From a virus, in IMG/VR virus record IMGVR_UViG_3300044641_005652, positions 1 through 47,373 of that record: a stretch of DNA of 47,373 bases; one strand, 5' to 3'. Position numbers and translations under genes: made by a program. The stretch's first letter is position 1; every line of letters starts with the position of its first letter. Under the pieces are notes generated by a model. It had not been told where the DNA came from. It ran no database searches and saw nothing but the letters and a program-made list of their open reading frames with translations. This document shows, piece by piece, positions 1 through 47,373 of this stretch.

Positions 1-2156
1 GGTGGAATACCACAATAAACACAAGAAATATCATAATCAATAACTAAATTTATTGTGATTTTTGCGTCAGATAATAGATTTAAATTTTGTTGATTACAAC
101 TACTACCAGTCAATACACAAGTGTTAAAAATTTGTATTGTATTTTTTTGATAATCAACAACAACATCACCAATACCTTCAAATGTTTTTAATGTATCAAC
201 AACAATATTAACCCATTCAACATCAGTTGGGTAATCTTCTATTCCTGTGGATGAATAAAAATTTATTGTTTTTAATTCACCGTCAACTGTTAGTTCCAAA
301 ATAAACTCAGCTGAGTTTATTGTACAATTTGTATCGTCAAAAGTTAAATCATAAAAACCTTCATTATACATCTGAAGAATACCTCTTTTTCCAAGTATAT
401 TTGTATTTTGGAAATTAGAGTCGCAAATATTAAAAACTTGATATGATGAAACTAAATTTGTTCCTTGTAATGTTGTACTTTTAGTATATATACAACCATT
501 ATCATCTGTTATTTGTAAAGAATAAGTTCCTGCTGATAGTCCAGTAACTAAAAGTCCTGTTTGAGCTCCGACATTTGAACTCCAAGAATATGTAAATGGT
601 GGTTCACCATTGTAAATTAAAACATCAATTTCACCATCATTACCATTTATTGGTTGTGTGACCGCAAAATCAAAAAATACGCCACTAGAAGGTGTAATAT
701 TAAATATTTGTGTTTGTGTGCAACCATTATTATCAGTTACAGTTGCGGTATATGTACCAGAGGTTAAATTATTAAATGTTGTTTGTGAAGATGGTGGTTG
801 TCCGGTAATTTGATAAGTGTATGGTAGAGTTCCACCAGAACTTGCAACAATCTGAACTGAACCATTATTAAAACCGCAAGTTGTTCCTGTTGTTGATGCT
901 GTAATTGTAAATAATTCAACATTTGTTATTGTAACTGTTGTAGTATATGTACAAGTACCATCTGTAATTGTTAAAGTGTATGTGTCTGATGGTAAATTAT
1001 TAAATGAGAATACAACAAGTGTTGTTGTTTGTGCTGTTGAATTTAATAAAGAGTCCGTTAATGTATATGTAAATGTACCGGAAGGTACGCTATTATTTAA
1101 CACAATATTAATACTTCCATTATTGTTATTACAACTTGAGTTTGTTGTACTAACCGATGAGACGGAAAATGAATTTGGTGTTGCTAACACAGTTGAATTT
1201 ATAACACTACAAAGTCCAGCGTCTTGGACAAATACTGTAAAACTACCAGGATTTAAGTTTGTAAATGTATATGTTTGTGAAAATGTAATAACTGTTTGTC
1301 CATTACTTCCACTAAAATAATATGGTGCCGTTCCGTCAACTATCGTAACCTCAACTTCTCCGTCATTTGTAAAACAACTTGGTGGTGTTGTGATAAATGA
1401 ACCAAATTGAATTGGTGGTACATCACCCACTATTGCAATTTTTGTTAATTGACAACCATTTGTATCAGTCACAGTAACAGAGTATGAACCTGGTACTAAA
1501 TTTTCAACAGATGATGTTGTTTCACCATTTGACCATAGATAAGTAAATGGTGCGTTTCCAGTTAAACCTGTTATATATACTTTTCCACTACCACTTAGTG
1601 AAACACAATTTGTGTCATTTACAATATAAAAATCGTAACTTATTGGGGTTGACGAGTAGATAATACAAGACTCAGATCTACCAGAACAACCACCACCATC
1701 ATCAGCTATTACATAATATGTGTCAGCAGATAATCCATTAAAAACATAATCGTTTGAGACACTAATTGCAGAATAATATAAATTGTCTGTTATATTATAA
1801 ACATAAAAATCAATTGGTCCATATACAGTTGCTGTTGTCGCTGTTAGTGATCCATTATCAAAACCACAATAGGTTCCATCAACCTCAATTGAGACACAAG
1901 TTCCAGATGAGATGTAAATTGGTACAATCTCACTGTCAAATGCCGAATCAATAACCTCAACAAAATAACTACCAGCAGGTAAGTTATCAACATAATATGT
2001 ATTTGTTGTTGCTGATGTTGGTAGTAGCCCACTTGATGATATTTCGGTGACTGCCCAACCAGGACTATCTCCAGTAATATCAAAGAATACCTCACCAAGA
2101 CCTAAATTACTACAATCTCCAGTTACAGAATAGTTATTTATTTGTATAAAACCCAT
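1..2156 (-). CDS. SprB-like repeat virion/fibre protein (3' end outside window)
   Basis: An open frame of about 718 codons starts at ATG 2156 and is still open at base 1, so the C-terminus is outside the window. The start overlaps the stop of the preceding gene as TAATG. The protein is a series of six or seven beta-rich repeats of roughly 75-85 residues, each ending in a signature of the form L-x-x-G-T/S-Y-x-(V/L)-x-(V/I)-x-D-x-x-G-C. Examples are LVPGSYSVTVTDTNGC near 1450-1510, LTSGTYTATVTDNNGC near 720-775 and LSAGTYSLQITDDNGC near 490-550. Preceding segments read like PFTYLWSNGETTSS. This is the pattern of the SprB repeat of the Flavobacterium gliding adhesin and related surface proteins. 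The N-terminus lacks a signal peptide, and the gene follows tail genes, so I infer a tail fibre or baseplate appendage. The last about 170 residues in the window lack the repeat signature. Repeat assignment is good; the role in adsorption is inference. Confidence 0.75.
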   Translation of the reverse strand, partial: MGFIQINNYSVTGDCSNLGLGEVFFDITGDSPGWAVTEISSSGLLPTSATTNTYYVDNLPAGSYFVEVIDSAFDSEIVPIYISSGTCVSIEVDGTYCGFDNGSLTATTATVYGPIDFYVYNITDNLYYSAISVSNDYVFNGLSADTYYVIADDGGGCSGRSESCIIYSSTPISYDFYIVNDTNCVSLSGSGKVYITGLTGNAPFTYLWSNGETTSSVENLVPGSYSVTVTDTNGCQLTKIAIVGDVPPIQFGSFITTPPSCFTNDGEVEVTIVDGTAPYYFSGSNGQTVITFSQTYTFTNLNPGSFTVFVQDAGLCSVINSTVLATPNSFSVSSVSTTNSSCNNNNGSINIVLNNSVPSGTFTYTLTDSLLNSTAQTTTLVVFSFNNLPSDTYTLTITDGTCTYTTTVTITNVELFTITASTTGTTCGFNNGSVQIVASSGGTLPYTYQITGQPPSSQTTFNNLTSGTYTATVTDNNGCTQTQIFNITPSSGVFFDFAVTQPINGNDGEIDVLIYNGEPPFTYSWSSNVGAQTGLLVTGLSAGTYSLQITDDNGCIYTKSTTLQGTNLVSSYQVFNICDSNFQNTNILGKRGILQMYNEGFYDLTFDDTNCTINSAEFILELTVDGELKTINFYSSTGIEDYPTDVEWVNIVVDTLKTFEGIGDVVVDYQKNTIQIFNTCVLTGSSCNQQNLNLLSDAKITINLVIDYDISCVYCGIP

Positions 2157-5100
2157 TATCCGTTACAATATATATCAAAGTTTATCCCAACATTGAACTC
2201 CAAGTTATTTTCAACACTTAAAGGAATACAATTGTTATTATATATAGTTATTGTTTCACTATCCTCGTTAATTATAAAACTTAATCCATAAACTTGTAGT
2301 TCATCACTTGAATTACTAACCCCATTTATCCAATCTGTTTGTGTTGGGTAACTTGTACCCAGTAAATTATATCCAACACCATTAAAGAATGGTACCGAAG
2401 TAATTAAATCTCCATTTATTCTAACATCAACATACCAAGTAGATCCAATTGAATTTAAAATACAATCATTGTTTGGGTCGTATCCATTTGTTGTTAAGTA
2501 GTTAGTAATAACATTTCCTAAAACAACTCCAAATGAATTAATTGTAGGATTTGAACCCCAAGGGTATAAAGGACATTCAACAGCTTGGATAGGGCAATCG
2601 TATGCAAATAATTGTCCGATTAAAGAACAAGGTTTACAAGGGACTGGGATAATTTGACAACCAGCTTGTCTTCTCCAAACAAATTTTTGTCTGTGGAATA
2701 TTGAGTTTTCGTATTTAACACCTGTGTTCCAGATTGTTGTTGCTGGAACCATTTGTTCAATTAATCTAATCCAATAATCACCAAGTCCGTGTACATAATC
2801 AATCATTGTTTGGTATGTAAAATTGTCATTTGGGATATTAATTGCTTGTTCTGATTCTAAGTACTTCCAATAAATTGATTGTAGTGTCGGATAACCCCCG
2901 GTTTTACCATCTGTAATATATTGTCTATTTCTAACATTTATCATATTTCTCCAGAAAGTCTGAGCAAATTCAAAAAATGTTTTTTGTTTTGGTTTTGGCA
3001 CAATCTCTGTCCAGTCTACACCACCTCTCATTGGGTATGGTGTATTTGGGTTTGGGTTACATTTTGTTGGTACAACATAATTCAACCCTTCATTTGGTAT
3101 TGGGTAATTATACGTTCTTGACATTGACCAAACATCATATACCAACCCTTGTGCTGGATTCATATGAATATCAACATTTTTAACATTAATTGTTAATCTT
3201 TCATCACCAACTTCATAGTATGCATTAAAATTACCATCAAAACTTTGTCTTAAAAATGGTTCATTATCGGTCCAACTTTTTTTATTATCAACAACTCGTC
3301 TAATTCTATAACCTAAATCCATATATGGGAAATTCCTATATCTTTCAAGATATTGTTCTCCATAATTAAACGGAATTAAGGTTGTTTGAAAATTAGGGTT
3401 TGCACCAGTAAATACACTATTTGTAACATCTACCTTTTCTGGCATTCTATGTTGAGGTGTTGACTCAAACCACCCACCACCAATTTGGTAGTAAAATGAA
3501 TCTGTTGCTTGTGGCATACTTGGGTAACCTTCATCATCAAGTGGATAATCTTCAATAACAGTATCAACATTTGATGAAATTGTCTGTGTTGTAAAACCAG
3601 TATATGTGGTTCCCATAATTGAGAAAATTTCTGTTGTATCAAGAACTGGTAATTCTTGATTATATGTACCACCAGATATTAATGAATATTGTTTATCAAA
3701 ATCATCAATGTTTATTTTTTGATCAGCAACATAAATATACTCATTGAACTCAATAAGAGCTTCTGGTGCACCAATCAGTCTTAGTAAGATTTCAATAGAT
3801 TTTCTAGTACCTTTTGATTTAAAAAGGTATGCTGAATTTAATATTAAATTTCTATAATATTGATAGTTTAATTCTTCTGGTGTTTGACCAATTCCAAGAC
3901 CGGAAAATTGATTTGATCCATTTGAAAAAACGGAATCTAATAAACTTTGTTCTGTAATTGGGGAAATATTTGTATTCCAACCTAAAGTTTTTGCAAGATT
4001 TTTAAGTAATTGAGATGGTATATCATTTTTTACAATATAATGAACATTGTTCATATTTGGTAAAGCTAAAATGAATTTCATTGATTCATCAAAACTTCTA
4101 CCATAAATTTGTAACACTTTTTCCATTTTTTGGTCGTCAGTGTCAAATTCTTTAAAAGCTCCAGTTGTTAAAAACCTTGAAGCTAAATTTGTTCTATATA
4201 AATCTAGGTTTGCTGCAAATTCATTTAATTGTGTTAGATATGCATCAAATGCTGAAGATGTAATATCTAAGTTCCAAACTCCGTTTTTAGGGAATGTTAA
4301 ATTTTGAGTTGTTAAATAATAAGTTCCGTCTTCATTCTCTCTTGACACGACAAATTTTGCTGTATATTGTGGTACAGTACTTCTATCAAGTAAAAATTTT
4401 TCTACAACATCAAATTCTTCATTGAAAACTTTTGATACATTATAATCACTTGGTCTTATCACTATTTGTTGATATGATATTCCATTACCAGAAAAAGCAT
4501 TTCCTTCAATTGTAATATCAAGTACCGTAGAACTTGCGGTTGTTGGGCTAAAACCTATTATTTTATATGGATTACCGTCAACATAGGCCACATAATTTTG
4601 GTAATTTGCAGTAAAATTTCTAAGTGGTGAAATCATAACTTCACTAACTTCAAAGTTTCTTGTTGCATTTGAGGTATAATCAATATCAAATGGATTTCTA
4701 ATTACACTTAATGGTATTTCAAAATTTGTTACATCTTCTGTTTGGTCATAAGAAATATTTTGTGCTGTTTGACTATTTGAGAAATCACCCCTAATTGGTA
4801 ACGCTTCAAGACCAGCCGGAAAGTAATTTATTATATTTGTAATAGAAGCTGAAATTCTTTTAACTAAGGAACCATAAAGTGTGAAATTTGTTACTTGTGA
4901 TAAATCAAAATTTGGGTAAACCCTAAAATTATTTGCCTGAATTAATCTTGATTGTGTAACACTTTCAATATTAAGTGTGTCCAAATTTATTGGGTCTGAA
5001 AAAGAACCAATATTAAAATTTCTATCTTGTTTTTCGTTTAAACTTTCAGTAAATTCAAAATTGCCTTGGGTAAAACCTCCCCCATCAACAAGTTGGAAAC

Positions 5101-5173
5101 CTACCAAATTGTCCGAGAATGTTCCAGCACCAGATGCTGTTTGTGGTGGGCATGTATATTTTTTTAAAGCCAT
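2156..5173 (-). CDS. Large baseplate/tail protein with tail-protein-I-like motif
   Basis: 1005 residues, ATG start overlapping the upstream stop as TAATG. Around residues 435-480 it has the stretch YLFKSKGTRKSIEILLRLIG, which resembles the core motif of phage tail protein I (P2 gpI-type, a baseplate wedge component next to the J-like protein). Before it lies a largely helical region (about 310-430), after it a region rich in aromatic residues and Tyr/Asn, ending with a Cys-rich stretch (about 845-875, several Cys-Pro pairs). No signal peptide or membrane segment is seen. The gene sits in a run of co-directional structural genes downstream of gp25 and gp6, which fits a baseplate or tail-tip role. 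The family link rests on one motif; most of the protein has no similarity I recognise. Confidence 0.55.
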   Translation of the reverse strand: MALKKYTCPPQTASGAGTFSDNLVGFQLVDGGGFTQGNFEFTESLNEKQDRNFNIGSFSDPINLDTLNIESVTQSRLIQANNFRVYPNFDLSQVTNFTLYGSLVKRISASITNIINYFPAGLEALPIRGDFSNSQTAQNISYDQTEDVTNFEIPLSVIRNPFDIDYTSNATRNFEVSEVMISPLRNFTANYQNYVAYVDGNPYKIIGFSPTTASSTVLDITIEGNAFSGNGISYQQIVIRPSDYNVSKVFNEEFDVVEKFLLDRSTVPQYTAKFVVSRENEDGTYYLTTQNLTFPKNGVWNLDITSSAFDAYLTQLNEFAANLDLYRTNLASRFLTTGAFKEFDTDDQKMEKVLQIYGRSFDESMKFILALPNMNNVHYIVKNDIPSQLLKNLAKTLGWNTNISPITEQSLLDSVFSNGSNQFSGLGIGQTPEELNYQYYRNLILNSAYLFKSKGTRKSIEILLRLIGAPEALIEFNEYIYVADQKINIDDFDKQYSLISGGTYNQELPVLDTTEIFSIMGTTYTGFTTQTISSNVDTVIEDYPLDDEGYPSMPQATDSFYYQIGGGWFESTPQHRMPEKVDVTNSVFTGANPNFQTTLIPFNYGEQYLERYRNFPYMDLGYRIRRVVDNKKSWTDNEPFLRQSFDGNFNAYYEVGDERLTINVKNVDIHMNPAQGLVYDVWSMSRTYNYPIPNEGLNYVVPTKCNPNPNTPYPMRGGVDWTEIVPKPKQKTFFEFAQTFWRNMINVRNRQYITDGKTGGYPTLQSIYWKYLESEQAINIPNDNFTYQTMIDYVHGLGDYWIRLIEQMVPATTIWNTGVKYENSIFHRQKFVWRRQAGCQIIPVPCKPCSLIGQLFAYDCPIQAVECPLYPWGSNPTINSFGVVLGNVITNYLTTNGYDPNNDCILNSIGSTWYVDVRINGDLITSVPFFNGVGYNLLGTSYPTQTDWINGVSNSSDELQVYGLSFIINEDSETITIYNNNCIPLSVENNLEFNVGINFDIYCNG

Positions 5174-6078
5174 TATCCGGTTATGTTATTGAAAGCTTTG
5201 CTAAAATCAATATTATTACCTCTATCTTGTCTAACTTCATAAAGTAAGTCGTTGAATTGGTCTCTAATTTCAAATAAATTGTATTGTTTGTAAATATTAT
5301 TACTACTATCGTAAATTGTGTAAATACCATCATCCATAGATTTGGTTTGATTACCATAAAGAGCTATCGCCAATGTTGAGATGTCTTGGTCCACAATTTC
5401 AATTTCTGTTGTAATTGGGTTAAAATATGTGTTTGTTATAATAATATTTTGATTTGGTTGACCGATAAAAGGTGTTGCGTTTGGTTTATTTGTAGGTGAT
5501 GAAGACGGTGATAAAGTACAAAATAGTAAGTTAGATGTCCCCTCAACATAGATATATCTAATTGATTTTTGGCTTGTATTTGTTAAGTTTTGGACAACCG
5601 GTTCACAATAAAAAGATGATGTAATAATTCTAAAAAAGTTTGGTATTTTACTACCATCAGAATTTAAATATTCAACTCTAAACCCAACAAGTCCTTGGTT
5701 TACAAACTTGTTTCTAAATTGTTGTGGAACATTGTTTAAGTCAATTACAATTCCTTTTACGTTTGGTAATGCTGATAAAATACCACAATCGGTAATTGTT
5801 GTTCTAATTTCAGCTGGTCTAATATAAAGTGTGTAAATACCAAGTTTATTAAATTGGTCTGCTGGTAGTTTTAAATTATAAAGACCACCAAGAATCTCGT
5901 TATTTGCACCACCAGTACTTGCGTTGTTGAAATATGGTCTTAAAATTGTTTTAGCGTCAAGTTTTGTTAATACAAAATTATCAGTCAAATCTCTACTTGG
6001 GGTATAATTTAATATTACCTCAACATCATCTGGACTGACATCAGCACTTCGTATTGTTCCATAGGTTCCAGTAGCCAC
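5173..6078 (-). CDS. Structural protein of unknown function (baseplate region)
   Basis: 301 residues. The start codon is GTG at 6078: the bases before the conserved-looking MATGTYG reading are A/T-rich and no in-frame ATG is available nearby. It ends in a TAATG overlap with the next gene. The sequence is beta-rich, polar, without signal peptide, membrane helix or catalytic motif I can name. It has an acidic N-terminal stretch (DVSPDDVEVILNY) and a Ser/Pro segment near residue 190-200. It is flanked by tail genes on both sides, so a virion or baseplate role is inferred from position only. A TATTTATA box lies 34 bases upstream of the GTG. Confidence 0.5.
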   Translation of the reverse strand: MATGTYGTIRSADVSPDDVEVILNYTPSRDLTDNFVLTKLDAKTILRPYFNNASTGGANNEILGGLYNLKLPADQFNKLGIYTLYIRPAEIRTTITDCGILSALPNVKGIVIDLNNVPQQFRNKFVNQGLVGFRVEYLNSDGSKIPNFFRIITSSFYCEPVVQNLTNTSQKSIRYIYVEGTSNLLFCTLSPSSSPTNKPNATPFIGQPNQNIIITNTYFNPITTEIEIVDQDISTLAIALYGNQTKSMDDGIYTIYDSSNNIYKQYNLFEIRDQFNDLLYEVRQDRGNNIDFSKAFNNITG

Positions 6079-6111
6079 TTTTTATATTTTATAAATTTAT
6101 TGTTCTTTTGT

Positions 6112-6119
6112 TATAAATA
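6112..6119 (-). promoter_or_regulatory. TATTTATA box upstream of the 301-residue gene
   Basis: The minus strand reads TATTTATA 33 bases before the GTG start at 6078, starting right after the stop codon of the PKD-like gene. Promoter role is inferred from recurrence. Confidence 0.3.
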
Positions 6120-6120
6120 C

Positions 6121-7296
6121 TTATGCAGTATCTTTTTTGACCTTGAAAAATCCATAACCATATTTTTCTAAATCACCAACATTATCTACTTCACCCATTC
6201 TTTCCATATACTCCAAAACGGCCTGTTTTCCTCTTTCAACAAACACATTTGTTTGAACTTCTGGTTGATCAATTACATTTAATAATCCTTCATTTTTTGT
6301 TAAAGCGGATAAAACTAAATCATCTTGTGTGAAACCAGATGAGTATGTCACATATAAGGTATAATCCTCAAAGTCATAATAGTCAATATTGTTTATAGTA
6401 TATGCCGTATATGTATTTAAAGGGTCTGGTCCCCAAACTGTACCAACACAACCTGTTGTTCCAGTAACCTGAACACCAATCTTAAATTTACCACCTAATA
6501 AATTATATTTTGGCCCGTATTGTGCTAAATCATTTATAGATGATTCCGTTAAACCACTAATAATAAATGGGACTTGTGTGTAATTATTACTGAAAAAATC
6601 AGCTAAGTTTGTATTTGAGTCACCACTAAAAATATAATCATAACTTATTGGTGTGCCAGACCAATTACCACCAGCAGGATAAAACGTTGCAGCCCCATTA
6701 GGGTTTGGTATTGTTATTTGTGTAACTGGAACTGTGACTGTTTTTTGAACTAAAGAAATTCCCCAAGGTGAATTTGCGGTCATTGTAATTGTATATGTAG
6801 CGTCTGACGAAGGATAAGTATGTGTTATCGGTCCAGGTGTTGTAAGTGTTATTTCTGGTGAACCATCACCCCAATCTAATTTATATGTAATAAGACCAAG
6901 AAATTTCATCATTTCTTGTTCTGATGTATTGTAAAAAATGTAATCGTATGGACTTAGTGTGTTAGCTGTAAAAACAAAGTTATTTATAACATCTTTTTGT
7001 AGTACGGCACCGTCAAAAGTTGAGTAATATCCTATATCAATAGCTGTTTGTGTAAACAATATAGGTATTGTTAACCCAGTTAAAAATGATGTTCCATTTG
7101 TGTTTCCACTCAACAAATATGGCATTGGTATATAGAATCCTGTTTGCCCAGTATCAAATATATCTTGTGATGATTCAATTAAACAACAAGGATCTATAAA
7201 ATTTGTAATATCAGTATCACCAGTAAACCCAACAAAAGTAAGGTCTGATAGAATATTTTCTGGGGATATTTTGAAATAATATTTTTGTTCTTCCAT
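6121..7296 (-). CDS. Virion protein with PKD-like domain
   Basis: 391 residues; ATG overlaps the preceding stop as TAATG. Residues about 137-192 read as a PKD-like Ig fold: LDWGDGSPEIT, then THTYPSSDATYTITMTA, then a VQKTVTVPV strand. The WGDG and HxY...Y-x-(I/V) elements are the usual PKD landmarks. PKD domains are common in secreted and surface proteins and in some phage structural proteins, where they mediate carbohydrate or protein contacts. The rest of the protein is beta-rich with an acidic/Lys-rich C-terminal helix (about 350-391). No signal peptide. Position in the tail operon suggests a baseplate or fibre-associated protein; the ligand is unknown. Confidence 0.55.
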   Translation of the reverse strand: MEEQKYYFKISPENILSDLTFVGFTGDTDITNFIDPCCLIESSQDIFDTGQTGFYIPMPYLLSGNTNGTSFLTGLTIPILFTQTAIDIGYYSTFDGAVLQKDVINNFVFTANTLSPYDYIFYNTSEQEMMKFLGLITYKLDWGDGSPEITLTTPGPITHTYPSSDATYTITMTANSPWGISLVQKTVTVPVTQITIPNPNGAATFYPAGGNWSGTPISYDYIFSGDSNTNLADFFSNNYTQVPFIISGLTESSINDLAQYGPKYNLLGGKFKIGVQVTGTTGCVGTVWGPDPLNTYTAYTINNIDYYDFEDYTLYVTYSSGFTQDDLVLSALTKNEGLLNVIDQPEVQTNVFVERGKQAVLEYMERMGEVDNVGDLEKYGYGFFKVKKDTA

Positions 7297-8108
7297 TATG
7301 GGTTTACGTATTCATACCATTTTATCGGACTTAGAGTATCTCCAACTCTCGTATTTGTTGCGGTTTCAAAAACCTCATATGTATTTGTAGTGTAATCTAA
7401 ATTAACCTTATAATAAAAATAATCACTACCTAAAAAATTAAACCTTGATGGTGTAATTGATGGTTGTGGTGTGTTTGTCATAGTTGAGTATATTCCTCTT
7501 CTACCATTAAAAAATTTAGCAGACATATAAAATTCATTTATGTCTATAAAATCTCTTTTTCTTAACCAATAAATGAAAAAACCTTCTTTATCACCAATGT
7601 AGTCTAAATTAAATTTTGGTTTTTTAATATCAACAAGAGGTAATAATGTTGAAAGGAGTACATTATTCTCAAATTGACCTTGCTGGACTGGTAGTATTAT
7701 TGAGAAATATAAAGTTTGTGTTTTATCTTCTGGTGTGTCATAAAAATCAAGTTTAAAAAAAGATTTGGTAAACGGTTTTACAAAGTAATAAATGTCCGCT
7801 GGTGTAAATCCTTGATTTTGGTATGTAATACCCCAGTTAGCCGAAGTTAATGTTGTTGCCGTTATTGGTTGTGAATTATCAAAAAATGAAAACTCATAAT
7901 TTATCTCAGTTGATTGATTTAAAAATTCATTATGTGTAAACCTTAAAGTTTCAAAGTCATTGGCAATACCAATAACTTCTTTAACCATTTTTTTTTGATA
8001 CTCTTCAATACTATCATCTCTCCCAGTAAAATCCCAATTCAGTTCTACCGGTATATTAACATATTTATTTGTATCTGGAAGTAATATTTTAACTTTATTC
8101 ACACTCAT
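7296..8108 (-). CDS. Structural protein of unknown function (baseplate region)
   Basis: 270 residues, not recognised. The start ATG lies 14 bases inside the 3' end of the preceding gene and the stop overlaps the next ATG as TAATG, so translation is probably coupled to both neighbours. The N-terminus (MSVNKVKILLPDTNKYVNIPVELNWDF in outline) is followed by a predicted helical segment (about 33-60) and then mostly beta strands with many Tyr, Phe and Asn. There is no signal peptide, membrane segment or enzyme motif. Only the context, a run of tail genes, supports a virion role. Confidence 0.5.
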   Translation of the reverse strand: MSVNKVKILLPDTNKYVNIPVELNWDFTGRDDSIEEYQKKMVKEVIGIANDFETLRFTHNEFLNQSTEINYEFSFFDNSQPITATTLTSANWGITYQNQGFTPADIYYFVKPFTKSFFKLDFYDTPEDKTQTLYFSIILPVQQGQFENNVLLSTLLPLVDIKKPKFNLDYIGDKEGFFIYWLRKRDFIDINEFYMSAKFFNGRRGIYSTMTNTPQPSITPSRFNFLGSDYFYYKVNLDYTTNTYEVFETATNTRVGDTLSPIKWYEYVNP

Positions 8109-9831
8109 CTTCTATAGGTGTTACAATTTCATTTATGTTTTGTAAACCAATACCTTCTGGATAAACTCTAAATACATAATTAGAATACGGATAATGTTTT
8201 CCATTTAAAAATGGATAATCAACACCAATATCAGATGTATCTATAAAACCATAACTATATAAATCTCTCCATCTAAAACTATTTGATAAACTAGAATAAT
8301 AAGCGTAATCTGGAATACCTAAAACACCAGTTCTTGGTGCTTCCTCTATGTAATCAGAAAAAACTCTTATTGTTAATTTTGAGTGTGGTTTATAATAATA
8401 TCCAAGTGGGTTTGTTGGTGGTGCGTCAGACGGTACATCAAAAAAATTGTTGTTGAATGTGACTTTATGATTCATTTCGGATATTGTTCTTTCAATTTGT
8501 TCATAGTCATTCCATTCACAATAAGCACCATCTATAATGTCTCCAACATTTAAATTTGCGTTATAATAAAAAGGTCCATTTGGTGGTAAAGTTGATGAGT
8601 TATACTGTAATTCTGGAATACCTATTGCTGATAATGGATTTGTTTGGTCCCACCAAGGATTTGGTATTGTATTAACAAGAGGTACATTAAAATCAAAACC
8701 TTGTTTTAAATTTTTAGTCCAACCAAAATAACCTTTCCAAATTGTTGTGAAAAATAATTCGGTAATTGGTCTTTTTTGATTATCTTTAAGTGGATTTATA
8801 TCAACATCACAGTTAAAAGAAAGTGTATAACTTTGATTACCTTCTTTTACTGATGTCCTTTCAACATTATTTGGGGTAATTACTGCTTTTTCAAATTTTG
8901 TCTTTGACCTAAAATTATTAAGTTCAAAACCAGCTTTAACTAGTACGGCGCAATCAGCATCAGTTAAAACTTTATGTATTTTAACATAATATTTTGATTT
9001 TGTTTCTTCTATGTTTTCATTATTTAAAATTCTTTTAAAATTTCCAATTAAACCAGAATCAAATGTTGTTCCAGTATATCCAATATTATCTATATTAAAA
9101 ATAAATAAATCACTATCATATCCAACATCACCAATACTACTTACTTGAAAAATATTTGTACCATTGTAACCAAAAGATAACTCTACGTATTCTCCAGCTT
9201 GTAGTCCATGTTCCATAGGGCATTTAAATGATATTTGGTCTGGGTTTTGATCTGTACCAACCGAGATATAAAATGGAATTCCATCATTTGCCAACCAATA
9301 CCAAGAAGCTTGAGTTTCTGGGTCAATAGCATATAATGGTTTATCATAATCATTCTCAAAAGGATATGTTATATAATGTGACCAATTATATGTACTTGCA
9401 CTTTTATTTATAAATGTTAAATGATTGTTAGGTGGTTGTGTATATCCAATAGTGTTATTGTCAGTTCTAACTAAATCAAACTCAAAATATTGTGGATAAC
9501 CTTGCCAAGGTGTATTTGGGTTTGCAATTTGTGCCACAGCATTATTTACACCATTTGTATAATAAAGATTATCTCTAAATGGTGGATAGTTTGTTTTACC
9601 AATAAACTCATTTTGGAAAATAAATGAATATTTGCAACTAGGTCTGAATACTGTTGAGGCTTGTCTTTCTTCATCAAAAACGGTTTGTAGACTTAAATCA
9701 ACATTTCTATCAAATTCAATAATTTCTTTTTGATTACCATTTAAGGTTACGTCCAAAGATAAATTGGTATTCTGTGAAGATTTAAATCTTTCAGACCCTA
9801 AAACAATATTTGTTGTATTATCAATTCCCAT
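8095..9831 (-). CDS. Structural protein of unknown function (baseplate region)
   Basis: 578 residues. The ATG overlaps the stop of the 1816-residue gene as TAATG, and its own 3' end overlaps the next gene by 14 bases. It is rich in Asn, Tyr, Phe and Pro and beta-strand-like throughout, which is typical of phage baseplate or fibre proteins. Two short Tyr/Asn-rich stretches (about 380-430 and 500-540) have many Trp residues, a composition seen in sugar-binding surfaces, but no defined motif is present. No signal peptide or membrane helix. Function is not recognised; the position next to other baseplate-region proteins is the only guide. Confidence 0.5.
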   Translation of the reverse strand: MGIDNTTNIVLGSERFKSSQNTNLSLDVTLNGNQKEIIEFDRNVDLSLQTVFDEERQASTVFRPSCKYSFIFQNEFIGKTNYPPFRDNLYYTNGVNNAVAQIANPNTPWQGYPQYFEFDLVRTDNNTIGYTQPPNNHLTFINKSASTYNWSHYITYPFENDYDKPLYAIDPETQASWYWLANDGIPFYISVGTDQNPDQISFKCPMEHGLQAGEYVELSFGYNGTNIFQVSSIGDVGYDSDLFIFNIDNIGYTGTTFDSGLIGNFKRILNNENIEETKSKYYVKIHKVLTDADCAVLVKAGFELNNFRSKTKFEKAVITPNNVERTSVKEGNQSYTLSFNCDVDINPLKDNQKRPITELFFTTIWKGYFGWTKNLKQGFDFNVPLVNTIPNPWWDQTNPLSAIGIPELQYNSSTLPPNGPFYYNANLNVGDIIDGAYCEWNDYEQIERTISEMNHKVTFNNNFFDVPSDAPPTNPLGYYYKPHSKLTIRVFSDYIEEAPRTGVLGIPDYAYYSSLSNSFRWRDLYSYGFIDTSDIGVDYPFLNGKHYPYSNYVFRVYPEGIGLQNINEIVTPIEDECE

Positions 9832-12800
9832 TATCCTTCAGTTGATATATATAATTTAACAAATTTATCAATAGCTGTTTTACCATTATTTAAACCAAAA
9901 TAAAAATGGAATGGCGCCCCAACAACATAACTATTAGCATTACTTAATATTGGTTGTGGATTACCTAAAGCATCAAAATTTACCAAATAACCTAATTCGG
10001 TTGTTGGTGTTTTATAATATTCATTAGGTAAAGTAAAATCTAAATCTTGATAACCTCTAGTTGTAAAACCAGAACCAGGTTGACCTGGCGCATAAGTTGT
10101 ATCCCAATTATTATTTTCGTTACCAAAAATACTTGGTCCTTGTGATTCTATTTTCCATCTATAAAAAGGAACATCTTGTGTTTTTGGAAAACCATAATAA
10201 TACTGTAATAATGGTGTATAATTTAATGTTTCAAAACCAGGTGTTAAATTTCTTCTATATGAATAATCAATAGTTTCTGTTTCAAAAAACACACCAAAAA
10301 CAGGTCTTGGGTATCCGTCACCAGATTGTGTGTCATCACCAAAATATATTGAGTTAGGATTTTGATAATTTTCTGAAAGGAATGGTAAAATTCTCCACTC
10401 AGAGTTAACTGAAAGCATTTGAGCAAAATCACCATCAATTCTATCAGCTTGTCTAGTACTATTAAAAAATTGGATAATTCCTTTACCTTCAGTGTTACCA
10501 CCATTTGGGTTAGCAATTGGGATTATTGCTTGTCTAAAATTATCATTTAATAACCTAGATAAAAATCCAACTTGGATTATATCCGAATTATCTTGATATG
10601 ATGTTGATTTAACTTGATCTACAAAATAACTAGTAAAATTATTATTATTGCAAATTTCTGAAATAAATTTTTCTCTAGGACCTAAATCAACAACTGTTGT
10701 TGGGAATTGGATTTGTTTACCATTATAACCCAAACCAGGATAACCAGTTATTAGAGAAGTAGGTATATTAGCTGGTGGTGCCGGACTATTTTTTCCTATA
10801 AAGTTTGTTCCATCCCAAGGTGATGACCTATAATAAAAACCATTATTTATGTCATTAAACAATACAACATCATCACAATAAACATAAGTTGGGTCTGTTG
10901 GATTTGTTAGTGTATATGAATTTCTTTTATTAAATGTAAACATATACAATGTACCATTTATCCAATTATTTTGGAATGCTTGAGCAAAAATTCCTCTACA
11001 AGCAGCAAATGTTATTGTAAATCTTGTTTTCCATTCTAAAAATAATTTAACATCTTCATCATACTGAAATAAATAAGTCTTATTTAAAAGACAATAACAT
11101 CCTCTTACAAGTCTATCGGCTGGTATTGCACAGTTTGGGTTTACAGTAACGTTGTTTCCACTACCTTGGTAACAATCTAAGGGAACTAAATTTTCACAAG
11201 TAAGTGTTTGTAAAAGTCCTTGGTTTTCACTATCACTACCTTCACCAGATGGTATGTTTCCACCAATACTTGTTGTTGAACCGCCGTCACTTAAAGCATC
11301 AACAGTATAATATGTAAAATTATTGTTTTGGTGAAGACCATAACCTGTTGCAGTCGCTGGACCACTTTCAGTTTTTGTAGATGTTGGTAATCTATCACTT
11401 CTCATGACTATGTTTACACTATCGTTAAAATTAACATCTGGTAAGCTAAAATTATAATAAGCGCTAGAATATAAAGCATAAACAGTGCTGGTTGAATTAC
11501 CAATCCAACCATACTCTTCTTTTTGGTCTTGGTTAGAACCTGTAACGGTTGTTTGGAAATATTGTGGAATAAATGGAGTTGCTAATGAAGTTGGGGTTAC
11601 TGGGTATGTATTAGTGTTTAATCCTATAAATGTACCACCGCCAATTTGTAAATTTTGTGTGTCATACTTAGGTAGTTTGTATCCATTTGTTCCTAGTACT
11701 TGTGTTAAAAGCGCACCAGCAATTGTTTGAGTGTCTGGATGTGTTGTTACTGGTTTATATGTTAAGTTAGATGGTATTGTTGTATCATCTGTTGATATAA
11801 AATAATAAGGTAAATTTGAGGTAAAAGGTGTGTACTGTGTTGGGTCTGGAGTAAATGTGTAAGAAGGGAAATATAAATTAGTAGATACGTTTGTTGTTGT
11901 CTTATGACTTTTTGGTTTGGTACCACCAGCATAACCTTGTATTGGTACATTTAAATGGTATTGCCCACTAATAATAGGTCCAGCACCAAATGATTTACCA
12001 AAAATTCTTGATAAATCATATTTTATATTTTGTTTTTCTGTGTGTGGATCAACACCTCTAACAACAAAAATTATTTCATAATTTTCGTATTGACTAATTT
12101 GTTGTATAGCAGTAAAATCATTTACTTGTGTTCCAAATCTAGTTATTGGACTTACTATTTGTGTTGGTGTAGGACAAGCAGTAGGTGTCATAATATCATA
12201 TCTAATTTTATGACGAAGATATGATGCTGGAAAATCATTTGGATTAGTTGCAAAATCGGCCAATGTTTCAAAAGTTCCTACCGTCATACCAGTAATAACT
12301 TGATAGTATTCAACATCAGTTGCATATTTTAAGTAGTTTTCAGTTGACCCAGTTTGGATTATTGAGATTGGTACAGTTTGGTTTGTCGCATCAGTTGTTG
12401 CATATTGTATTGTACTTGAAATAGAAATTGGGTTTGTTAATGATGTTCCAGTAATTGCGTTATTACCAAACTGATTTAATGTTGCACCAGTTAAATTTAT
12501 TTGACAATTTGATTGCTTTGGGTTTTGGAATGTAAATAACTTATCACCTAAAGTTGCTGTAGTTCCAATTTGAACAATCATTACAATAATTTGATCGTAT
12601 ATATCTGGGGAATTGTTAACGTTTGTTTTAATTTTATTGACACCAGAAAAGTATTTGTCTCTTGTATTAAATTCGTTTAGTCTTTGTGGGTATGTAACAG
12701 TTCTTGGTCTTGCAAAGAATCTTTCATCAGGACTTAAACTCAATCTATTTGCAGCAAAAAGAAATGGTTGTGGGGCTTTAAATCTGTTAAATTCAGCACC

Positions 12801-15281
12801 ACTTGTAACATCATAACCAGAAAATAATCTTTTAAAATCAATTAATGCTTGTGTGGCAACTTCTGCAGTAATGTCTTGAGCAACAAGTCTATTTATTAAT
12901 GACCTATATTCTATTACATTTCCAAAAATGTTAAGACAGTAACCAAAATATCCACCATTGTCGTCGTTAGCATCATAACCTGATATTTGTTCATAATTGG
13001 GATGGTTTACAGAATAAGTTTGTGGTAAATTTAATGGTGCTAAAAAAGAATTAGACTGTGCTGTTGGTGGTTGATTGCCGCCAGATAAACTATTTTGTTG
13101 GTTTTGAATGTCTTGTGTAATAGTATTAGAATCAAAATCATCATCTTGAGGTGCATTACCACAATCACAATCACAAGTATTACACTCTGGGTATGAAATC
13201 ATTGGAAGTCCGATTCTTGGAAAGTTTTTAATTTTTGTTAATTTGTTTATAACAAAAATTGTAAACACAACAGCTAACGCCGCTTTAACTAATATTTGTA
13301 AACCCTGCCAAATTGTTCTGGCAATAACACCAGCGTTAATTACTGGACCACCAGGAACTGAAGTTGCTGTTAATTCAAGTATTGAATTTACGTAATCAAT
13401 TCCAGCTTCAACTTGTACATAGAGAAAATAAAGACCAAGAAAAATTAAAGCGTATTTTAATATTGGCCATAAAAAACAAATAAAATGTGCAATAAATAAA
13501 AGTACAAGTATTGGAAATGTAAGAATATTAATCAACATATTGAAAACGAAAAATAAAAAATCAAAATTTCTAATTATATCGTTTACAGGAAATGTATTTA
13601 CAGTTGTTTTACAAGTTCTATTATCAATTTCTTTTATACCCAAATGTCTTGCTCTTCCAATACCATTTTTGTATCTGTCAAGGAACATTGCTGTTGTATA
13701 AACTTTATTGTAATTAAACTCATAAAAAGTATCTTCACAATTAATTGCTTGTTGTACATCATTATAGTCGTCCCAATCAAGACTAAATGAATAAGATTTT
13801 AACACCTCAAAATAACTTTGTGGTAAAAATGTTATATTAAATGTTTGTGGTTGTGTGTCATCAACTGGGTTTGAAATAAATTGTATCGTATCACCGGCTG
13901 TAACTGGTATTGATGTTGGGTCACCAAAATATGGTTGACCGTTTATAATTATTGTTAAATTTGATGAATTTATTCTATCCTCAAGTAAATAACCACCAGT
14001 TCCAACAACTGGGGTTGTACTACCAGTCACAACACCAACCGGCAGCGTTACTACAACAGATTGTGCTGTTGTTGGGTCAAATGGGTCGTTACCTGATGAT
14101 GTCCAACCGTGTTCTTTTATATTTGGTACAAGGAAATTTGCTCTTTGAAATTGATTTTGTAATCCTTGTTCATTTTCCCATTTAAATTTAAATCTATATC
14201 TACCTTTAGTTGGTATTCCTTTTTTTGGGTCATTTGATAATACTTGTTGTCCAAATTCATTTGTAATTACATAGTCAATGTTCATTGGGACATTAACAAG
14301 AAATGATCCGTCACCATCAATTACTTTTCCGTTGTTGTCAAATTCATATGTTTCAAGTATCGGAAGATTATCACTATCTGGAAAAATTGTTTGTCTAATT
14401 GCCAAGATTTGTCCTGGTCCTGTTATAAGTTCACAAAGATTTCCAGTGTTATTTTTTGGTTTACAATTTGTTTTTAAAGCGTCATCTTCAGCAGTTGTAA
14501 TTATTGAACCCATAAAAATAGCTTTTGGTTCAATTTTAATATTTGCTTCAGCTGTTAAATCAAAATCAACTCTTGTTATTCCAAATTGACAAATATCTAC
14601 ATCACCCCAAAATGGTGAAATTTCAACAACTTTATTTAAAGTTTTAATCTGTGGTAATTCGTTTAGGTTTGAAGAAGTCTTAAAAGTATTTCCATTTACT
14701 TGTGATTGACTTGCAATACCTAAATCAACTAAATCTTGTGGTGCTAAAGAAAAACATCCAATATCTGATAAATCAACATCCATTACTAAGGTTTGATTTC
14801 CAGTTGGGACACCAAATATCATAAAGTCACCACTATCATTTGTTTTAACAGAAAATTTATAATATTTGTCATACACTTCAATATATGATTGGTCTAATAA
14901 AACTTCTTCCCTTGTTGGGAATGTTCCAGTTGCCGCGTGTGTTGAATAAGATGGGTCTTTTGGTAATAAGTTATATCTGTATCCGTCTTCATTTAAATCA
15001 GATAAACTTTTATATGGATATAACTCTGAAATAATTGGATTTGTTTCATCTTCTTGTGTTAATGGAATAAAAACTGATACTTTTGCATTTGGAATTCCAA
15101 AACCTCCATTGACTAATACTCTACCAACAACAACACCATAATCAGAACATACTCTTGTGTAAATGTCGGATTCATTTATTTTTAAAGATAGTATTTCTAA
15201 TTGATCAAAATCTTGTTCTAATTGAACATTTATATATTTGTCTTGACCAACTTCGGTTCTTATTCTATATGATTTGGGCAT
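9831..15281 (-). CDS. Giant baseplate-region protein with Ig-like N-domain and membrane segments
   Basis: 1816 residues, ATG start at 15281. The N-terminus (about 45-165) has the look of a carboxypeptidase-regulatory-like Ig fold: GVVVGRVLVNGGFGIPNAKV followed by VKTNDSGDFMIFGVPTGN. Residues about 570-630 contain two or more long hydrophobic segments with little charge (the core includes FLFFVFNMLINILTFPILVL and a following IAHFICFLWPILKYALIFLG). Another hydrophobic stretch is at about 650-685 (LVKAALAVVFTIFVINKL), followed by a Cys cluster CNTCDCDC near 703. The remainder is beta-rich and polar. There is no N-terminal signal peptide. Membrane helices buried inside a tail-operon protein suggest a role in envelope contact or penetration, or a tail-internal position before injection; this is inference. 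A TATTTATC box lies upstream at 15298-15305. Confidence 0.6.
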   Translation of the reverse strand: MPKSYRIRTEVGQDKYINVQLEQDFDQLEILSLKINESDIYTRVCSDYGVVVGRVLVNGGFGIPNAKVSVFIPLTQEDETNPIISELYPYKSLSDLNEDGYRYNLLPKDPSYSTHAATGTFPTREEVLLDQSYIEVYDKYYKFSVKTNDSGDFMIFGVPTGNQTLVMDVDLSDIGCFSLAPQDLVDLGIASQSQVNGNTFKTSSNLNELPQIKTLNKVVEISPFWGDVDICQFGITRVDFDLTAEANIKIEPKAIFMGSIITTAEDDALKTNCKPKNNTGNLCELITGPGQILAIRQTIFPDSDNLPILETYEFDNNGKVIDGDGSFLVNVPMNIDYVITNEFGQQVLSNDPKKGIPTKGRYRFKFKWENEQGLQNQFQRANFLVPNIKEHGWTSSGNDPFDPTTAQSVVVTLPVGVVTGSTTPVVGTGGYLLEDRINSSNLTIIINGQPYFGDPTSIPVTAGDTIQFISNPVDDTQPQTFNITFLPQSYFEVLKSYSFSLDWDDYNDVQQAINCEDTFYEFNYNKVYTTAMFLDRYKNGIGRARHLGIKEIDNRTCKTTVNTFPVNDIIRNFDFLFFVFNMLINILTFPILVLLFIAHFICFLWPILKYALIFLGLYFLYVQVEAGIDYVNSILELTATSVPGGPVINAGVIARTIWQGLQILVKAALAVVFTIFVINKLTKIKNFPRIGLPMISYPECNTCDCDCGNAPQDDDFDSNTITQDIQNQQNSLSGGNQPPTAQSNSFLAPLNLPQTYSVNHPNYEQISGYDANDDNGGYFGYCLNIFGNVIEYRSLINRLVAQDITAEVATQALIDFKRLFSGYDVTSGAEFNRFKAPQPFLFAANRLSLSPDERFFARPRTVTYPQRLNEFNTRDKYFSGVNKIKTNVNNSPDIYDQIIVMIVQIGTTATLGDKLFTFQNPKQSNCQINLTGATLNQFGNNAITGTSLTNPISISSTIQYATTDATNQTVPISIIQTGSTENYLKYATDVEYYQVITGMTVGTFETLADFATNPNDFPASYLRHKIRYDIMTPTACPTPTQIVSPITRFGTQVNDFTAIQQISQYENYEIIFVVRGVDPHTEKQNIKYDLSRIFGKSFGAGPIISGQYHLNVPIQGYAGGTKPKSHKTTTNVSTNLYFPSYTFTPDPTQYTPFTSNLPYYFISTDDTTIPSNLTYKPVTTHPDTQTIAGALLTQVLGTNGYKLPKYDTQNLQIGGGTFIGLNTNTYPVTPTSLATPFIPQYFQTTVTGSNQDQKEEYGWIGNSTSTVYALYSSAYYNFSLPDVNFNDSVNIVMRSDRLPTSTKTESGPATATGYGLHQNNNFTYYTVDALSDGGSTTSIGGNIPSGEGSDSENQGLLQTLTCENLVPLDCYQGSGNNVTVNPNCAIPADRLVRGCYCLLNKTYLFQYDEDVKLFLEWKTRFTITFAACRGIFAQAFQNNWINGTLYMFTFNKRNSYTLTNPTDPTYVYCDDVVLFNDINNGFYYRSSPWDGTNFIGKNSPAPPANIPTSLITGYPGLGYNGKQIQFPTTVVDLGPREKFISEICNNNNFTSYFVDQVKSTSYQDNSDIIQVGFLSRLLNDNFRQAIIPIANPNGGNTEGKGIIQFFNSTRQADRIDGDFAQMLSVNSEWRILPFLSENYQNPNSIYFGDDTQSGDGYPRPVFGVFFETETIDYSYRRNLTPGFETLNYTPLLQYYYGFPKTQDVPFYRWKIESQGPSIFGNENNNWDTTYAPGQPGSGFTTRGYQDLDFTLPNEYYKTPTTELGYLVNFDALGNPQPILSNANSYVVGAPFHFYFGLNNGKTAIDKFVKLYISTEG

Positions 15282-15297
15282 TAATTTATACTTTTTT

Positions 15298-15305
15298 GAT
15301 AAATA
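15298..15305 (-). promoter_or_regulatory. TATTTATC box upstream of 1816-residue gene
   Basis: The minus strand reads TATTTATC 16 bases upstream of ATG 15281, downstream of the gp6 terminator. It is one instance of the motif found upstream of nine genes in this window. Promoter function is inferred from recurrence and placement only. Confidence 0.35.
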
Positions 15306-15354
15306 GTTTATTTCCTATTTTAGAAAAATAATCTGTAATCAGAAAAAGTAAAAG

Positions 15355-15383
15355 AAAGAAAAAACCCACCATTAGGTGGGTTT
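15355..15383 (-). terminator. Intrinsic terminator after gp6-like gene
   Basis: On the minus strand a perfect 9-bp stem (AAACCCACC with GGTGGGTTT) closes a TAAT loop and is followed by a T-rich tract (TTTCTTTCT). It lies about 20 bases after the gp6-like stop codon and before the 1816-residue gene, so it separates two transcription units. Confidence 0.85.
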
Positions 15384-15401
15384 CAAATAAAAATAATTAA
15401 A

Positions 15402-17240
15402 CTATGAGAAGTTTACCGTTTTAAGGTTTATCACACGAACATTAATATCCTTATTTGGAAACCTAATTTGGTATATTTGAGTTGGTTCAGCAAATATTGT
15501 ATCGTTTATTAATTGAATTTGTTTTGTTGCTGCATCAGAATATCTTTGTGATGTTTGATTTGATGAATACTGACCACCAACTTTATTGTAAAATCTAATA
15601 TCAGAAATACTAACAACCCCATTTTCATTTTGGATTATTCTTCTTAACTCTGAAACATTAACATTTTGACCAAGTTGTCTTGTTGTTGGACTAAAAAACG
15701 TAGTTACAAGGTTAATTATTTTTGAAACAAGTGCTCCCTGATTTTGTGTCGCATCCAATACAACATCAACATCTATTGATAAGTCAATTGGGTTTGCACT
15801 TTCAATTGAAATGTAATCATTAATCATTCTGTAATTTGACAAATAATTTGCAACATTACTTTTTAATGTGTTTGATATTGTATCTGTTAAATTACCGCTT
15901 GAGTCATATGATAACATTTTTATTTTAATTTTATTATTCTCCTCAGTTATTGATACTTTTGCTGGTGCACCAAATTGTGAAGGCATTGTTCTAATTAAAG
16001 ATTCATAATCATTAATCGTTGTCGCTCTATTTTGGGCTGAAAAGTTAAATGAAACCATTTGTCTAACATCTTCTGTTGTTGGTGCATTTGCACCACCAAT
16101 GGCTGCTGTTACATTATTACATCTTAATGTATTAATTACACTTCTATTCACACTTTCAGAAGGACCGTTAACAAAAAATGATACGGTTCCAATTTGTGTT
16201 ATGACATTTGAACCAAGATTTGAGGCTTGTCCTCCACCAATTCTATACTGAATGAACAAAGTTGAATTGGATTTAAGTGCTGCACCTAAAGCAAGATTGT
16301 TTGAGTATTTGTTTAAATCAAAACCATTTCCAGTTCTTGCAAATTCTCTTAATTGTTCTTCAGCTGAAACATTTCCACCACCAAATGTCATTTTTAAATA
16401 ACCTTCTGGTGTGTATTCTGATATAAATTTTGTATTTGTTGTGATATATCTTCCAACTTTAATTCCAGGTTGATCCGATACTTTTGTTGGGTCCTCAATA
16501 AAAACTCTATCTTCTGCCAGTGCTTTTACTTCATACCATCTATTATCTAAACCTAAAAATTCTTGTGGTTCTGGAATATTTGTATATTGGGTTCCATCTT
16601 TTAACAAAACACTTGTAATACCCAAAACATTTTTTTCTGGTAAAAATAGTTCAAAATAAGGTTTAACATCATTTGGTGTGATTACCCTTTTAAACACCTT
16701 TGTAATTCCATTTACAACAACTTCTCTTTTGGTAATTGTATAATTTAATAACTTACCATTTGCATCAAAGTTTGGGACTTTTAATCTATTTGGTGAACCT
16801 TCCGCATTTAATGGTGATGCAAAATCAATATCATACACGGTTTCAAAAGGTTGTCCAGCACCTGATGCTTGTGACCCTCTTCTTAATATACCACAATATC
16901 TTAAATCTTCTTTATCACCAAAAGCTGGAACTGTAATTGAGAAATCAACTAAAGCAACAGATGGTCTTTGTCCTGGAATTTTTAAACCATAGGTTCTTGC
17001 TATATTATATATTGATGATTTTTGTTGTGCGTATTGTAATACGGTTTCTTGAATACTTCTATCAATTTGAAAATGTAAATTGTCTGTTACGGCAGCGTTC
17101 AAATCCATTAAAACAGAAAAAACACCAGCGTCATTAAAGTTTTGTATAAGGTCTGGGTAATAAGTTCTTGTGAAATTTATTAATTCAGTTCTTATTGTTT
17201 GGAAATCTCTTGTTGTGTATGATATTTTTTTTTCTGCCAT
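15402..17240 (-). CDS. 6: Baseplate wedge protein, T4 gp6-like (baseplate J family)
   Basis: 612 residues, close to T4 gp6 (660). The N-terminus has the family landmarks: ISYTTRDFQTIRTELINFTR, then YPDLIQNFNDAGVFSVLMDL and DNLHFQIDRSIQETVL with QQKSSIYNIARTYGLKIPGQ. The C-terminal half has the baseplate-J pattern (about 380-480, TTINDYESLIRTMPSQFG, with SYDSSGNL after it) and a C-terminal region with ELRRIIQNENGVVSISDI. gp6 dimers link neighbouring wedges into the ring that opens when the sheath contracts. It is 12 bases upstream of the fibre-like gene's end in the same transcription unit, with gp25 just beyond, as in T4-like tail clusters. ATG 17240 follows an A-rich leader without Shine-Dalgarno. 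Identification is strong. Confidence 0.9.
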   Translation of the reverse strand: MAEKKISYTTRDFQTIRTELINFTRTYYPDLIQNFNDAGVFSVLMDLNAAVTDNLHFQIDRSIQETVLQYAQQKSSIYNIARTYGLKIPGQRPSVALVDFSITVPAFGDKEDLRYCGILRRGSQASGAGQPFETVYDIDFASPLNAEGSPNRLKVPNFDANGKLLNYTITKREVVVNGITKVFKRVITPNDVKPYFELFLPEKNVLGITSVLLKDGTQYTNIPEPQEFLGLDNRWYEVKALAEDRVFIEDPTKVSDQPGIKVGRYITTNTKFISEYTPEGYLKMTFGGGNVSAEEQLREFARTGNGFDLNKYSNNLALGAALKSNSTLFIQYRIGGGQASNLGSNVITQIGTVSFFVNGPSESVNRSVINTLRCNNVTAAIGGANAPTTEDVRQMVSFNFSAQNRATTINDYESLIRTMPSQFGAPAKVSITEENNKIKIKMLSYDSSGNLTDTISNTLKSNVANYLSNYRMINDYISIESANPIDLSIDVDVVLDATQNQGALVSKIINLVTTFFSPTTRQLGQNVNVSELRRIIQNENGVVSISDIRFYNKVGGQYSSNQTSQRYSDAATKQIQLINDTIFAEPTQIYQIRFPNKDINVRVINLKTVNFS

Positions 17241-17252
17241 AATGTTTTATTT

Positions 17253-17936
17253 TTATATACTAAATTTTCTTACTGCACGAACATAGTATGTGGTGTTCTT
17301 AAGGTTAACGCCGGCAATCCCATCGTAGAAGGATAAGCCCCACGCGTTGAGGCTGCCGTACTCCGTACTACTCCAATAATAATCATAACCAATTTGGACA
17401 GCCCCTAATATAGGACCAAAATTAGAATTACCTGATAATGTTTTATTTACATTAAATCTATTTTGCCAAATCAAACTTAATTCATCAATCGCAGGTAAAT
17501 ACCAATCCGACTTACTATTGTTTGTTGAATCTAAACATAATTTAGTGGCACCAGTTATAAATCCTAATTGACCCACTATTGCATTACTATTACTTGACCC
17601 ATCCCAAGTGCTTTGTGCTGTAGGGCCTATAATTACATTATCTATATTACTCCAATCTGAACTTGTACTTAAATCAGTTGTATCAACAACTAAATAATTC
17701 TGAGTTCCATTATCAATATATTTATGAAATATAATACCACCTTCAGAAGATACATATTCACCAATTTCATAGGTATAATTAGTTATACCAGAGTTAATAT
17801 AACTTTTTAAATCAGTAACTCTTATATTTTTTGTTGTACCGGAATAAACATCATAATTTACTATTGCAAGTAAATCATATGGTGTTACACCAGAGGTTGT
17901 TATATTTTGTAATTGTGATATTCTTTTATTTGCCAT
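17253..17936 (-). CDS. Fibre-like protein with C-type-lectin-like (DUF1566-type) variable C-terminus
   Basis: 227 residues. The N-terminus (1-48, MANKRISQLQNITTSG then DLLAIVNYD and IRVTDLKSYI) matches the short anchoring segment of many phage fibre proteins. Residues about 55-225 form a DUF1566/formylglycine-enzyme-like C-type lectin fold: DWYLPAIDELSLIW, then YYWSSTEYGSLNAWGLSFYD and a terminal YYVRAVRKF. This fold is a frequent target of diversity-generating retroelements. Codons 190-220 are unlike the rest of the gene: 17281-17370 counts about 51% G+C against about 27% in the next 60 bases, and 15 of 25 codons there end in C, including long runs of NNC. That is what adenine-directed mutagenesis of AAC codons leaves behind. 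The gene lies between gp25 and gp6. It is probably a receptor-binding or baseplate-tip protein. Confidence 0.75.
   Translation of the reverse strand: MANKRISQLQNITTSGVTPYDLLAIVNYDVYSGTTKNIRVTDLKSYINSGITNYTYEIGEYVSSEGGIIFHKYIDNGTQNYLVVDTTDLSTSSDWSNIDNVIIGPTAQSTWDGSSNSNAIVGQLGFITGATKLCLDSTNNSKSDWYLPAIDELSLIWQNRFNVNKTLSGNSNFGPILGAVQIGYDYYWSSTEYGSLNAWGLSFYDGIAGVNLKNTTYYVRAVRKFSI
17275..17375 (-). other. Candidate DGR variable region
   Basis: This covers the codons from about YWSSTEY to the VRAVRKF terminus of the fibre-like gene. It stands out by G+C content and by C-ending codons within an AT-rich, T/A-ending gene. Potentially mutated positions match the solvent-exposed sites of the C-type lectin fold, and the conserved VRAVR end would be the 3' anchor. 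No template repeat or reverse transcriptase was found in the window, so this is a candidate only. Confidence 0.55.
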
Positions 17937-17942
17937 ATACTA

Positions 17943-18401
17943 TTAAATATTAATAATTACAAAATCACTACTCTCAAAAGCTTGATTTGTTGATATATAA
18001 TTTATTTTTATTTTTGCTGTATGTTCTTTTTCGGCAATACCTTGAACAGTAAATTCTCTTTCTCCTTGTGAGTTAACAAATGTTCCTTTATTTTCTTCAC
18101 CTTCTGAAGCGTCTTTAACTTCAATACTTGTAATTTGTAATCCTGGAATGTATTTTTCAACTGAATCCCTAATTTCAGCTTCAATATCAGAAAATGTTGG
18201 TCCGTCTAATGGTTCAAAAATATATTCATATAGTCTTGTTCCAAAATCTGGTAAATAATATCTGGTTCCTTTTCTTGTTAGTAATAGATGTATTAAATTA
18301 CTTCTGATTTCTTCGTCAGATGTATCTGATGTGTCTAAGTACCGACCGGTAAAAGATTCTCTAAAAGGAAAATTAATACCATATGTTACACCATTTGCCA
18401 T
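17943..18401 (-). CDS. 25: Baseplate wedge protein, T4 gp25-like
   Basis: 152 residues from ATG 18401 (an in-frame TTG two codons upstream at 18407 would add only two residues; I prefer the ATG). It carries the GPW/gp25 pattern: GINFPFRESFTGRYLDTSDT, then EIRSNLIHLLLTRKGTRYYL with PDFGTRLYEYIFEPLDGPTF. It ends with a beta-rich region containing ITSIEVKDASE. In T4, gp25 joins gp6 and gp53 to form the wedge core and primes sheath polymerisation. It is followed by the fibre-like gene and gp6, so two wedge-core genes are in one transcription unit. T4 gp25 is 132 residues, so the length fits. Identification is strong. Confidence 0.9.
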   Translation of the reverse strand: MANGVTYGINFPFRESFTGRYLDTSDTSDEEIRSNLIHLLLTRKGTRYYLPDFGTRLYEYIFEPLDGPTFSDIEAEIRDSVEKYIPGLQITSIEVKDASEGEENKGTFVNSQGEREFTVQGIAEKEHTAKIKINYISTNQAFESSDFVIINI

Positions 18402-18405
18402 ATTC

Positions 18406-18439
18406 AATAAATATAAGGTTGGTGAATTTTATATAAATA
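18406..18439 (-). promoter_or_regulatory. Two TATTTAT boxes upstream of gp25-like gene
   Basis: On the minus strand TATTTATA lies at 18439-18432 and TATTTATT at 18413-18406, both between the DUF5522-like gene and gp25. The first overlaps the T tract of the terminator and the second is only four bases from ATG 18401, so the upstream copy is the more plausible promoter element. Confidence 0.3.
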
Positions 18440-18466
18440 AAAAAAATCCCTACTTTCGTAAGGATT
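18436..18466 (-). terminator. Intrinsic terminator overlapping a stop codon
   Basis: On the minus strand a 9-bp stem (AATCCTTAC with GTAGGGATT, one G-T pair) closes a GAAA tetraloop and is followed by eight T residues. The TAG stop codon of the preceding 75-residue gene lies inside the 3' arm of the stem. It marks the end of the replication island before the gp25 unit. Confidence 0.85.
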
Positions 18467-18677
18467 CTTTTAAGTTTGTGTTTCCCTTCTCGTATAGGGG
18501 TTCATAAGGACAATTTTTGCAACCGGATCCACAACATTTACCTCTTTTTATATGAAAAGATTCGGTCATTACAATATTTCCGAATTTATCTTTATAGAAG
18601 TCTGGTTCAGGAGATTTTTTTGTTGTCTCCTGAACGTATAACTGTTGTATCCAATCTTTTGATGCGTTTACTGTCAT
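18450..18677 (-). CDS. Small Cys-rich protein, DUF5522-like
   Basis: 75 residues. The middle has HIKRGKCCGSGCKNCPYEP (about 42-60), the Cys-Cys-x3-Cys-x2-Cys-Pro-Tyr pattern of a small family annotated as DUF5522, common in Bacteroidota. Four closely spaced Cys residues suggest a metal site, which is inference. The N-terminus contains an NxxKDW segment and the C-terminus is basic. ATG 18677 follows an A-rich leader. It is isolated by terminator hairpins on both sides, so it may be expressed separately. No function is known to me for the family. The match is a motif match only. Confidence 0.65.
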   Translation of the reverse strand: MTVNASKDWIQQLYVQETTKKSPEPDFYKDKFGNIVMTESFHIKRGKCCGSGCKNCPYEPLYEKGNTNLKESLRK

Positions 18678-18697
18678 TTTAATTTTGTTTTCTTTGG

Positions 18698-18733
18698 TTA
18701 TAAAACGCTAACAATACTTGATATGTTAGCGTT
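18698..18733 (-). terminator. Intrinsic terminator after 64-residue gene
   Basis: On the minus strand a perfect 10-bp stem (AACGCTAACA with TGTTAGCGTT) is followed by TTTTATAACC. It lies directly after the stop of the 64-residue gene and before the ATG of the Cys-rich gene. The T tract is short, so termination may be partial. Confidence 0.7.
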
Positions 18734-18739
18734 ATGTCA

Positions 18740-18934
18740 TTACCCTAGGTTACTTTCATAACATTTTTTAAGTTTTTCAATTTCACTTATTTGATTATAA
18801 ACAATAAATAATTGTTCTACAACAAATTTTAAATCATTACCACTTCTTTTTTTGATTTCATTTTCAAACCCTTCTTTATAAATGTTTAAATTATCCAATT
18901 CTTTTGTCAAAACATCTATACCATAATTTTCCAT
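18740..18934 (-). CDS. Small coiled-coil protein, unknown
   Basis: 64 residues, ATG 18934. It is almost entirely helical with alternating Leu/Ile and charged residues (LTKELDNLNIYKEGFENEIK, then EQLFIVYNQISEIEKLKKCY), which suggests a short coiled coil. It follows the ribonucleotide reductase gene after 24 bases and ends at a terminator. No family recognised. Codon use matches its neighbours and the frame ends cleanly before a hairpin, which supports it as a real gene. Confidence 0.5.
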   Translation of the reverse strand: MENYGIDVLTKELDNLNIYKEGFENEIKKRSGNDLKFVVEQLFIVYNQISEIEKLKKCYESNLG

Positions 18935-18958
18935 AATTTTTTTATTTTTTATTTTTTA

Positions 18959-20818
18959 TTAAACAATTTCACATGCACCTCCAGCACAAGCTGCTTCACC
19001 ACGAAGATCGGTATTATCTTGTAACTCAATTACTTTTGTAAGATCAACATTCTTTAACGTTAGAACCAATCTTTCAAAATCTTCTTTTGTACAATCTTCA
19101 AAAGGTGCTTGTGTGTAAGTGCCTCCATTATAAGGTAAAACTGATAATCCGTTATAGAATTTTCTATTTTTCCACATCCAATCACCAACTAATTCCCACT
19201 CATCTTCTTTAATTGAAACTGTTGCTGATACATTGTGTGTATTTTGTCCAGTTCTGTGTCCAGATTTAACCCACTCTTGTGATACTTTTTTCACTCTTTC
19301 CAACATTTGGAATACAGATTCGTATCTTAAAATTGACCCTTCTGGTGCTTTTTGTGGAATTGTGATTACCGCAGTATCGTGTGGTCTAAAATATTCATCT
19401 TCAACAAGTTCCGGGTGATTGATTGCAAGATATGAATATATCGCTTCATTCTTCCCAACACGGATTCTTCTTAAATAATAATCATTATGCCAAGCGTGAA
19501 TACCAGATGATGTTCCCAATACTAATGATGAGGTGCCAGATGGTTTAACAGTTGTTGTTCTTGCTGATTTGTTAATACCAATCAAAGCTGCAACTCTTTC
19601 GTTTTCTTCTTTAACAGCATTTGCTGCCGCTTTCATATCATAACCTAGAACTACACCAGAACCAATTCCTGTCATTCCAACACCGATAAGAGCGTCTTTT
19701 TCTGTTGTTCTTTTCCATACGTCTCTCAAGTAATGGAAGTCAGTATAACCAGCTTGTAATGTTCCAATGAATGCTGCCCCTTTTACTCTATTTTCAAAAT
19801 CTTCTTGTGACTCAAGATCTGAAGCATTCACCTCACATAAGTTACAGAATTGGTAAGGACGAAGGGCAATCTCACAACAAGGGTTTGTTCCCCAATCTTT
19901 ATCGTTTGATAAATAGATTCCAGGTTCTCCAGCTCCAGATAATTCAATTCTTTTCCAAAGGTCCATAAAATATTCTTGTGTTACCTTATGTCTTAATAGA
20001 ACAGCCGAATTATTTGCTCTACCTCTTTGTGGATTTGATTCCCACCAGTTTCCGGATTTACAAGAAATCATTTCTTCATCGTCAGCACTAAATAATGAAA
20101 TTAATGCAGCTCTTCTGATACCACCAGCAAGTACTGCGTCAGCAATATGACAAACGATGTCGTGTGTTTCAATTGGTGTTAATTTTTCACTATCATTTTT
20201 GTTTTCAAACACCTTTGTAATGTTATGAATACAATCTTTTAATGGTTGAGGTCCTGGTGCTTTTCCTCCAGATGTTACAAGTAAAGCTCCTTTTTGACGA
20301 ATATCTGAAAAGTCAAATATAGGTGTTGAAGATTTAGTCCCCATATAAGACTCAATCAACACTTTAATCGCGTCAGCCCATCCCTCAATAGAATCTCCAA
20401 TTAAGTATCTTCTTGTTCTTGTTGGGTTTGGTTTTTTAATCTCAGGTAGTTTATCAACGTGGTGTTTTTGAACTGAGAAACCAACACCTGTTCCACCTAA
20501 CAATAAAAACATTGTTTCGGCGAATGCATCTGTATGGTCTATCGGTAAATAAGCACAATTGTAAACTCTGTTTGGTGAAATCTCAATTGGTTTACCACCA
20601 AATTGTAATGATCTCATTGATGGTAAGATTTTCTTATCATATACCATTTTATAGACGTTTTCAATTTCGTCTTTAATATGTGGGTATTTTTTCTGGTGCA
20701 TTTCTTTATTTCTTGTCACCAATTCTTCCCAAGTTTCCCTTCTGTTTAATTCAGGGACAAATTTAGCGTATTTCATATATACTGTAATATCGCTCAATAT
20801 TTTTTGTGAAATATCCAT
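18959..20818 (-). CDS. nrdJ: Class II (adenosylcobalamin-dependent) ribonucleotide reductase
   Basis: 619 residues. It reduces ribonucleotides to deoxyribonucleotides for phage DNA synthesis. The features fit the monomeric class II type: ILPSMRSLQFGG at about 64-75, YNCAYL with the first redox Cys at 88, GGTGVGFSVQ at about 108-117, EGWADAIKVLIESY, IRRAALISLFSADDEEM, the NPCCEIAL thiyl-radical region near 313, FCNLCEVN near 325, and PSGTSSLVLG. The C-terminus ends in CAGGACEIV, whose C-x4-C pair would re-reduce the active site, as in the Lactobacillus enzyme. No small radical subunit gene is nearby, consistent with class II. It is shorter than the 739-residue Lactobacillus enzyme. ATG 20818 follows an A-rich leader. 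It sits directly downstream of the helicase gene. Confidence 0.88.
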   Translation of the reverse strand: MDISQKILSDITVYMKYAKFVPELNRRETWEELVTRNKEMHQKKYPHIKDEIENVYKMVYDKKILPSMRSLQFGGKPIEISPNRVYNCAYLPIDHTDAFAETMFLLLGGTGVGFSVQKHHVDKLPEIKKPNPTRTRRYLIGDSIEGWADAIKVLIESYMGTKSSTPIFDFSDIRQKGALLVTSGGKAPGPQPLKDCIHNITKVFENKNDSEKLTPIETHDIVCHIADAVLAGGIRRAALISLFSADDEEMISCKSGNWWESNPQRGRANNSAVLLRHKVTQEYFMDLWKRIELSGAGEPGIYLSNDKDWGTNPCCEIALRPYQFCNLCEVNASDLESQEDFENRVKGAAFIGTLQAGYTDFHYLRDVWKRTTEKDALIGVGMTGIGSGVVLGYDMKAAANAVKEENERVAALIGINKSARTTTVKPSGTSSLVLGTSSGIHAWHNDYYLRRIRVGKNEAIYSYLAINHPELVEDEYFRPHDTAVITIPQKAPEGSILRYESVFQMLERVKKVSQEWVKSGHRTGQNTHNVSATVSIKEDEWELVGDWMWKNRKFYNGLSVLPYNGGTYTQAPFEDCTKEDFERLVLTLKNVDLTKVIELQDNTDLRGEAACAGGACEIV

Positions 20819-20841
20819 TTTTACAAATTTAATTATTTTAT

Positions 20842-22221
20842 TTAAGATTTTTGTTCTTTTTGTTGTCTTTTTTCTAACAATTCTTTAACTCGTTGTCTTT
20901 GTCTTTCTTCTTTTTGTTCTTCTAAACCTAAGAATGTGGTTGTAGATTCTGTATCAATATCAAGCATTGCATTATCAAATTTACAATTTTCAAACACCAC
21001 ACCGTCATCTCCAATACGAGATTTGGTAATTGCTATTGTGGCAAGTTTCATTTCTTTTTGTTGTAATGATTTTGCAACTGTTATAATTACGTGTCCTACT
21101 TGTGCTTTCTTAATTGACCCACCCATTTGGTCTGTTGTTACAACATCTGAAGATATTGATGAACGGTTACCTTGTGTTGCGGTCCAACCAACAATGTTTA
21201 GTTCGTGACACATAGCTTCAAAAGCTCTCATTACCGATCCTTCACTCTTCCATTCGTCTCCTAGATTTTTATCTGGAACAACACAATCAATGTAATCCAA
21301 AATTACCATATCAATCTTAATACCGTCAGCAATCATCTTTCTGATTTCATTTTTAATCTGAAGCATTGTTTTGGTGTCAGATGGTAATTTTTTCAAAATC
21401 AACTCATTTTGCATAGTTTCCTTGATTTCTTTTACTTTTTTCATCACCTCATCTTTTTTGTCTGACAATTCGTCAGGGTGAATCTTTGTCCAAAGGGTAA
21501 AATGTTTCCTTTGTATCACTTTTGGGTTGTCTTCAAAAAAGATTTGAAGAACATTAAATCCAAGGTTAAACGCGTGATTTGCAATCTTTGTTGTTAGAGT
21601 TGATTTCCCTACTCCGGTTGGGGCTAATATTACACCAATTTCACCTTTTGCCAATCCTCCTTTTAACAGTCTATCTATTCCAGGTATACCCATTGGGACT
21701 GGGTGTCTGTAGTCGTCATCTAACACTTGGTCTAGGTTTGAAAAGACATCCATTGCACTTGTGTCTTTTGAACCAACCAATAAGGCTTCTCTTACTAATT
21801 CTTCTAGGGTGTCGTAATTCTCAAACTCTCCACCGTCAATAATCTTTTGAGCCTTTTTCATCACTTTCTGTAACTCTTGTTGTTTACAGAATTTAAGTGC
21901 CTTTTCTTGTACGAAATCCACCCCCTCAATAGGTGCGTCCTTGATTTTCTTAATTGTATCAAGAACAACTTTAATAGCGGTTTCCTGTTGTAATTCGGAT
22001 TTAGCCACTTGTTCCAGAGTATCAAATGATGGTGTGTGATCGTATTTTTTATAATACTCTCTAATCATCTGAATTATGATTTTGAAATACTTGTTTTCAA
22101 AATAATTATTCTCAATTACATCAATGATTGAATGTGAAAATTCTTTGTCTACAATAATTTGGTTAAGTAATTGAATTTGAAAGTTGTTTCCGAGATACTC
22201 AAAGTTTTTGTTTGTCGCCAT
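20842..22221 (-). CDS. 41: Replicative DNA helicase, gp41/DnaB-like
   Basis: 459 residues, close to T4 gp41 (475). It unwinds the fork as a hexamer. The N-terminal helical domain (1-150) contains FEYLGNNFQIQLLNQIIVD and PSFDTLEQV, the pattern of the DnaB N-domain. The RecA-like core starts at about 178 with IPGIDRLLKGGLAKGEIGVI, followed by Walker A LAPTGVGKST (199-208). Walker B is VILDYID at about 306-312. Further DnaB-type elements include ATQGNRSS and GSIKKAQVGHVIITVAKS. The C-terminus is Gln/Lys/Glu-rich. Unlike most genes here it has a Shine-Dalgarno-like AGAAGGA six bases before ATG 22221 and a TATTTATC box further upstream. Confidence 0.92.
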   Translation of the reverse strand: MATNKNFEYLGNNFQIQLLNQIIVDKEFSHSIIDVIENNYFENKYFKIIIQMIREYYKKYDHTPSFDTLEQVAKSELQQETAIKVVLDTIKKIKDAPIEGVDFVQEKALKFCKQQELQKVMKKAQKIIDGGEFENYDTLEELVREALLVGSKDTSAMDVFSNLDQVLDDDYRHPVPMGIPGIDRLLKGGLAKGEIGVILAPTGVGKSTLTTKIANHAFNLGFNVLQIFFEDNPKVIQRKHFTLWTKIHPDELSDKKDEVMKKVKEIKETMQNELILKKLPSDTKTMLQIKNEIRKMIADGIKIDMVILDYIDCVVPDKNLGDEWKSEGSVMRAFEAMCHELNIVGWTATQGNRSSISSDVVTTDQMGGSIKKAQVGHVIITVAKSLQQKEMKLATIAITKSRIGDDGVVFENCKFDNAMLDIDTESTTTFLGLEEQKEERQRQRVKELLEKRQQKEQKS

Positions 22222-22227
22222 AATTTT

Positions 22228-22234
22228 TCCTTCT
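22228..22234 (-). promoter_or_regulatory. Shine-Dalgarno-like site of helicase gene
   Basis: The minus strand reads AGAAGGA six bases before ATG 22221. It is the only convincing Shine-Dalgarno match among the separate starts I examined; the others have plain A/T-rich leaders. Confidence 0.6.
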
Positions 22235-22243
22235 GTTAGTAAT

Positions 22244-22251
22244 GATAAATA
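22244..22251 (-). promoter_or_regulatory. TATTTATC box upstream of helicase gene
   Basis: The minus strand reads TATTTATC 22 bases upstream of the helicase ATG, in the gap after the 149-residue gene. Promoter role is inferred from recurrence of the motif. Confidence 0.3.
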
Positions 22252-22254
22252 CTA

Positions 22255-22704
22255 TTAGTTTTGAATAAATTGTGGATAAAAATAATTAAATTTTTTGTCT
22301 GAAAAAATGTCAGTTAATTCACCTAATATTGTTTTTAGCTTTGGGCGTAGGTCTACGGTGTATCTGACCTTTGGTGGGTATGGTTTTGCATCAAACACTC
22401 TATGACAAATTGTCATGTTTTCTACCTTAATATAAAGGTTAAAATTCTCATCACCCTCTGTGATTGAGGTGTTTAAAACTTCTGGGTTCTCCATAATTTC
22501 ATATTGGTTTTCCAACATATACACCACAGACCTCATCTTCAAATTATATTGAAGTTCGTTACAAAATGACTTAATATAGTCATAAAACTCTTCTGATTTG
22601 TGTGCGTTTTTGTTAAACCCTTTCACATTAAAAAATCTTTGTACTACGATATTGTCGTTACACATTAAAAGAAATTCTAACTTTGTTACTTCTTGATCTC
22701 TCAT
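22255..22704 (-). CDS. Unknown protein in replication cluster
   Basis: 149 residues, not recognised. ATG 22704 lies three bases after the stop of the 5' nuclease gene and the stop is 33 bases before the helicase ATG, so it is in the same unit. It is a mixed alpha/beta, soluble sequence with an N-terminal EVTKLEFLLMCNDNIVVQRF, a basic middle (YNLKMRSVVYMLENQYEIM) and a C-terminal aromatic tail FNYFYPQF. The place next to helicase, nuclease, UvsX and SSB suggests a replication accessory, for example a loader or modulator, but no motif supports a specific role. Confidence 0.6.
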   Translation of the reverse strand: MRDQEVTKLEFLLMCNDNIVVQRFFNVKGFNKNAHKSEEFYDYIKSFCNELQYNLKMRSVVYMLENQYEIMENPEVLNTSITEGDENFNLYIKVENMTICHRVFDAKPYPPKVRYTVDLRPKLKTILGELTDIFSDKKFNYFYPQFIQN

Positions 22705-22707
22705 TTT

Positions 22708-23724
22708 TTACTTTTTTGTTTTGTTTCTAAAATTTGTTTTTTCTTTTCTTGATAGTTTTAAAAATGGTTTTAAAAAATTTACCCAAGCTTCGTCACCCTT
22801 TGGGAGAAATTTGAAGAACCCGTCGTCCATCATCATTCTTATTAGGTTTCTATGTCCTCTTCCATCTGGATCCAATGAATCAGAATAGTACGCCATAACA
22901 AGTTCTTTTCCTTCTTGAGAGATTAGTGGGTTAGCTAAGTCTACTAATTTCTCATTGATTGTAAAAAACTCTTCTCCAAATATTCCCTCTTTGGTTTTCC
23001 CACTAAGGAGATTTTGTAAAGCAACATTTCCTTTTTGTTCTGTTAATAACTGTTCTGCTTTTGTTAAAATATCGGAATATTTAACTTCAGTATCAAGTAT
23101 TTCTGGAAATAATTTAAGAAATGTTTTCTCACCTAAATAAAAGATACCATCAATATTATCCGAACTATCACCAGTTAATATTTTATAGGTTTTAACATTA
23201 TAATGTGGTATTTCGGATTCATAAATTTTGATTCCGTCACCATTTTTATAATATCGTTTTTGTTGAGGTGAATATATAGTTACCTTCTCGGAAATTAGTT
23301 GTGTTAAATCTCTGTCTGATGAAAATATTGTTTTATCTTCATCTTCAGAAATCTGACAATAGTAAGCAATTAAATCATCGGCCTCAGACTGTTCAACCTC
23401 TAATTGTCTAACAAACATTTCTTCAAGGTATTGTTTTACCCTTTGTTTTTGATTTAAAAAAGATTGTTCTTTAAAATCTTCTTCGTCTTTTTGTTTACGA
23501 TTAAGTTTGTACTTGGGATAGATAATTCTCCTTTGTGAAGAACCTGTTTCACTATCCCAAAATACAACAACTTTATTATAATTATTTTCTTCTAAAAATC
23601 GTCTTAGGGTATTTAAAAAATGCCAAGTACCACCAACGTGTTCTCCTTTATTAAAAAAGTCTCTAACACCGTGAAAACCAATTTTTAATAAATTATTTCC
23701 ATCAACTAAAAGAGTTTTAGTCAT
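22708..23724 (-). CDS. rnh: 5'-3' exonuclease / flap nuclease, T4 RNase H-like
   Basis: 338 residues (T4 RNase H is 305). This family removes RNA primers and short flaps from lagging-strand fragments. The metal-binding acidic residues are in place: LLVDGNNLL with D8, VVFWDSETG with D57, EQSEADDLIAYYC with E114, D116 and D117, SSDRDLTQLI with D137 and D139, and LTGDSSDNIDGI with D186, D189 and D192. Between residues 60 and 85 is the basic arch region (SQRRIIYPKYKLNRKQK). The basic C-terminal tail fits SSB or DNA contact. Its ATG lies within the 3' end of the methyltransferase gene (8-base overlap). Identification is strong. Confidence 0.9.
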   Translation of the reverse strand: MTKTLLVDGNNLLKIGFHGVRDFFNKGEHVGGTWHFLNTLRRFLEENNYNKVVVFWDSETGSSQRRIIYPKYKLNRKQKDEEDFKEQSFLNQKQRVKQYLEEMFVRQLEVEQSEADDLIAYYCQISEDEDKTIFSSDRDLTQLISEKVTIYSPQQKRYYKNGDGIKIYESEIPHYNVKTYKILTGDSSDNIDGIFYLGEKTFLKLFPEILDTEVKYSDILTKAEQLLTEQKGNVALQNLLSGKTKEGIFGEEFFTINEKLVDLANPLISQEGKELVMAYYSDSLDPDGRGHRNLIRMMMDDGFFKFLPKGDEAWVNFLKPFLKLSRKEKTNFRNKTKK

Positions 23725-24739
23725 TAAATTCTTCGTTAAGTGGGTTTGACAATACTGGTTCTTTTTCTACAATGTAATCACTAAAGAACTCACTAAATAT
23801 TGCTTCCATAACTGGAACACAAATTGAGTTTCCTGCTAGTGATACATGTGCTGTATTTGATAATGAAGTTGTTAAAAGTAAATTAATGTCTTGTTCTTTA
23901 ACACCCATAAATCTATATCCTTCTCTAGCAGTAATTGTTCTTACTCTTCCATCTTCTGTTAAAATTTGTGGAGAACCACTTGTTGTAAGACAAGGTGAGC
24001 AACCGTCAATAGAGTAAATTCTTCTTGTTTGATCGTATTTTATATCATCTCGTCTTCCAATTAACTTACATATTGTATGTTTTTTTGGTTCGTGCGGTGT
24101 AAATGGACAATCAACAATCAAAGATTCACTAAAGTTTTCATCAATAAATTGTCTCATAGGTACTCGTGTTTTTTTATGATTGTCAACGTTCATCATTTTT
24201 TCTTGTACTTCATCAATGCTACTATTTAGAACTGACATCATAAAAACTCTTTCTCTATTTTGTGGACAACCAAAGTCGGCACCATTAAGAACTCTCCAAT
24301 ATGAACTATAACCAAGTCCCCTTAAAAAATAGATATGTTTTTTAAAATTTTCGTAGTGGTTTTTTGAAACTAAGTTTTTAACATTTTCCATTAATAAAAA
24401 CTTTGGTCTATTTGTTGATAAAAGTCTTTCAACATCAAATAACAATCCACTTCTTGTTCCTTCTTTAATCCCTCTTTGTACACCAGAAATTGAAATGTCC
24501 TGACAAGGAAATGAATATGTTAATAAATCACACGCTGGAAAATTGTTCTCATCAATTTTTGTTATATCACCTAAGTTTCCATTTGTTGTTGTGTGTAACA
24601 CATCATAACACTCATTTGCTTGTTTGAAATTGTCACAATTTGCAACATTCTCATAATCAACTCCAATATATTTAAGTGCTAATTCTTGTGTTCCATAACC
24701 GGAAAATAAAGAAACGACTTTTAATTTATTCTTGTTCAT
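23717..24739 (-). CDS. DNA cytosine-C5 methyltransferase
   Basis: 340 residues with all core motifs of the m5C family: motif I VSLFSGYGTQELAL (9-22), motif IV SFPCQDIS with catalytic C79, motif VI MENVKNL (117-123), motif VIII QNRERVF (160-166), and the C-terminal IX/X pair TAREGYRFMG and AGNSICVPVMEAIF (about 297-310). The target-recognition region spans about 170-265 and is compact. The enzyme transfers a methyl group from S-adenosylmethionine to cytosine in DNA, probably to shield phage DNA from host restriction. It overlaps uvsX by 14 bases and the nuclease gene by 8. No restriction enzyme lies beside it, so it looks like an orphan modification enzyme. Target sequence is unknown. Confidence 0.92.
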   Translation of the reverse strand: MNKNKLKVVSLFSGYGTQELALKYIGVDYENVANCDNFKQANECYDVLHTTTNGNLGDITKIDENNFPACDLLTYSFPCQDISISGVQRGIKEGTRSGLLFDVERLLSTNRPKFLLMENVKNLVSKNHYENFKKHIYFLRGLGYSSYWRVLNGADFGCPQNRERVFMMSVLNSSIDEVQEKMMNVDNHKKTRVPMRQFIDENFSESLIVDCPFTPHEPKKHTICKLIGRRDDIKYDQTRRIYSIDGCSPCLTTSGSPQILTEDGRVRTITAREGYRFMGVKEQDINLLLTTSLSNTAHVSLAGNSICVPVMEAIFSEFFSDYIVEKEPVLSNPLNEEFND

Positions 24740-25736
24740 ATACTTTTTCTTCTTTTAAATCAAATTCACCATCCACACCTATAATTGTTTTCCAATATTC
24801 AGCATACTCACTTTTGTAAGTTTCAATAGACTTCTTTTCTTCTGTTGTATCTTTTCCAGGTAAAAACCCATGTGGAGTTACAATAATTTTTCCATCTTCA
24901 AATCCAAGTCCATTAATATGGTTTTTCATAACCGATACTTTTGTTCTTGATGCAAATTTAACAGTTCTTTTATCTTTTGTTGCAGTAATTTTTGTGGTAC
25001 CAGCACCTTTTTGATTTCCAAACAAAAATACTAATGAAGAGTTTAACCAAATTGCTTCACCACCTTTAGCTTTAATTTTTGGTTGACCAAATGGATTATC
25101 TGGTAATTCAACCCAAGGTTGGTTTACAATAATTAAAGTATTTTCAAATTTTGAGTCAGCTTTTCTTGATCCAGAAATTCTTTGATTAATTCCCATACCA
25201 ATTTTGTCGGCTAAAACACTTGCGTTATGTTGTTTACCACCTTTACCTTCATAAGTCATTTTACAAGGAACTGAACCAACTGAATCCCACATAATACATA
25301 ATGAATAATCTAATTCACCTTTTTCTTGAGCGTCTAACAAATCATTGATATAATCTGTAATTTGTTCAATATAACTAAAATTGTTATTGAATAGAAAGAA
25401 ACCATCCCAGGTTAACTCACCGGTCTCTTCATCAACAACTTCCTCACATTCAAAACCCATAAGTTTTGAGTGTTCAAAAGACCATTTTTGTTCTGTAATA
25501 ATAAAAACCGGAAGAATTTCTTTTTTCTGTGCATCAACAGCAGTTTTAACAAGTGCTGTAGTTTTACCAGTATCTGAGTGTCCTAAAAACATGTTTATGT
25601 GTCCCATTGCAGGACCTGGAAGTCCTACCGCATCTAAAAATGCTGGTCCTAAATCAAAGTATCTTTGTGGTTTGTATTTTGCATCAGAAGAAAATTTTTT
25701 CTTGATTGAGCTAAAGTCGTTTTTTTTAATTGCCAT
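24726..25736 (-). CDS. uvsX: RecA-like recombinase UvsX
   Basis: 336 residues. It forms filaments on ssDNA and drives strand exchange for recombination-dependent replication. Walker A is GHSDTGKTT (52-60) and Walker B is SLCIMWDSV (about 145-153). The following region VGSVPCKMTYEGKGGKQHNA and the later IIVNQPWV and KAKGGEAIWLNSS are typical of the UvsX branch. The C-terminus is acidic. T4 UvsX is 391 residues, so this one is slightly shorter. It is downstream of the gp32-like gene, separated by a terminator hairpin, and starts a cluster of overlapping replication genes. ATG 25736 is preceded by AAAATAAAAT with no Shine-Dalgarno. Confidence 0.92.
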   Translation of the reverse strand: MAIKKNDFSSIKKKFSSDAKYKPQRYFDLGPAFLDAVGLPGPAMGHINMFLGHSDTGKTTALVKTAVDAQKKEILPVFIITEQKWSFEHSKLMGFECEEVVDEETGELTWDGFFLFNNNFSYIEQITDYINDLLDAQEKGELDYSLCIMWDSVGSVPCKMTYEGKGGKQHNASVLADKIGMGINQRISGSRKADSKFENTLIIVNQPWVELPDNPFGQPKIKAKGGEAIWLNSSLVFLFGNQKGAGTTKITATKDKRTVKFASRTKVSVMKNHINGLGFEDGKIIVTPHGFLPGKDTTEEKKSIETYKSEYAEYWKTIIGVDGEFDLKEEKVYEQE

Positions 25737-25760
25737 ATTTTATTTTTATAAAAAGATAAG

Positions 25761-25800
25761 AAAAAGTGGGTACATTGTGTATCAATATACCCACATTTTT
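25761..25800 (-). terminator. Intrinsic terminator between gp32-like gene and uvsX
   Basis: On the minus strand a stem made of GTGGGTA and TACCCAC, flanked by matching A and T runs, encloses a loop of about 15 bases and is followed by TTTTTCTTATC. It begins ten bases after the gp32-like stop. It may let the abundant SSB be expressed apart from uvsX, with partial readthrough. Confidence 0.8.
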
Positions 25801-25809
25801 TAATAAAAT

Positions 25810-26676
25810 TTAGAATGGTAATTCTTCGTCAACTTCATCATTGGCTTGTGGGTCCTCAACTTTTGTTTGAGTTTTTGTTTTGCCACCAATAATTGTAAGT
25901 TCTTCTTCAGATGTGTTACTGTAGATATATTTTCCAGCATCAGAATCCCATCTTGGTGTTTCACCACGAGCAATAGCTTCAAGGTATTCAGCTGGTTTTT
26001 TAGAGTATACATCTTCCCAAGTAAGTTCGTCTTCCAACCAAGATGTCATTGTTTCTTCGTCTTCGTGAACTGGAGTTGGGTCATCATACATAACTGTTTG
26101 AATTACAGTGTAGAAAGCTCCTTTTGGAGTTTTTGCTTTTGTTAATTCAAGGATTAAATCTCTTCCTTTTTCACCATCAGCAACATCACCTTTTGCTTTA
26201 TAGATTGGAATAATTTTATCAAAAATTCCTTCTTGTTTGTAATTGTGTTTGAATCTCCAAAATTTAGGTCCATCCTGTTCGTTGTCACGGTCAATTACCT
26301 TAACAATATAAAACTTACGAGGTTTGTATTGTTTTGCTAATTCTTTGTCAGATTCTTTACCAGTTGACATAAGGACATCATAAACTTCACTTAAAGGTGA
26401 ACGTTCATTGTCATTTTTTCCTGGATCATAGAATTTCTGCCATTTTCCGTCCACAAGAATTTCGTGGAACCATACCTCTTTAAAAGGTGAAGACCCGTCT
26501 GGAGTTGGTAAAATACGGATTTTCTTTTGTGCTTGCTTTTCGTTGTCTTTAAGTATTGCAGCAAAATACTTTTTCATTCTTTCTTCTTGTGACATCTTTG
26601 CAGTGGAAGAAGAACCACTTTGTTTTGAACTCTCATACTGTGCCAAAACCGCATCTAAAACATTGTTTGTCGCCAT
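25810..26676 (-). CDS. 32: ssDNA-binding protein, T4 gp32-like
   Basis: 288 residues (T4 gp32 is 301). The core matches gp32: KIRILPTPDGSSPFKEVWFH near 52-71, EILVDGKWQKFYDP, RKFYIVKVIDRDNEQDGPKF near 120-139, then FRFKH-like WRFKHNYKQ, and LILELTKAK. It coats ssDNA at forks and recombination intermediates and contacts UvsX, helicase and nuclease. The entire protein has no cysteine, so the zinc site of T4 gp32 (three Cys and a His) is absent. The tail is acidic and ends in DEVDEELPF, a tip like that of cellular SSBs (D-D-D-I-P-F), a protein-docking end. ATG 26676 follows an A-rich leader; a terminator follows the gene. Confidence 0.9.
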   Translation of the reverse strand: MATNNVLDAVLAQYESSKQSGSSSTAKMSQEERMKKYFAAILKDNEKQAQKKIRILPTPDGSSPFKEVWFHEILVDGKWQKFYDPGKNDNERSPLSEVYDVLMSTGKESDKELAKQYKPRKFYIVKVIDRDNEQDGPKFWRFKHNYKQEGIFDKIIPIYKAKGDVADGEKGRDLILELTKAKTPKGAFYTVIQTVMYDDPTPVHEDEETMTSWLEDELTWEDVYSKKPAEYLEAIARGETPRWDSDAGKYIYSNTSEEELTIIGGKTKTQTKVEDPQANDEVDEELPF

Positions 26677-26752
26677 TTTTATATTTGTTTTTAAAAGTTT
26701 ACAATAGAAATTATAATTAAAATTTGTGTCGCAGTCAATAAAATATTTAAAT

Positions 26753-26777
26753 TTTTGAAAGGGACACGAATGTCCCT
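26753..26777 (-). terminator. Intrinsic terminator after Ala/Pro-repeat gene
   Basis: On the minus strand a perfect 7-bp stem (AGGGACA with TGTCCCT) closes a TTCG tetraloop and is followed by TTCAAAAATTT. It lies just past the stop of the 228-residue gene and before the gp32-like gene. The T tract is interrupted, so it may be moderate in strength. Confidence 0.7.
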
Positions 26778-26783
26778 ATCAAA

Positions 26784-27470
26784 TTACATTATATCAGTAT
26801 CATTTTCATCGTCTTCATAATCTTCAAAAGAATCTTCAATTTCGTTTGATGAATATTGTTTAACATCATCAGCTGTCAATTCGTATTCTTTTCCTGTTTT
26901 TTCAAAATCTTGTTCTTTATCTGTAAAAAAATCAGAAAGTTTTTGATTAAATGGACCAGAATCTAAAGACCTTAGTTCAAGTTTTTCTTTAGCGGTTTTT
27001 GGTCTCATTTTTTCAACTTTAGTTTCTAAATTATCTATTTTTGAAACTAGTTGGTCCATTTCAGATAGTTTATCTTCTAATGTTTTTAATTGGTTAAATA
27101 AATTGTCAAAATACTCATCTTGTTTTTCTTTCATTGATTTTTGAGCATCAACAAGGTCTGTAATTTCTAATTCTTCTTTTTCTGGTTTACCTTCGTCATC
27201 AACAACTTCAACATCAGCGTCTGCCGCAACATCAACTGGTGCTGCTGGTGCTGCTGGAGCTGCTCCACCTGCCGCTGGGTCAACTGGTGCCGCCGCGGGG
27301 TCTGCAGGTGCTGCTGGGTCAACTGGTGCAGCTAAAGGATCTGCTGGGGCGGCTAAAGGGTCTGCAGCTGGATCTGCTGGGGCGGCTAAAGGGTCTGCTT
27401 GTTCAGATATATATTTATTTATATTTTTAAATCTATAAATTTCTTCTAATATTTTATTATCAATACCCAT
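26784..27470 (-). CDS. Ala/Pro-repeat and coiled-coil protein, unknown
   Basis: 228 residues. After a short helical start (MGIDNKILEEIYRFKNINKY) comes an Ala/Pro/Asp-rich low-complexity stretch (about 25-80) made of variants of DPLAAPADP. An acidic region follows, then a coiled coil (about 105-155, DAQKSMKEKQDEYFDNLFNQ and LSEMDQLVSKIDNLETKVEK), and a very acidic C-terminus ending in NDTDIM. The repeat DNA is much richer in G+C than its surroundings and contains an exact 29-base direct repeat. No enzyme motif or signal peptide. The flexible-plus-coiled layout would fit a virion-internal, scaffold or assembly protein, but that is a guess. Confidence 0.55.
   Translation of the reverse strand: MGIDNKILEEIYRFKNINKYISEQADPLAAPADPAADPLAAPADPLAAPVDPAAPADPAAAPVDPAAGGAAPAAPAAPVDVAADADVEVVDDEGKPEKEELEITDLVDAQKSMKEKQDEYFDNLFNQLKTLEDKLSEMDQLVSKIDNLETKVEKMRPKTAKEKLELRSLDSGPFNQKLSDFFTDKEQDFEKTGKEYELTADDVKQYSSNEIEDSFEDYEDDENDTDIM
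27337..27398 (-). repeat. Exact 29-base direct repeat in Ala/Pro coding region
   Basis: Bases 27337-27365 and 27370-27398 are identical over 29 positions, with a 33-base period (11 codons). The copies encode Pro/Asp/Leu/Ala repeats of the 228-residue protein. A diverged copy precedes them. Such repeats can change number by slippage without breaking the frame. Confidence 0.85.
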
Positions 27471-27472
27471 TT

Positions 27473-27697
27473 TTATCCGTTTAAAAGTTGTTTTATTCCA
27501 GTTTTTGTTTCAACTTGGATTTTTTTATTCGTTCTCATAGTGTTGTCTACTCTTTCAATTAGACCATCTTTATCTCTTACAACATAACACTCACCACTAT
27601 CCAAGTCACAAACTTGTTTTGTACCATCTCCTAAATCTTTTTCAGAAGTTCTAGTATTTTTACCTAAGTAATTATCTAAAATTAGTTTTGTATTCAT
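27473..27697 (-). CDS. Small unknown protein
   Basis: 74 residues, ATG 27697, ending two bases before the next ATG, so translation is probably coupled to the 228-residue gene. It is basic/acidic mixed with two Cys (VCDLDSGECYVVRDKDG, about 28-44) in a beta-hairpin-like stretch. It follows the 2385-residue gene. No family recognised. A TATTTATA box lies 12 bases upstream of the start. Confidence 0.5.
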   Translation of the reverse strand: MNTKLILDNYLGKNTRTSEKDLGDGTKQVCDLDSGECYVVRDKDGLIERVDNTMRTNKKIQVETKTGIKQLLNG

Positions 27698-27709
27698 ATC
27701 TTTTTTTTC

Positions 27710-27717
27710 TATAAATA
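27710..27717 (-). promoter_or_regulatory. TATTTATA box upstream of 74-residue gene
   Basis: The minus strand reads TATTTATA 12 bases before ATG 27697, following the stop of the 2385-residue gene and a weak 7-bp hairpin (27721-27748) that encloses that stop codon. Promoter role is inferred. Confidence 0.35.
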
Positions 27718-27735
27718 TATCGTTAATGAATAAAA

Positions 27736-30700
27736 TTAACTATTAACGGAATTAAATAAATCATTTGCTTGTTTTGCGGCATTTTCTAATTTTTTCTTAT
27801 CTTGTTCTGTCAATTTATCATAAACATTACCATTTTTAATTGTTGGCCAAGAAGTTACGTATATTTTTACAACAGTTTCTAAATCTAGTTTACTCATATA
27901 TGTTTGTAAAATTGATGGTGCTTTTGATATAACAAAATCTAAAAATTTTGCGGTTGACGTAAATTTAACCATAGGTATGTCTTTAATTGTTCCTCTATTA
28001 ACACAATAGTAATTTTTATCAACAAATGATATAAATGCCGGACCATATGTTTGGTCTAATGAAACTGAAGAAAAATTATTTTCATATGCTTTTAAATTAT
28101 TCCCACTTCCAGAATCCATAAAAATTAAAACAAATAATAGTTGTCTTAAATAAACTTCTTTTTCGGTTTGTGCTGTATATCCATTTGCTCTAACTTTATC
28201 TCGTAATAAAACGTTAAATTCATTTGCACTAATTGTTGTTAATGTTGGGTTTGCAACATTTGTAAATCCTTGGTATGTAGCATTTAATTTAGTAGAACAA
28301 TTTTGATTTGTTGTTAAAACATCTTTTTCTGATACTGTTGAAACAACGTTATTTATTTGTGATATAACATTACCACTTGATGATAATTCTGCTGTTTCTT
28401 TTTTCTGTAATTGGTCTTTTAGTTTATCAATAATTTTAAAACTTAGGGCTTGAATAAAGTTATCTACTTTTGGTAAATCATAGAAGGGTTGTCTGGTTCC
28501 TGTTATACTTGTTTTAAAATCTCCCTCACTAACACTATGTGATATTTTAGTAATCATATAAGGACCACTAAACATAGGTACATTTCTTAGATTAAAATAC
28601 ATCATTGGTTGCATTAAAGCGTTACCCATCATATCAATTGTACACTCATAACTTCTGTTTTTGTAAATGTTATATAGTGAAACACTTTGAGAACCAGTTC
28701 CTCTGTTTCTACTAGCATTTGCCATTTGATTTATCATTTCAAGTGATTCTGCGGTTGGTTTACCGACACTTTGTTGAAGGTTGATTTGATAAAATATTTG
28801 TTGATTTTGATTACTAAAGTCTACATTAAACCCACAAACTTTATTTGACTTATCCCAATTTGTTTTATTTAATTGGTTTTCAAGTAATGGGTTATCACTA
28901 GCTCTCCTTAAATCAAATGCGTCATCTCTAAATTTATAATCAACATTATCGTTCATTGCAAGATGGTTACTTGGTACACTTCTATAATAACACAAATATT
29001 TTGGTGATGTATTTCTATAATCAACATTTAGAAATGTTCCCCACATAGAACTAGCAAACTCAGTTGTTCCCTCTGGTTGTGGTACTGGGTTTTTTACAAC
29101 TTCTTGAGCATTATAAAAATTACTATAAGCTGGCAGTGGAAAGAAACTAAAATTATTTTCTTGTAAAATTGTTTTAATTAAATTCTCCATTTTATTGTTT
29201 GGTAGTGAAGTTTCAATTAAATCTTTAATTTTAAAAATATCAACAAGCACTTTTTGACCAACATCTCTACATGCTCTATCAAATAAAAGTATATCTTCAA
29301 ATAATGTTTTTGTTTTAAGGTCAATCCCAGAAATCCAAGTATCATTCAACGATTTAAATGAGTCCCATAATTCATCTCTACTTTGGTCACCAACAAGAGG
29401 TGCTTTTTGGTCTGGATTTTGTTTTACAATTGCAACATCTGGTAATTCATTTCTAATACCACTCATTAAATCATTTACTACATTTGTAAGATATAATTCA
29501 CAAGTATCTAAATACTCATTCATTAGATTGAAAAAATCCCCAAGATTTACATTTTGATTATTTTGTTGTACTACTGGGTTTTGTACTGGACTAATATTTT
29601 GAGTTGGTTGAGGTACTACCACATTTTGTGACGATGGCAATATATTTTGTATTGTTTTAACAAATTGTGGGTCGTTTTGATTTGTTGAGGTTGATCCGTA
29701 ATAATTAATAATTACAGCATTTCTCATAGCGGTTCTATCAGATGTAAAGGTTGGACCCTCATCTGCTAATACGGTATTTGAAGTATCTCGTAGGACTGAA
29801 TTTAATTTTGGTCCTAGTGTGTATATTGAAACTGTATTACCACTTGTTAATGTTGCCACCTCAACTAAATCACCATAAGGGTTAGGTAATGGTGTTGGAC
29901 TAGGTGGTGGAAGATTTGGTGGTGGCACTGGACTAGGTGGTGGCGCACTTGGTGTATTTTGTGCTTGACCTGAACTAAATTTTTTAAATTTATTTAGTTT
30001 ATGTGTTGCATATAATTTTATTATTGGTGCAAAATCTTTCACATTTTTTTGTGAAAATTGTACATTCATATCAACAAAAAAATCGGTAATGTATGAACCA
30101 TTATCTGAATAAACAAGTTCTGGTATTTCAGAAAACCCAACATAATATTCTAAATCTTTCCAAGTTTCTGGATATGCGGCTTTTGATTGTGCTAATGTAA
30201 CCGTACCTCCAGCTGTTGGTAAAAATCCGGCCATACTTTGGTTGTATCCTTGGTATGTTATTGGTTCTTCAATAAATTTTGTAGAAAAAGTATAAAATAA
30301 TCTTTTGTCAAACATTGTTGGGTTACCAAATCTAAATACAGTATCATAAGTCATTAAACTATTGAACAAAGATTGGAAATTTAAATTTTGTTTTGTGATA
30401 ACCTCATCAATCAATCCTTCTGTTCCAATTGAAGTTGGTTTTTCAATTTTCATTAACAACCTCATAAAATATTGGAAGTTTTTAATTGCAATTTCAGTTT
30501 CAGTTTCTTCACCTTCTTCGGCGGCAATTAGTGTTTTATAATCGTATATTGACCTACTATAATTTAAAAACTCTTCTTCAAACACATCTAAAACTTTTGT
30601 TTCAAACGTTGTAAAAATTTCAGATATTTTTGTATATTTTGATTTATCCCCATTTATTGAGAAATTTTCTTGTATTTTTTTATCATTAAAAATTTGTTTT

Positions 30701-33700
30701 AAATAAGAATCTGGATCTGGGATTTGTAAACTATTATTATCAAAATAACCATAATTTGGTGCACCCCAAAACATTCTAGCCGAACCATTAAATACTGCGG
30801 TATTTCCAGTGATTTCTAATTTTAAATTACCATTTTTAAAACACTCATCAGATACTTGATTTTTTGTGTTACCAAATGAAGGAAACACATAATATTTATC
30901 TTCATTTGTCAATTTTGATAATACTGACCAAGGTGTTAAATTTAAATTTCTATTTGGGTTATTAGGGTCAAAACCATTTGTCTTTATAATTTTAGAATTA
31001 GTATTTGTTGATAAAACTAATTTTTTATCATTTATTAATGATTGTACTTCTGCTTGACCATACCCAGATGTTTGAGAGTTAGTAACAAAGAAATCACTTG
31101 GTGTTGACACAAAAAATGTTGCTCCAGAAAAATTTTGTGGAGTGTCAATTGTATATACTAAATTTGGATTTGAGCTTCCAGTAATTTTTGATATAATCTT
31201 AGTTCCTGGTATAATATTTGGTCCCGCAATTTTTGCATTAACATCTAATGTTCCACCAGTTATAAATGTAAGTTCAAGTGTTGTACCAGATATGTTACAA
31301 GTTCCATTTATCTTTGTTAAATTTTGTATAGGTGTTATTTGATAAATCCCAGGACCTCCAGTTGTACCACTTAATTGTGAAACAATAGTTGTGTTTAAAT
31401 CAACATTTGGTCCGGATAATGTATATCCAGGACTTAATGTGTTGTCATTAACCGTGTATACGACCATTGTGTCGTTGAATATATCACAAGTTCCATTTAA
31501 TTGGGTTGACCCACTAAACAGTTTAAGTCCTTGTAAAAATACATTCATATCATCAATAAGTTTTGGGTAGAACCCAGTATTGACGTATGACGTGTATGAA
31601 CCAGTTCCAAAATTTTGACTTAAAACAATATTTCTTTGTGTTCCATCAATGTTTAAATTATATGTTTTTGTTGTTGCCGAATTAACTGGATCATAATTTC
31701 CAAGATAGTTAAAGTCTTTCCAACTACCATCTAAAATATCTTTACCTTCTCTATTCCAAGTTTTATATCTATGCCAGATTGACCCGTATTTTAATATCCA
31801 AGTATACGGTAATTTATGTACGGCACCAAACTTTTTAATTGTTGAAATAATATAATCTAAATCTTCTGAAGCGTTTTTTGTTTTAAATCTTTCTCTTAAT
31901 GTTGCAACTGGTAAACTATTAACAAAAAGATAAGCGGCTGCTTTATATGGATTTAAATCTTTTGAGTTATATCTAAAATTAAACACACCATTTTGTATTG
32001 CATTTACAAAATATGGTGTATTCATCATTGATGTTGTTTGATTTTCAGTTAAATAACCGGTATACCCAGAATAATATATGTTACCCTCAGTAATAAATTG
32101 TTCTTCAATTTTTCTATTGTTATAGAATTGTTTAAGATTTGGATTTATTGTTTGGTTAAAAATATCTGTTGTGTAATTAAAATTTGTAATTGGTCTTTTT
32201 GTATCTGTTGTATCATCATTTTTAAAATTTGTGATTGATTTATGAGTTGTATTATAAACCAAAATTTTATTTGTGTTAAAAATGTCGTTAGTCCCATTTG
32301 TTCCTTTACCATTTGCCAAATAATTTTTACACCAATCAAGATTTGTAATTGGGTACATATCAGTAAAATCAAACTGATTACTATATGTTTTTACTTGGAC
32401 ATAATCTTCAATTTTATTTTGTTGTGTTGCGGAAACATTTGGTTGTGATGAAGGACTTAGTAATATGTTTTTATTAAACAATTGAAACGGTGTGTTTGTT
32501 TTGTTTTTAATGTATGGTGTAACAAACTCACCTCTAATAAATTTTTGCCAACTTTCACCTTCACCTTGATTTGAGATATGTCTTAAAAATGTTTGATAGT
32601 TATTTCCATCAATTAAATATTGTTTTAGTTTTTTAATTAAAAATGGATTATCAGTACCTAAAGATTTAAGTGCGTTTATTTTTTCATTTTCAGATTCAAC
32701 CAAATAAACACTTGATTGATAACCATCAACTCTACTTAATTTAGAAAAGAATGTATTAACCATAACTCTTTCATAAATTTCGTAGTAATATTTAACTTCT
32801 TCTTTATTTTGGAAAACTTCATTTGAGATTGGGAAATCAACAGCATTCAAACTCAACCTTAAAGGTTGTTGTTCAGAATTATTTGAATCGCCTAAATCTG
32901 GTTCTTGAGCTTCCCTTTCAATAAAACCTTTAATGTATTCTTCAACAAACTCAACTTCAGGCCATAGTTCTGGAATATATGCTTTTGTTATTGATGATAA
33001 TTTTGGGTCTCCAGGATATTTTAATGCAAATTTTTCTTGAGAATCATCTCCTTGATTTTCTAAGATAATTTGTGGCCAAGGATAAATTGGTTCTGTTGCT
33101 TGTTGTGCGTTCTTAACATCAACACTTTGTGCTGTAGTTGTTCCAAACACAGAGGCTCTTCTATATGGGTCATCTCTTACCTCCCACGCTGAATTATGAA
33201 CATCATCCATTAACCTTAAAAATGCCTCACCTTGTGCGTAAAAAACTGCAAGTATGTTTCTAATTGTTGGTTTAAAACCAATACCACTATCTTTTTTTGC
33301 TAATTGTTCTGCTAAATTATCCGTAATTTGTTTTTCAATTTCGGTTCTTAACGTTGTTAATTCTTTTGCGGCTTGGTTACAAATATCATTAAATGTTCCC
33401 TTTCCGTCAAAAACAAAATATTGATTTGTTGGTATTTCGGTTGATTTTGCAACTGTAAATTCTTGGACTAAAGTCCCACCGGAAGTTGTTTTACCATATG
33501 CTTCATTAAATGATTTAGTAAAATCAACATCATTTACTGTGATTGTTTTTTTAAACTTATCTATTGTAACATTTACTGGGACTTGACTCTTTGTTTGTTT
33601 TCCACCAACAGTATAACTACCATCTTTACCGGCAACACTATTTGATTCTAATTTTTTTACAAAATCTTTTATTATACCATCAAGTTCAGTTATTGCTTCA

Positions 33701-34893
33701 CTTTTTTTCTGAGCAGTATCATAATCTTTTTTAAATGTATATACTTTTGTGTTGTCGGTTAGAACCAATGGAAATTTAAAATCCATATAAGTTCTATACC
33801 AAGAGTTGGTATCAAAAAATACTTTTTTTTGGAACTCTGTAAGTAGTGTTTGGAAATTCTCAAGTTCAGTTAATGAACCTAAATTTTCTTTTGTAAATTT
33901 TTCTAATATATCTTTAATAAAAGTATCTAACTTACTTTTTAATTGGAAAAGACTGTATTCAGGAAAGTCATCATCAATTAAACCTTTTGACTTATATTCC
34001 GAATATAATTCTTTCATTTTTTGGTATCCTCTAGAAACTGAAATTGGTTTGACATTATCTGAAGATTGTTTTGATACAGTTCCATTTGATTGTGGTGTTC
34101 CTTGTGATACTTGTCCTGTACTTACAAATGAATTATACATATGTGGAACGGCTAACATGTGTCCCCAATTTATATATGACATCACACCATATTTGTACCC
34201 ATATAGTTTTAAAGTAACTTTAAAGTTTCCAGATGTATTATCAAAAGTTGAGTTAAAAGTTTGTAACATAAGTGGCATTCTAACTGCCTTTCCGTAATAC
34301 CCTTTTAATGTTAAATAAAATATTGGGTAAGGTAATTGGAAAAAAGCCGCATAAGGTGAACTATTACCACCTTCAAATAATCCTCTACCTTTTACATCTT
34401 CTAATTGTATTGTTACTTGTGGGTAAAAATTTGTATCAATAATTGTCTCAATACTTTTAATACCTAATAGTCCATTATCAACAGCACCTGGTGTACCGTT
34501 TGAATATAGTGATTGTGAAATATAAAAGTCGTCTGATTTTTTTGGGTTTTGTACTGCATTAAGTTTAGGTTGATTTACACCTTCACCTTTGATTGCGCCT
34601 TTACCAGTAATTTCGTCTGTCCAATTATTATTTAAAAATTTTTTAAAACCTGGGTTAAGGAAATTTATTTTTCCAACAGATATTGTTCTTACATTATCAT
34701 TTAATGGTGCACCAATAGCCAGTTTAGTTCTTGGTACAACACTACACTCAAGGTTAGCATATATTACCAAGTTTTCTTGTTTGACTAATCTATCTCTTAC
34801 TTTGCCGTCTTGATCTATTACTTTGTTTGGGTCTATAAGGGATACATTATCGTAATCAAATTCTACTAAAATATTTTCTCCATTATCTACCAT
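27736..34893 (-). CDS. Giant virion/baseplate protein
   Basis: 2385 residues, the largest gene here. The N-terminal region (about 125-260) has IDTNFYPQVTIQLEDVKGRG, then SPYAAFFQLPYPIFYLTLKG and YYGKAVRMPLMLQTFNSTFD, a stretch I associate with large baseplate-region proteins of T4-distant phages. Residues about 1131-1261 hold two tandem beta-rich repeats of the glycine-rich type (SGPNVDLNTTIVSQLSG and AGPNIIPGTKIISKITG). A Pro-rich linker lies at about 1645-1671. Near the C-terminus is a hub-like stretch (FNLRNVPMFSGPYMITKISH followed by SITGTRQPF). No signal peptide or membrane helix. It overlaps the LysM-like gene by 11 bases. A baseplate hub or tail-spike-like role is inferred from context; no single family is certain. 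Confidence 0.6.
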   Translation of the reverse strand: MVDNGENILVEFDYDNVSLIDPNKVIDQDGKVRDRLVKQENLVIYANLECSVVPRTKLAIGAPLNDNVRTISVGKINFLNPGFKKFLNNNWTDEITGKGAIKGEGVNQPKLNAVQNPKKSDDFYISQSLYSNGTPGAVDNGLLGIKSIETIIDTNFYPQVTIQLEDVKGRGLFEGGNSSPYAAFFQLPYPIFYLTLKGYYGKAVRMPLMLQTFNSTFDNTSGNFKVTLKLYGYKYGVMSYINWGHMLAVPHMYNSFVSTGQVSQGTPQSNGTVSKQSSDNVKPISVSRGYQKMKELYSEYKSKGLIDDDFPEYSLFQLKSKLDTFIKDILEKFTKENLGSLTELENFQTLLTEFQKKVFFDTNSWYRTYMDFKFPLVLTDNTKVYTFKKDYDTAQKKSEAITELDGIIKDFVKKLESNSVAGKDGSYTVGGKQTKSQVPVNVTIDKFKKTITVNDVDFTKSFNEAYGKTTSGGTLVQEFTVAKSTEIPTNQYFVFDGKGTFNDICNQAAKELTTLRTEIEKQITDNLAEQLAKKDSGIGFKPTIRNILAVFYAQGEAFLRLMDDVHNSAWEVRDDPYRRASVFGTTTAQSVDVKNAQQATEPIYPWPQIILENQGDDSQEKFALKYPGDPKLSSITKAYIPELWPEVEFVEEYIKGFIEREAQEPDLGDSNNSEQQPLRLSLNAVDFPISNEVFQNKEEVKYYYEIYERVMVNTFFSKLSRVDGYQSSVYLVESENEKINALKSLGTDNPFLIKKLKQYLIDGNNYQTFLRHISNQGEGESWQKFIRGEFVTPYIKNKTNTPFQLFNKNILLSPSSQPNVSATQQNKIEDYVQVKTYSNQFDFTDMYPITNLDWCKNYLANGKGTNGTNDIFNTNKILVYNTTHKSITNFKNDDTTDTKRPITNFNYTTDIFNQTINPNLKQFYNNRKIEEQFITEGNIYYSGYTGYLTENQTTSMMNTPYFVNAIQNGVFNFRYNSKDLNPYKAAAYLFVNSLPVATLRERFKTKNASEDLDYIISTIKKFGAVHKLPYTWILKYGSIWHRYKTWNREGKDILDGSWKDFNYLGNYDPVNSATTKTYNLNIDGTQRNIVLSQNFGTGSYTSYVNTGFYPKLIDDMNVFLQGLKLFSGSTQLNGTCDIFNDTMVVYTVNDNTLSPGYTLSGPNVDLNTTIVSQLSGTTGGPGIYQITPIQNLTKINGTCNISGTTLELTFITGGTLDVNAKIAGPNIIPGTKIISKITGSSNPNLVYTIDTPQNFSGATFFVSTPSDFFVTNSQTSGYGQAEVQSLINDKKLVLSTNTNSKIIKTNGFDPNNPNRNLNLTPWSVLSKLTNEDKYYVFPSFGNTKNQVSDECFKNGNLKLEITGNTAVFNGSARMFWGAPNYGYFDNNSLQIPDPDSYLKQIFNDKKIQENFSINGDKSKYTKISEIFTTFETKVLDVFEEEFLNYSRSIYDYKTLIAAEEGEETETEIAIKNFQYFMRLLMKIEKPTSIGTEGLIDEVITKQNLNFQSLFNSLMTYDTVFRFGNPTMFDKRLFYTFSTKFIEEPITYQGYNQSMAGFLPTAGGTVTLAQSKAAYPETWKDLEYYVGFSEIPELVYSDNGSYITDFFVDMNVQFSQKNVKDFAPIIKLYATHKLNKFKKFSSGQAQNTPSAPPPSPVPPPNLPPPSPTPLPNPYGDLVEVATLTSGNTVSIYTLGPKLNSVLRDTSNTVLADEGPTFTSDRTAMRNAVIINYYGSTSTNQNDPQFVKTIQNILPSSQNVVVPQPTQNISPVQNPVVQQNNQNVNLGDFFNLMNEYLDTCELYLTNVVNDLMSGIRNELPDVAIVKQNPDQKAPLVGDQSRDELWDSFKSLNDTWISGIDLKTKTLFEDILLFDRACRDVGQKVLVDIFKIKDLIETSLPNNKMENLIKTILQENNFSFFPLPAYSNFYNAQEVVKNPVPQPEGTTEFASSMWGTFLNVDYRNTSPKYLCYYRSVPSNHLAMNDNVDYKFRDDAFDLRRASDNPLLENQLNKTNWDKSNKVCGFNVDFSNQNQQIFYQINLQQSVGKPTAESLEMINQMANASRNRGTGSQSVSLYNIYKNRSYECTIDMMGNALMQPMMYFNLRNVPMFSGPYMITKISHSVSEGDFKTSITGTRQPFYDLPKVDNFIQALSFKIIDKLKDQLQKKETAELSSSGNVISQINNVVSTVSEKDVLTTNQNCSTKLNATYQGFTNVANPTLTTISANEFNVLLRDKVRANGYTAQTEKEVYLRQLLFVLIFMDSGSGNNLKAYENNFSSVSLDQTYGPAFISFVDKNYYCVNRGTIKDIPMVKFTSTAKFLDFVISKAPSILQTYMSKLDLETVVKIYVTSWPTIKNGNVYDKLTEQDKKKLENAAKQANDLFNSVNS

Positions 34894-35206
34894 AATAAAA
34901 GAAATGGTTGTTTAATTCGTTATTGTAATCTTGTAATGATGTTAGTAAAGGAAATGGAATTGTCAATATTGCACCATCAGGTATACTCCATTCAGAACCA
35001 GAATATTGTGGGTTAGCTTGTTGTATTAACCAACCAAAAAATGGTGAACCATAAAATTGTTGTGATATTTTATCCAATCTTGATTGACCAACAATGTAAA
35101 TGTAATTTTTATCCGTAACTTTTGTCGGAATTGTTATATAAGGAACAACTTGTTGTTCTCCATTTATTAAAAATTGATTATATCTATTGTAATATTGTAA
35201 ATTCAT
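34883..35206 (-). CDS. LysM-like baseplate wedge protein (gp53-like)
   Basis: 107 residues, ATG 35206. The middle reads YIVGQSRLDKISQQFYGSPF followed by FGWLIQQANPQ and WSIPDGAILTIPFP, the helix-helix plus strand pattern of LysM-like folds. In phage baseplates this pattern occurs in T4 gp53 and in the small tail-hub LysM proteins (gpX-type), where it stabilises wedge or hub contacts. T4 gp53 is longer (196 residues), so the assignment to gp53 itself is uncertain. It lies two bases after the 1684-residue gene and overlaps the giant gene downstream. Confidence 0.65.
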   Translation of the reverse strand: MNLQYYNRYNQFLINGEQQVVPYITIPTKVTDKNYIYIVGQSRLDKISQQFYGSPFFGWLIQQANPQYSGSEWSIPDGAILTIPFPLLTSLQDYNNELNNHFFYYGR

Positions 35207-35208
35207 AA

Positions 35209-38200
35209 TTAATTAAATTTTACTTTTCCATCAAAAGTTTTAAAATCATTGTTCAAATTATTTGTTGAGTACAAATCTGAAATTCTTTTATTTTGGTCGT
35301 TTGTACCACTATTTGTTGTAACATAACCAAAAACATATTTATCGGCATCATTAAGTGGTGATTGAGTTAAATCTTTGTATGCTGTTGAATTTTTTATTTT
35401 ACCATAAACTTCTATATTATTTTTTGTGTAGTTATTATAGGTTTTAACACAATCATCAATTGCTTTATCTATTTCATTACCAACTACTGTTTTGTTTGAA
35501 TAAACTTGACTATTTAATATAAATTCTTTTAGAGCACTTTTTTTTGTGTCAGTATAAAATATTTGTGCCATAACTTGATAAAATCTATTTCTTGCGTCAT
35601 CGTTATTGATGTTTGAATCACTTTTTACCCAACTTGGTTGTCCTGTTCTTATATCATTAAACAAGGCATCTTTTGGTAAATATTTATTATTTGCAAGAAA
35701 CAAAAGTTGATCATTTTGTATTATATTAGATGGTTCGTTAAAGAAAGTTATATGTTTATCTTTTATTTTAGTGTAACTTGTTTTTAAAAGATTATACGTA
35801 TCACCAGAACTAGTGTCTGCCGACAAATTATAAGTTAAAGGTTTATTATCAGATGTTAAAGACCCATCTGTTTTAGTTAAGATTAAATTAAATTTCCTTA
35901 TATTTTGAATATAGTCTTGCTGGATGTTTATTAAATTTGATAAATCATTATTTAAATTTAAAGAAAATTCTGTTTTACTATCCTCAACAAATTTTATTAA
36001 TCTTCTTTCAATTTCTTTTTTATCTGTATTTTTCAAATTATTACTTTTGTCAATAATCACCATAAAAGGGTCATTTCTTTTTTTAATATCAGAAACTGTT
36101 TCTTCAAAAAGTTTATTAACTTTATTTTCTACATTATTTGGTTTTCCGTAAATTGGTAATTCAGATGATGTCCCGTATTCATCAAACTTTCCAACATTAA
36201 AATTTCTTTCATTAAAAAGTAAATCAACAACACCTCTATTAAAATTTTTAACTAGTGTTGCATGAGTGTCTATTACAGTATCAAAATACTCTGTTGTTTT
36301 TTTCCAAAAATCATTTATCTGACTAGTATAGTCAATTTGGGTATCACTTAATATTGCACCAATTGTATTACCACCTTTTTTAGGTTGGGTGTTCTGAATT
36401 TCGGCTGTCGTTACTGGTGGTTGTTGTGATAATATTTTTTCAACAACATATTTGTCTCTAGCACTAACATCTTCAGTTGCTGTTGCTCTTTCATCATAAA
36501 TTTCAGTGTTTGCATAAAAATTAAAAGAAAGGGCGTTTTGTAATTCTTCAACTGGTTGTTTTAATCCGTGTCCACCAATAAAATCAAAACCTAATGTGAC
36601 TTTTACAATCATAGGTTGTACACCAATACCTTCAGGATTTAAATCGTATTTTGCTTCCTCATATGCAAATTGGAGACTATTAGGAACAATTTTACTATGA
36701 TAAAAATCCCCAACTCTTAATACTAAAATTGGTGGTGCGCCAAAAGACGTGTTTAAAGCGTCATTATATTTTGGTCTTCCGTCAGCACCAATAATTGGTA
36801 TTGTTTGTCCTGGTCTAACACATTGATTTAAAAATGTTAATCTACCATTTAAACCTTCTGGTGTCATAGCGTGGAAAATAGGACTAAAGTATTTTATTTT
36901 ATCTTTAATTGATTGGAAAATCATTGGGTCCGATTCTTTTAAAACCTCAAAATAATCACACTCAGAAAATAATGTTCTTAAAACTTTTTTAGAAATACCA
37001 TCTTTAATTTTTTGTTCAATTGTTATATTTGGTGATGGTTTAATTGTTTGAGCCGGGTTTTTTTGAACATTTACTGCTTCTTCTTTTTTTGTTTCTTTTT
37101 CTGGTTCTGGTGTTTTTTCACCACCACCACCGGTATCTTTTTTTGGTGGTTGTTTTGCTTTAATGTCTTTAATTGTAACTCTCCTACAAGACATTGCTGG
37201 TATTGAATAAATTTCAGCTGCTGAAGTTATTTTATATGTATTACCAACTTTTATATTTAAGTTTGCATTACAATTTACACTATCAGCTAAGACACCATCA
37301 TTACCAGACGCATTAACAACCGTTGCGTCTGTTGTTACCTCAGAACTTGTTTTTGGGATTGCAATAGTTTCACCTCTTGGGTCTCCCTTTAATATTAGTT
37401 TTTTATTTGTGATATAATCTTCAAAAGATTTTCCGTTTTTATCTTTTTGTTTTTTAAACCATTGTTGGACGGAATCAATTCTTCTTTCAGATAGTGTTTG
37501 GTTGTAAGCAACTGTTTGAACGGCAGAAGCTGAACCTACTAAATCAACAGACACTTCTCCACCATTAAGTAATATTTCACCAATCTTAGTTATAAGTGTA
37601 TCCTTAATTACTGTAAAATTACCCTCAACTACTTGTGTGAAAAAATTTGGTATACCAGCCCTACTCCACTCTTTATATGTACCGTCACTTTCTTTTGAGT
37701 AAGTTATTTCTGGTGCTGATGTGTCATATTTTCCTTTATTTCCAACATATCCATTATACCAACTATCATATGGTTGACTTGCGGTTTTACTCCAACTACC
37801 CTTACACTCAGGACAATCATTATCAAAATAAAATCCATAATTTATAAATTTTGATAAGTCTACATCTTCAAGTGCATTTGTTGTGTTATTTTCAACTTTT
37901 GTTTTATTATCTGTGACATTAGTATCGGCATTAGTACTACTTCCAACATTTTTATCAGCTTGTTCTGGTTGTTTTGGAATTTCAAACGCAACTTGACCTA
38001 ACTCTTCAGAAGTTAATCTTGGGTTATTTAAAACTTGTTGATATGTAAATAAATCTCTTGTTGGGATTGTATTAAATTTAATACCTAATTCATATAAATC
38101 ATATTTTAAACAACCAGCAAAAAATGAATCTAACATAGAATCAACTTTTTTAGGGTCAATTTTTTTAAGTTGTTTTTGAACAATTGTATTCATAACTGCC

Positions 38201-40263
38201 GGATGATCCACAATTATTTTCCAACTAATAGTACCTTTTCTTGATGTATTTTTATATGTGTATATTGGTTCTGGTCTACCAAGGAATGAAGTTTTATTAA
38301 ATTCAGGTGAACTATCATCAGAAAATGATAAGTCATATGGTGGGAACCACATTATTCTACCTCCATTTGGTCCTTTTTCACATACTGGTAAATCATCATA
38401 TGTAAATCCAGGTCTATCTGATGTTCTCCAAGCAAGGTTTTCAATTGAAAACATATATTTTTTAACCTTGTTATCAACGATATTTGTGGACCCAGGATTT
38501 TTTAAAGGAGCAATATTTAAATTATACGTCTTATCAAAAATAGAGTATGAAAATTTTCTACCTTCTGTTGTTATACCATCTGATTTTTGTAAATCAGCAT
38601 AAGTGTAATAAGGTGTGTCTTTTGTAAAAATTCTACAATATTCAATTCCTTCTTCACTACCATCTGAATCATTTTTATATGATAAAACTTGTGAACCTTT
38701 TGTTAGTTCTTTATATCCATCATTGAAAACTTTTGATACTTGATTAATTGCATTACCTACGTGTTTTAATCTTGATTGACCAGTTACTTTATCGGCGGAG
38801 TCAATTAGTCTTTGTGTGTCGTCTAAAATTGAACCTTCTTTAAATGGTATATCAGTAGATTGATAACTAGAATAATCACTTCTAATAGTTTCAAATTCTT
38901 GGTCTAATGATTTTGGTACACCACCTGGCCCTTGTTTGAAACCAGCGTTGTCTTTATATTTTGGTGATGTCCAAACAAATTGTCCGGAAATACCACCACC
39001 ATCTGAAAGTGATTTACCTTTTAAACCATTTAATAATTTATTTTGATTACCTTCGTATAGTATTCCTAATTCTTGTGGACCATAAACAATTGTGTTTATC
39101 TGTTTACCACCTGGTCCAACTGGTATTTGATTTGCTGGTGAATCAATTTGTGACGGTTCAGCTTCTGGACTACCAACATAATAACCACCAGTATTTGGTT
39201 TGTCTGGATCTAATATTCTATCAAGACCAGTTGTAATACTTTGTAATGGACCTCTTACGTATTTTGGTCTATATTTGTTATAATCTAAAGATGAAAATAA
39301 AATGGACCTTTGTCCATTTCCAGTATTTGCAACAAATGTTTCTGATGGATTTCTAAATACATCAAGTATTGGTCCTAATAACCCACCGGTTAATGAGTTT
39401 CCAACATTTAATGCTTTTTCAAGTAATGGTGCTTGTATATTTGTATCGTTAAAATAATCACCAGGTATTGTTGATACTGGAAAATAAGTACCAGATAATC
39501 TTAAGGCAAAAGCTGCTGCCGCCTCAACTGGATTTTCTGGTTGTGTAATTGACCAGTTTTTTTCAACAAATGGTTGTTTTCCTGCCGCAACAAGACTAGC
39601 GCTAAAAGGGTCTTCTAAAGAATCTAGATTTATCCTTCCTATAGTTTCTTTTCTTAATTGGTCCGCAATTCTTTCTTCAAAAGCACTTTTTAATCTTTCG
39701 GCACCTAATCTAGCTAAAAATGTATCTTGAGACAAAGGACCATTTGAACCTGATGGATTTTGACTAAATACAATATCATATGTTGTATATGTTGAAGCAA
39801 CGAATGATGATGGGTCCCAATAAGGTTGATATAACTTTGGGTTACCAACAACGTCTGTAATAACAATTAAATCTGAATAACCACCTTCTGGACCATAAAT
39901 ATTTTGTACGTATGCCGCATCAATAAAAAATTCATTTATAATATCTAATTGTGTATCATTAGGGTCATATGGACCAGAATTTGACTCAACTGGATATGGT
40001 GAACCAGGAACAGAGTATTTACCTTCAAATCCACCTTCTGGACCATATTCATTAAGTGGATATAAACTATCGGCAAATTGATTTGATGAAATTAAAGTAT
40101 CTGGTGAATCAATTACACTTGATACTGTTAAATTTGTTTCGTAATTTACATTTGTTGGTGGACTTGAGAATACACCAGGTACGGCATATGGTTGTAAATT
40201 TCTAGCAACCAATTGGTTTCTAAAACTTGATGAATTAGCAAAAGATAAAAAACTATCAGCCAT
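35209..40263 (-). CDS. Large virion protein with OmpA-like domain
   Basis: 1684 residues. The N-terminal part repeats YGPEGGF/YGPEGGY (near 73 and 124) and is beta-rich. Residues about 805-1033 carry an OmpA-like domain: GFYFDNDCP, then a run to FFTQVVEGNF, VSVDLVGSASAVQTVAYNQT with LSERRIDSVQQWFKK, and a closing CRRVTIKDI. OmpA-like domains bind peptidoglycan; here the usual GHTD is GSAS. A Gly/Pro/Glu/Lys linker follows (about 1035-1075). The next region (PEGLNGRLTFLNQCVRPG, then FGAPPILVLRVGDFYHSKIV) has the look of a tail protein domain. The C-terminal 350 residues are helical and polar. Position between the tape measure and gp53-like genes points to the baseplate hub or tail tip, with a plausible peptidoglycan contact. 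A TATTTATT box lies upstream. Confidence 0.65.
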   Translation of the reverse strand: MADSFLSFANSSSFRNQLVARNLQPYAVPGVFSSPPTNVNYETNLTVSSVIDSPDTLISSNQFADSLYPLNEYGPEGGFEGKYSVPGSPYPVESNSGPYDPNDTQLDIINEFFIDAAYVQNIYGPEGGYSDLIVITDVVGNPKLYQPYWDPSSFVASTYTTYDIVFSQNPSGSNGPLSQDTFLARLGAERLKSAFEERIADQLRKETIGRINLDSLEDPFSASLVAAGKQPFVEKNWSITQPENPVEAAAAFALRLSGTYFPVSTIPGDYFNDTNIQAPLLEKALNVGNSLTGGLLGPILDVFRNPSETFVANTGNGQRSILFSSLDYNKYRPKYVRGPLQSITTGLDRILDPDKPNTGGYYVGSPEAEPSQIDSPANQIPVGPGGKQINTIVYGPQELGILYEGNQNKLLNGLKGKSLSDGGGISGQFVWTSPKYKDNAGFKQGPGGVPKSLDQEFETIRSDYSSYQSTDIPFKEGSILDDTQRLIDSADKVTGQSRLKHVGNAINQVSKVFNDGYKELTKGSQVLSYKNDSDGSEEGIEYCRIFTKDTPYYTYADLQKSDGITTEGRKFSYSIFDKTYNLNIAPLKNPGSTNIVDNKVKKYMFSIENLAWRTSDRPGFTYDDLPVCEKGPNGGRIMWFPPYDLSFSDDSSPEFNKTSFLGRPEPIYTYKNTSRKGTISWKIIVDHPAVMNTIVQKQLKKIDPKKVDSMLDSFFAGCLKYDLYELGIKFNTIPTRDLFTYQQVLNNPRLTSEELGQVAFEIPKQPEQADKNVGSSTNADTNVTDNKTKVENNTTNALEDVDLSKFINYGFYFDNDCPECKGSWSKTASQPYDSWYNGYVGNKGKYDTSAPEITYSKESDGTYKEWSRAGIPNFFTQVVEGNFTVIKDTLITKIGEILLNGGEVSVDLVGSASAVQTVAYNQTLSERRIDSVQQWFKKQKDKNGKSFEDYITNKKLILKGDPRGETIAIPKTSSEVTTDATVVNASGNDGVLADSVNCNANLNIKVGNTYKITSAAEIYSIPAMSCRRVTIKDIKAKQPPKKDTGGGGEKTPEPEKETKKEEAVNVQKNPAQTIKPSPNITIEQKIKDGISKKVLRTLFSECDYFEVLKESDPMIFQSIKDKIKYFSPIFHAMTPEGLNGRLTFLNQCVRPGQTIPIIGADGRPKYNDALNTSFGAPPILVLRVGDFYHSKIVPNSLQFAYEEAKYDLNPEGIGVQPMIVKVTLGFDFIGGHGLKQPVEELQNALSFNFYANTEIYDERATATEDVSARDKYVVEKILSQQPPVTTAEIQNTQPKKGGNTIGAILSDTQIDYTSQINDFWKKTTEYFDTVIDTHATLVKNFNRGVVDLLFNERNFNVGKFDEYGTSSELPIYGKPNNVENKVNKLFEETVSDIKKRNDPFMVIIDKSNNLKNTDKKEIERRLIKFVEDSKTEFSLNLNNDLSNLINIQQDYIQNIRKFNLILTKTDGSLTSDNKPLTYNLSADTSSGDTYNLLKTSYTKIKDKHITFFNEPSNIIQNDQLLFLANNKYLPKDALFNDIRTGQPSWVKSDSNINNDDARNRFYQVMAQIFYTDTKKSALKEFILNSQVYSNKTVVGNEIDKAIDDCVKTYNNYTKNNIEVYGKIKNSTAYKDLTQSPLNDADKYVFGYVTTNSGTNDQNKRISDLYSTNNLNNDFKTFDGKVKFN

Positions 40264-40276
40264 ATGTTATTTTAAT

Positions 40277-40284
40277 AATAAATA
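40277..40284 (-). promoter_or_regulatory. TATTTATT box upstream of OmpA-like gene
   Basis: The minus strand reads TATTTATT 13 bases before ATG 40263, in the short gap after the tape-measure gene. Same spacing as at 42292-42299. Promoter role is inferred. Confidence 0.35.
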
Positions 40285-40313
40285 CAAAAAAATATGATTT
40301 TATAAATTAAAAA

Positions 40314-42278
40314 TTATATACCTTCAGTAACCTTTTCTATAGCATTATTAATTTCGGTAAGTCCTTTAGGGTCGGCTTTAAGTGTTTCAATTAAAGAATT
40401 ATAAAGTTCTGATGTCATATTTCTTAATGAATTATCTGAATTTGTAATATCTATTTTTTGAGTAACATTAAAATTTTTATTAATATTAGACTCAACAAGG
40501 TTTTTACCTTCAGTAAAATATTTTTGTATTTCATCAATAAAAGTGGTACTGACTGTTGAGCCTTCAATTTTTTGTACACCACCAATACCATCATAAACAC
40601 CTGAAACACCTGAAACACCACTTTTATAAGCACCTTTTAACCCCTCAAATGCACCACTAGTCATTCCAAAAATAGTTTTAGCTATATTTCCAGGTATTTC
40701 ATTTAAACTTGTTGTTATTTTATTTATATTTTCTGGTGTAAGCCCACCAGTTAACAATGATGCTGCCGAATCTTCAAGTGGTGACGATACACCAGTTAAT
40801 CCACCTCTAACATCTTCTGATTTAATTTTACCAAATAAATTTTTAGCTGTAGCACCTCTAATTGCCATATTTGCTTCAGCTAATCTTTGTACTGGACCTT
40901 GACTAGCTACACCCATTCTCACGGCAAACTCACTTCCTTTTAATATACTTTTAATTTCTTCCTGAACAGTTAATTGACTTCTAGCAAGATCCTCAGCTGA
41001 CATTGCTTGTTTAGATTGCTCTTCTTTTATTTTTTCTAATTGGTCAGCAGTTAAGTCTTCAACAGCAACTTCTTGTTTAGTTCCTTTATCATCTGTTATT
41101 TGAACAACGGCTCTTCCGTCTTTCATTTGAGACATATTAGCAATTAACATTCTATCTTCTTCACTAGCAGCAAAACTTGGAAATCTAATTTGTTTTAATT
41201 TCATATCCAAATCAGAACTTTTAATTGCCATACCAGCTAACTCATCAGCACTCATTCCTAATGTTTTAGCAACTTCTCTTAATTGTAATTTAGCACCAGG
41301 TAATATTTCAAAACCAGTACCATCAGCTTTTAATCTTGTAAACTGTTGAGCTACCTTGGTCATTTCGTCTTGGAGTTTTGCTGGGTCATTAAGAGCCATA
41401 TCCATAGCTGAAAGTGGATCCAAAAGTTCTGTTGAGGTTACACCTAATCTTTGTAATGCAGATGTAAATTCAATTGCATTTTCTGGGTTTAATAAGTCTT
41501 CAGCTTTATCAAATACTTTACCCATATTAACACCAAGCATTGCTGATTGGGCTTGCATTTTTGCTAACCCTTGTACACCATTTTCAAAATTAAATAAATT
41601 AAGATTTTTTAAATTACTAACAACACCTGCTGTAACTTCTTTAACATTAACACCAACGCTTTTTGCGTAGTTTGCAACAGAAGTCATTTCATCACCAACA
41701 CTTGATAGTTGAGTACCAACTTGTGAAAATTCACTTACTAATTTTGAAACCTCAATATCTGTTGCTTTTGATGTTGCACCAAGTTCAATAATTGTTTCAT
41801 TTGCAACGGTTGTGTTTGTTTTTAATGTGGTCGGGATTTGACTCAATGCTTTCATACCCTCATCAGTAGTGATTCCCAATTTAAGCATTTCTGGGATGGT
41901 ATCGGCTATCGTACTTTTTAATTCATCAGCCCTAGCACGACCAAGACCCATTGTGTTTCCTAGTTTTTGTGCTTCAGTAATTAGAGCGTTTACATCATCT
42001 GTAACTGTTTTTAAACCCAGAAATGGACTTCCAGTACTTACAAGCCCCCCTACAATATCACTTTTGATACCTTTTAAATCTAATGCTCCCGAAACTTCTT
42101 GATCACTTACTTGTAAAGATGATGGGCTAGATTCTGGGAGTTCTTTTTGCTCGTCTTTTGCTTTTTTTTGACCAGCATTATAAAGTTCTACAGCAGCATT
42201 TTTTTCTTCTTTTGTTAATTCACCTTTTTTACCAATTTTTTTAGCAAATAAATCATATATTTCATCGTATATACCCAT
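40314..42278 (-). CDS. Tail tape measure protein
   Basis: 654 residues (T4 gp29 is 590). It is largely helical, with the tape-measure signature of long Ala/Gly/Ser/Thr-rich amphipathic stretches: AQKLGNTMGLGRARADELKS, TIIELGATSKATDIEVSKLV and VANYAKSVGVNVKEVTAGVV (about 95-220). KLQLREVAKTLGMSADELAG follows at about 315-345. A Gly/Val-rich segment (GVSGVSGVYDGIGGV) lies near 560. It would fix tail length and fill the tube. At roughly 0.15 nm per residue this suggests a tail near 100 nm, a rule-of-thumb estimate. It follows the chaperone as in most myoviruses. A TATTTATA box is 13 bases before ATG 42278. Unusual for its class: no large transglycosylase domain. Confidence 0.8.
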   Translation of the reverse strand: MGIYDEIYDLFAKKIGKKGELTKEEKNAAVELYNAGQKKAKDEQKELPESSPSSLQVSDQEVSGALDLKGIKSDIVGGLVSTGSPFLGLKTVTDDVNALITEAQKLGNTMGLGRARADELKSTIADTIPEMLKLGITTDEGMKALSQIPTTLKTNTTVANETIIELGATSKATDIEVSKLVSEFSQVGTQLSSVGDEMTSVANYAKSVGVNVKEVTAGVVSNLKNLNLFNFENGVQGLAKMQAQSAMLGVNMGKVFDKAEDLLNPENAIEFTSALQRLGVTSTELLDPLSAMDMALNDPAKLQDEMTKVAQQFTRLKADGTGFEILPGAKLQLREVAKTLGMSADELAGMAIKSSDLDMKLKQIRFPSFAASEEDRMLIANMSQMKDGRAVVQITDDKGTKQEVAVEDLTADQLEKIKEEQSKQAMSAEDLARSQLTVQEEIKSILKGSEFAVRMGVASQGPVQRLAEANMAIRGATAKNLFGKIKSEDVRGGLTGVSSPLEDSAASLLTGGLTPENINKITTSLNEIPGNIAKTIFGMTSGAFEGLKGAYKSGVSGVSGVYDGIGGVQKIEGSTVSTTFIDEIQKYFTEGKNLVESNINKNFNVTQKIDITNSDNSLRNMTSELYNSLIETLKADPKGLTEINNAIEKVTEGI

Positions 42279-42291
42279 ATTGAGTTTTTAA

Positions 42292-42299
42292 TATAAATA
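42292..42299 (-). promoter_or_regulatory. TATTTATA box upstream of tape measure gene
   Basis: The minus strand reads TATTTATA 13 bases before ATG 42278, immediately after the end of the chaperone +1 frame at 42304. Promoter role is inferred. Confidence 0.35.
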
Positions 42300-42303
42300 T
42301 ATT

Positions 42304-42470
42304 TTAAGTTGTTTTTTGAGGTTGTAAGTCTTCTAAAAGTTTTTCAATTAGATACTTTCTAACATAAGTAGGAATTGACAAAAATTCTTTATATTGCATA
42401 TGTATATATTTTGCAAGATAATAATATTCGTCTAATAAAAATTTTGAGTATTTAGAAGAAAGGCCGAAAA
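42304..42470 (-). CDS. Tail assembly chaperone second domain, +1 frame (frameshift product)
   Basis: This open frame overlaps the end of the gp26-like gene in the +1 (or -2) frame and runs to TAA at 42304. It has no ATG before its conserved part; a stop (TAA) lies just upstream in this frame. Its peptide WNFFGLSSKYSKFLLDEYYY, then LAKYIHMQYKEFLSIPTYVR and KYLIEKLLEDLQPQKTT, matches the small helical second domain of tail assembly chaperones (gpT/gp51-like), which are usually made by programmed frameshift. The likely slip site is GAA TTT TTT CGG, where the Phe tRNA can move from TTT to TTC before a rare CGG codon. The fusion would be about 303 residues. A TTG start is the main alternative. Confidence 0.7.
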
Positions 42471-43216
42471 AATTCCACCCCAAAGGCGATATTTACATCT
42501 ACCTTTTCTCCAGACGGGGCTATAACTGTTCGTTTAAGATCTAATCTTGGTTCATTTTCTCTCATAAAATTTCTTATGAATTTTGAATCGTTGATTGGCA
42601 TATTTTGAATAAAGGTTGCGATTTTGTTTGGGTCTTTATCATTATTAAGTTCAACAACCATTTTACTTAAACGAGTTGTAACAATAGGTGCGTTATATCC
42701 AATAGGATATAAATCAACAATCCTATCAATTTCCATTGTGTCCATTAAACTTAATATTTTTAATTTTACGTGAGCACCAGATGTTGGTAAAACTACTTCA
42801 TATAATCCCTCGTTATTTGGTTGTACTTTTGGTTGAACGATATTTAACTCATCTAACATTATTGATGTTTCAAAAGATTTTCCTGTTTTTGGGTCATTCA
42901 CAACAATATTATATTCTGGACCAAAAGATGTATTTCTTAAAAATAATAAAATAGCTTCAACATCACCTTCCAACAATTCTTCTGGTCTAATATCTCTTTC
43001 ATATAATTTATTTCTTAAAAGAGGTACAATAATTGTTTCTTTAATTGTTTTTGTTCCGTCAATATTAACTAAGATATTTTCATCGCTAGCAGTTAGATAA
43101 CCTATTTTAACACTTTTCTTTTTAGATTTATAAAATACACCACTTGAAGGTAGTTGAACTACATCGTGTGGTAAATTAAAATCCATCTGTCCATATGTTA
43201 TAATATCATCACTCAT
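42452..43216 (-). CDS. Tail assembly chaperone / gp26-like baseplate hub protein
   Basis: 254 residues in frame 0, ATG 43216. It contains LPSSGVFYKSKKKSVKIGYL and TASDENILVN, then IVPLLRNKLYERDIRPEELL and EGDVEAILLFLRNTSFGPEY (about 18-120), the T4 gp26-type family pattern. The second half has mixed alpha/beta structure and ends VNIAFGVEFFRPFF. This protein lies between tail tube and tape measure, where phages keep their tail assembly chaperone. It probably keeps the tape measure soluble while tail tube assembles. The C-terminal 50 residues of the longer form would come from the +1 frame described separately. The strong terminator after the tail tube gene precedes it. Confidence 0.75.
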   Translation of the reverse strand: MSDDIITYGQMDFNLPHDVVQLPSSGVFYKSKKKSVKIGYLTASDENILVNIDGTKTIKETIIVPLLRNKLYERDIRPEELLEGDVEAILLFLRNTSFGPEYNIVVNDPKTGKSFETSIMLDELNIVQPKVQPNNEGLYEVVLPTSGAHVKLKILSLMDTMEIDRIVDLYPIGYNAPIVTTRLSKMVVELNNDKDPNKIATFIQNMPINDSKFIRNFMRENEPRLDLKRTVIAPSGEKVDVNIAFGVEFFRPFF

Positions 43217-43244
43217 ATCTTTAAATTAAAAAATTTTATATGTA

Positions 43245-43279
43245 TAAAAAAACCGTATACTATATAATAATATACGGTT
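43245..43279 (-). terminator. Intrinsic terminator after tail tube gene
   Basis: On the minus strand a perfect 9-bp stem (AACCGTATA with TATACGGTT) closes an 11-base loop and is followed by seven or more T residues. It begins about 20 bases past the tail tube stop and would limit tube mRNA from reading into the chaperone gene. Confidence 0.85.
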
Positions 43280-43299
43280 AAATATAAAAGTAAATTTTT

Positions 43300-43788
43300 T
43301 TAGTAAACTAATATACAACGGTCCATAACGATTGTTGAAGAAATTGTTGCAACCTCATCACCACCGTATTTTAATGCACCACCATCATATCCAGTAAGCC
43401 ATGCACCTTCTAATATCCATTTTTCAACAACAACACCGGTAGGGTCAAGCATTTCCAAATCAACATTTTTCTTATAACCAGCGGCATAACCCATACGACC
43501 AGTTACAGACTCAGCACAAGTTCTAATCCATTCCATAACAGCTTGTGTAGCAGAAGGACCAATTGGGTCTCTAAAAGTAACTTGTAATGATTCCCAGTTA
43601 AATTTACCAGCAACATAAACTTCTGTATTTAAAAATGGAATTGCGACAGAGTTAATTTTTAATTTTGGTCTTGATGTACTCTCAACATACCATTCATTTA
43701 TCCCCAAAGAAGAAGGGAATCTTAAGATCCACCTATTATTACGCTTTGGTTCGTAAGGTATAGGCATTTTCATTAACAAATCAGCCAT
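43300..43788 (-). CDS. 19: Tail tube protein, T4 gp19-like
   Basis: 162 residues, almost equal to T4 gp19 (163). Landmarks are PYEPKRNNRWILRFPSSLGI near the start, FNWESLQVTFRDPIGPSATQ (about 63-82), AVMEWIRTCAESVTGRMGYA, and the end VATISSTIVMDRCILVY. It forms the hexameric rings of the inner tube through which DNA passes. The ATG at 43788 follows an A-rich leader, and a TATTTATA box lies about 30 bases upstream. The gene ends at a strong terminator, consistent with a separately transcribed, abundant major tail protein. Identification is strong. Confidence 0.9.
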   Translation of the reverse strand: MADLLMKMPIPYEPKRNNRWILRFPSSLGINEWYVESTSRPKLKINSVAIPFLNTEVYVAGKFNWESLQVTFRDPIGPSATQAVMEWIRTCAESVTGRMGYAAGYKKNVDLEMLDPTGVVVEKWILEGAWLTGYDGGALKYGGDEVATISSTIVMDRCILVY

Positions 43789-43817
43789 AGTTCAAATTTT
43801 TTTGTTTTTTATTTTAT

Positions 43818-43825
43818 TATAAATA
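43818..43825 (-). promoter_or_regulatory. TATTTATA box upstream of tail tube gene
   Basis: The minus strand reads TATTTATA about 30 bases before ATG 43788, inside a 109-base gap that has no other gene. The tube gene is expected to be strongly expressed, so this is one of the better candidates for a promoter element. Confidence 0.4.
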
Positions 43826-43897
43826 GTACTATATAAAAAATTTTTCTATTTACTTTAATATATTTTCAAAATATTATTATAATAAGTAAGAATTAAC

Positions 43898-44731
43898 TTA
43901 ATATTTAGTTTTTTTACCTCCTGCTGTTAAATAAGTTTGTAAAATATTATCTTTCTTTTTATCAAAATGACTTTTCATTTTTTCTACATTTCTAACATCA
44001 TCATCTGAAAAACCAATAAATGGTGTAAAATAATTTGAAATTTTGTTTTTCATAAAAGCTTTTTTCTGTAATCTATGTGATAACAATTTTACATATCTTA
44101 TAAATTCCTCCATAGCATCAATTTTTCCTTGTTCTGGATTTGTGGCAGAACCAGCACCAAAAGAAACTGGATGAAATCTACACATATCTAAATAAACCTC
44201 AACAAGTTCATCATCAGTTAAATCTTCCTCATCTGCTAAATCTCTATACTTTTTTAGGTTTTTTACCAACTCACTTTTATTTAAACCGTGTTTGTTTGAA
44301 TCTATAAGTTTATGGACAGCTTCTTTTAACACAGAAGGTGTATGACCTCTTGCGGTTACAATTGCAAATATTGAGCCGTTGTTAATTGCTTCTACAAAAT
44401 CAGACCACGCTGGACCTGTCGGAGCTTTCATTGCGTCTTTTAAAAATTTGTCGTCTCCTTTAACACCAAAATCTTTAAATGGTTCTTTATCAAAAGCAAC
44501 AACTTTATGACCTTTATAGTTAAAAGGTTCTTTACCAATTTCAGTTCTATATTCCGCAAAATCTTCAGTTGACATCTGAACTGTTTCATCATTATCATCT
44601 AATAAATAAATTTTTGTCGGCATAAACATTAGGTTGTCGTCCCAATCAAAAGCGTAATATTTCATTACTGGTGATGATGTTTCGTCAATAATCTCACTAA
44701 TTAATTTTTTTATATATTTTTTTTGACTCAT
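43898..44731 (-). CDS. HAD-superfamily phosphatase-like protein
   Basis: 277 residues. HAD motifs are in order: motif I KYYAFDWDDNLMF with D29 and D31, motif II IFAIVTARGHTP with T126, motif III lysine probably K203 in EQGKIDAM, and motif IV IGFSDDDVRNVEKM with D243-D245. An inserted helical cap spans about 135-185. It should therefore be able to form a phospho-aspartate intermediate, acting on a phosphomonoester such as a nucleotide, sugar phosphate or a nucleic-acid end; the substrate is unknown. It has no kinase domain as T4 PseT has. The position between sheath and tube genes, with a terminator before it, is unexpected for an enzyme. The helical N-terminus (YIKKLISEIIDE) could be a virion or assembly tag, which is speculation. 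Confidence 0.75.
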   Translation of the reverse strand: MSQKKYIKKLISEIIDETSSPVMKYYAFDWDDNLMFMPTKIYLLDDNDETVQMSTEDFAEYRTEIGKEPFNYKGHKVVAFDKEPFKDFGVKGDDKFLKDAMKAPTGPAWSDFVEAINNGSIFAIVTARGHTPSVLKEAVHKLIDSNKHGLNKSELVKNLKKYRDLADEEDLTDDELVEVYLDMCRFHPVSFGAGSATNPEQGKIDAMEEFIRYVKLLSHRLQKKAFMKNKISNYFTPFIGFSDDDVRNVEKMKSHFDKKKDNILQTYLTAGGKKTKY

Positions 44732-44734
44732 AAT

Positions 44735-44753
44735 AATAAATATTAGATAAATA
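44735..44753 (-). promoter_or_regulatory. Two TATTTAT boxes upstream of HAD gene
   Basis: On the minus strand TATTTATC (44753-44746) and TATTTATT (44742-44735) lie 14 and 3 bases before ATG 44731. The first directly follows the T tract of the sheath terminator. Either could be promoter-related; the upstream copy has the more usual distance. Confidence 0.3.
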
Positions 44754-44779
44754 AAAAAAGGGAGAACTTGTCTCCCTTT
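44750..44779 (-). terminator. Intrinsic terminator after tail sheath gene
   Basis: On the minus strand a perfect 9-bp stem (AAAGGGAGA with TCTCCCTTT) closes a CAAGT loop and is followed by a T tract. It lies 18 bases past the sheath stop and separates the sheath from the HAD gene. Confidence 0.88.
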
Positions 44780-44796
44780 TCCTTTAATTTATTTTA

Positions 44797-47373
44797 TTAG
44801 ATATTATCAAACGAAGCACCTGTTGGTGTAATGTAGAATGTAATATCAATAAATTCTAATGAACGAGTTGGTTTGATATAGATTTTACCTGTTAATTGGT
44901 TTCTATCCAAATCAGCCGTATCACTTGAAACTGTAACTCGGAAATCGTATAAACCTCGGTCTCTTCTGATTGCATCCAAGATTGGGTTAACTGCGTTTAA
45001 GAAATCTTGTCTTACTTGTTCGTCGTTTTGGTCAAACAATAATCTTACTGAAACAGCAGAAATTAATTTACGAGCTTGTAATAACAATCTTCTAACATTA
45101 ATTCTATCTAAAGCAGATTCTCTAATTTGAAGGGTTTTATTACCCCAGATTACAGTACCGACATCAGCAAATGTTGCAATTGGGTTAATTCTTCCAATAT
45201 AAAGAACATCTCTATCTTCTTGTGTTAATTTTTTACGAGCTTTAACTGCATTTACAATACCACGAGTATAACCAGCTGCTGCAAACCAAGGGAATGCAAT
45301 ATTATCAGTAAGTGCCAAGTTTCTTGTAACTTCAGCCGTTGCTGGAATATAAATTTGTGTATTATTTACACTATCTCTTGTTAATACCCAAGGATAATAT
45401 GTTGCAGTATAGTTAGAGTCAATTCCAGTTGTCTCCAAATTATCAACAGCTTCTTGAGGATAAATCAAGTTATCACCCTCAGTTGTTGATGCTACAAACA
45501 TATTGTAGTCTGGTGTTGTTGTAATATAAAGTGAATCCGCTCTATCGTTTTCAATCATATCAATTGTAGCTTCAACTAAATCACTATGATAAACGTAATC
45601 AATTCCTGGAGACACAAATACATTAATGTTTACAGCTTCTGGATTTGCAAACGTTCTAATACCAAGTAAATAAGCATAGTAATCTGTATTTGCGTAATCA
45701 ACAGTTCCATCACCAACAGCAATTTGTTTAAACGCACCCCATCCTGATGCCGTTGGGTATCTATCAGAAACACAAGCACCATTTAAGAAACCTCTACGAC
45801 CTAATACGTAATTATCACCGTTTGTTCTAAACTCTCTATAAATATCCCATCCGTCAAATCCACCACTCACAAATAAAGTGAATTTTCTTGAGAACAATCT
45901 GTAGTATGGACTCTCTGGTTCTGTTGGTTCAGAAGAGAATGGTGCGGCACCAGCATAATATTTAGGTGTCCCACTTGTTGCAAAAGCGCTTGAAATTGTA
46001 ATTCCACTTGCAAATTGGTCCATATGGAAACCTCTTGTTTTATAAGCCCACTCACCACCTTCTAAATCACAAGTTGAGATTGGGTTTCTTTTTCCGTAGT
46101 ACTCAAAGAAATCAGTGTCAAACCCAATATTGCTTGACATACCAAGATATGTTCTTCTAATATTATCACCAGAACTTGTAATTGCATCATCAGCACCAGA
46201 GGCTAAACCAAATGGTGGGTTATAAATTACTTCACCTGGGAAATCATATTTAGTTTTATAAACTGGGAATGGCGGTCTAACTCCAACATATTCTCTAAAT
46301 GTATATCCGTCAAAACCACAAGCTACAGCATCAACTGGTGCGTCCTCGTTCATTTCAACCATAATATATTTAGAATTCAATTCATACTCACCATCTAATG
46401 TACCAATTTTTTTAGCAATAAAGTTATTTTGAGATGGGTCCATAGAACAGTTTGTGAATTTCTCAATCACAACTGGGTTTGAATCAACATCAAAGTAATC
46501 TCTTACTAACACATCAAATGTTCTGTTAGCAAATGAAATATTAATAATTGAAATTTTAACTTCACTATTTGCTGAGTTACCATCTGAAATTGTGTAGAAC
46601 TTAAATAGGTTAAATGTTTTAGTACCTCTTAACTCTGACACAACCCAAGGAGAACTTGGAGATTGGAACTTATCTAAGTACCAACCAATTGAGTTAGGGT
46701 CACCACTTTGTGCGGAATCAAGAGCTGTAAGTTGAGAACTTAAACCTCTAATATAACCTTTTCTCCATCCATAATTTAAAAGGGCTTGGAATCTTTCTTC
46801 TAAGAATAATGGTGTTGAAGTTCTTGGTTTCCCAAAATTGGTACTACCAAATACTTTTGATATATATTGTGAATCTGATTGACTAAATGATGTTTCAAAA
46901 ATAAAGTTAGTCCCAGAATCATTTGTAACATTTACAGAAAAAGGTAAATATGGGTTTTTAAGTACACCACTATATTGACCAGTCATATCAAGTGTTACAT
47001 TTGATGTGTTAGATACTTCATATACTGGATTATTAGAATCAGAATATGTTGCAATACCTCTTGATCTTAAAGTTGCAACCACCAAATCATCATAGTCTGT
47101 ATAACAAACACCAGAATACAAATAAACTTGACCAACAATAACTCCTTCATAACAACTAACATTTACTGGTGTTGGTGTTGGTGTTGGGGATGCAAAAGGT
47201 GTTGGTGTAATACAAGGGTTAATTGGTGTTGCTGATGGTGTTGGTGACGGTGGAACTAATGTAGTAGTTGTTGTGGTCACAGGAAACACTTCAGTTAATC
47301 CACTAATAAATGTGAAGAAAGAATATCCAGAATACAATCCATTATTTGTATTATCAAATAAAGCATAATACCA
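44797..47373 (-). CDS. 18: Tail sheath protein, T4 gp18-like (5' end outside window)
   Basis: The frame is open to the right edge, so the start is missing; a TTG at 47337 could be read as a start but coding continues upstream of it. At least 858 residues. The C-terminal 250 residues carry the sheath signature: FPWFAAAGYTRGIVNAVKAR, KLTQEDRDVLYIGRINPIAT, TVIWGNKTLQIRESALDRIN with VRRLLLQARKLISAV, and a last beta domain ending ITFYITPTGASFDNI. The sheath contracts to drive the tube into the cell. Its N-terminal part holds a Thr/Pro-rich linker (47158-47280) inserted ahead of a Cys-containing stretch, not seen in T4 gp18 (659 residues). The extra mass is probably displayed on the outside of the sheath. 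It ends at a strong terminator. Confidence 0.88.
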   Translation of the reverse strand, partial: WYYALFDNTNNGLYSGYSFFTFISGLTEVFPVTTTTTTLVPPSPTPSATPINPCITPTPFASPTPTPTPVNVSCYEGVIVGQVYLYSGVCYTDYDDLVVATLRSRGIATYSDSNNPVYEVSNTSNVTLDMTGQYSGVLKNPYLPFSVNVTNDSGTNFIFETSFSQSDSQYISKVFGSTNFGKPRTSTPLFLEERFQALLNYGWRKGYIRGLSSQLTALDSAQSGDPNSIGWYLDKFQSPSSPWVVSELRGTKTFNLFKFYTISDGNSANSEVKISIINISFANRTFDVLVRDYFDVDSNPVVIEKFTNCSMDPSQNNFIAKKIGTLDGEYELNSKYIMVEMNEDAPVDAVACGFDGYTFREYVGVRPPFPVYKTKYDFPGEVIYNPPFGLASGADDAITSSGDNIRRTYLGMSSNIGFDTDFFEYYGKRNPISTCDLEGGEWAYKTRGFHMDQFASGITISSAFATSGTPKYYAGAAPFSSEPTEPESPYYRLFSRKFTLFVSGGFDGWDIYREFRTNGDNYVLGRRGFLNGACVSDRYPTASGWGAFKQIAVGDGTVDYANTDYYAYLLGIRTFANPEAVNINVFVSPGIDYVYHSDLVEATIDMIENDRADSLYITTTPDYNMFVASTTEGDNLIYPQEAVDNLETTGIDSNYTATYYPWVLTRDSVNNTQIYIPATAEVTRNLALTDNIAFPWFAAAGYTRGIVNAVKARKKLTQEDRDVLYIGRINPIATFADVGTVIWGNKTLQIRESALDRINVRRLLLQARKLISAVSVRLLFDQNDEQVRQDFLNAVNPILDAIRRDRGLYDFRVTVSSDTADLDRNQLTGKIYIKPTRSLEFIDITFYITPTGASFDNI
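47158..47280 (-). repeat. Thr/Pro low-complexity linker in tail sheath gene
   Basis: The minus strand encodes a run of Thr (about six) followed by alternating Pro, Ser and Thr (PPSPTPSATP and SPTPTPTPV segments). The DNA shows GGTGTT-type short repeats on the plus strand (47166-47190). Such linkers are flexible and extended, and are often found in extracellular proteins. Confidence 0.7.

Follow-up and report, generated by a model that had tools for sequence, protein, structure and literature searches.

The window analysed here is a 47,373-nucleotide stretch comprising the whole of the phage record IMGVR_UViG_3300044641_005652 in IMG/VR. The 3′ end of an accessory lectin gene in this phage is, close to certainly, a variable region (VR) made by a diversity-generating retroelement (DGR), and a matching template repeat (TR) was identified beside a reverse transcriptase (RT) gene in a bacterial genome. 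We suggest, with a probability of roughly 55%, that this VR is an orphan templated in trans by the DGR of a host. The features are collected in Table 1.

Table 1. Coordinates of the target gene, its VR and neighbours in the window, and of the bacterial DGR locus (L141).
Feature	Record	Position	Strand	Remarks
Target gene, 227 aa	Window	17253..17936	minus	Low-confidence N-terminal part; C-terminal Lcl_C (C-type-lectin-like) domain
DGR VR, 104 bp	Window	17275..17378	minus	Differs from the L141 TR at 20/43 A and 3/61 non-A positions
Rewritten part, codons 193–217	Window	17286..17360	minus	Template mostly AAC/AAT; codon-by-codon comparison with the TR
5′ anchor TATTGGAGTAGTACGGAG	Window	17361..17378	minus	TR identical here
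3′ anchor TATGTTCGTGC (TR: TATGTGCGTGC)	Window	17275..17285	minus	Where the initiation-of-mutagenic-homing (IMH) end is expected
gp25-like baseplate wedge gene	Window	17943..18407	minus	Upstream of target; PF04965, E=3.3e-12
gp6/Baseplate_J-like wedge gene	Window	15402..17240	minus	Downstream of target; PF04865, E=2.7e-6
Lcl_C target	L141	799-1764		Predicted secreted protein
Avd (bAvd)	L141	1823-2167		PF22296, E=1e-21
TR	L141	2272-2403		
RT	L141	2458-3726		PF00078, E=3e-18

A preliminary description, made from the window alone, had proposed a C-type-lectin-type C-terminus for the target protein, and this was confirmed by both Pfam and fold comparison. The Lcl_C domain (PF07603, E=1.8e-11) covers residues 87–223. 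The AlphaFold2 model has a mean pLDDT of 83, with high values from about residue 60 onward, and its top fold match in the PDB is the C-terminal domain of Legionella Lcl (8q4e, E=2.6e-7); C-type lectins are weak fold matches. The VR sits at the 3′ end of the gene, inside this domain, and DSSP of the predicted model places the rewritten codons in strands and loops of the lectin fold.

The placement of the gene between two wedge genes was correctly recognized in the preliminary description, but the gene is not a conserved component of the baseplate tip. Of 82 related loci, 75 have just 5–10 nt between gp25 and gp6 and no lectin insert; the insert is present in the window, L001, L012 and L029–L031. 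The lectin gene of the window is an accessory insertion, mobile relative to the phage. A phage of the same genus, G032 (IMGVR_UViG_3300044633_000899, the contig of L036/L069 and L180-L194; 296 kb), has a gp6 that is 93% identical to that of the window, and its lectin gene lies about 120 kb away, unlike the window's at the gp25/gp6 site. In this G032 lectin (L036:8876-10957, 694 aa), two repeated insertions (EPVTVEVESSGE...) interrupt the Lcl_C domain, and the VR has no non-A substitution. We also noted, at 9831-15281 on the minus strand of the window, a gene for a 1816-aa baseplate/tail-region protein whose long hydrophobic stretch of multiple helices (INILTFPILVLLFIAHFICFLWPILKYALIF...) is odd for a virion protein.

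The base composition of the gene changes sharply at its 3′ end. The G+C content is 51.1% in 17281-17370, compared with 28% in the adjacent 90-nt step upstream within the gene, 31.6% in the whole gene and 30.9% in the window, which bears out the jump from about 27% to about 51% described earlier. Codons ending in C number 15 of the 29 lying wholly within this stretch and 9 of the 198 in the rest of the gene (Fisher p=5e-10); the count of 15 given in the preliminary description was right, and its total of 25 was a small miscount.

Relatives of the target protein form two sets, one with AT-rich tails and one whose tails share the skeleton TGGAGTAGTACGGAG NNC... GCGTGG NNC TTC NNC TTC NNC NNT GGG. 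A template of AAC/AAT codons was inferred from the skeleton-bearing phage tails and then sought as a degenerate pattern. A stricter pattern (at least four AAC codons before GCN TGG) missed the template because the second codon of the latter is GAC, and the later search was relaxed. The degenerate pattern had exactly one match in genome_contigs (about 85,000 prokaryote genomes), zero matches in 2.9 million viral contigs, and none in annotated phage records or plasmids. The match lies on a 4.5-kb contig (L141, CANNJE010000181.1) of a Chitinophagaceae MAG (ZH-Oct18), a bacterium from a lake to judge from the isolate name, and the TR is known from this single contig. The locus is a complete cellular DGR with a lectin target, Avd, TR and RT, flanked by frames for a T9SS-sorted protein and a TetR-like protein. 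Its own VR differs from its TR by 20 A changes and no others. Other Bacteroidia TRs belong to the same kind of DGR and were rejected as the template, as they fit the phage VR skeleton worse. In a separate bacterial locus, L167, an adenine-rich lectin tail occurs as four near-identical tandem copies, of which two are identical; these are possibly multiple templates.

The comparison of the phage VRs with the L141 TR revealed adenine-specific rewriting. The window VR is changed at 20 of 43 template adenines and at 3 of 61 other positions (p=5.3e-7), so that 58 of 61 non-A positions match; the VRs of L013, L139 and G032 carry 19, 15 and 21 A changes, respectively, and match at 61/61 non-A positions, that of G032 having an additional 9-nt insertion. 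Across 18 distinct ungapped phage VRs, inner adenines are changed at 328 of 666 positions (49%) and non-A positions at 20 of 1098 (1.8%), the new base at inner adenines being T in 155, G in 112 and C in 61 cases. The states of the A sites across VRs are nearly, not wholly, independent (variance 10.8 vs 7.8 when shuffled, p=0.01). Chance or codon usage was considered as the source of the bias and rejected, since the AT-rich lectin tails of L012, L007, L015, L017, L024, L026, L029 and L032 show none; L012 and L029 occupy the same genomic site as the window lectin. The DGR-type VR proposed at the outset is supported. A near-copy differing only at adenines and lying beside an RT had also been anticipated; it exists, but in a bacterial genome and with three non-A differences. 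Because of these three differences, the exact TR of the window may be one other than that of L141. The window VR shares with the L141 system the template, the lectin domain and the adenine-specific changes; the difference is that the bacterial target stands beside its own TR, Avd and RT, while the phage has the VR alone.

The RT search of the window found none, in line with the preliminary description, which had reported TR and RT absent from it and had expected both elsewhere in the phage genome. That the phage carries its own RT and TR in the part beyond the 47-kb record is conceivable on several grounds: the phage genome is incomplete, the window being about 16% of a genome of about 296 kb, many VR-bearing contigs are fragments, and phage-borne DGRs are common (PMC8144416). 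We consider it quite improbable, because complete relatives lack both elements. Although listed as linear, G032 has a 174-nt terminal overlap with a single mismatch, and the window continues across the resulting junction, so the genome is complete. This genome contains one VR, free of non-A changes, with no second copy or TR and no RT (PF00078 and a DGR-RT HMM), which speaks against the expectation of a TR and RT elsewhere in this phage. A weak RT-like match in G032 (phmmer E=6e-4, 67 residues, 13 bits) looks like chance, and the DGR-RT HMM misses the same segment. A second complete genome, G968 (IMGVR_UViG_3300032050_000140; 61 kb, listed as linear, 240-nt terminal overlap), likewise has one VR, no TR and no RT by the same two models. 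Template and enzyme are thus absent from two complete relatives and likely from the window phage.

The same result was obtained on a wider scale. Scanning for the VR skeleton yielded 34 viral contigs (1.18 Mb) with 22 distinct VRs; no TR was found in these 34 contigs, although the same pattern would match a TR, and no RT in any VR-bearing record searched. PF00078 gave a single match across more than 110 viral records, in G036/L138, a lectin-bearing contig with a distant target. No close relative of the L141 RT was found in viral contigs, and the RTs of phage records are less than 47% identical to it. The lack of the predicted TR among the 2.9 million viral contigs argues against a DGR of the phage's own. 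In one viral contig, L056, a lectin tail seems to occur twice (1174-1300 and 1866-1981), as an apparent VR and as an adenine-rich, TR-like copy, perhaps marking a related phage-borne DGR.

The TR and RT could also be supplied by a mobile element or prophage of the host and not by its core chromosome. Mobile elements are known carriers of DGRs, and the L141 contig, at just 4.5 kb, leaves room for this. The genes that flank L141 and the absence of the TR from the viral, phage and plasmid collections point the other way, and such a source seems highly improbable.

Close phages allow the changes to be followed directly. The VRs of L215 and L217 differ at 20/43 template adenines and 1/61 other positions (flanks 0.8–2.5% different), those of L217 and L225 at 19/43 and 0/61 (flanks 5%), and those of L198 and L225 at 25/43 and 1/61. 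L215, L217 and L225 are fragments, so that for these an own DGR elsewhere is possible. G032 and its relative L019 have different VRs amid surroundings that are about 93% identical. VRs thus do change in phages, as some near-identical phages differ at about 20 template adenines and at zero or one other position. The window VR, compared with that of L001, its one close relative, is identical despite 71 SNPs in 12.5 kb, and the VR is also constant in L003/L005 (96.6% identical) and in L139/L140. We take the identity across strains to mean that there is no current diversification in window/L001 and L003/L005. Excess variation at template adenines, as predicted, was seen in other phages bearing VRs of this kind and not in the window's own VR.

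The four phages L198, L215, L217 and L225 belong to another phage group, in which the same VR lies in a protein of 116–118 aa (L198:3488-3835, L215:10171-10524, L217:990-1343, L225:7833-8180). The genes next to the L198 target are not tail genes but replication/early ones, with uracil-DNA-glycosylase-like and helicase-like frames, and the DGR targets of this group are for this reason probably not tail tips. AT-rich stems follow the VR in this group; 28% of random G032 windows have a stem, and that background applies here too. For the window VR, no stem of at least 6 bp was present within the 100 nt that follow.

The fixed VRs bear on the main rival to action in trans, which is capture by recombination. 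Here the VR would have been diversified in a bacterial or other-phage target and moved by homologous recombination through the lectin flanks, and the phage would hold frozen variants. Constancy within several phage lineages fits this, as does the nature of the lectin gene itself as an accessory insertion. The bacterial and phage lectin domains are also homologous, with 60–69% DNA identity upstream of the VR. At the non-A sites of the VR the identity is 95–100%. The VR is therefore of more recent origin than the rest of the gene, an outcome expected of either retrohoming or recombination over a very short tract. The tracts, however, do not extend beyond roughly the same 104-bp stretch defined by the TR in all 22 distinct VRs, in targets of 116 to 694 aa, and the shared ends are just 18 and about 11 nt. 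No VR haplotype is common to different gene contexts, and the differences between near-identical phages fall almost entirely on template adenines. On balance, capture seems rather unlikely.

Templating in trans by a host DGR would proceed as follows. A phage carrying only the target would infect a putative Bacteroidota host with an L141-type DGR, whose RT and Avd would copy the host TR RNA with errors at adenines. Homing of the mutated cDNA into the phage gene would then rely on the short ends common to VR and TR, TATTGGAGTAGTACGGAG and TATGTGCGTGC, and would provide the target-only phage with new receptor-binding surfaces. Diversification events look episodic: the window VR is static between the two known strains, and the VRs of other phages differ. 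The odds appear even that this cellular Bacteroidota DGR lineage is a common mutagenesis service, with several unrelated phages (T4-like jumbo myoviruses and smaller tailed phages) carrying only landing-site VRs in their own proteins, on which the TR, RT and Avd of the host would act during infection.

To our knowledge, the template and RT of phage DGRs are encoded by the phage itself, and known trans targets share a genome with their DGR. The DGR of Bordetella phage BPP-1 resembles the present case in that a gene of the phage tail region (mtd) carries a C-type-lectin VR at its 3′ end, with adenine-specific changes. It differs in that avd, TR and brt lie beside mtd and a hairpin follows the IMH, none of which was found for the window phage. 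Action in trans is feasible, as a DGR-deleted BPP-1 lacking avd, TR and brt was diversified from a plasmid (PMC3240598). Remote targets in cyanobacteria (PMC7517822), Treponema (PMC4891356) and Thiohalocapsa PB-PSB1 (PMC10907252) likewise have a VR apart from the TR and RT, and a match at non-A sites is the means of recognizing trans targets within one genome (PMC10907252). There, VR and TR reside in one cellular genome; in the present case phages carry the VR and a bacterium carries the TR. Our literature search, whose coverage left out most subscription journals, yielded no account of phage genes being diversified by a cellular DGR, and a DGR survey states its inability to detect remote targets (PMC8144416).

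Phages with orphan VRs may thus use the mutating machinery of their putative hosts. If phages keep the target only and borrow the machinery, surveys that look for an RT beside a VR would miss such hypervariable phage proteins altogether. A bacterial diversity system would then feed the variability of the proteins of its own viruses, a host–virus conflict.
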